DNA of 64,000 nt from Caulobacter sp. BP25 (GTDB taxonomy: Bacteria; Pseudomonadota; Alphaproteobacteria; Caulobacterales; Caulobacteraceae), in assembly GCF_002737755.1 (NCBI RefSeq), contig NZ_PEGH01000019.1:1-64000 (forward strand), read 5' to 3'. Position 1 is the stretch's first letter. Every line of letters starts with the position of its first letter. Made by a program: the position numbers and the translations under genes. Shown piece after piece: positions 1 through 64,000 of this stretch. Below the pieces are notes generated by a model, which saw only the letters and a program-made list of their open reading frames with translations, ran no database searches and was not told the origin of the DNA.

Positions 1-1798
1 GGTCTGATCACCTACATGCGGACGCGACGGCGTGTCGGTCGAGCCCGAAGGCATCGCCGAGGCGCGCAGCGTGATCGGCAATGTCTATGGCGACAAATTC
101 GTCCCCGAGACCCCGCGCTACTACAAGGCCAAGGCCAAGAACGCCCAGGAGGCTCACGAAGCCATCCGCCCGACCAGCCTGAACCGGAACCCCGGCTCGC
201 TGCGCCTGGAGCCGGACCTGGGTCGCCTGTACGAGCTGATCTGGAAGCGGATGATCGCCCTCCCAGATGGAAAAGCGCCCGCATCGAGCGCACCACGGTC
301 GATCTGGAAAGCGCCGATGGCCAAACCGGAATGCGCGCGACCGGCCAGGTCGTGCTCTTCCCCGGCTATTTGGCGGTCTATGAAGAAGGCCGCGACGACG
401 AGGGCGATGAAGACAGCGCCCGCCTGCCGGTGATCGAGGAAGGCGCTAGCGCCAAGGTCATCGAGGCCCGCGCCGACCAGCACTTCACCGAACCGCCGCC
501 GCGCTATTCGGAAGCCCAGCCTGGTCAAGAAGATGGAAGAGCTGGGGATCGGCCGTCCGTCGACCTACGCCTCGGTCCTGACCGTGCTGCGCGACCGCGA
601 ATACGTGAAGATGGAGAAGCAGCGCTTCGTCCCAGAGGACAAGGGCCGCCTGGTCACGGCGTTCCTAGAGCAATTCTTCAAACGCTACGTCGAGTACGAT
701 TTCACCGCCGCGCTCGAAGAGCAGCTGGACCTGGTTTCCGACGGCAAGCTGGACTGGAAGCAGTTCCTGCGCGACTTCTGGAAGGACTTCCACGCCGCCG
801 TCGGCGAGATCGCCGAGCTGCGCACCACCAACGTCCTAGACGCCCTGAACGAGGCCCTGGGCCCGCACATCTTCCCCGACAAGGGCGATGGATCGAACCC
901 GCGCCTGTGCCCGACCTGCGGCACGGGGCAACTGTCGCTTAAGACCGGCAAGTTCGGAGCCTTCATCGGCTGCTCGAACTATCCAGAGTGCCGCTACACG
1001 CGCCAACTGGGCGTCTCCGAAGGCGACGGCGAGGCCGAGAGCGCCGACAAGGAGCTGGGCGTCAATCCGGCGACCGGCCGCGCCGTGTGGCTGAAGAACG
1101 GCCGCTTTGGCCCCTATGTCGAGGAGCTGGCGGCCGAGGGTGACAAGCCCAAGCGCTCGTCCCTGCCCAAGGGCTGGATCGCCTCGGCCATGGACCTGGA
1201 GAAGGCCCTGCGCCTGCTCTCCCTGCCGCGCGAAGTCGGCAAGCACCCGGATGACGGCAAGGTCATCACCGCTGGCCTCGGACGCTTTGGGCCCTTCGTG
1301 CTGCACGACGGCACCTACGCCAACCTAGAGAACGCCGACGAGGTGTTCGATGTCGGCCTCAACCGCGCCGTCGCCATCCTGGCCGACAAGCGCGCCGGCG
1401 GCGGACGTCCGCAGCGCGCGGCCGCCGCGGCGCTGGCCGAGCTGGGCAATCACCCCGAGGACGGCAAGCCGATCCGCGTGCTGTCGGGCCGCTTTGGCCC
1501 CTACATCAAGCACGGCGACACCAACGCCAACGTCCCCAAGGGCAAGGACCCGGCGGCGATCACCCTTGAGGAAGCGCTGGCCCTGATCGCCGAACGCGCG
1601 GCCAAGGGCGGTGGCAAGAAGCCGGCCAAGAAGGCCGCCGCGCCCAAGAAGGCCGCGACCAAGGCCGAGGGCGACAAGCCCGCCAAGAAGACGGCGGCCA
1701 AAAAGCCCGCCGCCAAGAAGGCCGCCCCGAAAGCCAAGGCCAAGGCGGAGGCCGCTAGCTCAGACGACGGCGCCGCGCCGTGGGACGACGAGGCCTGA
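1..1798 (+). CDS. topA: DNA topoisomerase I, C-terminal part, reading frame broken by four apparent 1-base insertions
   Basis: Type IA topoisomerase that relaxes negative supercoils. The window opens exactly at the active-site motif G-L-I-T-Y-M-R-T (Tyr is the nucleophile in this family), so the Toprim half lies upstream. Then come the rest of the cleavage core, a C-x2-C...C-x5-C zinc finger (about 907-990), three repeats with a G-R-F-G-P core (near 1096, 1280, 1488) and a Lys/Ala-rich tail typical of alphaproteobacterial TopA. The protein can only be followed by changing frame near base 24 (extra G), 258-260 (extra C), 276 (extra C) and 515-517 (extra C); from 533 to the stop it is intact. 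TopA is normally essential and the other genes in the window are clean, so sequence errors are more likely than a true pseudogene, but this cannot be settled here. Confidence 0.9.
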
Positions 1799-1836
1799 GC
1801 CTGTTCAGCCGGGTTGGACGAGAGTAGATTGCGCGG

Positions 1837-2202
1837 ATGACGACGCTTGAACGTCCCCTGCCGCTGAACGTCGTGCTGACGGCGCTCGTTTTGTGCTGCG
1901 TCGGCGGCTTCGCCTTCGGCCTGATCAACGCGATGAAGATCGACCGCGGCGGCGCGGCGACCTCCACCCAGCCGCTGGCCGAGGTTTCGGGCGTGCCGGT
2001 TAAGGACGCCGCGCCCGCCCTCGCCTACGAGCCGCCGCCCGTCGAGGCGCCCAAGCCCAAGGCCGTCGAGGTCGAGACTCCGGAGCAGGACGCTCCGGCG
2101 CCAGTGATCGAAACCCCGCCGGCCGCGACCACGCCCGCCGCGGAAGCCGCGCCCAAGCCGGCTGAACCGCAGGTCCCGAAGTCGATCGAGGATCTGTACT
2201 AG
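1837..2202 (+). CDS. Small membrane-anchored Pro/Ala-rich protein, function unknown
   Basis: 121 residues, starting 38 bases after the topA stop and probably co-transcribed with it. One hydrophobic segment lies at about residues 10-32. The rest is a low-complexity tail rich in Pro, Ala, Glu and Lys, ending in S-I-E-D-L-Y. The layout suggests a single-pass inner-membrane protein with a disordered tail outside the membrane; orientation is inferred. I recognise no domain. Codon use matches the neighbours, and the long uninterrupted frame supports a real gene. Confidence 0.7.
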   Translation: MTTLERPLPLNVVLTALVLCCVGGFAFGLINAMKIDRGGAATSTQPLAEVSGVPVKDAAPALAYEPPPVEAPKPKAVEVETPEQDAPAPVIETPPAATTPAAEAAPKPAEPQVPKSIEDLY

Positions 2203-2206
2203 GCGC

Positions 2207-3253
2207 TCAGCGCTTACGCTCGGCCGCGACCGCGACGGGTCGGACGTGCCTATCCAGAAGCTCCAGATAGGTCGCCGTGTGGGTTTCCAGCGCGTGGTTG
2301 CCAGCCCCCGGGATGGTGACGAACGCCTTCATCGGCGCACTCAGCCCATCCAGCCACGCCTTGGCCATCGGCGCGGGCGAACTCGTGGCTTCCTCGCCTT
2401 GGAACACAAAGACCGGGACCGACAAACGCTGGTCCAGGCTGGCGTAGTCGAAGCTCTCGCCCCAAGCCTTGCCGATAGCCCGCTCGTTTTGCGCGGCCGC
2501 GCCTTGGGCCGCCATCAGCTCATCGACCGTCCAGTGTGGCGCGCTCATCGCCTCCTGCATCGGGTTGACGGGTACGGGCGGCCGGTACTTGACGAAGACC
2601 CGCTGGAAGGCGGCGACGCGGGCCGGATCACGCGGCTGTCGCCAAACGTCGGTTCCGGCCAGCTTCAAGTCGGCCAGCGAGGCCTCGTCCTTGGCCGCCG
2701 TCGCCAGTCGCAGCAAGCGCTCATAGCCGTATAGCTCACGCTCGGCGCGGGGTCGGGTGATCTGACCGGCGGCGACATAGGCGCTAAAGAGCTCCGGCTT
2801 AGCCTGGATCATCTTCACAGCCAGGGTCGAGCCGAAATTGACGCCCAGCAGGACGATCCGCGTCTTACCGAGATGGCCGCGCAGGTAGTCGGCCAACTCC
2901 AGGCCATCCTTGACTAGCCGGTCGATGGTCAGGTCTGCTCCGAGAGCCTTGCCATTAGCCACAAAGGTCTTGCCCGCGCCGCGTGGATCCCACTGGACCA
3001 CGGTGAAGTCCTTCTCCCAGGGCTGGAAGGTGCGGACATAGGGACTGAGGATCGCGCCCGGCCCATCGACCTGGGTCCCGCCGACGATCAACAGGACCGG
3101 ATTGGCGCTGTCCGCGCCCCGGATGGTCACCCATTGCCGGATGCCGCCGATCTGGACGAAATCCGCCTCGTCGACGGCTTGCGCCCGAGCAGAGGCGGGA
3201 AACGCTAGGGCGACACAAGCGCCCAGGCTCAACAGAAAGTCCGTACGGCGCAT
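2207..3253 (-). CDS. Secreted alpha/beta-hydrolase of the prolyl-aminopeptidase type, catalytic motifs degenerate
   Basis: 348 residues with a signal peptide (M-R-R-T-D-F-L-L-S-L-G-A-C, cleavage near A-R-A-Q-A). The motif W-E-K-D-F-T-V-V-Q-W-D-P-R-G-A-G-K-T is characteristic of prolyl-aminopeptidase-like alpha/beta hydrolases. The key positions differ: the nucleophile elbow reads G-V-N-F-G instead of G-x-S-x-G, the H-G-G-P-G oxyanion loop is replaced by V-G-G-T-Q-V-D-G-P-G, and the acid region reads Q-G-E-E-A-T-S-S-P without the usual Asp. The late His (G-N-H-A-L) remains. The start at 3253 is chosen because the signal peptide begins there. Probably a non-catalytic or altered member. Two palindromic operator-like sites lie directly upstream. 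Confidence 0.75.
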   Translation of the reverse strand: MRRTDFLLSLGACVALAFPASARAQAVDEADFVQIGGIRQWVTIRGADSANPVLLIVGGTQVDGPGAILSPYVRTFQPWEKDFTVVQWDPRGAGKTFVANGKALGADLTIDRLVKDGLELADYLRGHLGKTRIVLLGVNFGSTLAVKMIQAKPELFSAYVAAGQITRPRAERELYGYERLLRLATAAKDEASLADLKLAGTDVWRQPRDPARVAAFQRVFVKYRPPVPVNPMQEAMSAPHWTVDELMAAQGAAAQNERAIGKAWGESFDYASLDQRLSVPVFVFQGEEATSSPAPMAKAWLDGLSAPMKAFVTIPGAGNHALETHTATYLELLDRHVRPVAVAAERKR

Positions 3254-3269
3254 GGTCACCTCGAAGAAG

Positions 3270-3309
3270 ATTACAATTGTAGACTTCTCGTGAGAATTAC
3301 AGTCGTAAT
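3270..3309. promoter_or_regulatory. Two operator-like palindromes upstream of the hydrolase gene
   Basis: ATTACAATTGTAG (3270-3282) and ATTACAGTCGTAAT (3296-3309) share the form ATTAC-N4-GTA(A/G). The core TACA-N2-TGTA of the first site is the known shape of BlaI/MecI/CopY-family operators. The sites lie 17-56 bases before the hydrolase start codon, the usual place for repressor sites over a promoter. No such regulator is encoded in the window, so the assignment is inference. Confidence 0.45.
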
Positions 3310-3368
3310 CCAGATGGTCAAGTGCGTTTCTCTTGGCCATCGGCCCAAAAAGCGCGTTAAGGCAGGGC

Positions 3369-5681
3369 ATGGCTAAACTTCGCCCGCCCCAATCGTCCAA
3401 GGCAAAGACCTTCAAGCCCAAGCCGCCCGCCGGCCTGCCGGATCGCGAGACGCTGCTGGCGTTCCTGCGCGACGCGGGCGAGACCGGAAAAGCCGACATC
3501 GCCCGACACTTCGGGCTGAAGGGCGCCGACCGCCGGGCCCTGCGCGAGATGATCCGCGAGCTGGAGGCGCAAGGCGCGCTGGCCAAACGCGGCCGTAAGG
3601 GCTTCGCCGAGGCCGGCTCCCTGCCCCCCGTCGGCGTGGCCGACGTGGTCGAGCGCGACGGCGACGGCGAGCTCTATGTGAAGCTGACCAAGTCCGACGA
3701 CGACGTGCCCAATGTTCGCCTCGCGCCCGGCAAGGGCGAGGCCGCCGCTGGGGCGCCGGGCCTGGGCGATCGCCTCCTAGTCCGCTTCGAACGCCTGGAG
3801 ACCGGCGAGTTCGAGGCCAAGCTGATCAAGAAGCTGGGCCAGAGCGCCCACAAGATCCTGGGCGTGATCCGCAAGCACCGTCGCGAGGTCCGCGTCGAGC
3901 CGGTCGACCGCAAGTCCAAGGAAAGCCTGGTCCTAGATCCCAGCGTCGCCCACGAGTTCAAGGAGGGCGACCTGGTCGTCGCCCAGGTCGGCACGCATGG
4001 CGGCCGCTACGGCCCCAAGCCCGGCAAGGTGCTGGAGGTGGTCGGGACCGAGAACGATCCCCGCGCCGCCTCGCTGATCGCCATCCATAGCCACGGCATC
4101 CCGACCGGCTTCTCCGAGGAGGCCGAACGCGAGGCCAAGGCCGCCGTCGAGCCGACCCTGTCGGGGCGCGAGGACCTGCGCGATCTGCCGTTCGTGACCA
4201 TCGACCCGGTGGACGCCCGCGACCACGACGACGCCGTCTACGCCCACCCCGATCCGGACGCGACGAACGTGGGCGGCTGGGTCGTGTGGGTCGCCATCGC
4301 CGATGTGGCCGCATACGTGCGTCCCGGCTCGGCCCTGGACCGCGACGCCCGCGAGAAGGGCAACAGCGTCTACTTCCCCGACCGGGTCGAGCCGATGCTG
4401 CCCGAGACCCTGTCGAACGGCCTGTGCTCGCTGCGCGAGGGCGAGAACCGCGCCACGCTGGCGGTGCGGATGGTGTTCGACAAGTCTGGCCGCAAGAAGG
4501 GCCACAAGTTCGTGCGCGGCCTGATGCGCTCGGCCGCCAAGCTCAGCTACGAGCAAGCGCAGGCGGCCATCGACGGCCAACCGCCCCCTGAAGGACAAGA
4601 TGGCGACAAGGCCGGCCCGCTGCTGGATCCGATCCTCAAGCCCCTGTGGGCCGCCTATAACACGATGAAGATCGGCCGCGAGGCCCGCTCGCCGCTGGCC
4701 ATCGAGAGCGATGAGCGCCGGATCATCATCCGCGAGGGCGAGATCGCCTCGATCACCAAGCGCGCCAGCCTGGAAGCCCACAAGCTGATCGAGGAGATGA
4801 TGGTGCAGGCCAATGTCTGCGCCGCCGAGAGCCTGGAGGCCAAGCGCTCGCCCCTGATCTACCGGGTGCACGATACGCCCAGCCTTGAGAAGGTGCAGAA
4901 CCTCGCCGACTTCCTGCAGACGCTTGAGATCCGCTGGAGCAAGGGCGAGGCCCCGCAGACCTCGCGGTTCAACAAGCTCTTGGAAGAGACCCGCGAGAGC
5001 CCCAACGCGGCGATCATCAACGAGGTCGTCCTGCGCACCCAGATGCCCCACTACAGCGCCGACAACATCGGCCACTTCGGCCTGAACCTGGCCAAGTACG
5101 CCCACTTCACCAGCCCGATCCGGCGCTATGCCGACCTGATCGTGCACCGGGGCCTGATCCGGGCCCTTGGCCTGGGGACCGACGGCCTGACGGACCAAGA
5201 CATCGCCCAGATCAAGGACACGGCCGAGGTCATCACCCACGCCGAGCGCCGGGCCATGGCCGCCGAGCGCGACGCCACCGACCGCTACATCGCCGCCTTC
5301 CTGGCCGACCGCGTCGGCGCGACCTTCGCGGGCCGGATCACCGGCGTCACCCGCTTTGGCCTGTTCATCAAGCTGGCCGACACCGGCGCGGACGGCCTCG
5401 TGCCGGTCTCCAGCCTGGGCGCGGAGTTCTTCATCCACGACGACAAGATGCACGCCCTGGTCGGCGAGCGGACCGGCAAGCGCTGGCCGCTGGGCCTGGG
5501 CGTCGAGGTCAAGCTGGTCGAGGCTACGCCGGTGACCGGCGGCCTGCTGTTCGAGATGCTGAGCGAGCCCCTGGCGCCCGATCCCAAGGCCCCCCGGCCA
5601 AGGCTCGGCGCGCGGCGGCAGGCGGCGGTTAAGCCGCGCGGCGGTTTGCCCAAGGGCGTGCGGCGCGGGAAGCGGCGGTAG
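3369..5681 (+). CDS. rnr: Ribonuclease R
   Basis: 770 residues; a 3'-5' exoribonuclease of the RNB family that degrades structured RNA. Order: N-terminal winged helix (about residues 20-90), cold-shock OB domains, RNB catalytic domain with the metal-binding cluster T-I-D-P-V-D-A-R-D-H-D-D (about 277-288), S1 domain starting near 649 (G-R-I-T-G-V-T-R-F-G-L-F-I), and a basic tail ending R-R-G-K-R-R. The frame opens earlier at 3333, but ATG 3369 is preceded by AAGGCAGGGC and fits the family N-terminus. Divergent from the hydrolase gene; the promoters must share 3254-3368. Confidence 0.95.
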   Translation: MAKLRPPQSSKAKTFKPKPPAGLPDRETLLAFLRDAGETGKADIARHFGLKGADRRALREMIRELEAQGALAKRGRKGFAEAGSLPPVGVADVVERDGDGELYVKLTKSDDDVPNVRLAPGKGEAAAGAPGLGDRLLVRFERLETGEFEAKLIKKLGQSAHKILGVIRKHRREVRVEPVDRKSKESLVLDPSVAHEFKEGDLVVAQVGTHGGRYGPKPGKVLEVVGTENDPRAASLIAIHSHGIPTGFSEEAEREAKAAVEPTLSGREDLRDLPFVTIDPVDARDHDDAVYAHPDPDATNVGGWVVWVAIADVAAYVRPGSALDRDAREKGNSVYFPDRVEPMLPETLSNGLCSLREGENRATLAVRMVFDKSGRKKGHKFVRGLMRSAAKLSYEQAQAAIDGQPPPEGQDGDKAGPLLDPILKPLWAAYNTMKIGREARSPLAIESDERRIIIREGEIASITKRASLEAHKLIEEMMVQANVCAAESLEAKRSPLIYRVHDTPSLEKVQNLADFLQTLEIRWSKGEAPQTSRFNKLLEETRESPNAAIINEVVLRTQMPHYSADNIGHFGLNLAKYAHFTSPIRRYADLIVHRGLIRALGLGTDGLTDQDIAQIKDTAEVITHAERRAMAAERDATDRYIAAFLADRVGATFAGRITGVTRFGLFIKLADTGADGLVPVSSLGAEFFIHDDKMHALVGERTGKRWPLGLGVEVKLVEATPVTGGLLFEMLSEPLAPDPKAPRPRLGARRQAAVKPRGGLPKGVRRGKRR

Positions 5682-5692
5682 GGCGATAACCG

Positions 5693-5813
5693 AAATCCTC
5701 CCCCTAGCGGGGGAGGTGGCGCGAAGCGCCGGAGGGGGAAGAGGCAAGGTCAGCAGGACTTCCCCCTCCGGCGTCTCTTCGAGCCGACACCTCCCCCGCT
5801 AGGGGGAGGATTT
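5693..5813. repeat. Nested inverted repeat, Caulobacter-type intergenic palindrome
   Basis: Perfect 25-base arms at 5693-5717 and 5789-5813 enclose a second perfect 15-base pair of arms (5727-5741 and 5759-5773). The outer arm itself contains the near-palindrome CTCCCCCTAGCGGGGGAG. The element sits between the convergent rnr and esterase genes, and its right arm supplies the last codons and TAG stop of the esterase. It resembles a dispersed genomic palindrome and may also end transcription from both sides. Confidence 0.8.
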
Positions 5814-6830
5814 ACCGCCCGTGATCGCCGCCTCCAGCCGATCCGCCATCATCCTTTGATCCGCTGCCGATGGGTGCCCATGGCAGGCCGTGCGCTCCAT
5901 GCCCGTGATCCGCACCGCCGTGGCGCCCGCACGGCCGGCGACCTCGGCGACGTCGTCCACGAAGGTGTCGCCCTGGATCAGGAAGAAGCGCGCGCCCGGG
6001 CGGCTTACCTTCAGGCCCTCGACGAAGGCGACGTAGCTATTTCGGTAGTCCTTGCGCAACGCCGCCTCGTCCGCCCAGGCCTCGCCGGCGTGCAAGGCGG
6101 TCGAGAAGTCGTTGGTGCCGAGGCCGATGACCACAACGTCCGGCTTCCATGGATCGTTCGCGGCGATGCGCGGCTCGCCCTGCCCCGGGATCAGGCGCGG
6201 AAACAGCGCGGGCAGCGGCTCACCGGGTACGACGCCATTGTAGTTGCGCACGACGCCACGACCGGAGAAGGCCTCGATGCGATAGTCGGCGTCCAGCCGC
6301 GCGGCCAGGATCGGCCCAAACGCCAGGCTGGTGTCGGTCAGGTCATGGACCTGTTGCTCGGTGCAGTCCTGACTGGCTGAGCGCACGCCGTATCCGACCG
6401 TGTGGGAGTCGCCAATGAACTCAATGCGGCTCGGCCGCGCCGGCGCGGGCAGCGCCCTGCCCGCCTTGCCCACGAAGAAGCCCTCAAACCGCGCTGAACC
6501 CGTCTGGCTCTCGGTCAGTTTGTCCAGGCGCACGATGTGCTCGCCGGGACCCAGGCGATCGAGCTTCAGCCGAGTCGCGCCGGACTTGGTCAGCTCGGCC
6601 TTGCGCACACCGTCGATGCTGACGGCCAGGTGCTCGACCCCGGTGTCGACGGCGATCTCGACCGAGGGCCCCGTGAAGCGCCCTTCGAAATAGACCCCGG
6701 GCCAGCCGAAGTCGTAGGCGCCGTTCGGGGCGGGCGAGACACGGCCGCCAATATTGAGTGACAGCGCTGTCTGAGCAAGCGCTGGCGTGGTCAAGGCCAG
6801 GGCGGCGGCAAGGGAGAGCAAAATACGCAT
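5799..6830 (-). CDS. Secreted SGNH esterase, carbohydrate esterase family 2-like
   Basis: 343 residues with a clear signal peptide (M-R-I-L-L-S-L-A-A-A-L-A-L, cleavage near A-L-A-Q). An N-terminal beta-sandwich (about 25-130) precedes an SGNH hydrolase domain with G-D-S-H-T (block I Ser), G-L-G-T-N-D-F (block III Asn) and a C-terminal H-G-H-P (catalytic His). Jelly roll plus SGNH in this order is the layout of CE2 deacetylases, so polysaccharide deacetylation in the periplasm is the likely role. The C-terminus G-K-S-S-P is encoded by the arm of the palindrome at 5789-5813. Divergently transcribed from the aminotransferase gene. Confidence 0.8.
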   Translation of the reverse strand: MRILLSLAAALALTTPALAQTALSLNIGGRVSPAPNGAYDFGWPGVYFEGRFTGPSVEIAVDTGVEHLAVSIDGVRKAELTKSGATRLKLDRLGPGEHIVRLDKLTESQTGSARFEGFFVGKAGRALPAPARPSRIEFIGDSHTVGYGVRSASQDCTEQQVHDLTDTSLAFGPILAARLDADYRIEAFSGRGVVRNYNGVVPGEPLPALFPRLIPGQGEPRIAANDPWKPDVVVIGLGTNDFSTALHAGEAWADEAALRKDYRNSYVAFVEGLKVSRPGARFFLIQGDTFVDDVAEVAGRAGATAVRITGMERTACHGHPSAADQRMMADRLEAAITGGKSSP

Positions 6831-6905
6831 GGCGGTTTGATGCCACGCGCCACGACGATGTTCCAGCCTCGATCTCCGGTGCTGCCATCGCCGCCGAACT
6901 TGGCT

Positions 6906-8054
6906 ATGCAGACGACCATGCGCGCCGAAATCGAACCCTTCCACGCCATCGCCATCAGCCGCCTGGCCCATGAGCTGAAAATGCAGGGCCGCTCCATCAT
7001 CCACATGGAGTTCGGCCAGCCCTCGACCGGCGCGCCGAGCAAGGCCATCGCCAAGGCCCACGAGGTGCTCGACGCCGAGGCCATGGGCTATTGGGAGAGC
7101 CCGCTGCTGCGCGAGCGCATCGCCCAGCGCTACCAGGACCTCTACGGCGTCACGGTCGAGCCCGAGCGGATCGTCCTGACCTGCGGCGCCTCGCCGGCTC
7201 TCGTTTTGGCGCTGTCCAGCGTGTTCCAGCCCGGCGACCGCGTCGCCATCGCCCGTCCCGGCTATGTGGCCTATCGCAACACCATCAAGGCCCTGCACCT
7301 CACGCCGGTCGAGATCGCCTGTGGGCCGGAAGACCGCTTCCAGCTGACGGCGAAGCACTTGGCCGAGTTGGAGCCCGCCCCGGCCGGCGTTATCGTCGCC
7401 AGCCCCGCCAACCCGACCGGCACGATCATCGCGCCCGAGGAGCTGGAAGCGATCGCCAAGGTCTGCCGCGAGCGGGGCATCCGGATCATCAGCGACGAGA
7501 TCTATCATGGGCTCAGCTACACCGGCCGCACGCCCTCGATGCTGGAGTTCGCGCCCGACGCCCTGATCGTGAACAGCTTCAGCAAGTACTTCAGCATGGC
7601 CGGCTGGCGTCTGGGCTGGCTGCTGACGCCGGCGGGCGAGGACCAGGAGCGAGCGCGGGCCTATGTCGGCAACCTGTTCCTGACCGCGCCCTCCCTGGCC
7701 CAGCACGCGGGCCTGGCGGCCATGGATTGCCTGGATGAGCTGGAAGGCCACATCGCCGTCTATCGCCGCAATCGCGAGCTGATGCTGGAGGCGCTGCCCG
7801 CGCTAGGCCTACGCAAGATCGCCCCGCCCGACGGCGCCTTCTACATCTGGGCCGACATCGGCCACCTGACCGACGACTCGCTGACCTTCTGCAAGGACCT
7901 GCTGCGCGAGACCGGCGTCTGCACCGCGCCCGGCGTGGATTTCGATCCGGTCGAGGGCCACCGCTTCATCCGCTTCAGCTTCGCGGTCTCGACGCCCGAG
8001 GTCGAAGAGGCCCTGCGGCGGATCACGCCGTGGTTCGCGGGGCGGAGCGTTTGA
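6906..8054 (+). CDS. PLP-dependent aminotransferase, class I/II
   Basis: About 382 residues; fold-type I aminotransferase. Seen: G-Y-W-E-S (substrate loop region), S-P-A-N-P-T-G-T (cofactor Asn), S-D-E-I-Y-H (Asp to the PLP ring nitrogen), S-F-S-K-Y-F-S-M-A-G-W-R-L-G (Schiff-base Lys) and a C-terminal R-F-S-F. The amino acid specificity cannot be read. The frame also allows ATG 6837 and ATG 6918. I chose 6906 because the conserved part begins at M-R-A-E-I-E-P-F, and none of the starts has a strong ribosome binding site. Confidence 0.85.
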   Translation: MQTTMRAEIEPFHAIAISRLAHELKMQGRSIIHMEFGQPSTGAPSKAIAKAHEVLDAEAMGYWESPLLRERIAQRYQDLYGVTVEPERIVLTCGASPALVLALSSVFQPGDRVAIARPGYVAYRNTIKALHLTPVEIACGPEDRFQLTAKHLAELEPAPAGVIVASPANPTGTIIAPEELEAIAKVCRERGIRIISDEIYHGLSYTGRTPSMLEFAPDALIVNSFSKYFSMAGWRLGWLLTPAGEDQERARAYVGNLFLTAPSLAQHAGLAAMDCLDELEGHIAVYRRNRELMLEALPALGLRKIAPPDGAFYIWADIGHLTDDSLTFCKDLLRETGVCTAPGVDFDPVEGHRFIRFSFAVSTPEVEEALRRITPWFAGRSV

Positions 8055-8060
8055 TAGATG

Positions 8061-8172
8061 CCCCCCGCATCGCGGGGGAGCTGTCACGGAGTGACTGAGG
8101 GGGCGAGCTGGACATCGGCCGAGTTGGCCCCCTCCGGTCCTCTGGACCACCTCCCCCGCATCGCGGGGGGGG
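8061..8172. repeat. Intergenic palindromic repeat
   Basis: GC-rich arms around CCCCCGCATCGCGGGGG at 8061-8080 and again, inverted, at 8151-8171, with a second inner pair (GAGGGGGC... and ...GCCCCCTC). It lies between the convergent aminotransferase and M20 hydrolase genes and follows the same plan as the element at 5693-5813 with a different core. Probably a dispersed Caulobacter palindrome that may also act as a bidirectional terminator. Confidence 0.7.
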
Positions 8173-8187
8173 AACTTGGTCAGCTCC

Positions 8188-9501
8188 CTACTTCTTCGCC
8201 AGATAATCCAGCGCCATGAAGACCTCAGCCTTCACGCCGGTCTCGAAGACCGCTTCGTCGACGTCGAAATAGGGAGAGTGGTTGGCCGGGGCCGTGGCCG
8301 CCGGGACGTCGGCCGTGCGGCCGCCCAGCTGGACGAACACGGCCGGGACCTTTTCGGCGTACATCGAGAAGTCCTCGGCGCCGGTCACCAGGGCGGCGTT
8401 GTCGTCGACCTTGCCCGGTGAGGACTTCTCCAGGCTGGTCTTGACCCACTTGGACAGCGCCGGGTCGTTATAGGTGACCGGATAGGGCTGGGTGAACACC
8501 GCCTCGGCCTTGGCGCCGTAGCGATCGCCGATCGCGGCCACCGACTTCTGCATGCGGGCGATCAGATCCTCGCGGCGAGCCTTGGAGAAGGTGCGCATGG
8601 TGCCCTCCATCTTCAGGTCCTCGGGGATGATGTTCTGGCGCATGCCCATGTTGATCACCGCGATGGTCAGCACCGACGGCGAAGCGCCCACGTCCACCTG
8701 GCGGGCGGCGATCTGGTTGGTGGCCTGGATGATGTCAGCGGCGACGCTGGCCATGTCGACGCCCGCCCAGGGGCGCGCGCCGTGGGTCTGCTTGCCCTTC
8801 ACCGTGATCGTGATGCGGTCGGACGAAGCGTAGAAGCCCTCGGGGCGATAGTTCAACTGGTGCGGGTCGCCTGGACCGATATGGACGCCGAAGATCGCGT
8901 CGACCTTGGGACTATCGAGCACCCCGTCGCGGATCATCAGCTTAGCGCCGCCCTCCTCCCCGGCCTGGGGCCCTTCCTCAGCCGGCTGGAAGACGAAGAC
9001 GACCGTGCCCTGGATGTCCTTCTTCATGCCGGCCAGCACCGTGGCGGCGCCCAGCAGCATGGCGACATGGGTGTCATGGCCGCAGGCGTGCATGACGGGC
9101 ACGGTCTTGCCTTCCCAGGTCGCCTTGACCTTGGAGGCGAACGGCAGGCCGGTCTTCTCCTCGACCGGCAGGGCGTCCATGTCGGCGCGCAGGGCCACGA
9201 CCTTGCCCGGCTTGCCGCCGCGCAGAACGCCGACCACGCCGGTCTTGCCGACGTTCTCGCGGACCTCCAGGCCCAGCGCCTTCAGCTCCTTGGCGATCAG
9301 GGCCGCCGTGCGGACCTCCTGGTTGCCCAGCTCCGGATGCTCGTGGATGTCGCGCCGCCAGGCGATGACCTTGGGCTGAACCGCCTTGGCCGCCGCAGAC
9401 ACCTGGGCTGGCGTAGGGGCGGCCATCGCTTCCGAAGTCAGGGCCGGCGCGCCAAAGGCCAATCCGGCGGCCAGCGCCAGCGTCGAAATCCGTCCGATCA
9501 T
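8188..9501 (-). CDS. Secreted M20-family amidohydrolase/peptidase
   Basis: 437 residues with a signal peptide (cleavage near S-E-A-M-A-A). Metallo-amidohydrolase of the M20D/hippurate-hydrolase type. Seen: the R-A-D-M-D-A-L-P motif, H-A-C-G-H-D-T-H (metal and active-site residues), P-A-E-E-G-P-Q-A-G-E-E-G-G-A (metal ligand Glu), V-H-I in G-V-H-I-G-P-G, and late T-G-A-E-D-F-S. Such enzymes release the acyl group of N-acyl amino acids. Export suggests use of extracellular conjugates. No adjacent partner on the same strand. Confidence 0.9.
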   Translation of the reverse strand: MIGRISTLALAAGLAFGAPALTSEAMAAPTPAQVSAAAKAVQPKVIAWRRDIHEHPELGNQEVRTAALIAKELKALGLEVRENVGKTGVVGVLRGGKPGKVVALRADMDALPVEEKTGLPFASKVKATWEGKTVPVMHACGHDTHVAMLLGAATVLAGMKKDIQGTVVFVFQPAEEGPQAGEEGGAKLMIRDGVLDSPKVDAIFGVHIGPGDPHQLNYRPEGFYASSDRITITVKGKQTHGARPWAGVDMASVAADIIQATNQIAARQVDVGASPSVLTIAVINMGMRQNIIPEDLKMEGTMRTFSKARREDLIARMQKSVAAIGDRYGAKAEAVFTQPYPVTYNDPALSKWVKTSLEKSSPGKVDDNAALVTGAEDFSMYAEKVPAVFVQLGGRTADVPAATAPANHSPYFDVDEAVFETGVKAEVFMALDYLAKK

Positions 9502-9798
9502 TCTCAGAGCCCCTCACAAAAGCGCGGCGAGCTTGCGTCGCGTCGCGGCGGAGGGTCAAGCGGGACACCTTCAACACATCCAAAACTCCGCCTTCCTCGC
9601 CCTCGTGGCGAGGACCCATGCGTCAACTGGCTGGGCTTGAACGGAGTACTTCGCTCGTGTCGGCGCGCACCAGCCAGCGCTTAGGCGACTGAACGCTGGG
9701 TCCTAGGCACAAGGCCTAGGAAGGCGAATTAAACGAGAAGGTTGTGATTGACCCAACGTCCGCCTTTCCCACCGAGGCAAACCGTCTAACCTTGACCC

Positions 9799-10527
9799 AT
9801 GAGCCTGCCGCCGATCGACGCGAAATTCGACACGATCAACGACGGCGCCGTGCGCGAGACCGGCGCGGCGCTGAAGCCCAAGCACGCGGCCACCCTGATC
9901 ATCGTGCGCACAGACGGCCCTCAGCCAAGGCTGCTGATGGGCCGCCGAAATCACGGCCACGCCTTCATGCCCGACAAGTGGGTATTCCCCGGCGGCCGGG
10001 TCGATCGGACCGACTACGACGCGCCCAGCGCCAGCGAGCTTTCGCCCGAGGTCGCCACGCGCCTAGAACTGGACCCCCGCCATCCCAAGCCCGCCCGCCT
10101 GGCCCGCGCCCTGGCCCTGTCGGCGGTGCGCGAGACCTTTGAGGAAACGGGGCTGCTACTGGCGAAGGAGGCCCCAGAGCGCCCCGGCGCGGGCCCCTGG
10201 CGGCCGTTCCTGGCCCAAGGAGCCTTGCCGGACCTGGCGCCGCTGAGCTTCGTGGCGCGCGCGATCACGCCGCCTTACCGCCCTCGCCGGTTCGACGCCC
10301 GATTCTTCATGGCTCCCGCCGAGGGCCTGCTGTCGCTGGACCGCCGCCCCGACTGCGGCGAGTTGGACGAGATCGCCTGGGTGGACTTCGAGGAAGCCAT
10401 GGCGCTGGACCTGCCCAACATCACCCGCTTCGTCGTGCACGAGGTCGGCCAAAGGCTGGCCGAGGCTGGACGGCCCGCGCCGTTCATGCGCTTCCTGAAC
10501 GGCAAGCGTCATCTGACGCATGTCTAG
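9799..10527 (+). CDS. NUDIX hydrolase with a long insertion in the Nudix box
   Basis: 242 residues. The Nudix box is present as W-V-F-P-G-G-R-V ... R-E-T-F-E-E-T-G-L-L, but about 50 residues separate the G-G and R-E-x2-E-E parts, as in NUDT19-like and some bacterial CoA/NDP-sugar pyrophosphohydrolases. The rest includes an R-F-D-A-R-F-F motif typical of this branch. Substrate not readable. Upstream (9502-9798) is non-coding with one short hairpin and no promoter I would call. Confidence 0.85.
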   Translation: MSLPPIDAKFDTINDGAVRETGAALKPKHAATLIIVRTDGPQPRLLMGRRNHGHAFMPDKWVFPGGRVDRTDYDAPSASELSPEVATRLELDPRHPKPARLARALALSAVRETFEETGLLLAKEAPERPGAGPWRPFLAQGALPDLAPLSFVARAITPPYRPRRFDARFFMAPAEGLLSLDRRPDCGELDEIAWVDFEEAMALDLPNITRFVVHEVGQRLAEAGRPAPFMRFLNGKRHLTHV

Positions 10528-10572
10528 CCGCTGCACGGCCTCGCGACTTTTGCCCAAAGCCGCGCGCGGCAA

Positions 10573-10600
10573 TTGACTTTGAGTCTCCGATGAGTATGTT
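10573..10600 (+). promoter_or_regulatory. Likely housekeeping promoter of rpmG
   Basis: TTGACT (10573-10578) and TATGTT (10595-10600) with a 16-base spacer sit 58 bases before the rpmG start. This is a good -35/-10 match for a GC-rich host and suits a ribosomal protein gene. Confidence 0.4.
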
Positions 10601-10657
10601 CCGCGCCTCTTATTTCCAGCGCGCGGGAACCTGCGCGACCACCGCAGGGATTCGACC

Positions 10658-10825
10658 ATGGCCAAACCGGCTTCCATCAAGATCCGCCTGAACTCGACGG
10701 CGGACACCGGCTTCTTCTACGTGACCAAGAAGAACGCCCGCACCAAGACCGAAAAGATGGTGCTGAAGAAGTACGATCCGGTCATCCGCAAGCACGTCGA
10801 ATTCCGCGAAGGCAAGATCAAGTAG
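10658..10825 (+). CDS. rpmG: 50S ribosomal protein L33
   Basis: 55 residues, [11 protein letters not shown] to the end F-R-E-G-K-I-K, the full proteobacterial L33 without zinc-binding cysteines (C-minus form). Single-gene unit: a promoter-like element lies at 10573-10600 and an intrinsic terminator begins 25 bases after the stop. Confidence 0.95.
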
Positions 10826-10850
10826 GATCGCCTTTCAGCGCTGAGACACG

Positions 10851-10884
10851 AAAACGCCCGGCTATCGCTAGCCGGGCGTTTTTT
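10851..10884 (+). terminator. Intrinsic terminator of rpmG
   Basis: AACGCCCGGCTA-TCG-CTAGCCGGGCGTT hairpin followed by a run of T. A flanking A-run makes it symmetrical, so it could also end transcripts of the opposite strand. Confidence 0.85.
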
Positions 10885-10915
10885 ATGGTCGATTGTCGCT
10901 GGAGCGTAGGGCCCC

Positions 10916-11158
10916 TCAGCCCGTCCACACCCAGCGCAGAAGCGTGAAGCTGCCCCACAGCAGCGTCAGCGCCAGCAGCACCGGTCCGACGCAGACGGCG
11001 ACGAAAGCCCCGATCATGGCCAGACTGGAGAAGCCGTTCGCCGGCTGGTCGAAACTCGCCCCGCCGATCAAGAAGAGCGCCGAACAGATCGCCAGACCCA
11101 GAAGCAACCAGCGCCCGGTCGGCGTACGCTTTCTAAAACTGATCTTCGATTTCGTCAT
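10916..11158 (-). CDS. Small two-TM membrane protein, unknown
   Basis: 80 residues: a basic N-terminus (M-T-K-S-K-I-S-F-R-K-R) followed by two hydrophobic segments at about 18-36 and 46-70. Positive-inside suggests both ends are cytoplasmic. I recognise no family. Codon use is normal for the genome. Its 3' end faces the rpmG terminator. Confidence 0.6.
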   Translation of the reverse strand: MTKSKISFRKRTPTGRWLLLGLAICSALFLIGGASFDQPANGFSSLAMIGAFVAVCVGPVLLALTLLWGSFTLLRWVWTG

Positions 11159-11239
11159 CCCCGCCTCTCCCTTAGGATGTATCGGCGAGCATGCGCGACG
11201 AAGGTGTGCGAAAAGCTAAGAAAGCGCCCTAATCAATGC

Positions 11240-12913
11240 TTAGCATTTACCGCCGTAGGTCAGCGGGCGGCAGACGCCGTCGATATCGGCGGGCGCCTTG
11301 ATCCCCGTCACCGCCGCCACGGTGGGCGCGATGTCGACGGTGTCCAACGGCAGCACGCGCTCGTGCGGGGCCGCGCCCTTCCACCAGAACAGGATCGGCA
11401 CGCGGCGATCATAGTCCCAAGGACTGCCGTGCGTCGAGACATAGGTCGCGCCCGCCGTCGCTGGAATGCGGTTCGGCTTGAAAGCGATCAGAATGTCGCC
11501 CACGCGCCCCGGATAGGCGCTGCGGCGCATCCGCTCGGCGATCGACAACTCCTCGGCGGAAGCATCCGCCGGCGCGCTCTCCATCGTGAAGATGGCATTA
11601 GAATCAAAAGCTTGTGACACATCAGGGTCACGGTTGATCAGGGGCAGGGCCGCAGCGGTGATGCGCGCGCGGTCAGCCAGCGACGGCGTCTTGCGATCGG
11701 GGCCGACGACGTAGATCTGGTCGATGCCGCCGTCCGCGATCAGCGGATCCCAGGATAGGCCAAGCTCGGCGCGCAGCTGGGCGTTCAGCTTGGCGACCCA
11801 AGGGCGACCGATCACGCGCTCGGTCCCGTAGCCTTCGTCATGAAGCCGTTCGGCAAAATCAGCGCCGCCATGATCGGCCGTCAGGACCACCAGGACGCCG
11901 CCCTTGACCTTGTCCAGGCTCTTCAGGAACAGGCCTAGCCGCTCGTCCAGGCGCGCGACTTGGTCGCACATCTCAGGACCGCGCGTGCCGTAGCGGTGAC
12001 CGATAAAGTCGGTCGCCGACAGGCTGATGGCCAGCACGTCGACCTGCGGGCCGTCGCCCAGGCCATAGGTCTCGCGCAGGCGTTGAGCCAGCTCCAGGGT
12101 GACTTGGTCGGTATAGGGGCTGGCGTAAAGGTCGCGCTGCTTATCGGCCTCGCTGGTCGCCGCCGGGATCGGCAAGGCCGCCCGCCACTGGCGACCGCCG
12201 GTTTCGTAAGTCGCCTCAAGCGTCTTGCAACGCTTGGCCGAGGGCTTGGCGTAGTCCCAGGTGAACGGATGGGCCTTCAGGTCGGCCGAGAGCTTGGCGT
12301 TGAACGCCGCGACAGGCTTCAGGCGTTCCTGGGCGCTCTGGCCGGGCGCGACCCAGGTCGTGAAGCCAAAGCCCGGTTGATACCAGAACTGGCCGTCGGC
12401 CTTGTGGCCGGTCATGGTGATCGCGCCGCGATCCTTGCCCGAGACGCCGAAAACGCGGCTTGCCGGCGACACGGCCTTCAACCAGTCGCCATAGGTAGTG
12501 GCGATCATGTTAGCCGGCGAGACCGCCCTGCCCTTCGGATCATCGGCCAGGGTCACGGTCGGATCGGCCAGGCAGTAGACCGTCTTGCCCGTGGCGCGGT
12601 CGTACCAGTCATTGGCGCTGATGCCGGTCTTGTTGGGATGCTTTCCCGTAAGCAGGGTCGAGTGGCCAGGGCACGTCTCGGTGAAGGCGTGCGACTGGTA
12701 GCCGTTCGGATAGACGACCCCCTGGCTCAGCGTCGCCAGACCGCCGACGAACTCGGGCCGGTGCTGGGCGTAGAGATTGGCGCTGAGCTGGTCGACCGAG
12801 ATCACGACCACCAGCTTGGGATCGGGCTTGGTCTCGGCGGCCAAAGTAGCGGTCGCGGCGAAACCGGTCGCCAGGACAGCGGCGAACGCGCCGCAAGTAA
12901 GCATCGTCTTCAT
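11240..12913 (-). CDS. Secreted alkaline phosphatase of the PafA/nucleotide-pyrophosphatase type
   Basis: 557 residues with a signal peptide (cleavage near L-A-A-E-T). Alkaline-phosphatase superfamily, PafA-like. Seen: V-V-I-S-V-D-Q (first metal Asp), F-T-E-T-C-P-G-H-S-T (nucleophile Thr in T-C-P-G-H), D-F-I-G-H-R-Y-G (metal Asp/His), T-A-D-H-G-G-A (metal Asp/His) and T-H-G-S (late His). It likely frees phosphate from phosphomonoesters in the periplasm. The upstream sequence shows no PHO box that I can see, so phosphate control is not supported from sequence. Confidence 0.88.
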   Translation of the reverse strand: MKTMLTCGAFAAVLATGFAATATLAAETKPDPKLVVVISVDQLSANLYAQHRPEFVGGLATLSQGVVYPNGYQSHAFTETCPGHSTLLTGKHPNKTGISANDWYDRATGKTVYCLADPTVTLADDPKGRAVSPANMIATTYGDWLKAVSPASRVFGVSGKDRGAITMTGHKADGQFWYQPGFGFTTWVAPGQSAQERLKPVAAFNAKLSADLKAHPFTWDYAKPSAKRCKTLEATYETGGRQWRAALPIPAATSEADKQRDLYASPYTDQVTLELAQRLRETYGLGDGPQVDVLAISLSATDFIGHRYGTRGPEMCDQVARLDERLGLFLKSLDKVKGGVLVVLTADHGGADFAERLHDEGYGTERVIGRPWVAKLNAQLRAELGLSWDPLIADGGIDQIYVVGPDRKTPSLADRARITAAALPLINRDPDVSQAFDSNAIFTMESAPADASAEELSIAERMRRSAYPGRVGDILIAFKPNRIPATAGATYVSTHGSPWDYDRRVPILFWWKGAAPHERVLPLDTVDIAPTVAAVTGIKAPADIDGVCRPLTYGGKC

Positions 12914-13009
12914 TCAAGCGATTTCGCCCGAATAGTTCACCCGCGCAAGGCCGGAAGGATTTCAGGGCTGAAATGTCGCTGGCCGCTCGATCGCCAGGCG
13001 TTCAGCCGC

Positions 13010-14374
13010 TCAGGCCGCCTTGCCGACGACCGTGTTGCGGCCACTGGCCTTGGCTTCGTAGACGCCCTCGTCGGCGCGCTTGAGCAGGGCTTCGGGCGTG
13101 TCTTCGGGACCGCCGGTCGCGGAGACGCCGACCGAGACCGTCACGTTCAGCATCTCTTCGCCATTGGCGACCTTGAACGGCGAACTCGACACGTGCTTGC
13201 GGATCCGCTCGGCGATGCGCAGGGCGTCAGCCATGCGCGTCTCGGGCATGATCACCGTGAACTCCTCGCCGCCGTAGCGGCACGGCAGGTCGATGGCCCG
13301 CACGTTCGAGGCCAGGCGCAGGGCGAACTCGCGCAGCACCTCGTCGCCGATATCGTGGCCGAAGGTGTCGTTGATCTTCTTGAAGTGGTCGATGTCGATC
13401 AGCAGCGCCGAGACCTCGTCCCCGCCCATCGCCGCGCGGCGCACCAGCGTCTCCAGCTGGCCGACCATGTAGCGGCGGTTATGCAGGCCGGTCAGCTGGT
13501 CGGTGACCGCCAACTCCAGCGAGTGGTCGAGGTTGTTGCGCAGATAGTCGGTGTAGCGCTTGCGCTGGATCTGGGTTTTGGCGCGAGCGGCCAGCTCCTG
13601 GGGATCCACGGGGCGGGTCAGGATGTCGTTCACCCCGATCTCCAGCGCCTTGACCATGCGGGCGCGATCGTCGGGATCGACCAGAGCCAGCACCGGCAGG
13701 TGGCGCGTGCGCTCATCGGAACGCAGAGCGGCGGTGAAGCGCAAACCGTCGAAGCCCTTGGCCGCGGCGTTGACGATGACAAGGTCGACCGGACCGCTGG
13801 CGCTGACCCGGGCCGTCTCGGGATCGGTCTCGACCACCGGACGGTGATCGGCGGCCAGTTCGCCGGCCAGGCGCTCGGCCTGGCGCTCATTGTCGTCGAC
13901 GACCAGCACCCGGCCGCCCAGGCCGTCCAGGCGAGCGGCGGCGCCGGCGATGACCCCGATGCGACGGCCCGAGGCCTCGCGCTGGCGCAGTTCGTCGATC
14001 ACAAGCTTGAAGCGCGTCAGGCTGCGCACGCGGGCGAATAGCATGACGTCGTCGATGGGCTTGGTCAGGAAGTCGGCGGCGCCGGCCTCCAACCCTTGGA
14101 TGCGGTCGGCCCGCCCGTCCAGGGCGGTGATCATCACCACCGGGATGTGGCGGGTGGCGGGATCTTCCTTGAGTTTGCGGCAGACGGTGAAGCCGTCGAT
14201 GCCGGGCATCATCACGTCCAGCAGGATGATGTCTGGCGGATCGCGCTGGGCCATCGCGAGGGCCGTCTGCCCGTCCATGGCGGTGGAAACTTCATAGTAT
14301 TCGGCCGCCAGCTTGGCTTCCAGCAGGCGGACATTGGCCTCGATGTCATCGACGACGAGGATCCGAGCGCTCAT
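13010..14374 (-). CDS. pleD: PleD: response regulator diguanylate cyclase
   Basis: 454 residues, the exact length of C. crescentus PleD. Order: receiver domain with the acidic pocket D-D-I-E and phospho-Asp 53 (L-L-D-V-M-M-P), a second receiver-like adaptor domain, then GGDEF domain with active motif G-G-E-E-F at 368-372 and inhibitory site R-A-I-D five residues before it. PleD makes c-di-GMP at the stalked pole during the swarmer-to-stalked transition and is activated by DivJ. Start overlaps the divK stop by four bases (ATGA), so the two are translated together. Confidence 0.98.
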
Positions 14375-14748
14375 GCAGGCTGCCTTTCCAGGAGACGCTT
14401 GATCGTTTCGAGGAAGTGGACGACCGAGATCGGCTTGGAAATATAGGCCTCGCAACCGCCTTCGCGGATGCGCTCCTCGTCGCCCTTCATGGCGAAGGCG
14501 GTCACGGCGACCACAGGGATGTGGGCCAGTTCCTCGTCTTCCTTCAGCCACTTGGTGACCTCCAGCCCCGAGATTTCGGGCAGCTGGATATCCATCAGGA
14601 TCAGGTCTGGCTTGTTGTCGCGGGCGATGGACAGCGCCGACAGACCCTCGCGGGTCTGCAGGGTCTCGTAACCCTGGGCTTCGAGCAGATCATGAAAGAG
14701 CTTCATGTTCAGCTCGTTATCCTCCACGATGAGGACCTTCTTCGTCAT
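14371..14748 (-). CDS. divK: DivK: single-domain response regulator of the cell cycle
   Basis: 125 residues with phospho-acceptor Asp 53 (L-I-L-M-D-I-Q-L-P), acidic pair E9-D10 and conserved T/K (V-T-A-F, S-K-P). DivK-P binds and steers DivJ, PleC and DivL and so inhibits the CckA-CtrA branch; it localises to the stalked pole. First gene of the divK-pleD operon. A CtrA-type box lies 78-92 bases upstream, agreeing with known CtrA control of divK in Caulobacter. Confidence 0.98.
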
Positions 14749-14825
14749 CCTTACCCCGACCATGCGGTCATGTGGTGACGCCTGCGGATCGCGCCACCTT
14801 CCAGAAGTTGTTCGCACAAATATCC

Positions 14826-14840
14826 TTAAGCGCCCGCTAA
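14826..14840 (-). promoter_or_regulatory. Candidate CtrA-binding site of the divK promoter
   Basis: Read on the gene strand the site is TTAG-N7-TTAA, one mismatch from the CtrA consensus TTAA-N7-TTAA. It lies 78-92 bases before the divK ATG, and divK is a known CtrA target, so site and context agree. The opposite gene (HAD protein) starts 28 bases away on the other side. Confidence 0.5.
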
Positions 14841-14867
14841 TCGCTTCGAGACCGACCGCCAGAGCCC

Positions 14868-15515
14868 ATGGAACCTCGCCTTACCGATCTTCAGGCCTGC
14901 CCCGTCAGTGTAACAGCGCCGCTGGTGATCGTTGATGTCGACGAGGTGCTGGCCCAGTTCATGCTCGGCTTCGGAGCCTTTATCTCGCGATACGGCTTCG
15001 AGCTGCGCGTGGATCGGTTCGCTCTCTTTCAAAATATCTATCGCCCCGGAGAGACCGAACACCTCGATCTGATCGCGGGCAAGGCCCTGTTCGACGATTT
15101 CTTTCGCGATGGGGCCGAGGATCTGCCGCCCGCGACCGGCGCAGCCGACGCCCTGGCCGACCTTTCGACCCGCGCCGAAGTGGTGATCCTGACCAATGCG
15201 CCCGAGCATGGACGCCTCGCCCGCGCCCAATGGCTGAAGACTCATGGCTTCGACTACCCGCTGATCATCAACAGCGGACCCAAGGGCCCGGCCGCCGCAG
15301 AACTGGCCGCGCGCACCTCAGGCCCCGCCGTCTTCATCGACGATCTTTTACCGCAGCTGGAATCGGTGGCGGAAAGAGCGCCCAAGGTTGGACGCTTCCA
15401 GATGGTCAGCGACGAGCGCCTGCGCCCTCTCGCCCCGTCCGCGCCCGACCGCCATGTCCGTATCGACGAATGGCCCCTGCTCAAGAGGGCCATCGAGGAG
15501 CGTCTGTTCGTATGA
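14868..15515 (+). CDS. HAD-superfamily protein
   Basis: 215 residues. HAD motif I is V-D-V-D-E-V (nucleophile and acid Asp), motif II Thr is in V-I-L-T-N-A-P, a Lys is near S-G-P-K-G, and motif IV is F-I-D-D-L. Likely a small-molecule phosphatase with a helical cap; substrate unknown. Its stop overlaps the ROK kinase start (ATGA), so the two form an operon and may act on the same sugar phosphate. Divergent from divK. Confidence 0.8.
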
Positions 15516-16402
15516 TCCGTTTTGGCATTGATTTCGGCGGCACCAAGATCGAGGCCGCCGCCATCGACGAGGCTGGGGCCTTTGTCGCGCGCGTGCGCAA
15601 GCCCAATCCCGGCGAGTATAAGGCCGCGCTAGAGGTCGTGGCCGAGTTGGTCGCCGACGCAGAGGCGATGGCCGGCGCGTCCTGCGCGCGGCTGGGCTTA
15701 GGGATTCCCGGCTCGATCTCGCCCCGCACCGGTCTGATCCGCAACGCCAACAGCGTCTATCTGAACGGCCAGCGCTTTGGCGAGGACTTGGAGCAGCGGA
15801 TCGCCCGCCCGGTGCGCTTGACCAACGACGCCAACTGCCTGGCCTTGTCAGAAGCCGCCGACGGCGCCGGCGCGGGCGAAGGCGTGGTCTTTGCGGCCAT
15901 CCTAGGCACCGGCTGCGGCGGCGGCGTCGTGGTCGACGGCAAGATCATCGACGGCCGCAACGGCTTTGCCGGCGAATGGGGCCACTCGCCCCTGCCCTGG
16001 CCCAAGCCCGAGGAATATCCGGGCCCCGCGTGCTGGTGCGGCCGCAAGGGGTGCCTGGAAACCTGGATCGCGGGGCCCAGCTTCGCCCGCGACGCCGGCT
16101 TCCCCAATGGCCAGGCGACCATGGAGGCCATCGCCGCCGGCGACGCGTCCGCAGCCGCCGCGCTCGACCGCTATGTCGACCGGCTAGGGCGCGCCCTGGC
16201 CGTGGTCTGCGACCTGATCGACCCCGACGTCATCGTCTTGGGCGGCGGCATGTCGAACGTCGACATCCTCTATGAGCGCCTGCAGGCCGCCATCGCCCCG
16301 CACGTCTTCTCCGACGTCTTCGAGACACCTGTGCGCAAAGCCATCCATGGCGACAGCTCCGGCGTGCGCGGGGCCGCATGGCTTTGGCCGCAGGAGATCT
16401 AG
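15512..16402 (+). CDS. ROK-family sugar kinase (fructokinase-like)
   Basis: 296 residues. ATP-binding G-I-D-F-G-G-T-K-I-E, catalytic Asp in N-D-A-N-C, G-T-G-C-G-G-G, and the ROK zinc motif G-H...C-W-C-G-R-K-G-C-L-E-T-W. The Cys-rich motif and fold match bacterial fructokinases/N-acetyl-sugar kinases of the ROK family; the exact sugar is not readable. Translationally coupled to the HAD gene and 10 bases before dinB. Confidence 0.88.
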   Translation: MIRFGIDFGGTKIEAAAIDEAGAFVARVRKPNPGEYKAALEVVAELVADAEAMAGASCARLGLGIPGSISPRTGLIRNANSVYLNGQRFGEDLEQRIARPVRLTNDANCLALSEAADGAGAGEGVVFAAILGTGCGGGVVVDGKIIDGRNGFAGEWGHSPLPWPKPEEYPGPACWCGRKGCLETWIAGPSFARDAGFPNGQATMEAIAAGDASAAAALDRYVDRLGRALAVVCDLIDPDVIVLGGGMSNVDILYERLQAAIAPHVFSDVFETPVRKAIHGDSSGVRGAAWLWPQEI

Positions 16403-16412
16403 GGAGGGCCAC

Positions 16413-17669
16413 ATGAAATCCCTGTGCCGCGACTGCGGGTGGACGGGCGAGGCCAAGGCCGCGCGCTGTCCGTCCTGCGGCTCGCCGCGCACGGTGTTTC
16501 ATGAGGAGCTGGGGACGCTGTCCATAGCGCACCTGGACTGCGACGCCTTCTACGCCTCGGTCGAGAAGCGGGACGATCCGTCCCTGCGCGACAAGCCGGT
16601 GATCGTCGGCGGCGGCAAGCGCGGGGTGGTGACCACCGCCTGCTACATCGCTCGCATGAGCGGGGCCAAGTCGGCCATGCCGATGTTCAAGGCGCTGAAG
16701 CTGTGTCCCGACGCCGTGGTCATCAAGCCGAACTTCGCCAAATACAAAGAAGAGAGCCGGCGAATCCACGAGAAGCTCGACCGGCTCACCCCGCTGATCC
16801 AGCCGCTGTCTTTGGATGAGGCGTGGATCGACCTGACCGGCACCGAGCGCCTGCATGGCGCGTCGCCGGCGGCGATGCTGGCCAAGCTGCAGGCCGAGAT
16901 CGAGCGCGACATCGGCCTGACCGTCTCGATCGGCCTGGCGCCCAACAAGTTCCTGGCCAAGATCGCCTCGGAGCTGGACAAGCCCCGCGGCTTCTCGGCG
17001 ATCGGCGCGGCGGAGGCGAAGAACTTTCTCGCCGACAAGCCGGTGAACATCCTGCCTGGCGTCGGCCCGGCAACGGTCTCGGCCCTGGCCGAAATCGGCC
17101 TACGCACCGTGGGCGACATCGCCGCCACAGATCTGAAGCTGCTCGCCAACCGCCTGGGCTCCGGCGGCCTGCGTCTGCATCGCCTGGCCCACGGCCAGGA
17201 CAGCCGCATCGTCGATCCCGACCAGGCCCGCAAGACGATCAGCGCCGAGACCACCTTCAACAACGACCTGCACAAGCCCGAGGATCTGGAGGACGAGCTC
17301 TGGCCCCTGTGCGAGAAGGTGGCCAAACAAGCGCGCAAGGAAGGCGTGGCGGGCCGCGTCGCGACGCTGAAGCTGCGCACGCCCGACTTCAAGATTCACA
17401 CCCGCCGCCGCACCCTGGCCGTGCCGAGCCAGACCGCCCGCACCCTGTTCCAGGTGGCCCGCGAGCTGCTGGCCGCCGAGCCCAAGGGTCTTTCCTATCG
17501 TTTGATCGGCGCGGGCCTGACCGAATTCGTCGACGCCGAGACCGCCGGCGCGGACATGTTCGCCGACGAAGAACGCCGCTCCCTGAAAAGCGAGACCGCG
17601 ATCGACACGCTTCGCGGAAAGTTCGGCGCCGCCGCTGTGGTCACGGGGCGCGCGCTGAAGAGCCGGTGA
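16413..17669 (+). CDS. dinB: DNA polymerase IV with an N-terminal zinc ribbon
   Basis: 418 residues. Y-family polymerase for translesion synthesis. Seen: H-L-D-C-D-A-F-Y-A-S-V-E (first metal Asp), Y-K-E-E-S-R, S-L-D-E-A-W-I-D (catalytic Asp-Glu), S-I-G-L-A-P-N-K-F-L-A-K-I-A-S, helix-hairpin-helix (I-L-P-G-V-G) and little-finger domain. Unusual: about 30 extra residues at the start with C5-x2-C8 ... C19-x2-C22, a zinc ribbon absent from E. coli Pol IV. Ribosome binding site AGGGAGG precedes ATG 16413. No LexA box is evident in the 10-base gap, so expression may follow the ROK operon. Confidence 0.95.
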   Translation: MKSLCRDCGWTGEAKAARCPSCGSPRTVFHEELGTLSIAHLDCDAFYASVEKRDDPSLRDKPVIVGGGKRGVVTTACYIARMSGAKSAMPMFKALKLCPDAVVIKPNFAKYKEESRRIHEKLDRLTPLIQPLSLDEAWIDLTGTERLHGASPAAMLAKLQAEIERDIGLTVSIGLAPNKFLAKIASELDKPRGFSAIGAAEAKNFLADKPVNILPGVGPATVSALAEIGLRTVGDIAATDLKLLANRLGSGGLRLHRLAHGQDSRIVDPDQARKTISAETTFNNDLHKPEDLEDELWPLCEKVAKQARKEGVAGRVATLKLRTPDFKIHTRRRTLAVPSQTARTLFQVARELLAAEPKGLSYRLIGAGLTEFVDAETAGADMFADEERRSLKSETAIDTLRGKFGAAAVVTGRALKSR

Positions 17670-17904
17670 GTCGCGGATCCGCACCGATCGCCCTCTTGCG
17701 GCGCGACATTTTGTTCACCATCTGGGCCTTTCCACCTCGGAACCGTTCGCGCGCGGTCTTCGCTCTCCCAAACGTGAAGCCGAAAACCCAGGCGCCCCTG
17801 TGCTAAAGCGGCGCAGCGGCGCTTAGGGCTCTTCCAAAGCCGCCGCGTTTCCATATCTAATCCAGCATGGGCGAGTGATTTGCTCGCCAGGAGAGAACAA
17901 GTCG

Positions 17905-18234
17905 ATGGCCGAGCGGAAGCAAGGCGGACAAAGCAACGGCGCTGGGTCGTCGGTCGTCACGGAAGTGAAGCCGAAGACGCAGAAGCCTTCGCTGTATCGA
18001 GTTCTGATTCTCAACGACGACTACACCCCGATGGAGTTCGTCGTTTACGTTCTCGAGCGGTTCTTCAACAAGTCGCGCGAAGATGCGACGCGCATCATGT
18101 TGCATGTTCACCAAAACGGCGTGGGCGTGTGCGGTGTCTACACTTACGAAGTCGCAGAAACCAAGGTCGCCCAAGTCATCGACTCGGCGCGACGCCATCA
18201 GCACCCCCTGCAGTGCACCATGGAAAAGGACTGA
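17905..18234 (+). CDS. clpS: ClpS, N-end rule adaptor of ClpAP
   Basis: 109 residues from ATG 17905, preceded by AGGAGAGAA. An in-frame GTG at 17875 would add ten residues and gives the 119-residue form used for the C. crescentus protein; its upstream bases look less like a ribosome binding site. The core shows the N-degron pocket: [12 protein letters not shown], and M-L-H-V-H-Q-N-G. ClpS hands substrates with N-terminal bulky residues to ClpA. It ends 12 bases before clpA. Confidence 0.96.
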
Positions 18235-18246
18235 GGAGCCTCCCCG

Positions 18247-20577
18247 TTGCCCTCTTTTTCGCGCCCCCTGGAAGAGTCCCTGCATCGCGCCGTCGCGTAC
18301 GCCAACCAGCGTAAGCACGAGTACGCGACGCTTGAGCACCTTTTGCTCTCCTTGACCGACGACGATGACGCCGCCGGAGTGATGCGCGCGTGCGACGTCG
18401 ATCTCGCCGCGCTGAAGAAGAGCCTCTCGAACTATCTCGATGTCGAGTTGGCCTCCCTGGTCGTTGACGACGAGGAGGACGCCAAGCCGACTGCGGGGTT
18501 CCAGCGCGTGATCCAGCGCGCGGTGATCCACGTCCAGTCGTCAGGTCGCGAGGAAGTGACCGGCGCCAACGTGCTGGTCGCCATCTTCTCCGAACGCGAA
18601 AGCCACGCCGCCTATTTCCTGCAAGAGCAGGACATGACGCGGTACGACGCGGTCAACTTCATCGCCCACGGCATCGCCAAGAAGGCCGGCGTCTCGGAAG
18701 CCAAGAGCATCAAGGGCGCCAGCGCCGGCTCGAATCAGACCGAGGAAGACGGCGAGAAGCCCAACACCAAGACCGGCGGCGAGGCTCTGGAAGCCTATTG
18801 CGTCGACCTCAACGAAAAGGCCCGCCAGGGCAAGGTCGACCCGCTGATCGGCCGCGCCAACGAAGTTGAGCGCGCGATCCAGATCCTGTGCCGTCGCACC
18901 AAGAACAACCCCCTGCTCGTCGGTGACCCCGGCGTCGGCAAGACCGCCATCGCCGAGGGCCTGGCTCGCAAGATCGTCACGCACCAGGTCCCAGAGGTCC
19001 TGGAAGGCGCCACCATCTACTCGCTCGACATGGGCGCGCTGCTGGCCGGCACCCGCTATCGCGGCGACTTCGAGGAACGCGTCAAGCAGGTCGTCAAGGA
19101 GCTGGAGAGCCACCCGAACGCGGTGCTGTTCATCGACGAGATCCACACCGTGATCGGCGCCGGCGCGACCAGCGGCGGGGCTATGGACGCCTCGAACCTG
19201 CTGAAGCCCGCCCTGGCCTCCGGCTCGCTGCGCTGCATGGGCTCGACCACCTACAAGGAGTTCCGCCAGCACTTCGAGAAGGATCGGGCTCTCGTCCGTC
19301 GCTTCCAGAAGATCGACGTGAACGAGCCGACGGTGGAAGACACCATCAAGATCCTCAAGGGCCTGAAGACCTACTACGAGGACTTCCACAAGCTGAAGTA
19401 CACGAACGACGCCCTGAAGGTCGCCGTCGAGCTGTCGGCCAAGTACATCACCGACCGCAAACTGCCGGACAAGGCGATCGACGTGATCGACGAGGCTGGC
19501 GCCTCGCAGATGCTGGTGCCGGAAAACCGCCGCAAGAAGACGCTCGGCGTGAAGGAGATCGAGGCGGTCGTCGCTAAGATCGCTCGCATCCCGCCCAAAT
19601 CGGTCAGCAAGTCGGACACCGAGGCCCTCAAGGAACTCGAGAACGACCTGAAGCGCGCCGTGTTCGGCCAGGAAGAAGCCCTGAGCCAACTGTCGGCCGC
19701 CATGAAGCTGGCGCGCGCCGGCCTGCGCGAACCGAACAAGCCGATCGGCTCGTATCTGTTCAGCGGCCCGACCGGCGTCGGCAAGACCGAAGCCGCCAAG
19801 CAGCTGGCCCAGACCCTGGGCATCGAGATGCTGCGCTTCGACATGTCGGAATACATGGAGCGCCATACCGTGAGCCGCCTGATCGGCGCCCCTCCCGGCT
19901 ATGTCGGCTTCGACCAGGGCGGTCAGCTGACCGACGCGGTCGACCAGCACCCGCACGCCGTCGTCCTGCTCGACGAAATCGAGAAGGCGCACGGGGATGT
20001 CTACAACATCCTGCTGCAGGTGATGGACAACGGCACGCTGACCGACAGCAACGGCAAGAAGGTCGATTTCCGCAACGTGGTCCTGATCATGACCACCAAT
20101 GCGGGAGCCTCGGACGCCCAGCGCAACTCGATCGGCTTTGGCCGCAGCAAGGTCGAAGGCGAGGAAGAGGCCGCCCTCAAGCGCCTGTTCACGCCGGAGT
20201 TCCGCAACCGCCTGGACGCCGTGGTGGCCTTCAAGCCGCTGACCGCCGACATCATCCGTCAGGTGGTGCAGAAGTTCGTGATGCAGCTGGAGGCGCAACT
20301 GGCCGACCGCAACATCACGATCGAACTGGCCGACGATGCGGCCGACTGGCTGGCCAAGAACGGCTTCGACGAGCTCTACGGCGCCCGTCCGCTGGCCCGG
20401 GTCATCCAGGAGCACATCAAGAAGCCGCTGGCCGACGACATCCTGTTCGGACGCCTGGTCCGCGGCGGCCACGTCAAGGTCGTGCTCAAGGACAGCAAGA
20501 TCGACTTCGAGATCGACAGCAATGTCGACCCCAAGGCGAGCAAGTCCGACGAAGCCGAACCGGCCCTGGCCGAATAG
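18247..20577 (+). CDS. clpA: ClpA, ATPase subunit of ClpAP
   Basis: 776 residues from a TTG start (18247) behind GGAG. N-domain repeats (residues 1-145), AAA1 with Walker A G-D-P-G-V-G-K-T (about 227) and Walker [12 protein letters not shown]2 with G-P-T-G-V-G-K-T (about 506) and [10 protein letters not shown]. It unfolds proteins and feeds them to ClpP. The rare start codon may limit its level relative to ClpS. An intrinsic terminator follows. Confidence 0.97.
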
Positions 20578-20600
20578 GCTTTGGCCTCGAACTGAAACGG

Positions 20601-20634
20601 AAAGGCCCGGAGCGATCCGGGCCTTTTTCGTTTT
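20601..20634 (+). terminator. Intrinsic terminator of clpS-clpA
   Basis: AAAGGCCCGGA-GCGA-TCCGGGCCTTT hairpin followed by TTCGTTTT. It also borders the 3' end of the opposite HIT gene, which it may serve too. Confidence 0.85.
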
Positions 20635-20636
20635 GC

Positions 20637-21071
20637 CTACAGCGCCGCCGCGATCTTGGCCGCCAGCGCCTTCAGCTCCTCGACATCGGCCATGCCGCCC
20701 TCGCCGTGGCGACCCAGCGCCTCACCCTCGTAGCGGGGGATCACATGGAAGTGCAGGTGGAAGACCGTTTGGCCGGCGGGCGCGCCGTTGAACTGGGTGA
20801 CGACCACGCCGTCCGGCTTCAGGGCCGCCGCCACCGCGCGCGCCAGCCTTTGCGTCGCGGCGGTCAGCTCGGTCAGCACCTCCGGTTCGACCTCGAGCAG
20901 GTTGCGGGCCTGGCTGACCTTGGAGATCACCAGGGCGTGGCCGCGCGACTGCGGGAAGACGTCCATGAAGGCCAGGACCCGGTCGTCCTCGAACACCTTC
21001 ACGCTGGGGATCTCGCCCCGGATGATCTTGGCGAAGATGTTGCCCGTGTCGTAGCGTCCGTCGAGGCTCAT
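20637..21071 (-). CDS. HIT-family nucleotide hydrolase
   Basis: 144 residues from ATG 21071, preceded by GGGAGA. The histidine triad is H-L-H-F-H-V-I-P near residue 105, with F-A-K-I-I-R-G-E-I-P near the start as in HinT/HIT enzymes that cleave nucleoside phosphoramidates and adenylates. Compared with short HinT proteins it has about 30 extra C-terminal residues forming an Ala/Lys helix. Confidence 0.9.
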   Translation of the reverse strand: MSLDGRYDTGNIFAKIIRGEIPSVKVFEDDRVLAFMDVFPQSRGHALVISKVSQARNLLEVEPEVLTELTAATQRLARAVAAALKPDGVVVTQFNGAPAGQTVFHLHFHVIPRYEGEALGRHGEGGMADVEELKALAAKIAAAL

Positions 21072-21199
21072 GACCGTCTCCCTTTGACGGGACGGTCGTA
21101 GCAAACAGAGGGTGGGGCGCAAGAGGAGCCAACACGAAGCTTCACCCTAGGAACGCGCCTCCTCCGGCGCCGTTCGTCTCCCAAGCAAAGGAGACGACG

Positions 21200-21688
21200 A
21201 TGTCCAAGGAAGCCGATCTGGCCGAGAAGTTCTGGAAGGCCCTGAAGTCCGACCGCACCGTGATGCTGGGCCTGCCCGATCACGAGAGCGGACGCGCCCA
21301 GCCGATGACCGCCGTGTTCGAAGGCAGCCATTCCGGTCCGATCTGGATCTTCAGCGCCGTCGATGTCGATCTGGTCCGGGCGGTCGAGGGCGGGGAACGC
21401 GAAGCCTTCCTGCATTTCGTGTCCAAGGGGCATAACCTCTTCGCGGCGGTCGAGGGCCGCATGCGCATCGACAATGACCGGGGGACGATAGACCGCCTGT
21501 GGAACCCCTTCGTCGCCGCCTGGTATAGCGGCAAGAACGATCCCAAGCTGCGCCTGCTGCGCTTTGAGACGGGCAGCGCTCAGATTTGGCTGAACGAGAG
21601 CAGCCTGTTCGCCAGCGTGAAGATGATGCTCGGGGCGGATCCCAAGAAGGAATACAAGGACAAGGTCGGCGAAGTCCGGCTGCAGTAG
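21200..21688 (+). CDS. General-stress-type pyridoxamine 5'-phosphate oxidase-fold protein
   Basis: 162 residues with the split-barrel flavin-binding fold: E-K-F-W-K-A-L-K-S-D-R-T-V-M-L-G, P-M-T-A-V-F, W-I-F-S-A, L-F-A-A-V-E-G, and late W-L-N-E. These small PPOX-like proteins bind FMN/FAD and are often stress-induced. Strong ribosome binding site (AAAGGAGACGACG). Likely single-gene unit. Confidence 0.85.
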   Translation: MSKEADLAEKFWKALKSDRTVMLGLPDHESGRAQPMTAVFEGSHSGPIWIFSAVDVDLVRAVEGGEREAFLHFVSKGHNLFAAVEGRMRIDNDRGTIDRLWNPFVAAWYSGKNDPKLRLLRFETGSAQIWLNESSLFASVKMMLGADPKKEYKDKVGEVRLQ

Positions 21689-21709
21689 GCGCGCCCGCCG
21701 GGAGGCGCG

Positions 21710-22870
21710 CTATCGCTCCTCCCGGAACGGGGAGTACTCGTCGGTCAGCATCTCGATGTCGGCGGCCACCGCCTCCCGCTCACGTTCCAGATAGCGCGCC
21801 ACGGGCTCGCGCAGGGCCGGATCAGCGATCCAATGGGCGGAGTAGACAGGGCTGGGCAGATAGCCGCGCGCGATCTTGTGCTGGCCTTGTGCGCCCGCCT
21901 CAACGCGGGGCAGGCCCAGCCGGATCGCGTGCTCGATGGCCTGGTAGTAGCAAAGCTCGAAATGCAGGAACGGCACGTCCTCGACGCAGCCCCAGTGGCG
22001 CCCGTAGAGGCAGTCGCGACCTAGCAGGTTCAGCGCCCCGGCGAGGAAAGGTCCGCCCGGCCTGCGCGCCATCAGCAGCAGCACCTTGTCTGCCATCCGC
22101 TCTCCGAGCAGCGAGAAGAAGGGGCGATTCAGATAAGGCTGTCCCCACTTGCGACTGCCGGTGTCCATGTAGAAGGCGAAGAACGCATCCCAATGGTCCT
22201 CGGTCAGCTCGCCGCCGGTCAGGGCGACGATCTCAAGGCCCTCCTGGGCGTCGCGCCGCTCGCGGCGGATGGTCTTGCGCCGATTGGCCGACAGAGCCGC
22301 CAGGAAGTCGTCGAAGGTCGCGTAGCCTCGGTTCTCCCAGTGGTACTGCTGGTCCTGGCGCGGCAGCATCCCGTGCTCGCCCATCCAGCGCCATTCGTCC
22401 TCAACCGGGAAGGTCACGTGTACCGACGAGGCGCCCATGCGTTCGCACAGCGCCAGGGCGCCGCCCAGCAGCGCCGAGCGCCCCTCGTCGGCGTCTATGT
22501 CCGGCCGCACGATCAGACGAGAGCCGGTCACGGGCGAAAACGGCGAGGAGCACTGGAGCTTGGGATAGTACCGCCCCCCGGCCCGCTCATAGGCGTCCGC
22601 CCAGGCGTGGTCGAAGACGTATTCGCCCTGGCTGTGGGACTTCAGATACAGCGGCATGACGCCAGCGACCGCGCCGGCCTCATCCTCGACCGACAGGTGC
22701 TGCGAGGCCCAGCCGGTGCGCGCCGAGACACAGCCGCTTTCCTCCAGGATCGACAGGAAATCATAGGAGACGAACGGATCGCCAGTGGCCTCGGCGCAAG
22801 CGTCCCAGGCCTCCTTGCCGATCTCGGCGATCGCGCGATGGACGCGAACCGCCGGTCGGATGGAACTCAC
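21710..22870 (-). CDS. Predicted N-acyltransferase (COG3146/DUF482, GNAT-FemAB fold)
   Basis: 386 residues from GTG 22870. Seen: F-V-S-Y-D-F-L, Y-V-F-D-H-A-W-A-D-A-Y, Y-Y-P-K-L-Q, S-S-V-H-V-T-F, W-G-Q-P-Y-L-N-R-P-F-F, L-Y-G-R-H-W-G-C and E-A-G-A-Q-G-Q-H-K-I-A-R-G, all typical of the peptidogalycan/N-acyltransferase COG3146 group. Substrate unknown. The start codon overlaps the stop of the upstream phosphodiesterase gene (GTGA), so it is the last gene of a three-gene coupled operon. Confidence 0.85.
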   Translation of the reverse strand: MSSIRPAVRVHRAIAEIGKEAWDACAEATGDPFVSYDFLSILEESGCVSARTGWASQHLSVEDEAGAVAGVMPLYLKSHSQGEYVFDHAWADAYERAGGRYYPKLQCSSPFSPVTGSRLIVRPDIDADEGRSALLGGALALCERMGASSVHVTFPVEDEWRWMGEHGMLPRQDQQYHWENRGYATFDDFLAALSANRRKTIRRERRDAQEGLEIVALTGGELTEDHWDAFFAFYMDTGSRKWGQPYLNRPFFSLLGERMADKVLLLMARRPGGPFLAGALNLLGRDCLYGRHWGCVEDVPFLHFELCYYQAIEHAIRLGLPRVEAGAQGQHKIARGYLPSPVYSAHWIADPALREPVARYLEREREAVAADIEMLTDEYSPFREER

Positions 22871-23640
22871 GCGTGGAAGCCCTCGAAGATCAGGTTGTCG
22901 CAATGGTCCCGCACGCCTTCCCACTGGTCTGGGCTGCGGACGGTCCAGGCGACCACCGGCATGCCCTTGGCGCGATATAGGTCGGCGCGCGGGCTGGGCA
23001 ACATGTCCAGGCCCAGAGACAGGAAATCCGGCCGCGCCAGCTCGACCTGCTCCAGCGCCGCCAGCGACTTGCGCATCTCCGGCGCCAGCTTGCGAGCGTT
23101 GTCGTCGTTCCAGCTGTAGGAGTTCAGGCCGCGCAGGATCTGCGGGTGATGGTCGGCGAACCAGGCGTGCGAATACGGATTGAAGCCGATCACGGCGGTT
23201 GGGCCGTTGTGGTCGACCAGCACGTCGCTGACGCGTTTCTCCAGCGGCCCGACCTCGCCGAAAGGCGTCTTGAGCTCGATGAAGACCATGGCGCGGTGGC
23301 CGATCATGGTCAGGGCGTCGGCCAGGGTCGGGATCGTCTCGTCCGTGGCCTTGAGCGCCATGGTCGAAAGGTCGGCGGCGGTGTGGTCGCGCAAGCGCCC
23401 TTCCCGGCCGGTCATCCGCTCCAGGCGGTCATCGTGGAAGACCACCGCCTCACCGTCGGCGGTCAGTTGCACGTCCAGCTCGATGGCGTAGCCATGGGCG
23501 CAGGCGGCCTGGAAGGCGGCCAGGGAGTTCTCCGGCGCGCCATCAGGAGTCCAGAGGCCGCGATGGGCCGCCGGCGGGTCGAACATGCGCTCCCACGCCT
23601 CGCCGAAGGTTTCGGTCGAGGGGCGTTCGCGCGAGCGCAT
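22867..23640 (-). CDS. Glycerophosphodiester phosphodiesterase-family protein
   Basis: 257 residues, cytoplasmic (no signal peptide). GDPD/TIM-barrel motifs: A-H-R-G (catalytic His), P-E-N-S-L-A-A-F, E-L-D-V-Q-L-T-A-D-G (metal Glu/Asp), V-V-F-H-D-D-R-L-E-R (second catalytic His), F-I-E-L-K-T, and W-T-V near the end. Cleaves glycerophosphodiesters to glycerol-3-phosphate and an alcohol. Start ATG overlaps the RidA stop (ATGA) and its stop overlaps the acyltransferase start. Confidence 0.9.
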   Translation of the reverse strand: MRSRERPSTETFGEAWERMFDPPAAHRGLWTPDGAPENSLAAFQAACAHGYAIELDVQLTADGEAVVFHDDRLERMTGREGRLRDHTAADLSTMALKATDETIPTLADALTMIGHRAMVFIELKTPFGEVGPLEKRVSDVLVDHNGPTAVIGFNPYSHAWFADHHPQILRGLNSYSWNDDNARKLAPEMRKSLAALEQVELARPDFLSLGLDMLPSPRADLYRAKGMPVVAWTVRSPDQWEGVRDHCDNLIFEGFHA

Positions 23641-24101
23641 CAGGCGATCTCCACCATCGCGTCCACCTCGACCGCGAAGCCGAGAGGCAGCTTGTAGACG
23701 CCCACCGCCGAGCGGGCGTGGCGTCCGGCGTCGCCAAGCGCCTCGACCATCAGGTCCGAGCAACCGTTGACGACCTTGGGAATGTCGATGAAGTCCGGAC
23801 CGGCCTGGACGAAGCCGCCCAGCTTCACCACGCGGACGACGCGGTCCAGGTCGCCATCGCAGGCGGCCTTCATCTGGGCCAGCAGGTTGATCCCGCAGAT
23901 GCGCGCGGCCTTCTGGGCGGTCTCCAGGTCGACGTCGACGCCGACCGTGCCCTTGATCCCGCCCGAAGCGTCCAGCGAGATTTGGCCGGAGATATGGACG
24001 AGATTGCCCGAGCGGACGAAAGGCACGTAGTTGGCCACCGGCGCCACCGGCTGGGGCAGCTCCACGCCAATCGCCTTCAACCGCTCTTCGACCTTCGACA
24101 T
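23640..24101 (-). CDS. RidA/YjgF-family protein
   Basis: 153 residues, the long RidA-subfamily type with N-terminal M-S-K-V-E-E-R-L-K-A-I-G. Seen: F-V-R-S-G-N-L-V-H-I-S-G-Q-I, V-V-K-L-G-G-F-V-Q-A-G-P, and a late R-x2-R-S-A-V-G-V segment with the conserved Arg. RidA members hydrolyse reactive enamine/imine intermediates; the specific one here is unknown. First gene of the coupled RidA/GDPD/acyltransferase operon. ATG 24101 is preferred over 24128 because ACGGAG precedes it. Confidence 0.9.
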   Translation of the reverse strand: MSKVEERLKAIGVELPQPVAPVANYVPFVRSGNLVHISGQISLDASGGIKGTVGVDVDLETAQKAARICGINLLAQMKAACDGDLDRVVRVVKLGGFVQAGPDFIDIPKVVNGCSDLMVEALGDAGRHARSAVGVYKLPLGFAVEVDAMVEIA

Positions 24102-24156
24102 ACGCACGCTCCGTGATTTGTCAGGCATCCTTAACGCGAGCGGCCCAGGCGCAAAA

Positions 24157-24189
24157 GAAAAAAGCCCGGACCTCGCGGCCCGGGCTTTT
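24157..24189 (-). terminator. Intrinsic terminator downstream of the phasin gene
   Basis: AAAAGCCCGG-ACCTCGCGG-CCCGGGCTTTT stem-loop with A/T runs on both sides. It lies 39 bases past the phasin stop and just before the RidA start on the same strand, so it separates the two units. Confidence 0.8.
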
Positions 24190-24227
24190 CGTCTTGGATC
24201 GCGTCGGCGGGACGCGAAGGTCGGCTC

Positions 24228-24662
24228 CTAGCGAGCGGCCTGGAACTTCTCGACCGCAGCGCTCATGCGCTCGTTCAGCGGCTTGACCGAGTCCTTGATC
24301 GAGGCCGAGACGATCTCCGAGGCCTTGCTGACCTGGGCGATGTAGGATTCCAGGGCCGACTTGGCCCAGGCGGTCTGCAGCTCGACGGCTTCCTGCACGC
24401 TCTTGGCGGAGGCCAGCGACTTGGCGGCGGCGACCTGGTCTTCGGCAAGCTTCTTCGAATAGGCGAAGGTCTCGGCGCCCAGGGCTTCAGCGCCCTTGGT
24501 GGCGGCCGTCACCGAAGCGACGACGGCTTCGAGGTTCTTCTTAGAGTGCGTGTTGGCTTCGGCCAGGGCGGCCAGCGACTTCTCGACGCCGTCCTTGAAC
24601 GCTTGGTTCGAGGCGGTGGTGAACTGTTCGACAGTGTTCTTGACGGTTTCGGCGGCGGCCAT
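24228..24662 (-). CDS. Phasin (polyhydroxyalkanoate granule coat protein)
   Basis: 144 residues, almost entirely amphipathic helix rich in Ala, Lys, Glu and Ser, with no Cys. Pattern of the phasin_2 family: F-T-T-A-S-N-Q-A-F-K, then L-E-S-Y-I-A-Q-V-S-K-A-S-E-I. Phasins coat polyhydroxybutyrate granules. Strong ribosome binding site AGGAGAG. The promoter region carries two perfect inverted repeats matching the PhaR operator form, supporting the assignment. Confidence 0.85.
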   Translation of the reverse strand: MAAAETVKNTVEQFTTASNQAFKDGVEKSLAALAEANTHSKKNLEAVVASVTAATKGAEALGAETFAYSKKLAEDQVAAAKSLASAKSVQEAVELQTAWAKSALESYIAQVSKASEIVSASIKDSVKPLNERMSAAVEKFQAAR

Positions 24663-24974
24663 GGAATCTCTCCTGGGGAGGAAGGCGGCGGGGCGGAGGG
24701 AACGAGCTACAACTCGCCCATCTGCGCTTGGGACAACGGCGGTTTGCCATGCTGCAGTGCAGCAGTCAAGAAAATTGTGCAGCGCACCATACCGTAAGGG
24801 TTGCTCCACAACCGCCTCTCAAAGCTGCAGCATTGGAACCACGCGCCCAATTTTTTCACCCGTGCGGCAAGTTCGCTCACCACTTGTTTACTTTAGCGAA
24901 AGGGGCCAGCCATCATGGTAAGGACACGCGTGTGGCGGTGCGGAACCGCTCAGTTCAAATGACGGACGCCCCTC
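24663..24974. other. 312-base intergenic region between phasin and carboxypeptidase genes
   Basis: Shared divergent control region. The left half holds the operator pair at 24752-24787. The right half, before the carboxypeptidase gene, contains a short hairpin GCGGT-GCGGA-ACCGC (24935-24949), and nothing I would call a gene. Confidence 0.6.
24752..24787. promoter_or_regulatory. Two PhaR-type operators upstream of the phasin gene
   Basis: CTGC-AGT-GCAG (24752-24762, inside the longer palindrome TGCTGCAGTGCAGCA) and GTGC-AGC-GCAC (24777-24787). PhaR of Paracoccus and Rhodobacter binds CTGC-N3/4-GCAG in phasin promoters. The first site is a perfect match, the second keeps the GC-N-GC symmetry. 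They lie 90-125 bases from the phasin start. Confidence 0.55.
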
Positions 24975-26282
24975 ATGTTCGCCAAGCTTACCTCCGCTCG
25001 TTCCGTTCTGGTCGCCGCCGGCCTGGCGCTCGCGACCATGCTTGGCGCCGTCGCGCCGACGCCGGCCTCGGCCGCCATACCCTATCTCCAGCTGAACGCC
25101 TCCGAGCCGAAGTACGCGGCCATCGTGATCGACGCCAATTCGGGCGAAGTGCTTTACGACAAGAGGGCTGACAGCCCGCGCTATCCAGCTTCCGTGACCA
25201 AGGTCATGACGCTGTACCTCACCTTCGAGGCGCTCGGCGAAGGCCGCATGAAGCTGACCGACCGGGTCGTCATGTCTCCGCGCGCCGCCGGCCAAGCGCC
25301 GACCAAGATCGGCCTGCGTCCCGGCGAGAGCATGAGCGTCGACGAAGCCATCAAGGCCATGACCGTGAAATCCGCCAACGACGTCGCCGTCGCCATGGCC
25401 GAGCGGCTGGCCGGCAGCGAGTCGCGATTCGCCGCCTTGATGACCCTGCGCGGTCAGGAACTGGGCATGCGCAACACCCGCTTCGTGAACGCCTCGGGTC
25501 TGCCCGACAGCCGCCAGATCTCGACGGCCCGTGACCTGGCCATCCTGTCGCGCGCCGTGATGCGCGACTTCCCGCAGTATTACAGCTATTTCTCGGTGCG
25601 CGGCTTCACCTTCCGGGGCGCCTACATCAAGGGCCACAACCGGCTGCTGGATAACATGGAAGGCTTTGACGGCCTGAAGACTGGCTACACCAATGCCTCG
25701 GGCTTCAACCTGGCCGGTTCGGCCGTCCGAGACGGCCGCCGCCTGATCGCCGTGGTCCTGGGCGGCCCTTCGACCGCCTGGCGCGACAACAACATGGAAG
25801 ACCTGCTGCTGACCGGCTTCGACGTGATGAAGCGACGCGCCAAGGGCGAGCGGACCACGATCGCCGCCAACATCTATGAAGACGAGCCCTCGGGCCCGAT
25901 CGACCGTCCGTCGGTCGAACAGGGCGATGGCGACCAGGCCGGCCTGAAGATCGTCCTGACCGAGAACCCGCATAATCCCGGCCCGATGAAGGTCTCCCCC
26001 ACCCTGCGCGCGGCGCAAGCCACGGCCAAGCCGGCCAAGAAGCCGCAAGGCGAGTGGGCCGTGCAGGTCGGCGCCTTCAAGTCCAAGTCGCTGGCCAACG
26101 AACAGCTGAAGCTGGTGCGCGGCCGTTTCGCCAAGGTGGTCGCCGACACCGAGGCTGCTGTCGAAGGGGCTGGCGGCACGTTCCGCGCCCAGTTCCAGGG
26201 CCTAACGGCCGACGCCGCTCGCAGCGCCTGCTCGACCCTGAAGGCCAAGCGCGTGCCCTGCATGGTGCTGTCGCCGCGCTGA
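24975..26282 (+). CDS. D-alanyl-D-alanine carboxypeptidase with C-terminal SPOR domain
   Basis: 435 residues with a signal peptide (cleavage near A-S-A-A). Peptidase S11 (PBP5/6-like) with S73-V-T-K76, S-A-N and K-T-G-Y-T active-site motifs; it trims the terminal D-Ala of peptidoglycan stem peptides. A Pro/Lys linker leads to a SPOR domain (about 357-432, start W-A-V-Q-V-G-A-F), which binds denuded septal glycan. The SPOR domain, instead of the usual PBP5 C-terminal membrane helix, points to recruitment at the division site. Confidence 0.93.
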   Translation: MFAKLTSARSVLVAAGLALATMLGAVAPTPASAAIPYLQLNASEPKYAAIVIDANSGEVLYDKRADSPRYPASVTKVMTLYLTFEALGEGRMKLTDRVVMSPRAAGQAPTKIGLRPGESMSVDEAIKAMTVKSANDVAVAMAERLAGSESRFAALMTLRGQELGMRNTRFVNASGLPDSRQISTARDLAILSRAVMRDFPQYYSYFSVRGFTFRGAYIKGHNRLLDNMEGFDGLKTGYTNASGFNLAGSAVRDGRRLIAVVLGGPSTAWRDNNMEDLLLTGFDVMKRRAKGERTTIAANIYEDEPSGPIDRPSVEQGDGDQAGLKIVLTENPHNPGPMKVSPTLRAAQATAKPAKKPQGEWAVQVGAFKSKSLANEQLKLVRGRFAKVVADTEAAVEGAGGTFRAQFQGLTADAARSACSTLKAKRVPCMVLSPR

Positions 26283-26312
26283 TTGCGGCGGACCAACAAC
26301 CGCAAAACGCGT

Positions 26313-26410
26313 GTCATCCCGGCCGAAGCGAAGCGGAGAGCCGGGACCAAAACACGCGCTGAGCTTTCGGCGGTCCCGGCTCGGCGCGCTACGCGCTTGG
26401 CCGGGATGAC
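26313..26410. repeat. Intergenic palindromic repeat
   Basis: GTCATCCCGGCC at the left end and its exact inverse at the right end (GGCCGGGATGAC) enclose inner arms GCCGGGACC / GGTCCCGGC-like. It lies between the convergent carboxypeptidase and aminotransferase genes. This GTCATCCCGGCC type is common in proteobacterial genomes and may act as a bidirectional terminator. Confidence 0.75.
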
Positions 26411-26416
26411 AGCTTC

Positions 26417-27637
26417 CTAGCGTTCCGCCATCACCCGCCCGATCAGCCGGGCGAGGCGCTGCACGCCTTCCTCGATCTGGTCGTCGGTCGGCAGCGAGTA
26501 GCTGAGCCGGATCGCATTCGCCCTCGGAACCTCGGCGAAGAACGGCGCGCCCGGCACGAAGGCCACGCGCTCCTCTTTGATCGCCCGCGCTAACAGCTCG
26601 GCGCCGTCGATACCCTCAGGCAGGTCAATCCAGACGAACATGCCGCCCTCCGGATGCGACCAGGTCACCCCCTTGGGCATGGCCTTGTCCAGCGCCGCCA
26701 GCATCACTCGCGCCTTGTGGCCATAGGCGCCGCGCAGGCGGTGCAGATGCTGGTCATAGCCTTCGGAGACGGCGCGATGAGCGACCATCTGGTTGATCGT
26801 CGAGACGTGCAGGTCCGCGCCCTGCTTGAGCAAAACGAGCTTCTCGATCACCGCCTTGGGCCCGCAGACCCAGCCGATGCGCAAGGCCGGCGACAGGGTC
26901 TTGGACAGGGTGCCCAGGAACATGGTGCGGGCGTTGTCGACGCCCCCCGAGCGGGCGATGTCCAGCGACAGTAGCGTGGGCGCGGGTTCGCCGACGAAGC
27001 GCAGCTCGCGATAAGCCGCGTCCTCGACCAAGGTCATGTCCAGGCGGTCGGCCAGGGCCAGCAACGTCTCGCGCTCGGCCAGGGTCAGGCTGACGCCGGT
27101 GGGATTGGCGAAGTCGGGCACGAAATAGCCGAGCGCGCCTTGCGGCAAGTCGACCGCCTCCGGCGCGGCAAGCGCGGTGTCCGGCATGTCGCGATAGGCC
27201 GGCTCGTAGCCGTTGAAGGCTTGCAGGGCGCCCAGATAGGTGGGGCGCGCCACGACGACAGGGGCTCCCGGGCTGATGAACAGCTTGCCGATCAGGTCCA
27301 GCGCCTGCTGCGAGCCGGCGGTCAGCATGATGTTGTGCGGCTCGCAGGGCATGCCGTCGCGGGTCATGCGCTCGGCGATCCACTGGCGCAGCGGCAGGTA
27401 GCCCTCGCTGACGGAATACTGCAGCGCCTGGCGCGACAGCACGGGATCAGCCAGCACGGCCTCGTAGCCCTTCTGGATCTCGGCTGCCGGAAAAAGGTCG
27501 GGATCGGGGATGCCGCCCGCAAAGGACAGGATGTCGGGCTGGTCCAAAAGCTTGAGAAGCTCACGGATTTCGCTGGCGCGGACGCGGGCCATGCGATCGC
27601 TGAAGCGCGCGGCCCAGTCGTGGGATTGGTCGGTCAT
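26417..27637 (-). CDS. PLP-dependent aminotransferase, 2-aminoadipate/MocR-like group
   Basis: 406 residues. Seen: L-S-F-A-G-G-I-P-D-P-D-L-F-P, Y-S-V-S-E-G-Y-L-P-L-R, T-A-G-S-Q-Q-A-L-D-L-I (PLP phosphate), V-P-D-F-A-N-P-T-G-V-S (Asn), E-D-A-A-Y-R-E-L, and G-T-L-S-K-T-L-S-P-A-L-R-I-G (Schiff-base Lys). These match LysN/2-aminoadipate or aromatic aminotransferases of the MocR-related clade without a DNA-binding domain. Exact substrate unknown. Confidence 0.85.
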   Translation of the reverse strand: MTDQSHDWAARFSDRMARVRASEIRELLKLLDQPDILSFAGGIPDPDLFPAAEIQKGYEAVLADPVLSRQALQYSVSEGYLPLRQWIAERMTRDGMPCEPHNIMLTAGSQQALDLIGKLFISPGAPVVVARPTYLGALQAFNGYEPAYRDMPDTALAAPEAVDLPQGALGYFVPDFANPTGVSLTLAERETLLALADRLDMTLVEDAAYRELRFVGEPAPTLLSLDIARSGGVDNARTMFLGTLSKTLSPALRIGWVCGPKAVIEKLVLLKQGADLHVSTINQMVAHRAVSEGYDQHLHRLRGAYGHKARVMLAALDKAMPKGVTWSHPEGGMFVWIDLPEGIDGAELLARAIKEERVAFVPGAPFFAEVPRANAIRLSYSLPTDDQIEEGVQRLARLIGRVMAER

Positions 27638-27793
27638 GGGGTGATCAGAAGTCCGAACGGGAATGACACTGTAAAGAGCCGCGCGACGGCGGCTCGCCTG
27701 AACAAGGGGTTCAGAGCGTCATACCGAGCAGGTCGGACCCGAGGAGCGGCGTCGCCAGAAGCGTTCGCGATTGATCATGGCGCATGTCCTAGC

Positions 27794-28228
27794 TCAGCCG
27801 GGCCGCTTGATCAAACGATCCCGCGCGGCGTTCAGCTGGGCGGCGAGGCCCTCGGTGCCGCCGACGTCGGGATGGGCCATGCGGATCAGGCGGGCATAGG
27901 CGGCCTTGATCTCCTCGATGGTCGCGTCAGGGGCGACGCCCAGGATTGCGCGCGCCTCGGCCAGGCTGAGGTCACCGCGAGGCGGATGGACGACCTGGCG
28001 GCGGATGACTGGCCGCCGCCGGGCCTCGGTGACGGTCCACAGGCCGATGACGCCCAGCACGATGCCCACGCCCCACAAACCGCGAATGGTCGCATAGCCG
28101 GCGAAGGCGAAAGCGACGATCGCCGCCACGCCCGCCCCGACCCGCCAGCCGTCGCCCTTCAGCAGGTTGCGGCGGCGCGGCCAGAGCAGGAAGGCCAGGA
28201 TGGCCGCGCCCAGCAGCAGATAGATCAT
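27794..28228 (-). CDS. Membrane-anchored J-domain protein
   Basis: 144 residues. Two hydrophobic segments (about 2-14 and 28-62) are followed by a C-terminal J domain with the H-P-D motif (R-M-A-H-P-D-V-G-G). This TM-then-J layout resembles mitochondrial Tim14/Pam18, known also from alphaproteobacteria. It would recruit DnaK to the membrane. ATG 28228 is chosen because the membrane segment M-I-Y-L-L-L-G-A starts there. Follows mipZ on the same strand with a 73-base gap. Confidence 0.85.
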   Translation of the reverse strand: MIYLLLGAAILAFLLWPRRRNLLKGDGWRVGAGVAAIVAFAFAGYATIRGLWGVGIVLGVIGLWTVTEARRRPVIRRQVVHPPRGDLSLAEARAILGVAPDATIEEIKAAYARLIRMAHPDVGGTEGLAAQLNAARDRLIKRPG

Positions 28229-28301
28229 CACGCCTCCAGACACGAAGACGGGCGGCTGAGTCGCCCCAACCGCCCGCACATCGAAGCCTTTAGCCCTTCG
28301 A

Positions 28302-29138
28302 CTACTGCGCCGCCAGCAGCGTCTCGCCGGAATAGGCCGACAGGCCCAGGCTATGCATCAGGGCCCGCAGTTCCTGGCGCGCGGCCAGATGCTGCAGCGA
28401 CACTGGCACGGGGCGCACCTGCGGCGACAGGTCGGCGATGGTCAGGCCAAACGGGAACAGCTCGCGATAGATCACCCGATCGCGCAGGCCGGGGCCGATG
28501 CGGAAGCCGACCCGCTTGGCCAGGGCCGTCAGGCGGTCCTCAAGACGCTTGCGGTTCCGGGCCTCCGTCGTCGCCAAACGATTGCGCAGCACGACCCAGT
28601 CGAGCGCCTGGCGCTGGCCCGAAAGAGCCCGCTGCTTGCGCGCCTCCCAGACGGTCAGCGAATAGAGGCTGGGCTTGGTCAGTTCCATACTGACCGGGTC
28701 GACATGGCCCAGCATGTCGAAGTCGACGAAGCTGTCGTTCATCGGCGTGACGATCAGGTCGGCGCGGCCGTGGGCCAGGCGCGAAACGGCGGTGTCACCG
28801 CCTGGGGTGTCGATCAGCACGAAGTCGCACTCGGCCAGACCCTTGGCGAAGGCCGCCTCGAAGCCGGCGACCTGCTCCTCGTCCGACTTCTCGGCCAGGG
28901 CGATGTCGTCCTCAGACAGCCGCAGAGACAGAGGCTCGGGCAGCTCGAGCTTCTTGCTTTCCAGCCAGATGCGGCGGTTCTCGAAGAACCGCGCCGAGGT
29001 GCTTTGGCGAAGGTCGAGGTCGATGACCGCGACCTTCGCGCCGCCGTAGAGCAGCGCAGTCACGAGGTGGACGGCGATGGTCGACTTGCCCGCCCCGCCC
29101 TTCTCGTTGCCGACGACGATGACCCGCGTTTCGGCCAT
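28302..29138 (-). CDS. mipZ: MipZ, division-site positioning ATPase
   Basis: 278 residues. ParA/MinD-type ATPase with the deviant Walker A G-N-E-K-G-G-A-G-K-S-T (signature Lys 13), V-I-D-L-D-L-R-Q and L-I-D-T-P-G-G-D. The sequence matches the Caulobacter MipZ I know over its whole length, including the C-terminal H-L-A-A-R-Q-E-L-R-A-L-M-H. MipZ forms a bipolar gradient through ParB and inhibits FtsZ away from midcell. The first gene on its strand after a 303-base non-coding region that holds a CtrA-like half-match. Confidence 0.97.
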   Translation of the reverse strand: MAETRVIVVGNEKGGAGKSTIAVHLVTALLYGGAKVAVIDLDLRQSTSARFFENRRIWLESKKLELPEPLSLRLSEDDIALAEKSDEEQVAGFEAAFAKGLAECDFVLIDTPGGDTAVSRLAHGRADLIVTPMNDSFVDFDMLGHVDPVSMELTKPSLYSLTVWEARKQRALSGQRQALDWVVLRNRLATTEARNRKRLEDRLTALAKRVGFRIGPGLRDRVIYRELFPFGLTIADLSPQVRPVPVSLQHLAARQELRALMHSLGLSAYSGETLLAAQ

Positions 29139-29187
29139 GAGTTTCGATCCTTGATGCGTCGCGACTCGCGCGACCTTGGACTGAAGA

Positions 29188-29202
29188 TTAACACGATGTT
29201 AC
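29188..29202 (-). promoter_or_regulatory. CtrA-like site upstream of mipZ
   Basis: TTAA-CACGATG-TTAC, one mismatch from TTAA-N7-TTAA, 50-64 bases before the mipZ ATG. AT-rich boxes of this form are rare by chance in so GC-rich a genome, but I cannot tie it to known mipZ control. Confidence 0.35.
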
Positions 29203-29320
29203 CGCCGCCTCATGGGGTCAACGGCCTCCATCCACAGACCTAATTGTCGCAGAGTTGGCGAAACACGGTTTCCCCAGCGTCGCGGTGGACCTAAGGCCGC
29301 GCGGAGGCCATAAGCCCCAA

Positions 29321-29355
29321 AGCGCATTCGAGCGTTAGAACCGCTCGAATGCGCT
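29321..29355. repeat. 14-bp perfect hairpin upstream of panC
   Basis: AGCGCATTCGAGCG and its exact inverse CGCTCGAATGCGCT with a 7-base loop (TTAGAAC). No T-run follows, so a terminator role is doubtful; could be a protein site or a dispersed palindrome. Confidence 0.6.
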
Positions 29356-29371
29356 CTAAGTCTATGAATTC

Positions 29372-29419
29372 GAGCCTGTTTATCTGGTTTAGATGGCTCC
29401 ATCTAAACCAGACAGGCTC
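29372..29419. repeat. 21-bp hairpin directly before the panC ribosome binding site
   Basis: The left arm (29372-29396) and right arm (29399-29419) pair perfectly over 21 bases apart from a 4-base bulge in the left arm; the loop is two bases (CT). It ends 12 bases before the GGAGG of panC, so if transcribed it would form in the leader. Confidence 0.65.
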
Positions 29420-29441
29420 GCCTATCCGCGTGGAGGCCGCC

Positions 29442-30305
29442 ATGACCGAACCGACCATCGTCCGCACCGTCGCGCAAATGCGCGAACATGTCCGCGCCTG
29501 GAAGGCCGCCGGCCAGCGCGTGGCCCTGGTCCCGACGATGGGGGCGCTGCACGAGGGCCATCTCTCGCTGATCCGCCTGGCGAAACAGAACGCCGACCGG
29601 GTGATCGCCAGCGTCTTCGTCAATCCCAAGCAGTTCGCTCCCCACGAGGACTTCGACGCCTATCCCCGGGGCGAGGCTGTCGACGCCGAGAAGCTGGGCT
29701 CGGTCGGCTGCGACCTGATGTTCGCCCCGAACGCGGCGGAAATGTACGCCCCGGGCTTCTCGACCCTGGTCACGGTGTCGGGCGTGTCGGAGCCTCTAGA
29801 AGGCGCGGCGCGGCCGCAGTTCTTTGGGGGCGTAGCAACCGTCGTCGCCAAGCTCTTCATCCAGTCGCAGGCCGATGTCGCCGTGTTCGGCGAAAAGGAC
29901 TACCAGCAGCTTCAAGTGGTCAAGCGCATGGCCCGCGACCTCGACATACCGATCGAGGTCATCGGCGCGCCGACCGCTCGGGCCGAGGACGGCCTGGCTC
30001 TCTCCTCGCGCAACGCGTACCTGTCGGCGCAAGAGCGCGCCGCGGCCGTGGCCCTGCCGAACGCCATGAAGGCCACCGCCCAGGCCGTGGCCGCCGGGGG
30101 CCGCATTGACGAGGCCGAGGCTGTCGCGGTCGAGGCGCTGAAGGCGGCGGGCTTCCGCCAAGTCGACTATGTGGAAGTGCGCGAGGCTAGCGATCTGTCT
30201 CGGCTGGGACCCGGCCCGATCGGCGACGTGGAGGGCCGTATCCTGGTGGCGGCCTGGTTGGGCGGCACCCGCCTGATCGACAATATGGCCGTCAGACCAG
30301 GCTGA
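29442..30305 (+). CDS. panC: Pantothenate synthetase
   Basis: 287 residues. Joins pantoate and beta-alanine with ATP in coenzyme A synthesis. Seen: V-P-T-M-G-A-L-H-E-G-H (ATP-binding HIGH-type motif), V-F-V-N-P-K-Q-F, F-G-E-K-D-Y-Q-Q-L, and S-S-R-N-A-Y-L (KMSKS-like). ATG 29442 follows GGAGG with good spacing. The frame extends upstream to 29349, but that part reads through the hairpin and lacks family similarity. Confidence 0.95.
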   Translation: MTEPTIVRTVAQMREHVRAWKAAGQRVALVPTMGALHEGHLSLIRLAKQNADRVIASVFVNPKQFAPHEDFDAYPRGEAVDAEKLGSVGCDLMFAPNAAEMYAPGFSTLVTVSGVSEPLEGAARPQFFGGVATVVAKLFIQSQADVAVFGEKDYQQLQVVKRMARDLDIPIEVIGAPTARAEDGLALSSRNAYLSAQERAAAVALPNAMKATAQAVAAGGRIDEAEAVAVEALKAAGFRQVDYVEVREASDLSRLGPGPIGDVEGRILVAAWLGGTRLIDNMAVRPG

Positions 30306-30315
30306 TTTTCTGGGA

Positions 30316-30405
30316 TCAGATCGCCGGATACAGAGCGATGAACACGCCGACGGCGAAGCCCACGAACAGCATGCCCGCGCCTAAGACGGCGTAACCGGCT
30401 CTCAT
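30316..30405 (-). CDS. 29-residue single-pass membrane microprotein
   Basis: Short frame M-R-A-G-Y-A-V-L-G-A-G then a hydrophobic stretch ending A-L-Y-P-A-I, with GGAGG seven bases before the ATG. Nearly the whole peptide is one membrane helix with a single Arg at the start. The good ribosome binding site and membrane bias support translation; no family is recognised. It lies convergent to panC and downstream of the DUF1489 gene. Confidence 0.45.
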   Translation of the reverse strand: MRAGYAVLGAGMLFVGFAVGVFIALYPAI

Positions 30406-30480
30406 CGTCATCCCTCCGCTTTCCTTGCGGAGAAGAAACACCCGTCAGAGTTGATATTAGGCTAACAATTCCCGCCCAGG

Positions 30481-30879
30481 TCACCAAGCGCCCAGTTCGC
30501 GCAACTGGCGCGCCAGCTCCGGCGGCAGGTCGGCGGCCTCGCCTTCGGTCAGGTCAGGCGGGGCGTCTTCCGGCGTCAGGTAGCGCCAGCCCTGAAACGC
30601 CCGGCGCGGCTGTGGCGCGACGCGCACGATGGTCGGATCGACCGTGACCTCGCAACGCGAGGCCGGACCAGCGCCGACGGTGTCGATCGCCAGGATCTTC
30701 TGGCGGCACAGGATCTGCCCCTTGAAGACCCTGTAGAGGGAACCGCCGTCCAGGACCTCGTCGATCCGCTTGGGCGTCATGCGCGTGTGCATGATCCAGG
30801 GATGGCCTTCCTTGTGCCAGGCCAGGAGGTCCTCGATCGTGTCGCAGCCGACGACCAGCTTGATGATATGCAGCGCCAT
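30481..30879 (-). CDS. DUF1489 family protein
   Basis: 132 residues, alphaproteobacterial DUF1489 type: M-A-L-H-I-I-K-L-V-V-G, then W-H-T/H-T-R-M-T-P-K-R-I-D-E-V-L-D-G-G-S-L-Y-R (read across about 34-54), I-L-C-R-Q-K-I-L, and F-Q-G-W-R-Y-L. Function is unknown. A start is chosen at M-A-L-H because the frame upstream to 30909 shows no similarity. Confidence 0.8.
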   Translation of the reverse strand: MALHIIKLVVGCDTIEDLLAWHKEGHPWIMHTRMTPKRIDEVLDGGSLYRVFKGQILCRQKILAIDTVGAGPASRCEVTVDPTIVRVAPQPRRAFQGWRYLTPEDAPPDLTEGEAADLPPELARQLRELGAW

Positions 30880-31219
30880 GGCCGCGTAGATAACGCGCTG
30901 GGGCCGCAAGGCAATCGCCTGGGCGACGTTAACGCTCGCGTGAAAGGTGAAAGCCCTCGCGCCCTCGCATCACGCCGCTATGGCTGGAGCATCGCGCTTC
31001 ACCAGGGCGCGAAGACTCGGCGGGTTCTCCCGCCTGGCGCCGCCGCTGTGGACGTTGTCGCATGCGTCCAAAGCGGCGGTTCTCTTTTTGCTCGCCCCGC
31101 GAGCCTGGTTTCGCGCCGCTCCCCTCACCAGATGGGGCATCTCGCGACGCAAACGCGTCGTCGCGCGTTACTCGACATGGCGCGAGTGACGCCGTCCCCG
31201 CTCAAAAAGGAGAAGGCCC
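30880..31219. other. 340-base intergenic region with hairpin terminator; possible small RNA
   Basis: Between DUF1489 (minus) and the PfpI-like gene (plus). It contains hairpin GGCGGG-TTCT-CCCGCC (31019-31034) and a strong terminator at 31040-31089 on the plus strand, though no plus-strand gene lies before it. A weak open frame at 30947-31189 runs through the terminator and is not credible. Confidence 0.5.
31040..31089 (+). terminator. Strong intrinsic terminator with no upstream gene on its strand
   Basis: 15-base arms (31040-31054 and 31065-31079) pair with one mismatch around a 10-base loop, then TTCTCTTTTT. The T-run is only on the plus strand. As the nearest upstream plus gene is panC, more than 700 bases away, it probably ends a short independent transcript. 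Confidence 0.65.
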
Positions 31220-31897
31220 GTGAAGATCCTGATGGTTCTCACCTCGCATGACGACCTCGGCGACACCGGCAAGAAGACCGGTTTCTGGCTCGAGGAATTC
31301 GCCGCGCCCTACTACGCCTTCAAGGACGCCGGAGCCGAGATCGTGCTGGCCTCGCCGGCCGGCGGACAGCCGCCGCTCGATCCCAAGAGCGATCTTCCAG
31401 AGTTTCAGACCGAACTGACGCACCGCTTCAAGGCCGATCCCGACGCCCAGAAGGCCCTGGCCAGCACCGTGAAACTGGAAACCGTCAAAGCGGCGGACTT
31501 CGACACGGTGTTCTATCCCGGCGGTCACGGCCCGCTGTGGGACCTGGCCGAACTCCCGGCTTCTATCCAGCTGATCGAGGCCTTCGAGCGCGCGGGTAAG
31601 CCCATCGGCTTCGTCTGCCACGCGCCGGGCGTCCTGCGTCACGTCAAGGCGGCGGACGGCTCGCCGCTGGTGAAGGGGCGCAAGGTCACCGGTTTCACCA
31701 ATTCCGAGGAAGCCGCGGTCGAACTAACCGACGTCGTGCCGTTCCTGATCGAGGATGAGTTCAAGGCGCTGGGCGCGACCTACGAGAAGGGCGCCGATTG
31801 GGGGCCTTTCGTTGTCGTCGACGGCAAGCTGATTACCGGCCAGAACCCCGCCAGCTCAGAAGACGCGGCCAAGGCGTTGCTCGCCCAGATCCGCTAA
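31220..31897 (+). CDS. DJ-1/PfpI superfamily protein (Hsp31-like)
   Basis: 225 residues from GTG 31220 behind AAAGGAGAAGG. Nucleophile-elbow Cys in G-F-V-C-H-A-P-G-V-L; the upstream Glu is in V-L-A-S-P-A-G-G-Q-P-P-L-D-P-K-S region typical of type-1 glutamine-amidotransferase-like Hsp31/YhbO proteins; F-Y-P-G-G-H-G-P-L-W-D-L supplies the G-G-H-G motif. Such proteins act as glyoxalase/deglycase or holding chaperones; the precise activity is not decidable. Confidence 0.88.
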   Translation: MKILMVLTSHDDLGDTGKKTGFWLEEFAAPYYAFKDAGAEIVLASPAGGQPPLDPKSDLPEFQTELTHRFKADPDAQKALASTVKLETVKAADFDTVFYPGGHGPLWDLAELPASIQLIEAFERAGKPIGFVCHAPGVLRHVKAADGSPLVKGRKVTGFTNSEEAAVELTDVVPFLIEDEFKALGATYEKGADWGPFVVVDGKLITGQNPASSEDAAKALLAQIR

Positions 31898-31945
31898 CGC
31901 GCGAGGGTCGGGCCGTTCGCGGCCCGGCCCCCTCAGCCTATCGGC

Positions 31946-33904
31946 TCACGCGCCTTCCAGGCGGGCCAGCACCACGCCCTCGCTGACCTGGCCGCCGGCC
32001 GAGGCCGAAAGCTCGGCCACGACGCCGTCGAACGGCGCGACCAGGGCGTGCTCCATCTTCATGGCTTCCAGGGTCAGCAGGGTCTGGCCCTTGCTGACGC
32101 TCTGGCCAGCCGACACGGCGACGGAGACGATCTTGCCCGGCATCGGCGACAGGATCGCGCCATCGGAGGCCGCCCCCTCCCCCGCGCCGCCCACGTGAGC
32201 CTCGAAGTCGAACGTCTGGACGTCGCCGCCCTCGAACACATGGAGGGGGCCCTTGCCGTAGGTCGTCGGCAACCGCGCGACCTCGTCGAAGACGCGGCCG
32301 TCGGCGTGGCGGATGTCCCAGGACCAGTCCTCGGTTCCGCCGCCCAGCAGCGCGACGCGAAGTGGCGTCGGCTTGCCATCCACCGCCATCGGCAGGGTCA
32401 TGGCCGCGCGGTCGGCGTTCATCCGGAAGCCCAACAGCTTGGAGGGCGCGCTCTCCCACGGATCGGGCCTGGCCTCGGCCTCCAGGAAGCTGTCCAGCCG
32501 CCAGCCGATCGCGGCCATGGCCGGCTCGTCGCTGAAGGTCCGCTCGGTCAGCTCATCCAGGCGCGCCTCGATGAAGCCGGTGTCGACCGAGCCGTGGACA
32601 AAATCCGGATGGCTGGCGCACTTGGCCAGGAAGGCGGCGTTGGTCTTGACCGGCCAGACCTCGACCAGGGCGCAGGCTTCGGCCAGGCGCTGGGCCGCGT
32701 CCTCGCGGTCGACGCCGTGGGCGATCAGCTTGGCGATCATCGGATCGTAGAAGGGCGTGACCTCGCCGCCCTCGTCCACCGCGCTGTCGACGCGGACGTC
32801 GCCCTCGGGCAGGCGGAAGTGCTTGAGCTTGCCGGTCGAGGGCAGAAAACCGGTCGCCGGGGTCTCGGCGTAGAGACGCGCCTCCATGGCCCAGCCGTCC
32901 AGGGTGATCTCGTCCTGTTCCAGCGGCAGGCGCTCGCCGGCGGCCACGCGCAGCTGCCATTCGACAAGGTCCTGGCCGGTGACCATCTCGGTGACCGGGT
33001 GCTCGACCTGCAGGCGGGTGTTCATCTCCATGAACCAGATGCGGTCGGCGCGCAGGCCATCGGACGCATCCGCGATGAACTCGACCGTGCCCGCGCCGAC
33101 ATAGCCAACGGCCTTGGCGGCCTTCACGGCGGCGGCGCAGACGGCTTGACGGGTCTTCTCGTCCATCCCCGGCGCGGGGGCTTCCTCAATGACCTTCTGG
33201 TGGCGGCGCTGCAGCGAGCAGTCGCGCTCGAACAGGTGGACGACGTCTCCGTGGCTGTCGCCGAACACCTGCACCTCGATGTGGCGGGGACGAGTGACGT
33301 ACTTCTCCAGCAGCACGCGGTCATCACCGAACGCGGCCGAGGCCTCGCGGCGGCACGAGCCCAGAGCAGCCTCAAAGTCCCCGGCCTTCTCGACCTTGCG
33401 CATGCCCTTGCCGCCGCCACCGGCCACGGCCTTGATCAGCACCGGATAGCCGATCTTGGCCGCTTCGGTCGTGAGCCGTTCGACCGACTGGTCCTCGCCA
33501 AGATAGCCCGGCGTGGTGGGCACCCCGGCGTCGATCATGACCTTCTTGGCGGCGTCCTTCAGGCCCATGGCCCGGATGGCCGAGGGCGGCGGGCCGATCC
33601 AGGTCAGGCCCGCGTCGATCACGCTCTGGGCGAAGTCGGCGTTCTCGGACAGGAAGCCGTAGCCCGGGTGGATCGCGTCCGCCCCCATCTGCTTGGCCGC
33701 CGCCAGGATCTTGCGGGGATCCAGATAGCTCTCCTTGGCCGACGCGGGTCCGATCAGGATCGCCGCATCGGCCTCCATCACGAAAGGCGCGTGCGCGTCC
33801 GCCTCCGAATAGACGGCGACCGTCCGCACGCCCAGCTCTCGGGCGGTGCGGATGATGCGGCGAGCGATCTCGCCGCGATTGGCGATCAGGACGGAAGCGA
33901 TCAA
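31946..33904 (-). CDS. mccA: Methylcrotonyl-CoA carboxylase, biotin-containing alpha subunit
   Basis: 652 residues. Biotin carboxylase domain (A-N-R-G-E-I-A-R-R-I, ATP-grasp G-G-G-G-K-G-M, M-E-M-N-T-R-L-Q-V-E-H) in residues 1-450, a BT linker domain, and a C-terminal biotinyl domain with E-A-M-K-M-E-H (biotin on Lys). With the beta subunit it carboxylates 3-methylcrotonyl-CoA in leucine degradation. The neighbouring hydratase, mccB and ivd fix this specificity over acetyl- or propionyl-CoA. Seven bases after the DUF3667 gene. Confidence 0.92.
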   Translation of the reverse strand: MIASVLIANRGEIARRIIRTARELGVRTVAVYSEADAHAPFVMEADAAILIGPASAKESYLDPRKILAAAKQMGADAIHPGYGFLSENADFAQSVIDAGLTWIGPPPSAIRAMGLKDAAKKVMIDAGVPTTPGYLGEDQSVERLTTEAAKIGYPVLIKAVAGGGGKGMRKVEKAGDFEAALGSCRREASAAFGDDRVLLEKYVTRPRHIEVQVFGDSHGDVVHLFERDCSLQRRHQKVIEEAPAPGMDEKTRQAVCAAAVKAAKAVGYVGAGTVEFIADASDGLRADRIWFMEMNTRLQVEHPVTEMVTGQDLVEWQLRVAAGERLPLEQDEITLDGWAMEARLYAETPATGFLPSTGKLKHFRLPEGDVRVDSAVDEGGEVTPFYDPMIAKLIAHGVDREDAAQRLAEACALVEVWPVKTNAAFLAKCASHPDFVHGSVDTGFIEARLDELTERTFSDEPAMAAIGWRLDSFLEAEARPDPWESAPSKLLGFRMNADRAAMTLPMAVDGKPTPLRVALLGGGTEDWSWDIRHADGRVFDEVARLPTTYGKGPLHVFEGGDVQTFDFEAHVGGAGEGAASDGAILSPMPGKIVSVAVSAGQSVSKGQTLLTLEAMKMEHALVAPFDGVVAELSASAGGQVSEGVVLARLEGA

Positions 33905-33911
33905 GCGGGAC

Positions 33912-35222
33912 CTACATCTGAGAAAGGGTGAAGAGCATCAGGCCCAAGATCAGGACGCCGAAGGCTATGATGGTCGAGAGCCAGACGATCAGGGTCTTGA
34001 AAGCGGCGCCCAAGAGGCTGGAGCCGTAGCCTCCGCGCAAGGTCTGAAAGAGGTTGATCGGCGTCCACAGCAGAATGATCGCCAGGAACGGTCCCATCAG
34101 GGCCTCCGGCAGCACAAACAGCAGGGCCCAGGTCAGGAACGAGAACGACAACAGGTTGGTGGCCACGATCAGGTGATCGTAGATGTAGTATTGGCGCTTG
34201 TTCACATAGACGAGCGCCAGGGACAGACCGATGATCGGCAGCAGCAGCACCGCCAGGCGGTGGGCCCAGCCGAACATCACTAGAATGAAGTAGTTGGGGT
34301 TCGACACGGCCTTGGCCAGACCTTCTCGCGGCCAGAGTGGGCCTTTGGCGTCGTGCGTCGCCGGTTCCCCGTGAGCCTGCTGGTCGGCCGAAGCATGACC
34401 CGGCTCGCTGGGCTTGACCACACTGATGTTCCGCCCCCCCATCTGGATTTCGGCGATCTTATTGGCGCTGGCTTCCCGGCTGTTCGGATCGGAGAATTCG
34501 AGACTGCGGATCTGATCGGCGACGGCGTTCTTACCATTGTGCAGCTTCGCCAGCGCCTCGGCGCCAGCATTCGGATTATTCTGCAACGCGTCTGCTTCCG
34601 CCACCTTGGCGGCGTAGCCGTCCTGAGCCTTCTTGATCTCGTCGGCGTACTCTTGGGCGATCCTGGTCTTGTCGGCGCCGGCTTCCGCCAGCCCCTCGAT
34701 GCGCGCGTCGGCCGCGCTCTTCAGGCTCGCGTTGCGTTCCGTTGCGGCCTCCAGACGCATCTCGTCGGCCTTGGCCTTCCGGCCAGCCGGTGTGGTCAGG
34801 AGCTGAGCCTCCTTCTCGGCCTGCACCTCCTGCTCGTGCATCTTGTTGTGGATCAGATGCTCGGCCGCGAAGATGAACAGCAGCAGGGCCACCAGAAAAG
34901 TGCGGAACGGCGGCGTGTGCCGCGCGATCCGGCCTTCCATCAGGTCCTTGGCCAGCTTGCCCGGCTTGAAGAACAGCAGCGGCAAGGTTTTGGCCAGGCG
35001 CCCATCGAGGTGGAACATCCCCTCGATGGTCTCCCAGATCAGGTGCAGGATTGAGCGGTGATGCGTGTCGGCGTTCTGGCCGCAAGAATAGCAGTACCAC
35101 CCCTCTAGCGGCGTACCGCAGTTCTTGCAGGGCTCCCCCTTGTGAGGAAACGGCTTCTGCTTTCGACGGACGAAGTCGCCCGCCGAGTCCGCCGCCGCCG
35201 CTTCCATGTCCGCAGCCGTCAT
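33912..35222 (-). CDS. DUF3667-type membrane protein with zinc ribbon and coiled coil
   Basis: 436 residues. N-terminal zinc ribbon C-K-N-C-G ... C-Y-S-C-G-Q (about 33-52), conserved L-D-G-R-L-A-K-T-L-P-L-L-F-F-K-P-G segment, one membrane helix near 107-122, a long charged coiled-coil region (about 125-280, rich in Ala, Glu, Lys), then three to four C-terminal membrane helices. Function unknown. It sits inside the leucine-degradation operon (7 bases before mccA), which is unexpected. Its ribosome binding site AGGGGGAACG directly adjoins a heptamer repeat. Confidence 0.8.
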   Translation of the reverse strand: MTAADMEAAAADSAGDFVRRKQKPFPHKGEPCKNCGTPLEGWYCYSCGQNADTHHRSILHLIWETIEGMFHLDGRLAKTLPLLFFKPGKLAKDLMEGRIARHTPPFRTFLVALLLFIFAAEHLIHNKMHEQEVQAEKEAQLLTTPAGRKAKADEMRLEAATERNASLKSAADARIEGLAEAGADKTRIAQEYADEIKKAQDGYAAKVAEADALQNNPNAGAEALAKLHNGKNAVADQIRSLEFSDPNSREASANKIAEIQMGGRNISVVKPSEPGHASADQQAHGEPATHDAKGPLWPREGLAKAVSNPNYFILVMFGWAHRLAVLLLPIIGLSLALVYVNKRQYYIYDHLIVATNLLSFSFLTWALLFVLPEALMGPFLAIILLWTPINLFQTLRGGYGSSLLGAAFKTLIVWLSTIIAFGVLILGLMLFTLSQM

Positions 35223-35228
35223 CGTTCC

Positions 35229-35263
35229 CCCTGAACCCTGAACCCTGAACCCTGAACCCCGAA
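35229..35263. repeat. Heptanucleotide tandem repeat, five units
   Basis: CCCTGAA occurs four times perfectly in tandem (35229-35256) and once with a change (CCCCGAA, 35257-35263). On the gene strand it reads (TTCAGGG)n and runs into the ribosome binding site of the DUF3667 gene. It fills nearly the whole gap to the hydratase stop. Confidence 0.85.
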
Positions 35264-35270
35264 GTTGAGT

Positions 35271-36110
35271 CTATTCAGCCCAGGAGGGTTTACGACGCGC
35301 GAGGAACGCGCGCACGCCTTCTTGTCCTTCGTCCGACACGCGGCGGCGCGCGATGCGGCGGGCGGTCTCTTCGACCACGCCCCTGTCGATTTTCTGGCCA
35401 GCGAAGTCGTTGACCAGGGCCTTGGCGTCACCGATCGCGCCGGGGGCGCACGGAACCATCTCCTCGATCAGGGCGTCACGGGCGGCCTCAAGGCCAGCCA
35501 CGTCGTCGAACACCTCATCGACCAGGCCGTAGCTCCAGGCGGCGTCGGCGTCGAAGACGCGGGCCGTGGCGAACAGCAGCTTGGTGGTGCGCGGCCCCAG
35601 GGCGGCGATCACATAGGGGCTGATGGTCGCCGGGGTCAGGCCAAGCTTCACCTCGGAAAACGAGAACTTGGCGTCAGCGCTGGCCAGGGCGTGGTCGCAG
35701 GCGGCCACCAGACCCGCGCCGCCGCCATAGGCCGCGCCCTCGACCAGGGCTACGGTCAGGGCCGGCACGTCGTGCAGGGCCTTGAGCATGTGGGCCAGCT
35801 CAAGCGCGTCCTCGCGGTTGTCGTCCTCGTCCCATTCGACGGCGTCTGCCATCCAGGAGAGATCCGCGCCGGCGCTGAACGTGCCGCCGACGCCGCGCAG
35901 GAACACCACGCGCACGCCCTCGGCGCCATGCAGGGTCTCGAAGGTCTGACGCAGGGCCGCGATGGTCGCCGCGTCGAAGGCGTTTTTCTTCTCGGGTCGA
36001 TTGATCCAGACGGTGACCGCGCCCTCGGGCGTGCTCTCCATGTGGACCAGCGGGCTCATCGCGTCGGTGTCGGGGACCTCGACGATGGGATCGGCGATGG
36101 GATTGGTCAT
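35271..36110 (-). CDS. Enoyl-CoA hydratase family, probable methylglutaconyl-CoA hydratase
   Basis: 279 residues of the crotonase fold: oxyanion-hole segments F-S-A-G-A-D-L-S-W-M and G-A-A-Y-G-G-G-A-G-L-V-A-A-C-D. The sequence G-A-D-L-S-W-M and the position between mccB and mccA fit LiuC, which hydrates 3-methylglutaconyl-CoA to HMG-CoA in leucine breakdown. 18 bases after mccB. Confidence 0.88.
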   Translation of the reverse strand: MTNPIADPIVEVPDTDAMSPLVHMESTPEGAVTVWINRPEKKNAFDAATIAALRQTFETLHGAEGVRVVFLRGVGGTFSAGADLSWMADAVEWDEDDNREDALELAHMLKALHDVPALTVALVEGAAYGGGAGLVAACDHALASADAKFSFSEVKLGLTPATISPYVIAALGPRTTKLLFATARVFDADAAWSYGLVDEVFDDVAGLEAARDALIEEMVPCAPGAIGDAKALVNDFAGQKIDRGVVEETARRIARRRVSDEGQEGVRAFLARRKPSWAE

Positions 36111-36128
36111 GGGAAGCTCCTTTGAACG

Positions 36129-37721
36129 CTACATCCGGAAAACGCCGAAGGTCGTCTCCGGGATAGGGGCGTTGAGACTGGCCGATATTGCAAGCCCCAG
36201 CACGTCCCGCGTTTGAGCCGGGTCAATGATCCCGTCGTCCCATAGCCGCGCGGTGGCGTGGTAGGGGTTGCCCTCGTCCTCGTAGCGCTGGCGGATCGGC
36301 GCCTTGAAGGCCTCAGCCTCCTCCGGCGTCCACTTGGCCGCGTCGCGATGGACGGTGGCCAGCACGCTGGCGGCCTGCTCGCCGCCCATCACCGAGATGC
36401 GGCTGTTGGGCCAGGTGAACAGGAAGCGGGGTGAGTAGGCCCGGCCGCACATGCCATAGTTGCCAGCCCCGAAGCTGCCGCCGATCAGCACCGTGAACTT
36501 GGGAACCTCGGCCGAGGCGACGGCGGTGACCAGCTTGGCGCCGTCCTTGGCGATGCCGCCGGCCTCGTATTTGCCGCCGACCATGAAGCCCGAGATGTTC
36601 TGCAGGAAAACGAGCGGGATCTTTCGCTTGCAGGCCAGCTCGATGAAGTGCGCGCCCTTCAGCGCGCTCTCGGAAAACAGCACGCCGTTATTGGCCAGGA
36701 TCGCCACAGGCTGGCCCCAGATGCGGGCGAAGCCGCAAACGAGGGTCGTGCCGTACAGCGCCTTGAACTCGTCGAACTTCGAGCCGTCGACGATGCGGGC
36801 GATGACCTCGCGGACATCGTAGGGCGCGCGCACGTCCGTCGGGACGACGCCATACAGCTCCTCGGGGTCGTACAAAGGCGGCTCGGCCTCGGCCAGGACC
36901 AGCTCCTGGGGCTTGGTGGTGTTTAGGTTGGCGACGATCGAGCGGACGATCTCCAGCGCGTGCTCGTCGTTTTCGGCGACATGGTCGACGACGCCCGAAC
37001 GGCGGCCGTGGGTCTCGGCCCCGCCCAGCTCTTCGGCGGAGATCACCTCGCCCGTCGCGGCCTTCACCAGCGGCGGCCCCGCCAGGAAGATGGTGCCCTG
37101 GTTGCGGACGATCACGGTCTCGTCGCTCATCGCCGGGACATAGGCGCCGCCTGCGGTGCAAGAGCCCATGACGCAGGCGATCTGCGGGATGCCTGCGGCG
37201 CTCATCCGTGCCTGGTTAAAGAAGATGCGGCCAAAATGGTCGCGGTCGGGGAAAACCTCGGCCTGATGCGGCAGGTTCGCGCCGCCGCTGTCGACCAAAT
37301 AGACGCACGGCAGACGGTTTTGGGCGGCGATCTCCTGAGCTCGCAGGTGCTTCTTCACCGTCATCGGGAAGTAGGCGCCGCCCTTCACCGTGGCGTCGTT
37401 GGCCACGACCATCACCTCGCGGCCCGACACCCGGCCGACGCCGCAGATAATCCCGGCGCCCGGCGCCTCGCCGTCATAGAGGTCGCAGGCCGCCAGCTGG
37501 CCTATCTCCAGGAAGGGCGAGCCAGGATCCAGTAGGCGCTCCACCCGCTCCCGAGGCAGCAGCTTGCCGCGCGCGGCATGACGCTCGCGGGCGCTCTCCG
37601 GACCGCCCAGGGCCGCCTCGGCGACCTTGGCGCGCAGCTCGGCGACTAGAGCGCGATTATGCGCGGCGTTGCGGGCGAAGGCGTCGCTGGACGCGTCGAT
37701 AGCGGAGTTCAACTTCGGCAT
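36129..37721 (-). CDS. mccB: Methylcrotonyl-CoA carboxylase, carboxyltransferase beta subunit
   Basis: 530 residues. Two-part carboxyltransferase fold with [63 protein letters not shown], and [11 protein letters not shown]. These are the MCC-beta signatures rather than PCC-beta. First gene of the operon mccB, hydratase, DUF3667, mccA. Confidence 0.93.
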
Positions 37722-37923
37722 GACCGACGCTTAGCCTTTTCCACCCATCCCCGGAAGTCGGAGTTTTTTGGACCCCGAAGCCGAAGATTCAGGGCCAAAA
37801 CCGTTCTTAGACATTTTGGCTTCCAGAGCAATGATTGCGCCTGAACGCGCAGTCAGGGTCAAGCCTGCCGATCATGCGCGAGACCGTTTACAGCTTCGCC
37901 TTAGCGGCTCTACGGTCCGCCCC

Positions 37924-39690
37924 GTGGAAACGCCCCTGCCCGATGACTCGGCTCTAGCGCGCCTGTTCGCCCGCGAGCGGCGGAACGGGACAGCGGCGTG
38001 GTTCTCGCTGCCGGGCGGCGCCACCCTGTTCGAGCCGGGCGAAGCAGCTGAGCAGCTCTATTTCCTGAAGACCGGACGCCTGGGCGCCTTTCGCCGCGAG
38101 AACGGCCAGGAGCCGCAGTTCCTGGGCCTGATCCGCCCGGGCGAACCCGCAGGCGAGATGGCCATGATCGGCGACACCGCCCATTCCGCCGCCATGGTGG
38201 CCCTGCGCGACAGCGAGATGTTCTCCCTGCCCCGCGACGTCTTTTTCGAAGCGGCCGAGGAGGATCCCAGCGTCCTGCTGGAGCTATCGCGACTGATGAT
38301 CCATCGCGCGCGGCAGGCGCGCAGTCAGCCGGCGGTCGGCGATCCATCCGTATTTGGCTTTATCGCCGTAGAGCCTGGCGCGCCGATCAGGCCGGTCGTC
38401 GAACGGTTGGGACGCTGCATCGAAAACCTCGGCTACACCGTCACCGTCGAGGGCGGCGAGGCGCTGTTGGCGCCGACCGAGTGGTTCGGCAATGTCGAGC
38501 AAAGCCACGATTTTGTCCTCTATGTCACCGAGGCCGACGAGACCGCCTGGGGTCATGTCGTCGGCCGTCAGGTCGATCGGCTATTCCGCGTCGGACGCGG
38601 CGACCGGGCGCCGCCCAGTGTGATCCCCAGCTATGCCTCCGGCCCGTTGCAAGCTCAGCGCCTAGTCGACCTGATCCTCTTGCAATCGGCCAGCCTGACG
38701 CGACCCAACGGCTCGGAAGCCTGGGTTGCTGCGACACAGCCCGCGCGTCTGTTCCATCTGCGCGAGAACGGCATCGCCGACCTGCAGCGCCTGGCGCGGG
38801 TCATGACCGGTCAATCGGTCGGGCTTGTGCTGTCCGGCGGCGGCGCGCGGGCCTACGCCCACATCGGCGCGATTCAGGCCATGCGCGAGCGAGCCATCCC
38901 GATCGACTTCGTCGGCGGCGCCTCGATGGGCGCGATCATCGCCGCAGGCCTGGCCATGGGCTGGGACGACGGCGAGATGGAGGCGAGGATCAGAAAGGCC
39001 TTCGTCGACTCCAGTCCCCTGGACGACATCGCCTTTCCGATGATCGCCATGACCCGTGGCGAAAAGGTCAAGGCGCGGCTGGAGGAGCATTTCGGCGGGG
39101 TCGAGATCAGCGATCTTTGGCTGCCGTTCTTCTGTGTCTCGTCAAACCTGACTTCGGGCGCCTACCAGCTGCATCGCACCGGTGAGCTGCAAACGGCGCT
39201 ACGGGCTTCGATCGCCCTGCCCGGCGTGATGCCGCCCGCCACCGACCACGGCTCGGTGCTGGTGGACGGAGCGGTGATGAAGAACTTCCCCGCCGACGTC
39301 ATGCGGGCCCTCCAGCCCGGCCCGATCGTCGGCGTCGACGTCACGCTCGGCCGCAGCATCACCGCCGACGACCTGATCACGCCGCCGTCACTATGGAGCT
39401 GGATCACCTCCGGGGAGTGGCGTCGCGGCCCTCCGATCGTGGCCTTGCTGATGCGCGCCGCCACGGTCACGTCCGGTCGTGACATCAACGCCGCCCGCGA
39501 AGCCACCGACGTGCTGATCACGCCCAAGCTGGAGGGCATCGACATCCGCGACTGGCGGGCCTTCGAGCCTGCCGTCAAGGCGGGCCGTGTCGCCGCCAGC
39601 TTCGCGCTCGACACCCTGCGCCAGCCAGTGACCGCCCTACGGCGTCGGCCTAGCCTGCGGGAGCGCCAGAACGGTCCAGCGCGGCCCTGA
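37924..39690 (+). CDS. Patatin-like phospholipase with cyclic-nucleotide-binding domain
   Basis: About 588 residues from GTG 37924. N-terminal cNMP-type domain (T-L-F-E-P-G-E-A-A-E-Q-L-Y-F-L-K-T-G-R-L, E-M-A-M-I-G-D), a middle region, and a patatin domain with glycine-rich S-G-G-G-A-R-A-Y, nucleophile G-G-A-S-M-G and catalytic D-G-A. Same plan as NTE/YlbK-like lysophospholipases. The frame continues upstream to a TTG at 37768 and contains ATG 37825; no start has a clear ribosome binding site, so the start is uncertain. It splits mccB from ivd. Confidence 0.85.
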   Translation: METPLPDDSALARLFARERRNGTAAWFSLPGGATLFEPGEAAEQLYFLKTGRLGAFRRENGQEPQFLGLIRPGEPAGEMAMIGDTAHSAAMVALRDSEMFSLPRDVFFEAAEEDPSVLLELSRLMIHRARQARSQPAVGDPSVFGFIAVEPGAPIRPVVERLGRCIENLGYTVTVEGGEALLAPTEWFGNVEQSHDFVLYVTEADETAWGHVVGRQVDRLFRVGRGDRAPPSVIPSYASGPLQAQRLVDLILLQSASLTRPNGSEAWVAATQPARLFHLRENGIADLQRLARVMTGQSVGLVLSGGGARAYAHIGAIQAMRERAIPIDFVGGASMGAIIAAGLAMGWDDGEMEARIRKAFVDSSPLDDIAFPMIAMTRGEKVKARLEEHFGGVEISDLWLPFFCVSSNLTSGAYQLHRTGELQTALRASIALPGVMPPATDHGSVLVDGAVMKNFPADVMRALQPGPIVGVDVTLGRSITADDLITPPSLWSWITSGEWRRGPPIVALLMRAATVTSGRDINAAREATDVLITPKLEGIDIRDWRAFEPAVKAGRVAASFALDTLRQPVTALRRRPSLRERQNGPARP

Positions 39691-39805
39691 TCGAGGCGCT
39701 TTTCTATCGCTCGCGTCAAAAATCCCTAGATGTCAGCGCTCCACCGCCCCTTCTATACCTGCGGCCTGCGACAATCCGACATCGTGCAACTTCGTGGTTT
39801 GTGAA

Positions 39806-39867
39806 GAATTCTTCTCAAGAGAGAAGATTCATCATAAGGTCTGTCTGAGGCCCCCGTCAGAGGGGCC
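39806..39867 (+). other. Two hairpins in the likely leader of a 47-residue gene
   Basis: GAATTCTTCTC-AAGA-GAGAAGATTC (39806-39830) and GGCCCC...GGGGCC (39849-39867) lie between the patatin gene and the small ORF at 39890. The first ends in an AT-rich stretch, the second stops 13 bases before AAGGAAA. They may shape translation of the small gene. Confidence 0.35.
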
Positions 39868-39889
39868 ATAGGGAAGGAAATCACGCGGA

Positions 39890-40033
39890 ATGGCCACGCA
39901 CGTTCATATGGCGCCCAGCAGCGCTCCGGTCCCGAGCATCCGGCGCATCAATCTCAGTCGTCCCCTGGCCGTCGGCGCGGCGATGGCGATGTGGGCCGTG
40001 ATCCTGATCGCCATTCGCCTTCTGACACTCTGA
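39890..40033 (+). CDS. 47-residue single-pass membrane protein
   Basis: M-A-T-H-V-H-M-A-P-S then a basic patch (S-I-R-R-I-N-L-S-R) and one hydrophobic helix (about 28-46) ending R-L-L-T-L. AAGGAAA precedes the ATG. Likely an inner-membrane microprotein with a cytoplasmic N-terminus. No family recognised. Confidence 0.55.
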   Translation: MATHVHMAPSSAPVPSIRRINLSRPLAVGAAMAMWAVILIAIRLLTL

Positions 40034-40128
40034 CCGCGACCTCGCGTCGCGCACGGCGTCTCTTCCCATCGCGGCGAAAAGGCCCATATCCTCCCTGTGT
40101 TGTTCAACTACTGAAAGGAGGTGGTCTA

Positions 40129-40197
40129 GTGTCTCATTGTCTCCAACTGCGGTCGCAAGTCGTGACCTGGAGCCGCAAGAGCGAGGTCTCCGCCTGA
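40129..40197 (+). CDS. 22-residue ORF behind an almost perfect anti-16S ribosome binding site
   Basis: GTG start, peptide M-S-H-C-L-Q-L-R-S-Q-V-V-T-W-S-R-K-S-E plus V-S-A. GAAAGGAGGTG (40113-40123) matches eleven bases of the complement of the 16S 3' tail, with seven bases between GGAGG and GTG. The basic, amphipathic peptide has one Cys and one Trp. About 60 bases further on lies an intrinsic terminator, so the unit seems to be a short stand-alone mRNA. Could be a leader peptide, a dual-function small RNA or a peptide with its own role. Confidence 0.5.
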   Translation: MSHCLQLRSQVVTWSRKSEVSA

Positions 40198-40254
40198 AGC
40201 GTTGAGCGCTGAAGGTTGCAAGTCACGGGCTGCGCAAGCGGCTACGACGATGGA

Positions 40255-40285
40255 AGGGCCGTCCCGATCGGGGCGGCCCTTTTTC
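40255..40285 (+). terminator. Intrinsic terminator after the 22-residue ORF
   Basis: AGGGCCG-T-CCC-GATC-GGG-G-CGGCCCT hairpin followed by TTTTTC. It ends the short plus-strand transcript and faces the ivd stop. Confidence 0.85.
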
Positions 40286-40308
40286 ATTGCCAGTTTGAGA
40301 CGCCGATA

Positions 40309-41466
40309 TCAGGCCCCGATCAGCTCACGGCCGATCAGGAAGCGGCGGATTTCGTTAGTCCCCGCGCCGATGTCGTAGAGCTTGGCGTCGCGCAGCAGGC
40401 GCTCGACCGGCCATTCCTTGGTGTAGCCGGCGCCGCCCAGGGCCTGGATCGCCTCCAGAGACACCTTCACCGCGTTCTCGCTGGCCATCAGGATCGCGCC
40501 GGCCGCATCGAAGCGGGTGGTCTTGCCCGCGTCGCAGGCCCTGGCCACGGCGTAGACATAGGCCCGGGCCGAGCTCAGGGCGACGTACATGTCGGCGATC
40601 TTGCCCTGCATCAGTTGGAAGCCGCCGATCGGCTGGCCGAACTGCTTGCGGTCGCGGACATAGGGCAGGACGATGTCGAGACAGGCCTGCATGATGCCCA
40701 GCGGCCCCGCCGCCAGCACCGCGCGCTCATAGTCCAGGCCGCTCATTAGGACGCCGACGCCGCCGCCGACGGGCCCCATCACGTTCTCTTCGGGGATCTC
40801 ACAATCCTCGAACACCAGCTCGGCGGTGTCCGAGCCGCGCATCCCCATCTTGTCCAGCTTCTTGGAGACGCTGAAGCCCTTCATGCCCTTCTCGACCAGG
40901 AAGGCGGTGATGCCGCGGCTGCCCTCCCCGGTCTTGGCATAGACGACCAGGGTGTCGGCGTGCGGGGCGTTGGTGATCCAGAACTTCGTGCCGTTCAGGA
41001 CATAGTGATCGCCGCGCTGTTCAGCCCGCAGCTTCATGGAGACGACGTCAGAGCCCGCCCCCGCCTCGCTCATGGCCAGGGACCCAACGTGCTCGCCGCT
41101 GATCAACTTGGGCAGGTAGCGTCGCTTCTGCTCGGGCGTGCCCCAACGGCGGATCTGATTGACGCAGAGGTTCGAGTGCGCGCCGTACGACAGGCCTACC
41201 GAGGCCGAGGCGCGGGAGACCTCCTCCATCGCCACCACGTGCTCAAGATAGCCCAGGCCCAGGCCGCCGAACTCTTCCTCGACGGTGATGCCGTGAAGGC
41301 CAAGGTCGCCCATCGGGACCCAAAGATCGCGCGGGAAGACGTTCGTCTCGTCGATCTGGGCGGCCAGCGGCGCGATGCGATCGGCGGCGAACCGAGCGGT
41401 CGTTTCGCGGATCGCGTCGGCGGTCTCGCCCAGCCCGAAGTCCATCGTGGGTGCGAAATTCGTCAT
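40309..41466 (-). CDS. ivd: Isovaleryl-CoA dehydrogenase
   Basis: 385 residues, acyl-CoA dehydrogenase fold. Seen: [37 protein letters not shown] (the Glu here is the catalytic base position specific to isovaleryl-CoA dehydrogenases; quoted in parts), R-x2-F-G-Q-P-I, and C-terminal [12 protein letters not shown]. Oxidises isovaleryl-CoA to 3-methylcrotonyl-CoA, the substrate of MccAB nearby. GGGAGGA precedes ATG 41466. Confidence 0.93.
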
Positions 41467-41485
41467 GATAGTCCTCCCATAGCAC

Positions 41486-41520
41486 GAACGCCCGCGGATC
41501 AACGAGACCCGCGGGCGTTC
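41486..41520. other. 12-bp perfect hairpin between spmX and ivd
   Basis: GAACGCCCGCGG (41486-41497) pairs with CCGCGGGCGTTC (41509-41520) around 11 bases. On the gene strand no T-run follows, so it is either a weak terminator of spmX or a structure in the ivd leader, 20 bases before its ATG. Confidence 0.5.
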
Positions 41521-41551
41521 TTGCTCAGCTTCCCTTGAGTAAGGAAACTTC

Positions 41552-42784
41552 TTATTCGCTCGCCCTATCCGGCCCGGCCAGTCGGCGCAACAGAACATAC
41601 GCCGAAACCACGAAGCAGATGGCGCCGATCATACTGGCGCCGTAGCCGAACAGCTTGACCTGTTCGGCGGCTCCGACCGCCACGGTCAGTATCCACAGCA
41701 CGCCGCCGCCGAACAGCGACAGGCCCAGCAGGCCCAGCACGATCAGCAGGCTTGCGTTGCTCGCCGAGCGCGGCGCCTTGCGACGACCACCGGCGATTTC
41801 GGCGGCGGGCGACAGCTCGGTCGCGGCGCTGGTCGAGAAGCCGTCGAGATTGAAAGCCGAGCCGCCGTCGGACGGCGCACCAAACAACGTCGGCTCATTG
41901 GCGATCGGACCGGCCGCGAAGGCTTCGACAGCGACCGGCTTTTCAGGCGCCTGGGACGACGGGCGGAAAGGCGTCAACTCGACCGTTGCGTCCGCGAATA
42001 GGACGCCCCCTGGCGCGGCGCCGGCGGCCTGCGGAACGGGCGGTTCGGGCAAGCCGAGGTCCTGCGCCTTGCTGGGCATCGCATCCGCCTCTGCGAGGAT
42101 GGCCTCAAGGCGCGCGCTGACGGCGGCGGCGGACTGTTCCGTCGCGGTCGGCCTGTCCTCTTCCGGGACAACGATGCTGAACGGCAGGTCGCCTTCGCGA
42201 TGGGCGACAACGCGGTCGCCGTCGGTGCGGGTGCTGACCGTCGCCGGCGTCTGCTTGGGAATGGCGTTGCTGGCGTCGTAGTCGATCTTGGGTCGCAGCA
42301 CGGGGCTGGGCGCGGGCACCCACTCGCCGTTAGCCGGCGTCAGGAACAGGGTCTTTTCGGCCGATCGGCGGCGGACCAGGGCGTCAATGACGATCCGCTC
42401 GCCCTCGAAATCGGCCTTACGCCACATCTCCATGGCGCAGGCGGCCTGCAGCAGCGAGCCCTCGTTGATCCGGCGCAGCACGCCCGAGCGCAGGAAGTTC
42501 TCGATACCGATGTTGAAGGCGAAGCAGACCAGGGAGTCGAACTGGTTCTGGGTCAGTGGCGTGTAAGTGTGCTCGTTGACCGAGTGGGCGACCGAGATCA
42601 GGTCGTACAGCAGCAGCGCCTCGGCGTCCTTTTCCGAGACATTCGCGCCCGGACGCGCGGTCAGCGTGTGGCCATAGCCGATCGTCCAGCGTCCATCGGG
42701 AAGCTGGGCGGACGTCTGACGGTAGCCTTCGAATCTCTTGATGAGATCGACGGCGGCGCGGGAGACCTGATGACGCGGTTTCAT
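41552..42784 (-). CDS. spmX: SpmX, muramidase-domain polar localisation protein
   Basis: 410 residues. N-terminal GH24 lysozyme-like domain (about 1-150) with E19 (K-R-F-E-G-Y), I-G-Y-G-H-T and [17 protein letters not shown]; a long acidic Pro/Ala-rich linker; two C-terminal membrane helices (about 341-362 and 375-396). This is exactly the SpmX plan of Caulobacter. SpmX marks the future stalked pole and recruits and activates DivJ, which phosphorylates DivK and PleD, both encoded in this window. A sigma-54 promoter precedes it, agreeing with known TacA control. Despite its phage-like domain it is not a phage gene. Confidence 0.96.
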
Positions 42785-42837
42785 CGCCTAGTTTGACCCA
42801 AATTGAGACAGACGCGGGTGCGCTCGCCTGTCCCGGC

Positions 42838-42852
42838 GCAAGGACCGCGCCA
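42838..42852 (-). promoter_or_regulatory. Sigma-54 promoter of spmX
   Basis: On the gene strand: TGGCGC-GGTCC-TTGC, with GG and GC separated by exactly ten bases, as required for -24/-12 elements (consensus TGGCAC-N5-TTGC). It lies about 54-68 bases before the spmX ATG, in the gap after mgtE. spmX is a known target of the sigma-54 activator TacA. Confidence 0.65.
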
Positions 42853-42866
42853 GTTGGCCGCTTTCC

Positions 42867-44321
42867 TTAGTGCAAAAGCAGGGACGCGATCAGCAAGACC
42901 GCGAAGAATCCTGTGAAGTCCGTCAAGAAGGTGACGAAGATCGACGAGGAGACCGCCGGGTCACGTCCCATCTTCTCCAGGGCCAGGGGCATCAGGATGC
43001 CCCCAACCGCCGCGGTGAAGATGTTGGCCACCAGCGCCGCCCCGACGATGATCGCCAACTTGTCGTGGTGATCCGCCGGACCGAAGAACAGATAGGTCGC
43101 CGTGCCCATGACCACAGCAAGACACAGGCCATTGACCAAGCCGACCAAGAGCTCGCGCAGGATGATCCGGCGGGCGTTGGCGGTGGTCAGCTCCTTGCTG
43201 GCCAGGGCCCGCACGGCGACGGCCAGGGTCTGGGTGCCGGCGTTACCGCCCAGCGACGAAACGATCGGCATCAGGATGGCCAGCGCCACCAGCTGGGCGA
43301 TCTCGGCCTGGAAGATGGCGACGCCGCTAACCGCCAGGGTGGCGGTGGCCAGGTTCAGCATCAGCCAAGGCAGGCGCGACTTGACGATCTCGATCACCGA
43401 TGCGTCGCGGCCGGCGTCCGACACACCCGCCAGAGCCAGGATGTCTTCCTGGGCCTCGTCGCGGATGACCTCGACGATGTCGTCGACGGTGATCTGGCCG
43501 ACCAGCCGCCCGCCCGGCTCGATCACCGGGGCGCTGATCAGGTGGTATTTGTCGAAGATGTAGGCGACCTCTTCCTGATCCATGTCGACCGGGATTTCGG
43601 TGACCGCCTCCATCAGCTCGGCCAGCGGCGTCTCGCGCCGGCTGCGCAGCAGGATGCTGATCGGGATGGCGCCCACGGGCTTGTAGGTCGGATCGACCAC
43701 ATAGACGTCGAAGAACAGCTCGGGCAGCGACTCGCCTGCCTCGCGGACATGGTCGATGGTCTGGCCGACCGTCCAGAACTCCGGCGCGGCCAGGAATTCG
43801 CGCTGCATCAGGCGACCGGCCGTCTCGTCCTCGTAGGACAGGGTCGTCTCGATGGCGGCGCGATCGGTCTCGCCCATGGCGGCCAGCACCTGGAAGCGCT
43901 TGGTGTCGTCCAGGTCGTCGATGACGTCGGCGGCGTCGTCGGTGTCCAACTCCTCCAGCGCGCGGGCCAGGGTCACCGAAGGCGTGGCCTCCAGGACCTC
44001 CTCGCGGATGTTGTCCTCGAGCTCGGAGATGATCTCGCCCAGCGCTTCCGGATCGAGAAGCGGAATGATTTCCTCGCGGTAGTCGGCGGTCAGGAAGCCC
44101 ATCAGGTCGGCGACATCGGCCGGGTCCAGAGCGCCCACCAGCTCGCGCAAGCGCTTGGCGTCACCGCTATCAGCGGCGTCGACCACCATCTCGACGTATT
44201 CGGGATTGAGGGCGTAGTCCTCGCCAAGGGCCAGGTCTTCCAGCTCCTCGGGAGTCTCTGATTTGGCCAGCGGGATGTCGTCCAGCACGTCGTCGTTCAG
44301 TTCGGCGGTGTCCCGGGTCAT
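42867..44321 (-). CDS. mgtE: MgtE-type magnesium transporter
   Basis: 484 residues. Order: N-terminal helical MgtE_N domain (L-D-P-A-D-V-A-D-L-M repeats), a CBS pair (L-M-Q-R-E-F ... D-D-I-V-E-V-I), a plug helix, and five membrane helices (from about 318) with P-I-V-S-S-L-G-G-N-A-G-T-Q-T and a C-terminal D-P-A-V-S-S-S-I-F-V-T-F-L-T-D segment that lines the Mg2+ pore. Imports Mg2+, gated by the CBS domain. Confidence 0.93.
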   Translation of the reverse strand: MTRDTAELNDDVLDDIPLAKSETPEELEDLALGEDYALNPEYVEMVVDAADSGDAKRLRELVGALDPADVADLMGFLTADYREEIIPLLDPEALGEIISELEDNIREEVLEATPSVTLARALEELDTDDAADVIDDLDDTKRFQVLAAMGETDRAAIETTLSYEDETAGRLMQREFLAAPEFWTVGQTIDHVREAGESLPELFFDVYVVDPTYKPVGAIPISILLRSRRETPLAELMEAVTEIPVDMDQEEVAYIFDKYHLISAPVIEPGGRLVGQITVDDIVEVIRDEAQEDILALAGVSDAGRDASVIEIVKSRLPWLMLNLATATLAVSGVAIFQAEIAQLVALAILMPIVSSLGGNAGTQTLAVAVRALASKELTTANARRIILRELLVGLVNGLCLAVVMGTATYLFFGPADHHDKLAIIVGAALVANIFTAAVGGILMPLALEKMGRDPAVSSSIFVTFLTDFTGFFAVLLIASLLLH

Positions 44322-44469
44322 GGGGGCCTCCTGAGCTCTGAGAGCGCTTGGATTCGTCGCGGTTGGTCCGATGAAGCGACCCTGAGGCGAAAACAGGGCC
44401 AGAAACGATTAGAGCGCCCCTTGCGAGTCGGAAACCGATTTCGCCGGAGCGCCCTATTCAAGTTCACCT

Positions 44470-44554
44470 TGGTGCGGTCGAGAAGACTCGAACTTCCACA
44501 TCTTGCGATACAGCGACCTCAACGCTGCGCGTCTACCAATTCCGCCACGACCGC
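44470..44554 (-). tRNA. tRNA-Leu (anticodon GAG)
   Basis: 85 bases including encoded CCA. Acceptor GCGGTCG/CGACCGC, D-arm with G-G-T-A-G-A, anticodon stem CAGCG-TTGAGGT-CGCTG giving anticodon GAG, long variable arm typical of tRNA-Leu, and T-arm GTTCGAGTC. Confidence 0.95.
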
Positions 44555-44640
44555 TCGTGGTGAGGGGCGGCACGTAGCAAACTGGATCGGCTTTGGGAAG
44601 TCGGAAGTTTCGCTCTGGGCGAAACCGTTGGGGAAGGACC

Positions 44641-44916
44641 TTAGGTCCCGCCCGCCATGTAGTCGTAGACGTCGGCGGCGCGGGTCACCTGGATGGCGAT
44701 GCGGTCGTCGCTGATCTGGATTTCGCCGCGGGCGATCGGGTGGTTGTTGGCCAGGATCCAGACCTCGTCATTGGTCTTGGTGTCCAGTGGGATCACGGCG
44801 CCACGCCCCATGCGCAGCAGTTGCTGCATCGGCAGAATCGAACGCCCCAAAAGGACAGAAATCTCGACATTGACGGCGTTGACCTGGGTCACGAAGTAAG
44901 GCCCCTGAACTGACAC
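44641..44916 (-). CDS. fliN: FliN-like flagellar motor switch protein (SpoA domain)
   Basis: 91 residues from GTG 44916. Almost entirely one SpoA/FliN domain: V-N-V-E-I-S-V-L-L-G-R-S, L-L-R-M-G-R-G-A-V-I-P-L-D, E-V-W-I-L-A-N-N-H-P-I-A-R-G-E-I. FliN forms part of the C-ring at the flagellar base. It is isolated from other flagellar genes here. An alternative is a second, non-motor SpoA protein. Confidence 0.85.
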   Translation of the reverse strand: MSVQGPYFVTQVNAVNVEISVLLGRSILPMQQLLRMGRGAVIPLDTKTNDEVWILANNHPIARGEIQISDDRIAIQVTRAADVYDYMAGGT

Positions 44917-45007
44917 GCGACCAACCGGGTCGCCGCGTCCAAGATTGCAAGATTAGGGCCGTATGCTTGCGCTCCCGTTAAACGCTGAAAACACAGGACT
45001 TCCGACC

Positions 45008-45688
45008 ATGAGGCGCGATGACGCAGCGCCTGTGGGGTGGGCGGTTTCGACCGACTACGTGGATTACCCGGCAGCCGTTGCCGCCATGGAAGCCCGGGCC
45101 GCCGCCATCGCCGATGGGACGGCGGGCGAGCTCATATGGCTGCTGGAACACCCGCCCCTCTATACCGCCGGCGTCTCGGCCAAGGCGGGCGACCTGCTGA
45201 CGCCCGACCGTTTTCCGGTGTTCGAGAGCGGGCGCGGCGGGCAGTTCACCTATCACGGCCCCGGCCAGCGGGTGGCCTATGTGATGTTGGACCTGACAAA
45301 GCGCGGCCGCGACGTGCGCGCCTTCGTGGCGGCGCTGGAGGCCTGGATCATCGAAGCCCTGGCGGCCTTCAACGTCACCGGCGAACTGCGCGACGGCCGC
45401 GTCGGCGTCTGGGTGGAGCGCAAGGGCGTGGGCTGGAGCCGCGAGGACAAGATCGCCGCCATCGGGGTGAAGCTGCGTAAGTGGGTCAGCTTCCACGGAA
45501 TCAGCCTGAACGTGGAGCCGGACCTCTCGCACTTTTCCGGCATCGTCCCGTGCGGTCAGACGGAACATGGAGTCACCAGCCTGGTGGACCTCGGCCTGCC
45601 CGTGACAATGGACGAGGCGGACGCGGCGCTGAAGGCGAGCTTTACGAAGGTGTTCGGGGCGATCGAGGACGCGTCGGCGCCAGTTTAG
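45008..45688 (+). CDS. lipB: Octanoyl-[ACP]:protein N-octanoyltransferase
   Basis: 226 residues from ATG 45008; an in-frame ATG at 44963 would add 15 residues. Transfers octanoyl groups to lipoyl domains. Seen: [35 protein letters not shown] (catalytic Lys) and I-V-P-C-G-Q (catalytic Cys). Its stop overlaps that of the convergent DUF805 gene by four bases. Confidence 0.94.
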
Positions 45689-46086
45689 GCCCAATGCGGC
45701 CGGGGCTCGCTCCTGCTCGGCCACACGCACAGCACAAGCCAGAACACAATCTGAATCCCAGGCACGAGCGACAGGCCCGCCAGCCAGCCCCCCTGCCCCA
45801 AGTCGTGGAGCCGTTTTGCGGATAGGGCCGCGAGCGCCCAGACCTGCGCAAGCCACAGCCCAAGGACCACAAGAGCCAAAGGAAACCCAAAAGCTTGGCT
45901 AATCATGTCCAGCGCCTGGGCGGGATGATCGAGCAGCGCCCCAAGCTGGGCGAAGCTGTAGGTCGATGTGCGGGCCAAGAAGAAGGCTATGAAGCCGAGA
46001 TTCCCAATCAGCCAGGTCGTCGCCGTATCGGTGACAAAACGCTGACGCCCGATAGCGCCCCGAGGATCAAACCACCGTTGAATCAA
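45685..46086 (-). CDS. DUF805-like membrane protein
   Basis: 133 residues with four hydrophobic segments and an [13 protein letters not shown] motif between the second and third, the DUF805 hallmark K-R-[LF]-H-D. Function unknown. A relative lies just upstream on the same strand at 46127. Confidence 0.75.
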
Positions 46087-46126
46087 GTCGCCCTCCTGCC
46101 CACGCGTAGGCGAAAAGAACTAAACC

Positions 46127-46531
46127 CTAGATCGAAATCGTCTTCAAGGGATTGGCGCCATAACGGTTCGCCCCCTGCTCGCCGCCCATCACGCCCAGCT
46201 CAACCACCGCCCAGGCGATGACCAGGCAGAACATGAAGTCCAGGAAATGCTCTGGCTGGGGCCAGACGGCGATGAAGGCCACCAGGATCAAGAGCGCCCA
46301 CCAGCCCGACCGGCCGCGATCGTGCAGGCGCTTGGACAGCACGCAGGCCCCCGAGAACAGCAGGGCCGGATAGACCACCCAACCGGTCAGCCAGTGCAGA
46401 GTATAGCCGGCGATCGCCTCATAGAGCACCGCCACGCCCAGCAGGATCGCCGCCGCGATCAGGAACGGCGTGCGCGCCAGCCGGCCGTTCGACGACAGGA
46501 ACAGCTCCGCCCACTCGCTACGTTCGCTCAT
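46127..46531 (-). CDS. DUF805-like membrane protein
   Basis: 134 residues with four membrane segments and L-S-K-R-L-H-D-R-G-R-S-G-W-W, the DUF805 signature. Shares the core motif with the 45685-46086 gene 40 bases downstream, so the pair probably arose by duplication and forms one transcript. Confidence 0.8.
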   Translation of the reverse strand: MSERSEWAELFLSSNGRLARTPFLIAAAILLGVAVLYEAIAGYTLHWLTGWVVYPALLFSGACVLSKRLHDRGRSGWWALLILVAFIAVWPQPEHFLDFMFCLVIAWAVVELGVMGGEQGANRYGANPLKTISI

Positions 46532-46585
46532 GCTCGCCTCGGCTCCGACTCGGCGTTCGATCTCGCCGACTATCTAAGCGCAGCT

Positions 46586-48580
46586 TCAGGCGAACTCCAC
46601 CAGCACCTCGTCGGCCGCGACCGGGTCGCCGCCCTTGGCGTTGACGGCTTTCACCACCCCATCGCGCTCGGCGCGGATGATGTTCTGCATCTTCATGGCC
46701 TCAAGCACGCAGACCACCTCACCTTCGCGGACCTGTTGACCGGCGGCGACGTCCATCGAGACCACCAGGCCCGGCATCGGCGACAGCACCAGCTTGGAAG
46801 TGTCCGCAGCCTGCTTCTCGGGCAGCCTGTCGTGCAGTTCGGCCGAGCGCGGGGTCAGGACCAGTACCCGGGCCTTGGCGGCGCGGTGGCGGATGGTGAA
46901 GCCCTCGGCGGCGGGCGAGGCCTGCACGGTGAAGCGTTTGCCGTCCAGTGACGCCTTGAACACCGGTTTGCCGGGCCGCCAGTCAATGTCGGTCAGGCTC
47001 AGGGTGCGCCCCTCGTCGAGCAGTTCGACGGTGATATCCCCCTCCCCGGCCACCTTCACGCGGCGCTTGGCGTGGCCGACGAAGACGACCCATTCGTCGC
47101 GCGGCGCCGAAACGAGACCCGAGGCGCCGGCCCGCGCGCGGGCGGCGTAGACGCGCTGCATGGCCGCGCCGACGGCGGTCAGGATGTCCAGCTGAGCGGG
47201 CGTCGGCTCCGTGCCGTTGAAGCCTTCGGGGAACTCGTCCTTGATGTAGTTGGTCGAAATCTTGCCTGAGCGGAACCGCGCCTGATCCATCACGGCGGCC
47301 AGGAACGGGATGTTCTGGCCCAGGCCCTCGATGTGGAAGTCCTCCAGCGCCCGGCCCATGCCGTCGATCGCCGCGATCCGGGTCGGCGCCCAGGCGCAGA
47401 GCTTGGAGATCATCGGGTCGTAGAACATCGAGATCTCGTCGCCTTCGCGCACCCCGGCGTCGTTGCGAACCTTGTACGCGCCCTTATCGCCTTCAGCCGG
47501 CGGGTCATAGCGGACCAGGCGGCCGATGCTGGGTAGGAACTTGCGGTACGGATCCTCGGCGTAGATGCGGCTCTCGATCGCCCAGCCGTTGATCTTCAAG
47601 TCCTTCTGCTCGAAGGCCAGCTTCTCGCCCCAGGCCGAGCGGATCATCTGCTCGACGAGGTCCAGGCCCGTGATCAGCTCGGTGACCGGGTGCTCGACCT
47701 GCAGGCGGGTGTTCATCTCCAGGAAGAAAAAGCTCTTGTCCTGGCCCGCGACGAACTCGACCGTGCCGGCTGAGTCATAGTTCACGGCCTTGGCCAGGGC
47801 GACGGCCTGGGCGCCCATGGCGGCGCGGGTCGCCTCGTCCAGCAGCGGGCTGGGGGCCTCTTCGATGACCTTCTGGTTGCGGCGCTGGATCGAGCATTCG
47901 CGCTCGAACAGGTGGACGACGTTACCGTGCTTGTCGCCCAACACCTGGATCTCGATGTGGCGCGGGCTTTCGATGAACTTCTCGATGAAGATCCGGTCGT
48001 CGCCGAAGCTGGCCTTGGCCTCGGCGCGCACGGCCGGGAAGCCCTCCTCGACGTCCTGGCGGGTCCAGGCGACGCGGATGCCCTTGCCGCCGCCGCCGGC
48101 GGAGGCCTTGATCATCACCGGATAGCCGATCTCCTCGGAAATCTTCACCGCCTCGGCCGTATCGGCGATCTCGCCGATGTGTCCCGGCACGCAGGAGACG
48201 CCAGCCTTCTGGGCGAACTTCTTGCTCTCGATCTTGTCGCCCATGGCCGAGATGGCGCCCGGGTTGGGACCGATGAACACGATCCCCTCATCGGCGCAGC
48301 GCTGGGCGAAGCCGGCGTTCTCGGACAGGAAGCCAAAGCCGGGATGGATGGCCTGGGCGCCGGTCTGCCTGCAGGCGGCGATGATCTTGTCGGCGACGAG
48401 ATAGGACTGGGCGGCTGGCGAAGGCCCGATGTGTACAGTTTCGTCGGCCATCTCGACCGCCAGGCTGCCGGCGTCGGCGTCGGAATAGACCACCACCGTG
48501 GCGATCCCCAGGCGACGGCAGGTCTTGATGACGCGGACGGCGATCTCGCCGCGGTTGGCGATCAGGATCTTGCTGAACAT
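46586..48580 (-). CDS. pccA: Propionyl-CoA carboxylase, biotin-containing alpha subunit
   Basis: 664 residues. Biotin carboxylase (A-N-R-G-E-I-A-V-R-V, G-G-G-G-K-G-I-R, M-N-T-R-L-Q-V-E-H), a BT domain with N-Y-I-K-D-E-F-P-E-G-F-N-G typical of PccA, and C-terminal biotinyl E-A-M-K-M-Q. Carboxylates propionyl-CoA to methylmalonyl-CoA in odd-chain and branched amino acid breakdown. No beta subunit is adjacent. Confidence 0.93.
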   Translation of the reverse strand: MFSKILIANRGEIAVRVIKTCRRLGIATVVVYSDADAGSLAVEMADETVHIGPSPAAQSYLVADKIIAACRQTGAQAIHPGFGFLSENAGFAQRCADEGIVFIGPNPGAISAMGDKIESKKFAQKAGVSCVPGHIGEIADTAEAVKISEEIGYPVMIKASAGGGGKGIRVAWTRQDVEEGFPAVRAEAKASFGDDRIFIEKFIESPRHIEIQVLGDKHGNVVHLFERECSIQRRNQKVIEEAPSPLLDEATRAAMGAQAVALAKAVNYDSAGTVEFVAGQDKSFFFLEMNTRLQVEHPVTELITGLDLVEQMIRSAWGEKLAFEQKDLKINGWAIESRIYAEDPYRKFLPSIGRLVRYDPPAEGDKGAYKVRNDAGVREGDEISMFYDPMISKLCAWAPTRIAAIDGMGRALEDFHIEGLGQNIPFLAAVMDQARFRSGKISTNYIKDEFPEGFNGTEPTPAQLDILTAVGAAMQRVYAARARAGASGLVSAPRDEWVVFVGHAKRRVKVAGEGDITVELLDEGRTLSLTDIDWRPGKPVFKASLDGKRFTVQASPAAEGFTIRHRAAKARVLVLTPRSAELHDRLPEKQAADTSKLVLSPMPGLVVSMDVAAGQQVREGEVVCVLEAMKMQNIIRAERDGVVKAVNAKGGDPVAADEVLVEFA

Positions 48581-48680
48581 CGGCTACTTCCGCCCGTCTT
48601 TTTGTGCTTTGCAACACGGCCTATCAGGCCTCCGTGGGTTTGCAAGCCTGCCCTTACGGCGCTACACCAAGGCCGGAGAA

Positions 48681-48695
48681 TGACACCGGTTACCA
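48681..48695. promoter_or_regulatory. LacI-type operator upstream of the large LamG gene
   Basis: TGACACCGGTTACCA, an imperfect palindrome centred on ACCGGT, ends 36 bases before the start codon. The first ten bases are identical to the site before the second LamG gene (57814-57827). LacI-family regulators of carbohydrate genes in Caulobacter and relatives bind such sequences. Confidence 0.55.
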
Positions 48696-48731
48696 AAACC
48701 GGGATATCCGCTAGCCGGAGGAGACGGTGGC

Positions 48732-51700
48732 ATGAAGGCGATTTTCCTGGGCTCGGCCTGCGCGCTGATCCTGGCCAATGCGGCCGCCGCCGCCCCGACC
48801 CCGGCTGAGCCCGGCCTGCTGTTCAAGCTTTCGGGTGACAAAGGCCTCGTCGCCGACGTCGCCGCTGGCGACCCCGTCCCCAACTTCGCTGACAAGGTCA
48901 TGCCAATAGATGGCAAGGCCGGCAAGGGCTTCCGCGCCGCCGACGACGGCGTCGTCTCGTGGAACGCGCCCAGCAACATCCTGGCCCAGCGCGGCACGCT
49001 CTCGTTCTTCTGGCGCTCGGGCTATCCGGTCGGCGTCGCGCCCTTCGTGATCTTCCGCGTGGGCTACGCCGACCATTCCAGCTGGGACATGGCGTTCCTG
49101 CGCATCGACTGGAACGGCCACGGGTTCGACGCCTTCGTCACCGACAATGGCCTCTCGCGCACCCGCGTCTCCTTCGAGGTCGACGAGAACCCCGCCCCCG
49201 ACGCTTGGACGCACCTGGCCTTCGCCTGGGACGAGACCACCGGCGTCCAGCTCTATGTCGACGGCAAGCTGGCGGCCAAGAAGGAGGCCAAGGCGGTCTA
49301 TGACGCGGGCCTGGACCAATTCGGCGTCGCCGGCCGCGTGATCGCCCCGCACCAGGTGCAGAGCCGCTACAACTTCACGCGCGGCGGCGATCTGGACGAG
49401 CTGCGGGTCTATGACCGGGCGCTGGACGCCTCGGCCATCGCCGCCCTCGCCCGCAATGAGACGCCAGCCATCGCCGCGCCAGTCGCCGCACTTGGAGACC
49501 CCGCCGTCCACGCCGCCTGGAAGCAGCGCTACGGCTGGAACAAGGACCTGCCGCCGCTGCTGGCGGACGCTCAGACCACGATCCGCAAGGTCGAAATCGC
49601 CGACGCCAAGGACATCAAGCAGTGGATGTGGCGGGCCAATGACGGAATCTCGGAAACCACCTGGCCCGGCGTCTACAACCGCTCGCGCCTGCCCGGCCGC
49701 GACGACTATTTCCCGCTGCCCGACTGGAACGTCTATGTCGACGGCGGCAAGGCCCTGACGCTGACCCTGCCCGACGAGTCTATCAACCGCATCGAGATTC
49801 AGGGCCCAGCCTACGGCGCCCTCACCTGGTCGGCAAAGGCGGGCGACAAGGGCGCCAGTGTCGGAGCCCGCGCCAAGGACCAGCAGCGCACGGTCACCAC
49901 CTTTGCTCAGCCGCTGAAGGGCGGCGTCCTGACCTTCACTAACGTGGCGCAGGAGACCCCGATCCAGGAGATCTGGGCCTACAACGTCTCGGCCGGCGCC
50001 GAGCCGAAGGACGCCTTCAAGATGAGCTACACGGTCCGCGCCGACGTGGCGCCGGACTATCTGAACCTCGCCGATCTCAACGCCTACATCGCCGGTCGCC
50101 ATCCGGCGGGAGAGCGCGCCACCGTCGTGGCCATACCCGAGGGCGCGCCCAACCGGCCGCGTCCTGCCGAGGACCTGACGGCCAAGAGCCTGCCGATCGT
50201 CCACATGCTGATCCCGTCGGGCTTCGGCGACGCGCCGGCGGCCAAGCCGCTGGCCCGTAACTGGGCCTATGGCTGGGAGAACGCCCGCGACGGCTTGGAC
50301 GGCATCGCCATCGACATTCCTTCTCTGCCTGGCGCCGCTGGCGCCACAATCCCTCTGAACATCCAGGTGAAGGACCCGATCTGGCCAGGCCGCAACATGA
50401 TGGACGTCAGCGTTGCGGTGAAGGCGGGCGAGGCCCGCACCGTCTGGCTCGACCTGCGCGACCGTATCCTGACCGCCGACAGCCTGTACCTGACCCTGGC
50501 CGCCGATAGCGCCGACTTTGGCCCCAAGGCCCTGGACGGCGCCAAGATCCGCCTGGTGCTGAATGACCGTGACAAGGCCAAGGTCGAGCACACCCAGGAC
50601 CGCCTGAACCAGGTGAAGGACAACTGGGCCTTCTTGGTCGAGGAGCACACGACCTCCAAGCGCCAGGGCCTCTATCGCCGCCTCTACGCCGACATCACCG
50701 ACCTGCTGCGCGTCGATCCCGACAACCAGATAGGCCGCGAGTACTGGGGCGACATCACCTATGGCAGCCAGGGCTGGCCGGCGTTCGAACAACCCAAGCC
50801 GACCGACGGCGCCCCGCTATGGGCCTTCCGCCAGCTGGAGGACCTCAAGCTGGTCTCCAAATTCGTCAACTGGTGGATCGACGAGCGCCAGGCCGACTTC
50901 GGCGACTTCGGCGGCGGCCTGTCCGACGACACCGACCTTTTGCAACAATGGCCGGGCGTGGCGCTGATGGGCGTCCAGCCGGACAAGATCACCCACTCGC
51001 TGAACCGCCTGACCGACGTCGTCTACAAGAACGGCATGTTCACCGATGGACTCTCGACCATCGCGACGGACGAGCTGCACGCCTACGAAGAGGGCATCAA
51101 CTCGAACGCCGAGGCGATGTACGTCAACTACGGAGACCCGCTGGCCGTCGAGCGCCTGTTCACGACGGTCAAGGCCCTGCCCAAGGTGGTCAGCAAGAAC
51201 CCCGCCGGCCATGTCCACTTCAACACCAACTGGTACAGCGGCAAGGTCTTCTACCGGGAAGGCCCGTGGGAGTGGCAAAAGCCCTACTCGTTCGGCGTCA
51301 CCCACCCCTCGATCCTGATCAGCGACTTCAACGGCGACCCGACCGCCCGTGACACGGTGATCGGCCTGGCCGACGGATACCTGGCCCACGTCACCAACAA
51401 GGACGGCTCGTATCCCAATGAGATCAACTGGCGCACCGACGCCGAGCGCGGCGGCACGGTGCTGCAGGGCTCGGGCGCGGACGGTCCGTTCCAGGTGTTC
51501 TGGGCCGCCTATCGCCTGACCGGCGATCCGAAATACCTGGTCCCCATCCAGTGGCGGATCGGCAAGAACGGCCTGAAGTCCCTGCAGAACGTCAACGAGA
51601 ACGCTCTCACCGAGCTGAAGCTGGGCGAGGCCAACAAGGACGCCCTCGTGAAAGCGGCGGCCAAGGGCGGCGCCTTCGAACGCTACGCCGCCTGGTCGCT

Positions 51701-52511
51701 GACCGGCGACAAGAAGCACCTCGAGGATCTCTACGCCGACGAGATCCAGTGGAACGCCCAACACATGTACATGCACACGGAGGGCCACTGGTGGTCCGAC
51801 CGCGTGGAGCTGCCGTCAGACTACCTGCAACGCACGCGGCTGGGCGGCATCGCCAATAAGCGCGGCCAGATGAACCCCGGCCATACCGTCTCCTGGCGCT
51901 TCGACAACGCCGACGGAACCGACGTGGCGTTGCTGATCAAGGACGCGACCAAGACCAGCTTTAAGGTCATCGCCTACAATACCACCGACAAGCCGGTGAC
52001 GGGCGTGATGACCGGCTGGAACGTCGCGCCGGGTCAGTGGAGCCTTAGCCAAGGCCTCGACGCCAACGGCGACGACGTCATCGACGGCGCGGCCCAGACC
52101 CGCTCGGTCGCCTTCGAGCGCAGCCTGGGCACCCAGGTGGTCCTGCTTCCGCGCCAGACCACGGTCATCGACATGAAGCTGGAGAAGGCCGGCGACGACC
52201 CGGCCAAGCGCGCCGACCTTGGCGTGGGCCGCGGCGACGTCGTCTTGAAGGGCTCGACCGTCACGGCCACGGTCCACAGTCTCGGGGCTCAGGACGCGGC
52301 GGCGGCCAAGCTCGAACTGGTCGACTCGTCGGGCGAGGTGCTGGCCAGCGCCCCGACCCCGGTCCTGAAGGCGCCGCGCGACCTCCTGCCCAAGACGGCT
52401 TCGGTGAAACTGAAGATTCCCGTCGGCGTGAAGGCCCAAGGCCTACGGGTGCGCATCGTGACCACCCAACCCCAGAACACCCGCCTGAACGACGAGGTCG
52501 TGCTCCCATGA
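48732..52511 (+). CDS. Large secreted LamG-domain protein, likely glycan-active, main domain unrecognised
   Basis: 1259 residues with a signal peptide (M-K-A-I-F-L-G-S-A-C-A-L-I-L-A-N, cleavage near A-A-A-A). A LamG/concanavalin A-like domain spans about 25-250 (R-G-T-L-S-F-F-W, W-T-H-L-A-F-A-W-D, L-Y-V-D-G-K-L-A, G-D-L-D-E-L-R-V-Y-D-R-A-L). About residues 270-650 look like beta-rich modules. A large domain (about 690-1120) contains W-W-I-D-E-R-Q-A-D-F-G-D-F-G-G-G-L-S-D-D, H-A-Y-E-E-G-I-N-S-N and H-T-E-G-H-W-W-S-D-R, the look of an alpha/alpha-toroid polysaccharide lyase or hydrolase. I cannot name its family. Beta-sandwich tail from about 1125. Stop overlaps the start of the next gene (ATGA). 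Confidence 0.85.
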   Translation: MKAIFLGSACALILANAAAAAPTPAEPGLLFKLSGDKGLVADVAAGDPVPNFADKVMPIDGKAGKGFRAADDGVVSWNAPSNILAQRGTLSFFWRSGYPVGVAPFVIFRVGYADHSSWDMAFLRIDWNGHGFDAFVTDNGLSRTRVSFEVDENPAPDAWTHLAFAWDETTGVQLYVDGKLAAKKEAKAVYDAGLDQFGVAGRVIAPHQVQSRYNFTRGGDLDELRVYDRALDASAIAALARNETPAIAAPVAALGDPAVHAAWKQRYGWNKDLPPLLADAQTTIRKVEIADAKDIKQWMWRANDGISETTWPGVYNRSRLPGRDDYFPLPDWNVYVDGGKALTLTLPDESINRIEIQGPAYGALTWSAKAGDKGASVGARAKDQQRTVTTFAQPLKGGVLTFTNVAQETPIQEIWAYNVSAGAEPKDAFKMSYTVRADVAPDYLNLADLNAYIAGRHPAGERATVVAIPEGAPNRPRPAEDLTAKSLPIVHMLIPSGFGDAPAAKPLARNWAYGWENARDGLDGIAIDIPSLPGAAGATIPLNIQVKDPIWPGRNMMDVSVAVKAGEARTVWLDLRDRILTADSLYLTLAADSADFGPKALDGAKIRLVLNDRDKAKVEHTQDRLNQVKDNWAFLVEEHTTSKRQGLYRRLYADITDLLRVDPDNQIGREYWGDITYGSQGWPAFEQPKPTDGAPLWAFRQLEDLKLVSKFVNWWIDERQADFGDFGGGLSDDTDLLQQWPGVALMGVQPDKITHSLNRLTDVVYKNGMFTDGLSTIATDELHAYEEGINSNAEAMYVNYGDPLAVERLFTTVKALPKVVSKNPAGHVHFNTNWYSGKVFYREGPWEWQKPYSFGVTHPSILISDFNGDPTARDTVIGLADGYLAHVTNKDGSYPNEINWRTDAERGGTVLQGSGADGPFQVFWAAYRLTGDPKYLVPIQWRIGKNGLKSLQNVNENALTELKLGEANKDALVKAAAKGGAFERYAAWSLTGDKKHLEDLYADEIQWNAQHMYMHTEGHWWSDRVELPSDYLQRTRLGGIANKRGQMNPGHTVSWRFDNADGTDVALLIKDATKTSFKVIAYNTTDKPVTGVMTGWNVAPGQWSLSQGLDANGDDVIDGAAQTRSVAFERSLGTQVVLLPRQTTVIDMKLEKAGDDPAKRADLGVGRGDVVLKGSTVTATVHSLGAQDAAAAKLELVDSSGEVLASAPTPVLKAPRDLLPKTASVKLKIPVGVKAQGLRVRIVTTQPQNTRLNDEVVLP

Positions 52512-53002
52512 AGACGTTTCTCCCCCTGATCGCCGCGGGTCTCTGCCTGGCGAGCGCTCCCGCCCTGGCCCAGACGGCGGCGGCCCCCGCGCCGGCGGCC
52601 AATCCGGCCTACTCCGCCCGCGTGATCACCCTGGCCGAGGCCAAGTCGGTGGTCGCCGCCGCAGAGGCCGAGTCGCGCAAGAACGGCTGGGCGATGGTCA
52701 TCACCATCGTCGAGTCCAACGGCGCCGTCGTGCTCTCCGAAAAGATGGACGGCGCGCAGTACGGCTCAAGCGAGGTGGCGCTGAAGAAAGCCCAGACCGC
52801 CGCCAACTTCCGTCGCCCGACGTCCTATTTCCAGGAGGCGGTGAAGTCGGGCACGCTGAACGCCATCTTTACCGGCGCCATGGCGCTGGAGGGCGGTGAA
52901 CTGCTGCTGGTCGACGGCAAGATCGTCGGCGCCATCGGCGTGTCTGGTGGGTCGGCCGCGCAGGATGGCGTTGTCGCCCGCGCCGCCGCCACGCTTAAGT
53001 AA
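52508..53002 (+). CDS. Secreted HbpS/GlcG-family (DUF336) protein
   Basis: 164 residues with a signal peptide (cleavage near A-L-A-Q-T). Single GlcG/HbpS domain: I-T-L-A-E-A-K-S-V-V-A-A-A-E, I-V-E-S-N-G-A-V-V-L, A-L-K-K-A-Q-T-A, and C-terminal I-G-V-S-G-G-S-A-A-Q-D. HbpS binds haem and GlcG stands beside glycolate genes; the role of this one is unknown. Translationally coupled to the large LamG gene, so a joint job in the periplasm is likely. Confidence 0.85.
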   Translation: MKTFLPLIAAGLCLASAPALAQTAAAPAPAANPAYSARVITLAEAKSVVAAAEAESRKNGWAMVITIVESNGAVVLSEKMDGAQYGSSEVALKKAQTAANFRRPTSYFQEAVKSGTLNAIFTGAMALEGGELLLVDGKIVGAIGVSGGSAAQDGVVARAAATLK

Positions 53003-54011
53003 GCGACTTCAGATAGGCCCGAAACGCGGCCATGGTCATCAGACGGGCGGGGTCGGCCAGGGCTCCGCCCGGATCGTTTTTGCGGCTCGGCGCCACCTCG
53101 TCGTGGCCGAATACGCGGTCCAAACTGAACGTCGCTGGGAAGGTCTTGGCCAGGTACAGGCACAGGTTCGTCAGCGCCTCGAACTGGTCGAAGCTGTAGG
53201 GCAGATAGGTTCCAGCCTTGATGTTGCCGTCCGGCGTGACGGTGCGCACCTCAGAGGCCGCATACCACTCGTCATGGATCGACTTGCGCTGGCAGCGGCC
53301 GCGCGCGTCGAGCACCACTTCGCCCTTAGCGTCCCGGACGGCGTTGAACCACGGGCAGAAGACGCCGTCCTCCTGGGCCTGGTAAAGGCGGCCAGGGTTG
53401 TTCATCTCGAAACCGACATAGTAGCGCGAGACGGCGGTCCTCTGGGTCACGGGACACTGACTGACGCCCGCGTGCGAGCCCCATTCGCTCCACTCGAAGT
53501 TCTCGGGCAGGAAGATCGTCCCGGTCCGGCTGATCTCGCCATAGTGGAAGCCGTTAGCCTGGCCCGAGCGCATCATGTCCAGCGTACGGGTGTCGGAATC
53601 CTCGACGCCGTTGCCCGCCTTTCTGATCCGATAGGCGTCGAAGTGGATGATCAGGCCTTCGAGGCCGCTCGGCCGGCGCCCTTGCACGCGATGGCGGACG
53701 CCCTGCGCGATCTTGAAGCGTGGTGGGACATAGTCTTGGTGCTCTCGGCGATCGGGACGATCCGCGTCCTCCTCGACCAGCGGTCGGAAGTCCCGACAGC
53801 CGCCCGCCCAGACATACTCCCCACCGCCCAGATCGAACCACTGGCTGACGCCCGAGACGAGGTCGCCGGTGATGGAGTTTCGGATCGGAAAACGCGTTCC
53901 GGCCTCGATCACCCGCGCCTTGGACGAGATCGTTCGTGGCTTGTCTCGTCGGACATTCAGGCGCCCCGCCGCCTCGACCGTTCCTCGCCCCGATGGAAAC
54001 GGATCCGCCAT
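52995..54011 (-). CDS. N-acetylmuramoyl-L-alanine amidase-like protein with SH3-type N-domain
   Basis: 338 residues. An SH3-like module (about 10-75, G-R-L-N-V-R-R and W-A-G-G-C-R) precedes an amidase_2/PGRP-type fold: L-I-I-H-F-D-A-Y-R (zinc His), S-E-W-G-S-H-A-G, V-G-F-E-M-N-N-P-G, and F-G-H-D-E-V-A-P-S-R-K-N-D-P-G-G-A (second zinc His, D-P-G-G). Cleaves the bond between MurNAc and L-Ala in muropeptides. No signal peptide from ATG 54011, so cytoplasmic recycling or a non-classical route. Convergent 8-base overlap with the GlcG-like gene. Confidence 0.8.
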   Translation of the reverse strand: MADPFPSGRGTVEAAGRLNVRRDKPRTISSKARVIEAGTRFPIRNSITGDLVSGVSQWFDLGGGEYVWAGGCRDFRPLVEEDADRPDRREHQDYVPPRFKIAQGVRHRVQGRRPSGLEGLIIHFDAYRIRKAGNGVEDSDTRTLDMMRSGQANGFHYGEISRTGTIFLPENFEWSEWGSHAGVSQCPVTQRTAVSRYYVGFEMNNPGRLYQAQEDGVFCPWFNAVRDAKGEVVLDARGRCQRKSIHDEWYAASEVRTVTPDGNIKAGTYLPYSFDQFEALTNLCLYLAKTFPATFSLDRVFGHDEVAPSRKNDPGGALADPARLMTMAAFRAYLKSLT

Positions 54012-54087
54012 TCGCTGCCCCCTCTCGCGCCCTACAAAAACCTAGCGAGAACAGTGGCAAAATACAATCTGGAAGAGATTTACAGCT

Positions 54088-54660
54088 TCAAGAAAACTCT
54101 CGCGCGAACATGGCTTCATACTCAGCGATCATGGCTTCAGCCTCCGGCGCCACGAGCCGCGCCACGGCGGCGGCGAAGGTGACCGGCGCCAGCCCTGAAG
54201 CGCTGACGACCTTGCCGTCGACCACCGCCTTGGGCGTGTCGACATAGTGGTCCGCACCCGCATAGCCGGGGACCACGCCCTGCAGCCAGTCCTTGCCGTT
54301 CGAGGTGTGCTTGCGGCCCTCGAAAAGGCCCCCGCGCGCCAGGGCGGTCGTGCCGGCGCAGATGCCCGCCACGGGCTTGCCGTCCGCGAAGGCCTGTCGC
54401 AGCAGCGCGGTGATGGCGGGGGCCTCGCCCTCTGACCACGCGTCGCTTCCAATCAGAATGAAGAGGTCGGCGTCGCTGAGCACCGGATCGTCGAACCGGT
54501 AGTCGGCCGCGGCCAGAATCCCGCCGATCGAGGTCTCGGGATCGCCGGTCGGGGTGGCGATCTCGATCTGGACCTTCAGGTGCTCGCGCAGCAGCGTCAG
54601 CACCGCGCCGGCCTCCCAATCGGCCCAGCCCGGCTGCAGAAAGGCGACGGCGACGGTCAT
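54088..54660 (-). CDS. DJ-1/PfpI-type protein
   Basis: 190 residues. Nucleophile Cys in G-I-C-A-G-T-T-A-L-A-R, early Glu in the sheet (W-E-A-G-A-V), and L-I-G-S-D-A-W-S-E-G. Small class-I glutamine-amidotransferase-like protein; could be a protease-like, isonitrile hydratase-like or regulatory member. Divergent from msrB, with which it shares a 52-base gap, which may point to a stress role. Confidence 0.8.
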   Translation of the reverse strand: MTVAVAFLQPGWADWEAGAVLTLLREHLKVQIEIATPTGDPETSIGGILAAADYRFDDPVLSDADLFILIGSDAWSEGEAPAITALLRQAFADGKPVAGICAGTTALARGGLFEGRKHTSNGKDWLQGVVPGYAGADHYVDTPKAVVDGKVVSASGLAPVTFAAAVARLVAPEAEAMIAEYEAMFAREFS

Positions 54661-54712
54661 GGGACGCTCCTGGTTCTACCGCTTGGGCGCGCAAGCGCCT
54701 ACATTGGCTGTC

Positions 54713-55192
54713 ATGACAGACGCAGCCATCCTTTCAACCGCCGGCTTCGATCTCACCCCGCCGACGGAGCCCGAACGTGATCGCCTGGAGGCCGACCTGA
54801 CGGCCGAAGAGGCGCGCGTCCTCCTGCACCACGGCACCGAGGCCCCGTTCTGCGGCGGCCTGCTGGGCGAGAAGAGCCCCGGGGCCTATTGCTGCCGCCT
54901 CTGCGGCCTGCCGCTATTCAAGCACGAGACCAAGTTCGAGAGCGGCACGGGCTGGCCCAGCTTCTACGCGCCGTTCGCCGAGGACCACGTGGTCGGGGTG
55001 CGCGACACCTCCTACGGCATGGTGCGCATCGAGACCCGCTGCGCCCGCTGCGACAGCCACCAGGGTCACGTCTTCCCGGACGGGCCGCCGCCGACACAGC
55101 TGCGTTATTGCATCAACTCGGTGTCGCTGCAGTTCGTGAGGTCCGGCGACGCCCTCCCCGATCCGCTGCATCGGGGCGACGCGATCAGGTGA
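54713..55192 (+). CDS. msrB: Peptide-methionine (R)-S-oxide reductase
   Basis: 159 residues from ATG 54713. Zinc site C-R-L-C-G and C-A-R-C-D, E-S-G-T-G-W-P-S-F, and catalytic R-Y-C-I-N-S-V-S-L-Q-F. Repairs methionine-R-sulfoxide in proteins. Slightly longer than E. coli MsrB because of an N-terminal extension (T-P-P-T-E-P-E-R-D-R-L). No signal peptide, so cytoplasmic. Confidence 0.94.
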   Translation: MTDAAILSTAGFDLTPPTEPERDRLEADLTAEEARVLLHHGTEAPFCGGLLGEKSPGAYCCRLCGLPLFKHETKFESGTGWPSFYAPFAEDHVVGVRDTSYGMVRIETRCARCDSHQGHVFPDGPPPTQLRYCINSVSLQFVRSGDALPDPLHRGDAIR

Positions 55193-55460
55193 TGCTGACG
55201 GCTAGTTAGCCTGCATAAAGGCGCCCGAGGACTCAGGGTGCCTATAAGCGACTGATTTCATAAAATTTTCATCCAACTTAACCGACGCAACGCAAACCGG
55301 ACTGGCTATGACTGGCCGTAGCCGCCGACAGCAAGTCCGCTCCGGCGTCAACGGATGACCGCCAGCGACTTGCTGCCCCCCAGCTCTCGATATATTCGGC
55401 TGGGGAACGTTATTGATTGACGTAACGACACTCTCCAGCCCGATCCTAGGAAGGCACATC

Positions 55461-56123
55461 ATGAAGATCGCTCTGATCACCGAAAACAGCCAAGCGGCCA
55501 AGAACGAGACGATCCACAGCGCCTTGACCGCCGTGGCTACGCCTCTGGGCCATCAGGTCTTCAACTACGGCATGTACACGCCCGAAGATAAGGCCTCGCT
55601 GACCTACGTCATGAACGGCCTGCTGGCTGGCATCCTGCTGAATTCGAAGGCGGCCGACTTCGTGGTCACCGGCTGCGGCACCGGCATGGGCGCCATGCTG
55701 GCCTGCAATGCGATGCCGGGCGTCTTCTGCGGCCTGGTCATCGACCCGACCGACGCCTTCCTGTTCGGCCAGATCAACGACGGCAACGCCATCTCGATGC
55801 CCTACGCCAAGGGCTTCGGCTGGGCGGCCGAGCTGAACCTGCAGGACGTCTATCGCAAGCTGTTCGATGGCGAGCGCGGCCTGGGCTATCCCAAGGAACG
55901 CGCCGAGATCATGGCCAAGAACCGCGGCATCCTGAAGACCGTGAAGGCCGCGACCTGCAAGGACATGCTGAGCGCCCTGAAGGCGGTCGACCAGGATCTC
56001 GTGAAGGCCGCCATCGCTGGCGAACGCTTCCAGGAGTACTTCTTCGCCAACGCCCAGGACGAAGCCATTCGCGACTACGTCCAGGGCCTTCTGAGCGGCG
56101 CCCGTCAGCTCGAGAACGCGTAA
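55461..56123 (+). CDS. RpiB/LacA/LacB-family sugar-phosphate isomerase
   Basis: 220 residues. Seen: K-I-A-L-I-T-E-N-S, G-C-G-T-G-M-G-A-M-L-A-C-N (active-site Cys and anion loop of RpiB), N-D-G-N-A-I-S-M-P-Y, and helical C-terminus longer than RpiB proper (about 150 residues). Isomerises a phosphorylated or free sugar; the substrate cannot be read. Start fixed by TAGGAAGG. The 268 bases upstream hold a long inverted repeat (CAGCAAGTC...GACTTGCTG near 55328-55370). Confidence 0.85.
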   Translation: MKIALITENSQAAKNETIHSALTAVATPLGHQVFNYGMYTPEDKASLTYVMNGLLAGILLNSKAADFVVTGCGTGMGAMLACNAMPGVFCGLVIDPTDAFLFGQINDGNAISMPYAKGFGWAAELNLQDVYRKLFDGERGLGYPKERAEIMAKNRGILKTVKAATCKDMLSALKAVDQDLVKAAIAGERFQEYFFANAQDEAIRDYVQGLLSGARQLENA

Positions 56124-56431
56124 GGCGCTAGGTCATGACGACCGGCGCGGCGACCGAGGGGCTGGCAGCCTCCACCATCGCCACGCCGGTCGGACTTGGC
56201 CTGTAGCCCGCGCATGATATCGCGACTCATCGGGCATCGCTGAGCCCAGAGACGATCGGTCGGAGATCGGCGGATGCACGTTTCCCGCTGCACGAGCGAT
56301 TGAATCGGCTAAGGCCGAAATAGCGGTCTCGCCCTAGCTTTTCTCAATTCCCATCGAATTGATATGAATTGAGCTTGGCCCGTGAAACGAGCCATGTGCG
56401 CTGGACGGCCCGCAATTGCCCCGAGCGCACC
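56124..56431. other. 308-base intergenic region with an AT-rich palindrome
   Basis: The only structure I see is CTCAATTC (56343-56350) and its exact inverse GAATTGAG (56366-56373), with ATC-GAATT-GAT nested inside. It lies 59-89 bases before the hydrolase start and is unusually AT-rich for this genome, so it may be an operator or promoter. The rest shows nothing. Confidence 0.5.
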
Positions 56432-57046
56432 ATGACCCCCGCCCCGAACGCCTTCGAAACGCCGCGCCACAACCGCCGCGAAGACGCCGACGGCCCGCCG
56501 ATCTTAATCGTTCCAGGCCTCTACAATTCAGGCCCAGATCACTGGCAGACTCATTGGGAGCGCGAACTGCCCAACGCCGAACGCGTGGAGCAGCAGGACT
56601 GGGAGCGCCCTCTGCTGGGTGACTGGACGATCAGCCTGGCGGAAGCCGTGCGCCAGCGGCCCGGCGCGATCCTAGTGGCGCATAGCCTAGGCTGCGCCCT
56701 CGTCGCCCACTTCGCGCAAGTGACGGGCGGACGCGGCGTGGGCGGGGCGATGATGGTGGCCCCGGCCGACGTCAATCGCGAAGGTCCGGCCGGCCGCCTG
56801 CTGGTCGGCTTCTCGCCCATCCCGCGCCAACGCCTGCCCTTCCCCAGCCTGGTCGTGGCCAGCCGCAACGACCCCTATGTCGAGATCGACCGCGCCGAGG
56901 CGTTCGCCCGCAGCTGGGGCTCAGCGTTCGTCGACCTGGGCCGCGCGGGACACATTAACGTCGACTCCGGCCATGGCCCCTGGCTGAAGGGCCGCGCCCT
57001 GCTCAAGAGTCTGGTCGACCGGGTCGAGGCGACCAAGCGATTCTAA
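56432..57046 (+). CDS. RBBP9/YdeN-type alpha/beta-hydrolase
   Basis: 204 residues. I-V-P-G-L-Y-N-S-G-P-D-H-W-Q-T-H-W near the start and nucleophile V-A-H-S-L-G-C (G-x-S-x-G with A at the first position, as in this family); acid Asp in S-R-N-D-P-Y and His in R-A-G-H-I-N. These are small serine hydrolases of unclear substrate. The 3' end overlaps the convergent LamG gene by four bases. Confidence 0.88.
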   Translation: MTPAPNAFETPRHNRREDADGPPILIVPGLYNSGPDHWQTHWERELPNAERVEQQDWERPLLGDWTISLAEAVRQRPGAILVAHSLGCALVAHFAQVTGGRGVGGAMMVAPADVNREGPAGRLLVGFSPIPRQRLPFPSLVVASRNDPYVEIDRAEAFARSWGSAFVDLGRAGHINVDSGHGPWLKGRALLKSLVDRVEATKRF

Positions 57047-57789
57047 TCGCCGCTGGTGCGCAGCAGCGCCTCTGGCCCCAAGGCGCGGGGCGTGAAGCGA
57101 GCCTCGCGCACCGCGCCCTTGAAGTAGTCGACCCTGTTCATCCGCGCGCCAACCGATGAGCGCCCTTGCCCTTGCGGCTTGAACGCCATTTCGACCTCGC
57201 CCTGCAGCTGGCCGTTGACGAAGGCGCGGTAGGTCTTGCCGTCATAGCTCTGGGCGACCCAGTACCAGCGCCCGACCGGGAAGGTCTTGTCCAAGAAAAG
57301 CAGCGTCTGCTTGTAGCCCGGCCCCGTGGCGAAGGCGTCCAGGCTCCAGGCCTCGCCGGTCACGCGAATCTCGAACAGCATACGGGTGACCGAGGGGGGC
57401 GCGCCGGGCGTCGGATCTTCCTCGTTCAGGTGAAACCAGCGCTGCGCGAAGACGCCGCCATCGGGCCGGAATAGAGCCTCGAAGGTGAACTGCGCCATGC
57501 CGGCCAGCGGGTGACGCTCGATCACCAGTCGGTCGTCGACGCCATCGAACTGCACCGCTTTGCCATAGGGCGTGTCGATCAGGCGCGGATCGCCCTCGAC
57601 CATCGTCGCCGCGCCACCGATTCTGGAAAGCCGATCGAACGTCCAGCGCGTCTGGTCGGGCGCGTCGCGAGTCGGGCGGCGCCCCATGGCCGAAGCGGAC
57701 AGGCCCGCCGACAGCGCGCCAAGACCGCCAAGAACGACTCGCCGCCCGAGCGGCCGCGAGAGCTCTCCCTGGCCTTTGAATCCGTTCAT
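57043..57789 (-). CDS. Tat-exported LamG-domain protein
   Basis: 248 residues. Tat-like signal (L-S-R-P-L-G-R-R-V-V-L-G-G-L-G) and a single LamG/concanavalin A-like domain (about 50-245: V-Q-F-D-G-V-D-D-R-L-V-I, F-T-F-E-A-L-F-R-P, R-W-Y-W-V-A-Q-S-Y-D-G, A-F-V-N-G-Q-L-Q-G). No catalytic residues are evident, so a glycan-binding role is inferred. GAGGAGGAGG precedes ATG 57789. The promoter carries the same LacI-type operator core as the large LamG gene. Confidence 0.8.
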   Translation of the reverse strand: MNGFKGQGELSRPLGRRVVLGGLGALSAGLSASAMGRRPTRDAPDQTRWTFDRLSRIGGAATMVEGDPRLIDTPYGKAVQFDGVDDRLVIERHPLAGMAQFTFEALFRPDGGVFAQRWFHLNEEDPTPGAPPSVTRMLFEIRVTGEAWSLDAFATGPGYKQTLLFLDKTFPVGRWYWVAQSYDGKTYRAFVNGQLQGEVEMAFKPQGQGRSSVGARMNRVDYFKGAVREARFTPRALGPEALLRTSGD

Positions 57790-57813
57790 GACGCCTCCTC
57801 CTCCGGCATTTAT

Positions 57814-57827
57814 TGACACCGGTATCA
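57814..57827. promoter_or_regulatory. LacI-type operator upstream of the Tat-exported LamG gene
   Basis: TGACACCGGTATCA, near-perfect palindrome (TGA-x-ACCGGT-x-TCA), 25-38 bases before the start codon. Matches the LacI-family operator form and shares its first ten bases with the site at 48681. Confidence 0.6.
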
Positions 57828-57901
57828 GGGCTGATGCTGCGAGCGCGCTGGGGCTTTTTCAAGCCGAAACCAGCGCTTCGCTTTTTAAGAGAAGAAAGAA
57901 T

Positions 57902-57940
57902 TGGTGCGGGCGGTCGGGGTCGAACCTGACACTCATTTCG
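57902..57940 (-). repeat. Partial copy of the tRNA-Leu(CAA) 3' end (att-like)
   Basis: 25 identical bases of the CCA/acceptor/T-arm region, then an extra T, GACACTC, one mismatch, TTTCG. It cannot form a tRNA alone. Distal att site of the islet. Confidence 0.75.
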
Positions 57941-57972
57941 CAGGTAGACAGGCGCAAACAACTCGAAAACTT

Positions 57973-58527
57973 CTAATTCACGCCGTCTTGTGTCGAACGT
58001 TTATAATAGCGCAGGACCTTGGAAAGGTGCCTACGCTCAATCGAGACTTCGTCCATCTTCTCCAAATTACCAAAAACCTGGAGAAAGACACCTGGATCGG
58101 CTTCGTCAGTTTTTATAGGCTCGATCCGCACACCCTCGCCTCGCCGGCCATAGAACTGCAAGCCCAGCTCTTTCACAGCCTCAGCAGCGTACGCTACACC
58201 GGCGGCATCTAATGTTCTGAAGACCGAAGGCACACCTTGCGACATTGCTTCACGTAGAGAATGCCTTCCGGTGTCGTACAACACGCGGCCAACTTCCGTC
58301 AGCGTGATATACTTTCGACCTTCAGTATTCGCCCTCTCGACCGTGCCCCACAACACCACCCACGTCGTGAGCGCCGCCACGATCATGCCCGTCCCCAGAT
58401 AACCCAGGGAAAGATGGTACGCGTCCATAGCTGGTTGCAGCGAGGCGATGAAGCTAGCGATGCCGCCGCCGAATACTGGCCCGGCAACAGTGGCGATGAT
58501 CTGACGACGATCCATAGCTGTCGGCAT
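57973..58527 (-). CDS. Unknown membrane protein inside the tRNA-Leu islet
   Basis: 184 residues. Two membrane helices (about 8-30 and 43-62) then a soluble alpha/beta-looking domain with K-Y-I-T-L-T-E-V-G-R-V-L-Y-D and a basic end (R-R-H-L-S-K-V-L-R-Y-Y-K-R). Codon use is less GC-biased than the neighbours, consistent with transfer. It is the only gene in the islet. I know no family. Confidence 0.65.
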   Translation of the reverse strand: MPTAMDRRQIIATVAGPVFGGGIASFIASLQPAMDAYHLSLGYLGTGMIVAALTTWVVLWGTVERANTEGRKYITLTEVGRVLYDTGRHSLREAMSQGVPSVFRTLDAAGVAYAAEAVKELGLQFYGRRGEGVRIEPIKTDEADPGVFLQVFGNLEKMDEVSIERRHLSKVLRYYKRSTQDGVN

Positions 58528-58619
58528 ACCAGCGACCGCTACGCAACGCCATCCGCCGACAGCTCACACGGTTCCGGTCGCAATGAACCCGCCATCACGC
58601 CAGCTCATTGAATAGATTA

Positions 58620-58704
58620 TGGTGCGGGCGGTCGGGGTCGAACCGACACTCCTTTCGGAACCGGATTTTGAGTCCGGCGCGTCTACCAGTTTCACCACGC
58701 CCGC
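58620..58704 (-). tRNA. tRNA-Leu (anticodon CAA)
   Basis: 85 bases with encoded CCA. Acceptor GCGGGCG/CGCCCGC, anticodon arm CCGGA-CTCAAAA-TCCGG giving CAA, class II long variable arm, T-arm GGTTCGACCCC. Its 3' end served as an integration site. Confidence 0.96.
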
Positions 58705-58803
58705 AGGCTTCGCAACGCGAAGGGTGGTCTTCCTAGCAGGCGTCGGCGGTGAATTCCAGTCTCGCGACGTCCGGTCTAGCATCGAAAATCACGGAGATTC
58801 CCG

Positions 58804-59799
58804 ATGCTGAAGCCCGGCCCTCGCAACCTGATCACCGACGTCCCCGGCCTGACCGTCGGGTGTGTCGAGGATGAAGCCGTCCGCACCGGCGTGACGATCC
58901 TGCTCTGCCCCGACGCCTGGACGGCGGCGGTTGACGTGCGCGGCGGCGGCCCGGCCGTGCGCGAGACCGACACCCTGCGGCCCGAGAACAGCTTTTCCCG
59001 CGCCCACGCGATCTGCCTGTCGGGCGGTTCGGTGTTCGGCCTGGGCGCCGCCGATGGCGCGGCGATCGCCCTCTCGGCGCGGGACATGGGGGTCAAGCTG
59101 GCGGCGGGCTCTCCGGCGATCCCGATCGTGCCGGCCGCATCGCTGCACGATCTGGGCAATGGCGGCGACAAAGCCTGGGGCCTGTCCCCGCCCTATCGCG
59201 ACCTGGGCATGAAGGCGGTGGAAGCCGCAAGCGTCGACTTCCCGCTGGGCGCGGTCGGCGCGGGACGCGGAGCGATGGCCGGGGTGGTCAAGGGCGGCTT
59301 GGGCTCGGCTTCCCTGGACCTGGGCGGCGGCCTGATCGTCGGCGCCCTGGTGGCGGCCAATCCGGTCGGCTCGGTCTATATGCCCGACGGCGAGACCTTC
59401 TGGGCCTGGCCGTTCGAGATCGACGGCGAATTCGGCGGGCGTCGCCCGGGGCCGATGAACGCCGCGATCGACCCCATGCCTGACGACACTAAGCTGGGCG
59501 CCCTGGGTCGCCTGCGTCCTGGCGCCAACACCACCCTGGCCGTGGTGGCGACCACCGCCGATCTCAGCACCGCCGAGGCGCAGCGCATGGCGATGATGGC
59601 GCATGACGGCATGGGTCGGGCGATTCGACCCGCTCACACGGCCTTCGACGGCGATATCGTCTTCGCCCTGGCCTCTGGCGCGGCCCCTCTCGGCGAAGGA
59701 TCAGGACGCGCCGCCGCCCTCTCGCGCCTGGGCTCGGCGGCGGCGGACTGCCTGGCCCGCGCGATCGGTCGAGCGGTCTTTGAAGCTAGGGCGGCGTGA
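58804..59799 (+). CDS. P1/S58-family peptidase (DmpA-like aminopeptidase)
   Basis: 331 residues of the self-cleaving DmpA/L-aminopeptidase-D-esterase family. Seen: I-T-D-V-P-G-L-T-V-G, G-G-x-A-V-R-E-T-D-T-L, L-S-G-G-S-V-F-G-L, Y-M-P-D-G, and G-A-N-T-T-L-A-V-V-A-T-T-A-D-L, where the chain is expected to cut before a Thr that becomes the nucleophile. Then R-P-A-H-T-A-F-D-G-D. Cytoplasmic. Its end overlaps the convergent MarR gene by 14 bases. Confidence 0.87.
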   Translation: MLKPGPRNLITDVPGLTVGCVEDEAVRTGVTILLCPDAWTAAVDVRGGGPAVRETDTLRPENSFSRAHAICLSGGSVFGLGAADGAAIALSARDMGVKLAAGSPAIPIVPAASLHDLGNGGDKAWGLSPPYRDLGMKAVEAASVDFPLGAVGAGRGAMAGVVKGGLGSASLDLGGGLIVGALVAANPVGSVYMPDGETFWAWPFEIDGEFGGRRPGPMNAAIDPMPDDTKLGALGRLRPGANTTLAVVATTADLSTAEAQRMAMMAHDGMGRAIRPAHTAFDGDIVFALASGAAPLGEGSGRAAALSRLGSAAADCLARAIGRAVFEARAA

Positions 59800-60295
59800 T
59801 CGTCTCGCCGCCGGCCAACTGGATGGCGGCAGTCTCGAGATGGCTCAGAAGGCGCTTGAACGTCGCGACCTCGTGCGGGGCCAGACCGGCCAGCAGCGTA
59901 GCCTCGTAGGCGAGCGCCAGCGGCGCGATCTCGGCAAACAGGCGGCGACCAGCGGCGGTCAGCTCAAGGGTGTGCGATCGGCGGTCGGAGCGCACCGTGG
60001 TGCGGGCGATCAGCCGGCGCACCACAAGGTCCTGGGCCGCGCGGCTGACGCGCACCTTGTCCATCGCCGTACGAGTGACCGCTGCGTGCGGCGTCAGCGC
60101 GCCCTCGGCCAGGACGGACATCAGTCGCCATTGCGGGATGGTGAGACCGAAGCGGTCCTCGTAGGCGCGGGCGATCAGACGACTGACGGCCGCCGAGGCG
60201 GTCGCCAAGCGATAGGGCACATAATCAGAAAGACTGACACCGGTTTCGGGCGCTTCCGGCGCGCCCGGCGTGATCGGAGAGACCGTGGCGGTCAT
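59786..60295 (-). CDS. MarR-family transcriptional regulator
   Basis: 169 residues from ATG 60295. Winged helix with L-T-I-P-Q-W-R-L-M-S-V-L-A-E, V-S-R-A-A-Q-D-L-V-V-R-R-L-I (recognition helix) and R-S-D-R-R-S-H-T-L-E-L-T-A-A-G (wing). Likely repressor released by a small phenolic or similar ligand. No obvious target palindrome in the 289 bases upstream. The natural target may be itself or genes outside the window. Confidence 0.88.
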   Translation of the reverse strand: MTATVSPITPGAPEAPETGVSLSDYVPYRLATASAAVSRLIARAYEDRFGLTIPQWRLMSVLAEGALTPHAAVTRTAMDKVRVSRAAQDLVVRRLIARTTVRSDRRSHTLELTAAGRRLFAEIAPLALAYEATLLAGLAPHEVATFKRLLSHLETAAIQLAGGETITPP

Positions 60296-60584
60296 GTCCC
60301 GTTCCTTTCGTCCTCCCAGGCGCGGCCGCCTTGAAGGAGCGGCCTTCGCCAGTCCATCCGCGCTTGCCGGACCCTGGCGTTTCGGTCCGTGCGCGTCTTG
60401 ATCTGAGCGCGGCCAGCTGGGGCTACAATGCCCCCCGGCGCCCGCCCCAACGAAGAGGCAGTTTCGCACGCCCCGTGGGCAGAGAATAGCTGTCTCGCCT
60501 TCGCGAGTGGCGTTTCTATGCCTCGACCAGCCAGAAATGCGCGTTTTTGTCTTCTGTGGGGTCGAGTCGCGCGCTCACCAGAGC

Positions 60585-60854
60585 CTAGGCCGGACGCGAG
60601 ATCGTCGCGGACGCCTGGGCGCCGTGACCGTAGCGCGAGGGTCCGCCATAGACGGTGATCTCGCACAGGATGTCGCCCCCCTCCTCTGCCGCCCAGATAT
60701 AGCTGCGCTCCACCTCGACGTAGCGGCCGGCGGGCGAAATCCCTTCGAAGGTGTCGCCCCAGGGGATTATCGCGCGAAGATCCTGCCACCGCAGGGTCAG
60801 GGCCCGCGAAAGCTCGTCGCGGGCCATCGCCTCCAGATCGGGATCGTCCGCCAC
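60585..60854 (-). CDS. Small conserved-looking protein, unknown
   Basis: 89 residues from GTG 60854, four bases after the DUF3297 stop, with GAGG overlapping the end of that gene as ribosome binding site. Sequence runs M-A-D-D-P-D-L-E-A-M-A-R-D-E-L to V-E-R-S-Y-I-W-A-A-E-E-G-G-D-I-L, suggesting a small alpha/beta fold. No family recognised. Operon partner of DUF3297. Confidence 0.6.
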   Translation of the reverse strand: MADDPDLEAMARDELSRALTLRWQDLRAIIPWGDTFEGISPAGRYVEVERSYIWAAEEGGDILCEITVYGGPSRYGHGAQASATISRPA

Positions 60855-60858
60855 GCCC

Positions 60859-61107
60859 TCAGCCTTCGGCGGTGTCGCGGAAATAGGCCTCGACCTCGCC
60901 CTGCAGCTTGATGGTCATCGGATTGCCCTTGCGGTCCAGCGTCTTGCCGGCTGCGACGCGCACCCACTTTTCGCTGATGCAGTATTCCTCGACGTTGGTT
61001 TTCTCGACGCCCTTGAAACGGATGCCGATGCCGCGTTCGAGCAGATCAGCGTCATAGTAGGGGCTGTCGGGGTTGACGGAGAGGCGGTCGGGAGGCGTGT
61101 CGCTCAT
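60859..61107 (-). CDS. DUF3297 family protein
   Basis: 82 residues, full-length DUF3297: M-S-D-T-P-P-D-R-L-S-V-N-P-x-S-P-Y-Y, G-I-R-F-K-G, V-E-E-Y-C-I-S-E-K-W-V-R, L-D-R-K-G-N-P-M-T-I-K-L-x-G. A small cytoplasmic protein of unknown role common in proteobacteria. Followed closely by the 89-residue gene. Confidence 0.9.
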   Translation of the reverse strand: MSDTPPDRLSVNPDSPYYDADLLERGIGIRFKGVEKTNVEEYCISEKWVRVAAGKTLDRKGNPMTIKLQGEVEAYFRDTAEG

Positions 61108-61207
61108 GGTCTTCCAGCTTTTATGCGGGCGCGGGCCCGTGTCTTGGCCGGCGGTGATACCCACGAAACGCCGAAAGTCCAAATCGACGCCTCCCGTTCT
61201 CTCCAGG

Positions 61208-61678
61208 CTAGTCCTGCTGATCGTCCTTGACCGGATCGGCCGCCGACACCGCGCCATCGTTGTTGGTGTCGTGATGGGTGAACATCCGCCAGCCCGAATA
61301 GTCGAACTCGGCCTTGGTGATCGCGCCGCTTTTGTCGCTGTCCAGCACGTGGAAGCGCACGTCGGTCTGGCGCATCTGACGCTCGCGCTCCTCCGTCTTC
61401 TTTTCCGGCGTGCGGTCCGAAGCGGCCAGCTTCTTCTCCAGACGAGCCTTGAACTCGTTGACGTATTCGGCCTGGGACAGGGTTCCGTTGCCGTCGGCGT
61501 CGGTGGCCGAGAACTGGATCGCGCGGGTGGCGGCGTACTCGTCCTTGGTGACGACGCCGTCGCCGTTCTGGTCCTGCTCCTTGATGAAGGTGTCACGAGC
61601 GTGAGAGGCGGCGCTGGCCGCTCCGGCCAGCAACGAGGCCGTCAGCGCGACGCCGGCGAAGAGGATTCGGGTGTTCAT
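61208..61678 (-). CDS. Secreted four EF-hand protein
   Basis: 156 residues with a signal peptide (cleavage near A-A-S-A-A-S). Four calcium-binding loops: D-Q-N-G-D-G-V-V-T-K-D-E, D-A-D-G-N-G-T-L-S-Q-A-E, D-S-D-K-S-G-A-I-T-K-A-E and D-T-N-N-D-G-A-V-S-A-A-D; the fourth ends in Asp rather than Glu. Periplasmic calcium binding is likely. 14 bases after the DUF4198 gene, so both are probably under the Fur box upstream. Confidence 0.88.
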   Translation of the reverse strand: MNTRILFAGVALTASLLAGAASAASHARDTFIKEQDQNGDGVVTKDEYAATRAIQFSATDADGNGTLSQAEYVNEFKARLEKKLAASDRTPEKKTEERERQMRQTDVRFHVLDSDKSGAITKAEFDYSGWRMFTHHDTNNDGAVSAADPVKDDQQD

Positions 61679-61692
61679 GTCGTGTCCTTGGA

Positions 61693-62475
61693 TCAACGGA
61701 GAGATTCGAACGTCAGCGCGTAGGTGTGGCTCTGACCGGGTTGACCGACGCCACCCGCGACGCGGTGGCGGGCCTGGATCTGGTAGACGCCCGAACGCTC
61801 GACCTTGATGGCCACCCGCCCCTTGGCGTCGCTGGTGAAGGTCTTCGGCGCGGCCTTGGCGTCAGCGTAACGGTCATCGGCGGCGCTCAGCGTGACGGCC
61901 AGACCCGCCAGAGGCTTGCCGTCGAACAGGGCCTCGAAAACCGCGTCCTGGCCCGTGATGATCTTGCTGGGATGGGTCACCGCCCGGAACTCCAGACCCT
62001 TGCCCGCCGGCGCGAGCGCCGCGTCGCTGGGCGCGCCGCGCGTGACATAGACCTCGGCGGTCGTGATGCTTTGCATGTCGATGGCGTCGGCCGGCGCCTT
62101 GCCGCCCTCGAAGAACTTCCATTCGCCATCGACCAGGGCGGCCTTAGCGACCCGACCGGCGCGCTGGCCCGTCGTGATGCGGTAGGTTCCCGGCTTCTCC
62201 GTCACGACCTCGGCGATCGCCAGCTGACGCAGATAGGTCGGCGTCAGCGGCGTACGAGCGCCATCCGGTCCGATCACGGCGTAGGTATCGGACTTCATCA
62301 CGACTTCGGGCGTGAAGAAGCTTTCGGTGAAGGCCCCCTCCACCGTCACAAGCGTGCGGTCCGAGGCGTCGAAGACGCTGGGCAGGAGGTAGGGCGAATG
62401 GGCTTGGGCCGCCGGCGCGGCCAGTCCCAGCAGCAGCGCGCCGCCAATCAGGCCGGCCCGAAAAGAACGGATCAT
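61693..62475 (-). CDS. Secreted DUF4198 protein
   Basis: 260 residues with a signal peptide (cleavage A-Q-A-H-S). DUF4198 proteins, with an early H-S-P-Y-L-L-P, are periplasmic beta-rich proteins often found beside metal-uptake receptors. Start ATG 62475 has AAGGA ten bases before it. Divergent from the TonB-dependent receptor over a Fur box, so a role in iron acquisition is likely. Followed by the EF-hand gene. Confidence 0.8.
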   Translation of the reverse strand: MIRSFRAGLIGGALLLGLAAPAAQAHSPYLLPSVFDASDRTLVTVEGAFTESFFTPEVVMKSDTYAVIGPDGARTPLTPTYLRQLAIAEVVTEKPGTYRITTGQRAGRVAKAALVDGEWKFFEGGKAPADAIDMQSITTAEVYVTRGAPSDAALAPAGKGLEFRAVTHPSKIITGQDAVFEALFDGKPLAGLAVTLSAADDRYADAKAAPKTFTSDAKGRVAIKVERSGVYQIQARHRVAGGVGQPGQSHTYALTFESLR

Positions 62476-62519
62476 CGAGGTCATCCTTGGCGCCGCTCCA
62501 ACGCGGCGCCATCCCGATA

Positions 62520-62548
62520 TTGCGATTGGTTCTGAGAATCAATTGCAA
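62520..62548. promoter_or_regulatory. Fur box between DUF4198 and receptor genes
   Basis: TTGCGATTGGTTCT-G-AGAATCAATTGCAA: 14-base arms with two mismatches. It has the GAATC/TTGC pattern of Fur sites and is AT-rich for this genome. It lies 45 bases from the DUF4198 start and about 88 from the receptor start. Confidence 0.7.
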
Positions 62549-62597
62549 ATAGCTTGACCGCGTGTCCCGGTCGCTCTAACCCCCATCGCCACAAAAT

Positions 62598-62612
62598 TGC
62601 GAATAGCTCGCA
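62598..62612 (+). promoter_or_regulatory. Second inverted repeat before the receptor gene, Fur-like
   Basis: TGCGA-ATAGC-TCGCA, perfect 5-base arms, 24 bases before the ATG. It resembles the TGC...GCA ends of Fur sites, so it may be a weaker second site. Confidence 0.35.
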
Positions 62613-62635
62613 TCTTACCATCGAAGGGGATATCG

Positions 62636-64000
62636 ATGTCTCGCCTGAAGCTGGCCGCCCTGGCTGCCGCCTCGACCGCCGCTCTGCTCGCCTCGACCGC
62701 TCAAGCGGCCGACAACGCCGCCGCCTCCGTCGACGCCACGGAAGTCGACAAGGTCACGGTGACGGCTACACGTTCCGAACGACCGATCTCAAAAGCGCCG
62801 GCGACGGTCAGCGTCATCTCGGCGGACGAAATGGAAGACGGGCTGGTCAAGGACATCAAGGACCTGGTCCGCGACGAACCTGGCGTCGCGGTGCGCACCG
62901 CCCCCGCCCGCTTCACCGCCGCCGGGGCCTCGACGGGTCGCGACGGCAACGCCGGCTTCAACATCCGGGGCCTGGAAGGCAATCGCGTGCTGATCGTGGT
63001 CGACGGCGTGCGCGTCCCGGACGGCTTCGCTTTCGGGGCCCAGTCGACCGGTCGCGGCGACTATGTGGATCTCGATATCCTGAAATCCGTGGAGATCGTC
63101 CGCGGCCCCGCCTCGGCGCTCTATGGCGCGGACGGCCTGGCCGGTTCGGTCAGCTTCATCACCAAGGACCCGTCGGACATCCTCAAGCCCGGCCAGAACG
63201 TCGCCGGCCGCGCCCGGGCATCCTACGCTTCGGCCGACGAAAGCTGGAGCGAGAGCCTGGTCCTGGCGGGCCGCTCGGACCGCTGGGAAGCGATGTTGGC
63301 CTATACCCGTCGCGACGGCGAAGGCCAGAAGACGGCCGGAACCAACGACTCGGCCAACACCGACCGCACCACCGCCAATCCGGAGGACAACAAGTCCAAC
63401 GCGGTTCTCGGGAAGCTGATCTACAGCCCCAATGACAAGAACCGCTTCCGCCTGACTGTCGACCACCTGGACCGCGACGTCGACTGGACGGTGCTTTCGG
63501 CCATCGCCAAACCGCCGCTGGCCTCGACCAGCGTGATCGGCCTGACCGCCTTCGACCGGATGAAGCGCGACCGCGTCAGTCTGGATCACCGGTTCGACGG
63601 CGGCCAAGGCCTGATCGAGGCGGCCCAGACGACGCTCTACTGGCAGCGCAGCAAGACCCGACAGTTCTCGGCGGAAGACCGCAACACCGCCGCCGACCGC
63701 ACCCGGGACGCGACCTTCGACAACCGGGTGTTCGGCGCGGGCGTCGAGCTGCACAGCCGCTTCGAGACCGGCGCCTTCAAGCATGAGGTTGTCTGGGGCG
63801 GCGACGCCTCGATCACCCGCCAGCAGGGCACGCGCGACGGCACGGTCCCGCCGAGCGGCGAGACCTTCCCCGGCAAGGCTTTCCCCACCACCGACTTCAC
63901 CCTGGGCGGCCTCTATGTGCAGGACGAGATCACAGCCGGCCCGGTGACGATCTACCCCGCCGTGCGCTTCGACTATTACAAGCTGGATCCTAAGGCCGAT
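62636..64000 (+). CDS. TonB-dependent receptor, haem/hemoglobin type, 3' end outside the window
   Basis: 455 codons are visible without a stop; the gene runs past the window. Signal peptide M-S-R-L-K-L-A-A-L-A-A-A (cleavage A-Q-A-A), TonB box-like V-D-K-V-T-V-T-A-T-R, plug domain with D-L-V-R-D-E-P-G-V, F-N-I-R-G-L-E-G-N-R-V-L-I-V-V-D-G-V-R, and V-E-I-V-R-G-P-A-S-A-L-Y-G, then the start of the beta barrel. The plug matches the haem receptor (HutA/HmuR-like) group. GAAGGGGATATCG precedes the ATG. A Fur box upstream supports iron control. Confidence 0.92.
   Translation, partial: MSRLKLAALAAASTAALLASTAQAADNAAASVDATEVDKVTVTATRSERPISKAPATVSVISADEMEDGLVKDIKDLVRDEPGVAVRTAPARFTAAGASTGRDGNAGFNIRGLEGNRVLIVVDGVRVPDGFAFGAQSTGRGDYVDLDILKSVEIVRGPASALYGADGLAGSVSFITKDPSDILKPGQNVAGRARASYASADESWSESLVLAGRSDRWEAMLAYTRRDGEGQKTAGTNDSANTDRTTANPEDNKSNAVLGKLIYSPNDKNRFRLTVDHLDRDVDWTVLSAIAKPPLASTSVIGLTAFDRMKRDRVSLDHRFDGGQGLIEAAQTTLYWQRSKTRQFSAEDRNTAADRTRDATFDNRVFGAGVELHSRFETGAFKHEVVWGGDASITRQQGTRDGTVPPSGETFPGKAFPTTDFTLGGLYVQDEITAGPVTIYPAVRFDYYKLDPKAD

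Follow-up and report, generated by a model that had tools for sequence, protein, structure and literature searches.

Within the window, a stretch of 64,000 nucleotides of Caulobacter sp. BP25 DNA, a gene at positions 48732..52511 (+), its ATG preceded by GGAGGAG, encodes a giant secreted protein of 1259 amino acids. A Sec-type leader, judged by eye, forms its N-terminus and is followed by a LamG domain, by beta-domains and, in predicted models, by an (alpha/alpha)6 barrel and a C-terminal beta-sandwich. The LamG (concanavalin A-like) domain occupies residues 85-237 (48984..49442, +; PF13385, E = 6.2e-14), boundaries that come from a scan of the first 249 residues alone. On the whole protein the same model (LamG_3, PF13385) scores 48 bits (E = 1.9e-12) against a curated cut-off of 27.6, and a sub-threshold pentaxin row of Pfam lies over this part. 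The LamG region is filled in 91 of 91 alignment rows, which were preselected as full length and include repeats. An earlier note on this DNA had described an exported 1259-residue reading frame with an N-terminal LamG domain, and both are confirmed, the export by the leader as seen by eye and the domain by the PF13385 match. The three motifs it listed for the large domain are likewise present: WWIDERQ (residues 714-720), GGGLSDD (727-733) and HTEGHWW (1015-1021). As the note had also stated, the stop codon of the giant overlaps the start of a gene for a secreted DUF336 protein; the overlap is ATGA, four bases. This HbpS/GlcG-like partner (52508..53002, +; 164 amino acids, leader judged by eye) matches the HbpS-like model PF03928 with E = 4.7e-31 and 107.9 bits (cut-off 25), and EfgA and HbpS-type proteins are among its PDB relatives.

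Residues 250-1259 of the giant match no Pfam model, no NCBIfam model and no PDB sequence, so that the note's large domain without a named family is borne out against Pfam and NCBIfam. The NCBIfam scan of the entire protein returned no match, and PDB sequence searches with the single giant sequence and with two profiles gave chance-level rows or none. When the core of 29 family members was compared with Pfam, a single chance-level row appeared, in one member. The GH76 Pfam model gave no row in scans of the giant and the 29 members, PF07470 (GH88/GH105) gave none at E 0.1 in any of the 29, and hhalign found no link between the giant and nine GH88/105 sequences (probability 5%). Within a limited library and set of search terms, no description of the family was found in the literature.

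Full-length relatives with 44-92% identity exist in many genera, a spread that puts the giant far beyond chance. A scan of the genome collection with six short peptide patterns identified at least 75 loci in Caulobacter, Nitrospirillum, Sphingomonas, Xanthomonas, Stenotrophomonas, Massilia and other genera; three plasmids carry relatives. In the relatives sample, 26 of 61 genomes carry a giant relative, each of them within the window's genus; relatives also occur in 4 of 299 phylum-wide genomes, the window's own among them, and in 19 of 119 genomes taken to be Xanthomonadaceae. The window's genome (20 contigs, with Caulobacter as its relatives) has a single copy. The loci examined contain 90 full-length giant reading frames, repeats and the window copy counted. 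The giant of L087, L088, L090 and L095 is broken into at least two frames, possibly through decay or sequencing error, and copies elsewhere are intact. The stretch of about 1000 residues that bears no Pfam or NCBIfam name is thus shared across Alpha-, Beta- and Gammaproteobacteria, in most cases next to pectinases or galacturonate genes.

AlphaFold2 models of residues 250-1259 (pLDDT 85.1, pTM 0.80) and 609-1153 (pLDDT 88.9, pTM 0.89) both contain an (alpha/alpha)6 barrel followed by beta-sandwich strands. VIA-align of the predicted model places the barrel at about residues 694-1054 (50811..51893, +), and strands in the models mark the C-terminal beta-sandwich region at about residues 1053-1257 (51888..52502, +). 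The best VIA-align match of model 609-1153 is GH76 6y8f (Z 16.5, 281 aligned residues, 4.0 A), and the matches include GH88 1vd5 (Z 15.2, 302 aligned, 4.0 A), GH47 5ne5 (Z 14.2, 336 aligned, 4.2 A), GH105 4xuv (Z 13.5, 274 aligned, 4.3 A) and epimerases with Z near 13, a range in which the Z of helical models may reflect mere arrangement (up to about 13). The nearest solved folds of the predicted barrel are thus glycosidases of GH76, GH88, GH47 and GH105, which supports the note's suggestion of an alpha/alpha carbohydrate enzyme; the fold search does not separate hydrolase, lyase and epimerase. The note had proposed structure prediction and a comparison with polysaccharide lyases: the former yielded the alpha/alpha barrel, whereas a lyase class was not favoured by the fold search. 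The top Foldseek rows of the long model (complement C3 and others) were discarded because their rmsd exceeded 40 A, and a search of a viral structure library gave no meaningful match.

Conservation was read from an alignment of 91 full-length rows, repeats included (the window gene twice), of which 76 are distinct over the core; truncated and split copies were excluded. R719, D732, D733, D735, H783, Y785, E786, N790, H827, H1019, D1023 and R1024 are kept in 76 of 76 distinct rows and E787 in 74, and the ETTWPGVYNRSR loop is invariant in all 76 at most of the positions tested. By invariance and barrel position, E786/E787 (51087-51092, +) and D732/D733 (50925-50930, +) are candidate catalytic acids. 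Entry titles name catalytic acids in 6y8f (D136/D137), 6zbm (D125), 9r4p (D164), 9r4o (D163) and 2fv0 (D88). Transferred to the giant by the offset from the first aligned residue alone, gaps ignored, these acids fall at domain residues 176-184, and the invariant E786 is domain residue 178. By such offsets, E786-E787 lies near the place of the GH76 Asp-Asp pair and D732-D733 lies elsewhere, while near the place of the GH88/105 Asp pair (range offsets only) the giant has an invariant Glu, not Asp. A near-invariant stretch with ETTWPGVYNRSRLPGRDDYFPLPDWNVYV, residues 301-340 (49632..49751, +), is modelled with low confidence (pLDDT below 50 in parts); E308, W311, Y315, R323, D325, D331 and W332 are kept in 76 of 76 distinct rows and N316 in 75. 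The stretch is possibly a substrate or active-site loop.

A fixed pairing of giant and DUF336 protein, as the earlier note had proposed, does not hold across the family. In a FastTree tree of 96 rows, which includes L116 and L117 (Caulobacter, without DUF336) and leaves out re-fetched copies of rows already present as well as loci whose flanks reach just 1.5 kb, all 20 DUF336-linked rows fall into one Caulobacter-type clade of 27 rows (support 100); the two genes are adjacent in 0 of the 69 rows outside it, and a fixed unit of the two is therefore rejected. Seven clade rows are without an adjacent DUF336 gene, and within the clade the tree does not distinguish gain from loss. Among the 22 genomes of the relatives sample with a closer copy (at least 70%), DUF336 adjoins the giant in 15; one of the other seven, G023, is interrupted by the end of a contig. 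Outside the clade, other genes overlap the giant stop, DUF885 in nine loci and a small LamG gene in one. The DUF885 overlap, again of four bases, is found in sphingomonad-type loci (L052, L057, L058, L066, L071, L076, L081, L085 and L090) and mirrors the DUF336 overlap in the window. The DUF336 partner is thus a local part of the giant's story rather than its general feature.

Two further genes of the window were considered. A small secreted LamG protein of 258 amino acids (57043..57819, -) has homologues that adjoin the giant in Massilia, at a distance of 133 bp, and in Novosphingobium, where the gene overlaps the giant stop; in some Caulobacter it lies 3.6-4.5 kb away. It is found at the same place in the window's closest relative, L149 (14544-15353, -), and the family is also present at L083 (3379-4116, -), L096 (18042-18725, +) and L153 (11407-12156, -). 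The small protein is possibly, on slight grounds, an accessory to the giant. The gene at 55413-56123 (+) encodes a homologue of PDB 4u8e (gbs1892; E = 9e-84), which we take to be DhuI, an isomerase of unsaturated-uronate catabolism. It was rejected as a conserved part of the locus, being absent at the equivalent place of L149 and not found in the other giant loci examined. According to PMC12838403, DhuI and KduI are isofunctional, both serving as isomerases in the breakdown of unsaturated uronates.

The neighbours of giant relatives were identified by clustering, by Pfam and NCBIfam scans of representatives and by a phmmer scan of the loci, and their labels cover the fetched stretch, the length of which varies between rows. 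They include genes for pectinesterase (PME), PL10, GH28, UxaC, KduI, KDG kinase and a pectin-acetylesterase-like protein. At least one of nine pectin/galacturonate reference genes is found above 80 bits in 55 of the 69 rows outside the window's clade, and 50 of 69 remain when eight genes and scores above 150 bits are required instead; none of the nine is present in the fetched stretch of the other 14. A TonB receptor lies within the fetched stretch of 56 of the 69. The spread of these rows is uneven, 36 of them being one Xanthomonadaceae clade. In 17 of 25 Xanthomonas loci, pectinesterase, PL10 and the giant follow one another on one strand, and in the other eight the giant is accompanied by a KDG-kinase-like gene and a TonB receptor. 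Loci of Sphingomonas and Novosphingobium contain varying sets of UxaC, KduI, KduD, KDG kinase, altronate/galactarate dehydratase and a PaeX-like esterase; several of the nine sphingomonad-type loci with DUF885 also contain UxaC, KduI, KduD, altronate/galactarate dehydratase and esterases. The reading frame used as the PL10 reference starts too early and overlaps the PME frame, and for this reason small additional 'PL10' pieces at some loci were left uncounted; PL10 itself was confirmed independently by family search. Two GH88/105 queries found no further match in the giant loci (phmmer).

Second giant copies in Caulobacter, 50-55% identical, have surroundings of their own. In four of ten fetched regions (L105, L106, L109 and L111) the second copy occurs with GH28, a mandelate-racemase-type enzyme and a TonB receptor; these copies also adjoin a lactonase-like beta-propeller protein. 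The five strongest GH28 matches in 41 Caulobacter genomes score 153-162 bits (the next scores 88), and each of the five has a second giant copy or piece, 50-57% identical, at a distance of about 4 kb. A uronic-acid polymer as substrate, which the earlier note had raised, is strongly suggested by the neighbours of the relatives and not by the DUF336 partner.

Linkage was counted in the 119 Xanthomonadaceae genomes. The giant is present in 19 and PL10 in 13, and both occur in seven versus 2.1 expected (hypergeometric p = 8e-4); giant and PME occur together in eight genomes versus 2.6 expected (p = 6e-4). Since the genomes are related, these p values are descriptive. PL10 is directly upstream of the giant on the same strand in all seven genomes with both, with 0.9-1.1 kb from the PL10 end to the giant core match, and PME precedes PL10 in five of the seven. 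Of the eight genomes with giant and PME, five have PME at 1.9-2.1 kb upstream of the giant and three have it far away. Twelve of the 19 giant genomes are without PL10 and 11 without a PME match. GH88/105 was found in four of the 119 genomes (three over cut-off), including two giant genomes, one of them a weak match, and in none of the seven with giant and PL10; PL22 over cut-off was found in none of the 119, with four sub-threshold rows. As this search found no GH88/GH105 and no over-cut-off PL22 in these seven genomes, the giant may fill that step.

The window's own copy stands apart from these loci. Pectin reference genes are found in 0 of the 27 rows of its clade (in the fetched stretch, several with short flanks). 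For PL10 and GH28 the window's genome yields one weak match each (93 and 24 bits, respectively), both over cut-off; its KduI-family matches score 118 and 91 bits versus 359-375 for canonical KduI, which is found in 10 of 41 Caulobacter genomes. The PL10-like match, at G000:C4:203998-204558 (+), is partial and recurs in many Caulobacter genomes. Because the clade has no nearby pectin genes and the genome matches are weak, a role in pectin breakdown is strongly indicated for the family and less so for the window's copy, which probably keeps the family chemistry; its substrate is less certain.

A predicted enzyme-like fold and relatives mostly among pectin genes make the giant a promising candidate for a pectin enzyme not yet described, and we take the family to be a pectin-associated glycan enzyme, probably an exo-type glycosidase. 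Stated in full, the giant would belong to a secreted carbohydrate-active family, undescribed relative to Pfam and NCBIfam, that acts as an exo-glycosidase on oligogalacturonides in pectin breakdown, a tentative reading to which we give a probability of about 0.45. Most family members would then have a role in the breakdown of pectin (homogalacturonan), alongside PME and PL10 where these are present, and would trim the released oligogalacturonides, most likely as exo-acting glycosidases that hydrolyse rather than eliminate. The catalytic acids would lie near E786/E787 and D732/D733, at the barrel mouth, and the products would pass through the neighbouring TonB-dependent receptor into KDG or galacturonate catabolism. 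The window's copy belongs to a Caulobacter-type branch outside the pectin loci, mostly with a DUF336 partner. A bolder version, which we hold to be doubtful, makes the giant a new CAZyme family that releases terminal (unsaturated) galacturonate in exo fashion outside the cytoplasm. It would take the place of GH105/PL22 in the PL10-type loci of Xanthomonadaceae, and likewise in the galacturonate loci of sphingomonads, and the Caulobacter branch, along with the DUF336 protein, would have been retuned to a different uronic polymer. If the exo step is true, it explains how pectin digestion is finished in bacteria with PME and PL10 but without detectable GH105 or PL22, and it provides a defined new enzyme to assay.

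The main rival to an exo-glycosidase is a polysaccharide lyase that would cleave uronic-acid chains by beta-elimination, using the invariant Tyr, His and Arg residues (Y785, H783, R719, H1019). Several PL families combine an alpha/alpha toroid with a beta-sandwich, and in both models of the giant the toroid is followed directly by a beta-sandwich; Y785, H783, R719, N790 and H1019 are present in all 76 distinct rows, the gene context concerns uronates, and the glycosaminoglycan lyase 8khw appears at Foldseek rank 50. However, no lyase is named among the 50 VIA-align matches listed per model, which are mostly glycosidases and sugar epimerases or isomerases, along with one transaldolase and a handful of proteins without assignment, and we regard a lyase as unlikely.

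A glycosidase could also act on side chains or decorations of pectin, for example on arabinose or xylose branches, instead of the backbone. GH43 genes beside several giant copies, esterase neighbours and Foldseek matches to GH127 beta-L-arabinofuranosidases over long stretches (rmsd 13-17 A) point in this direction, but the tightest linkage is to the backbone enzymes PME and PL10, and the GH127 mechanism needs a cysteine, whereas the invariant lists contain none; such a specificity appears distinctly unlikely. Finally, the LamG domain, the TonB receptor in 56 of the 69 outside rows and the small LamG companion in some loci would suit a non-enzymatic, secreted glycan-binding protein that captures oligomers and passes them to the receptor. 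Invariant acids, arginines and aromatics on an enzyme-type barrel argue against mere capture, which we consider quite improbable.

Parts of this system have counterparts in the literature. XCC0120 (TonB receptor), XCC0121 (PME) and XCC0122 (pectate lyase) form one locus of Xcc; polygalacturonate induces the receptor gene, and this locus was unique to Xcc among the Xanthomonas strains compared, according to the sections available of PMC1790865. In 17 of 25 Xanthomonas loci the giant is preceded by genes of these kinds; the sections do not mention the giant. Extracts of PMC4686621 report XCC0121/XCC0122 homologues in two non-pathogenic X. arboricola strains that have pectate lyase and PME activity on plates, and the giant is not mentioned in the corresponding extracts of PMC5132194, PMC3551730 and PMC7142613. 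The DUF336 partner is a plain member of the HbpS/GlcG family, but its adjacency to a LamG giant is found in one Caulobacter-type clade only. The GH76 alpha-1,6-mannanases are the best fold match to the giant, yet they share 6-10% identity with it and their mannan substrate is at odds with its gene surroundings. Unlike GH88/GH105, the giant has no Pfam match to that family, is secreted and, at 1259 amino acids, carries LamG and beta-domains; like them, it has an (alpha/alpha)6 barrel in its predicted model, and its proposed step is similarly downstream of pectate lyase.
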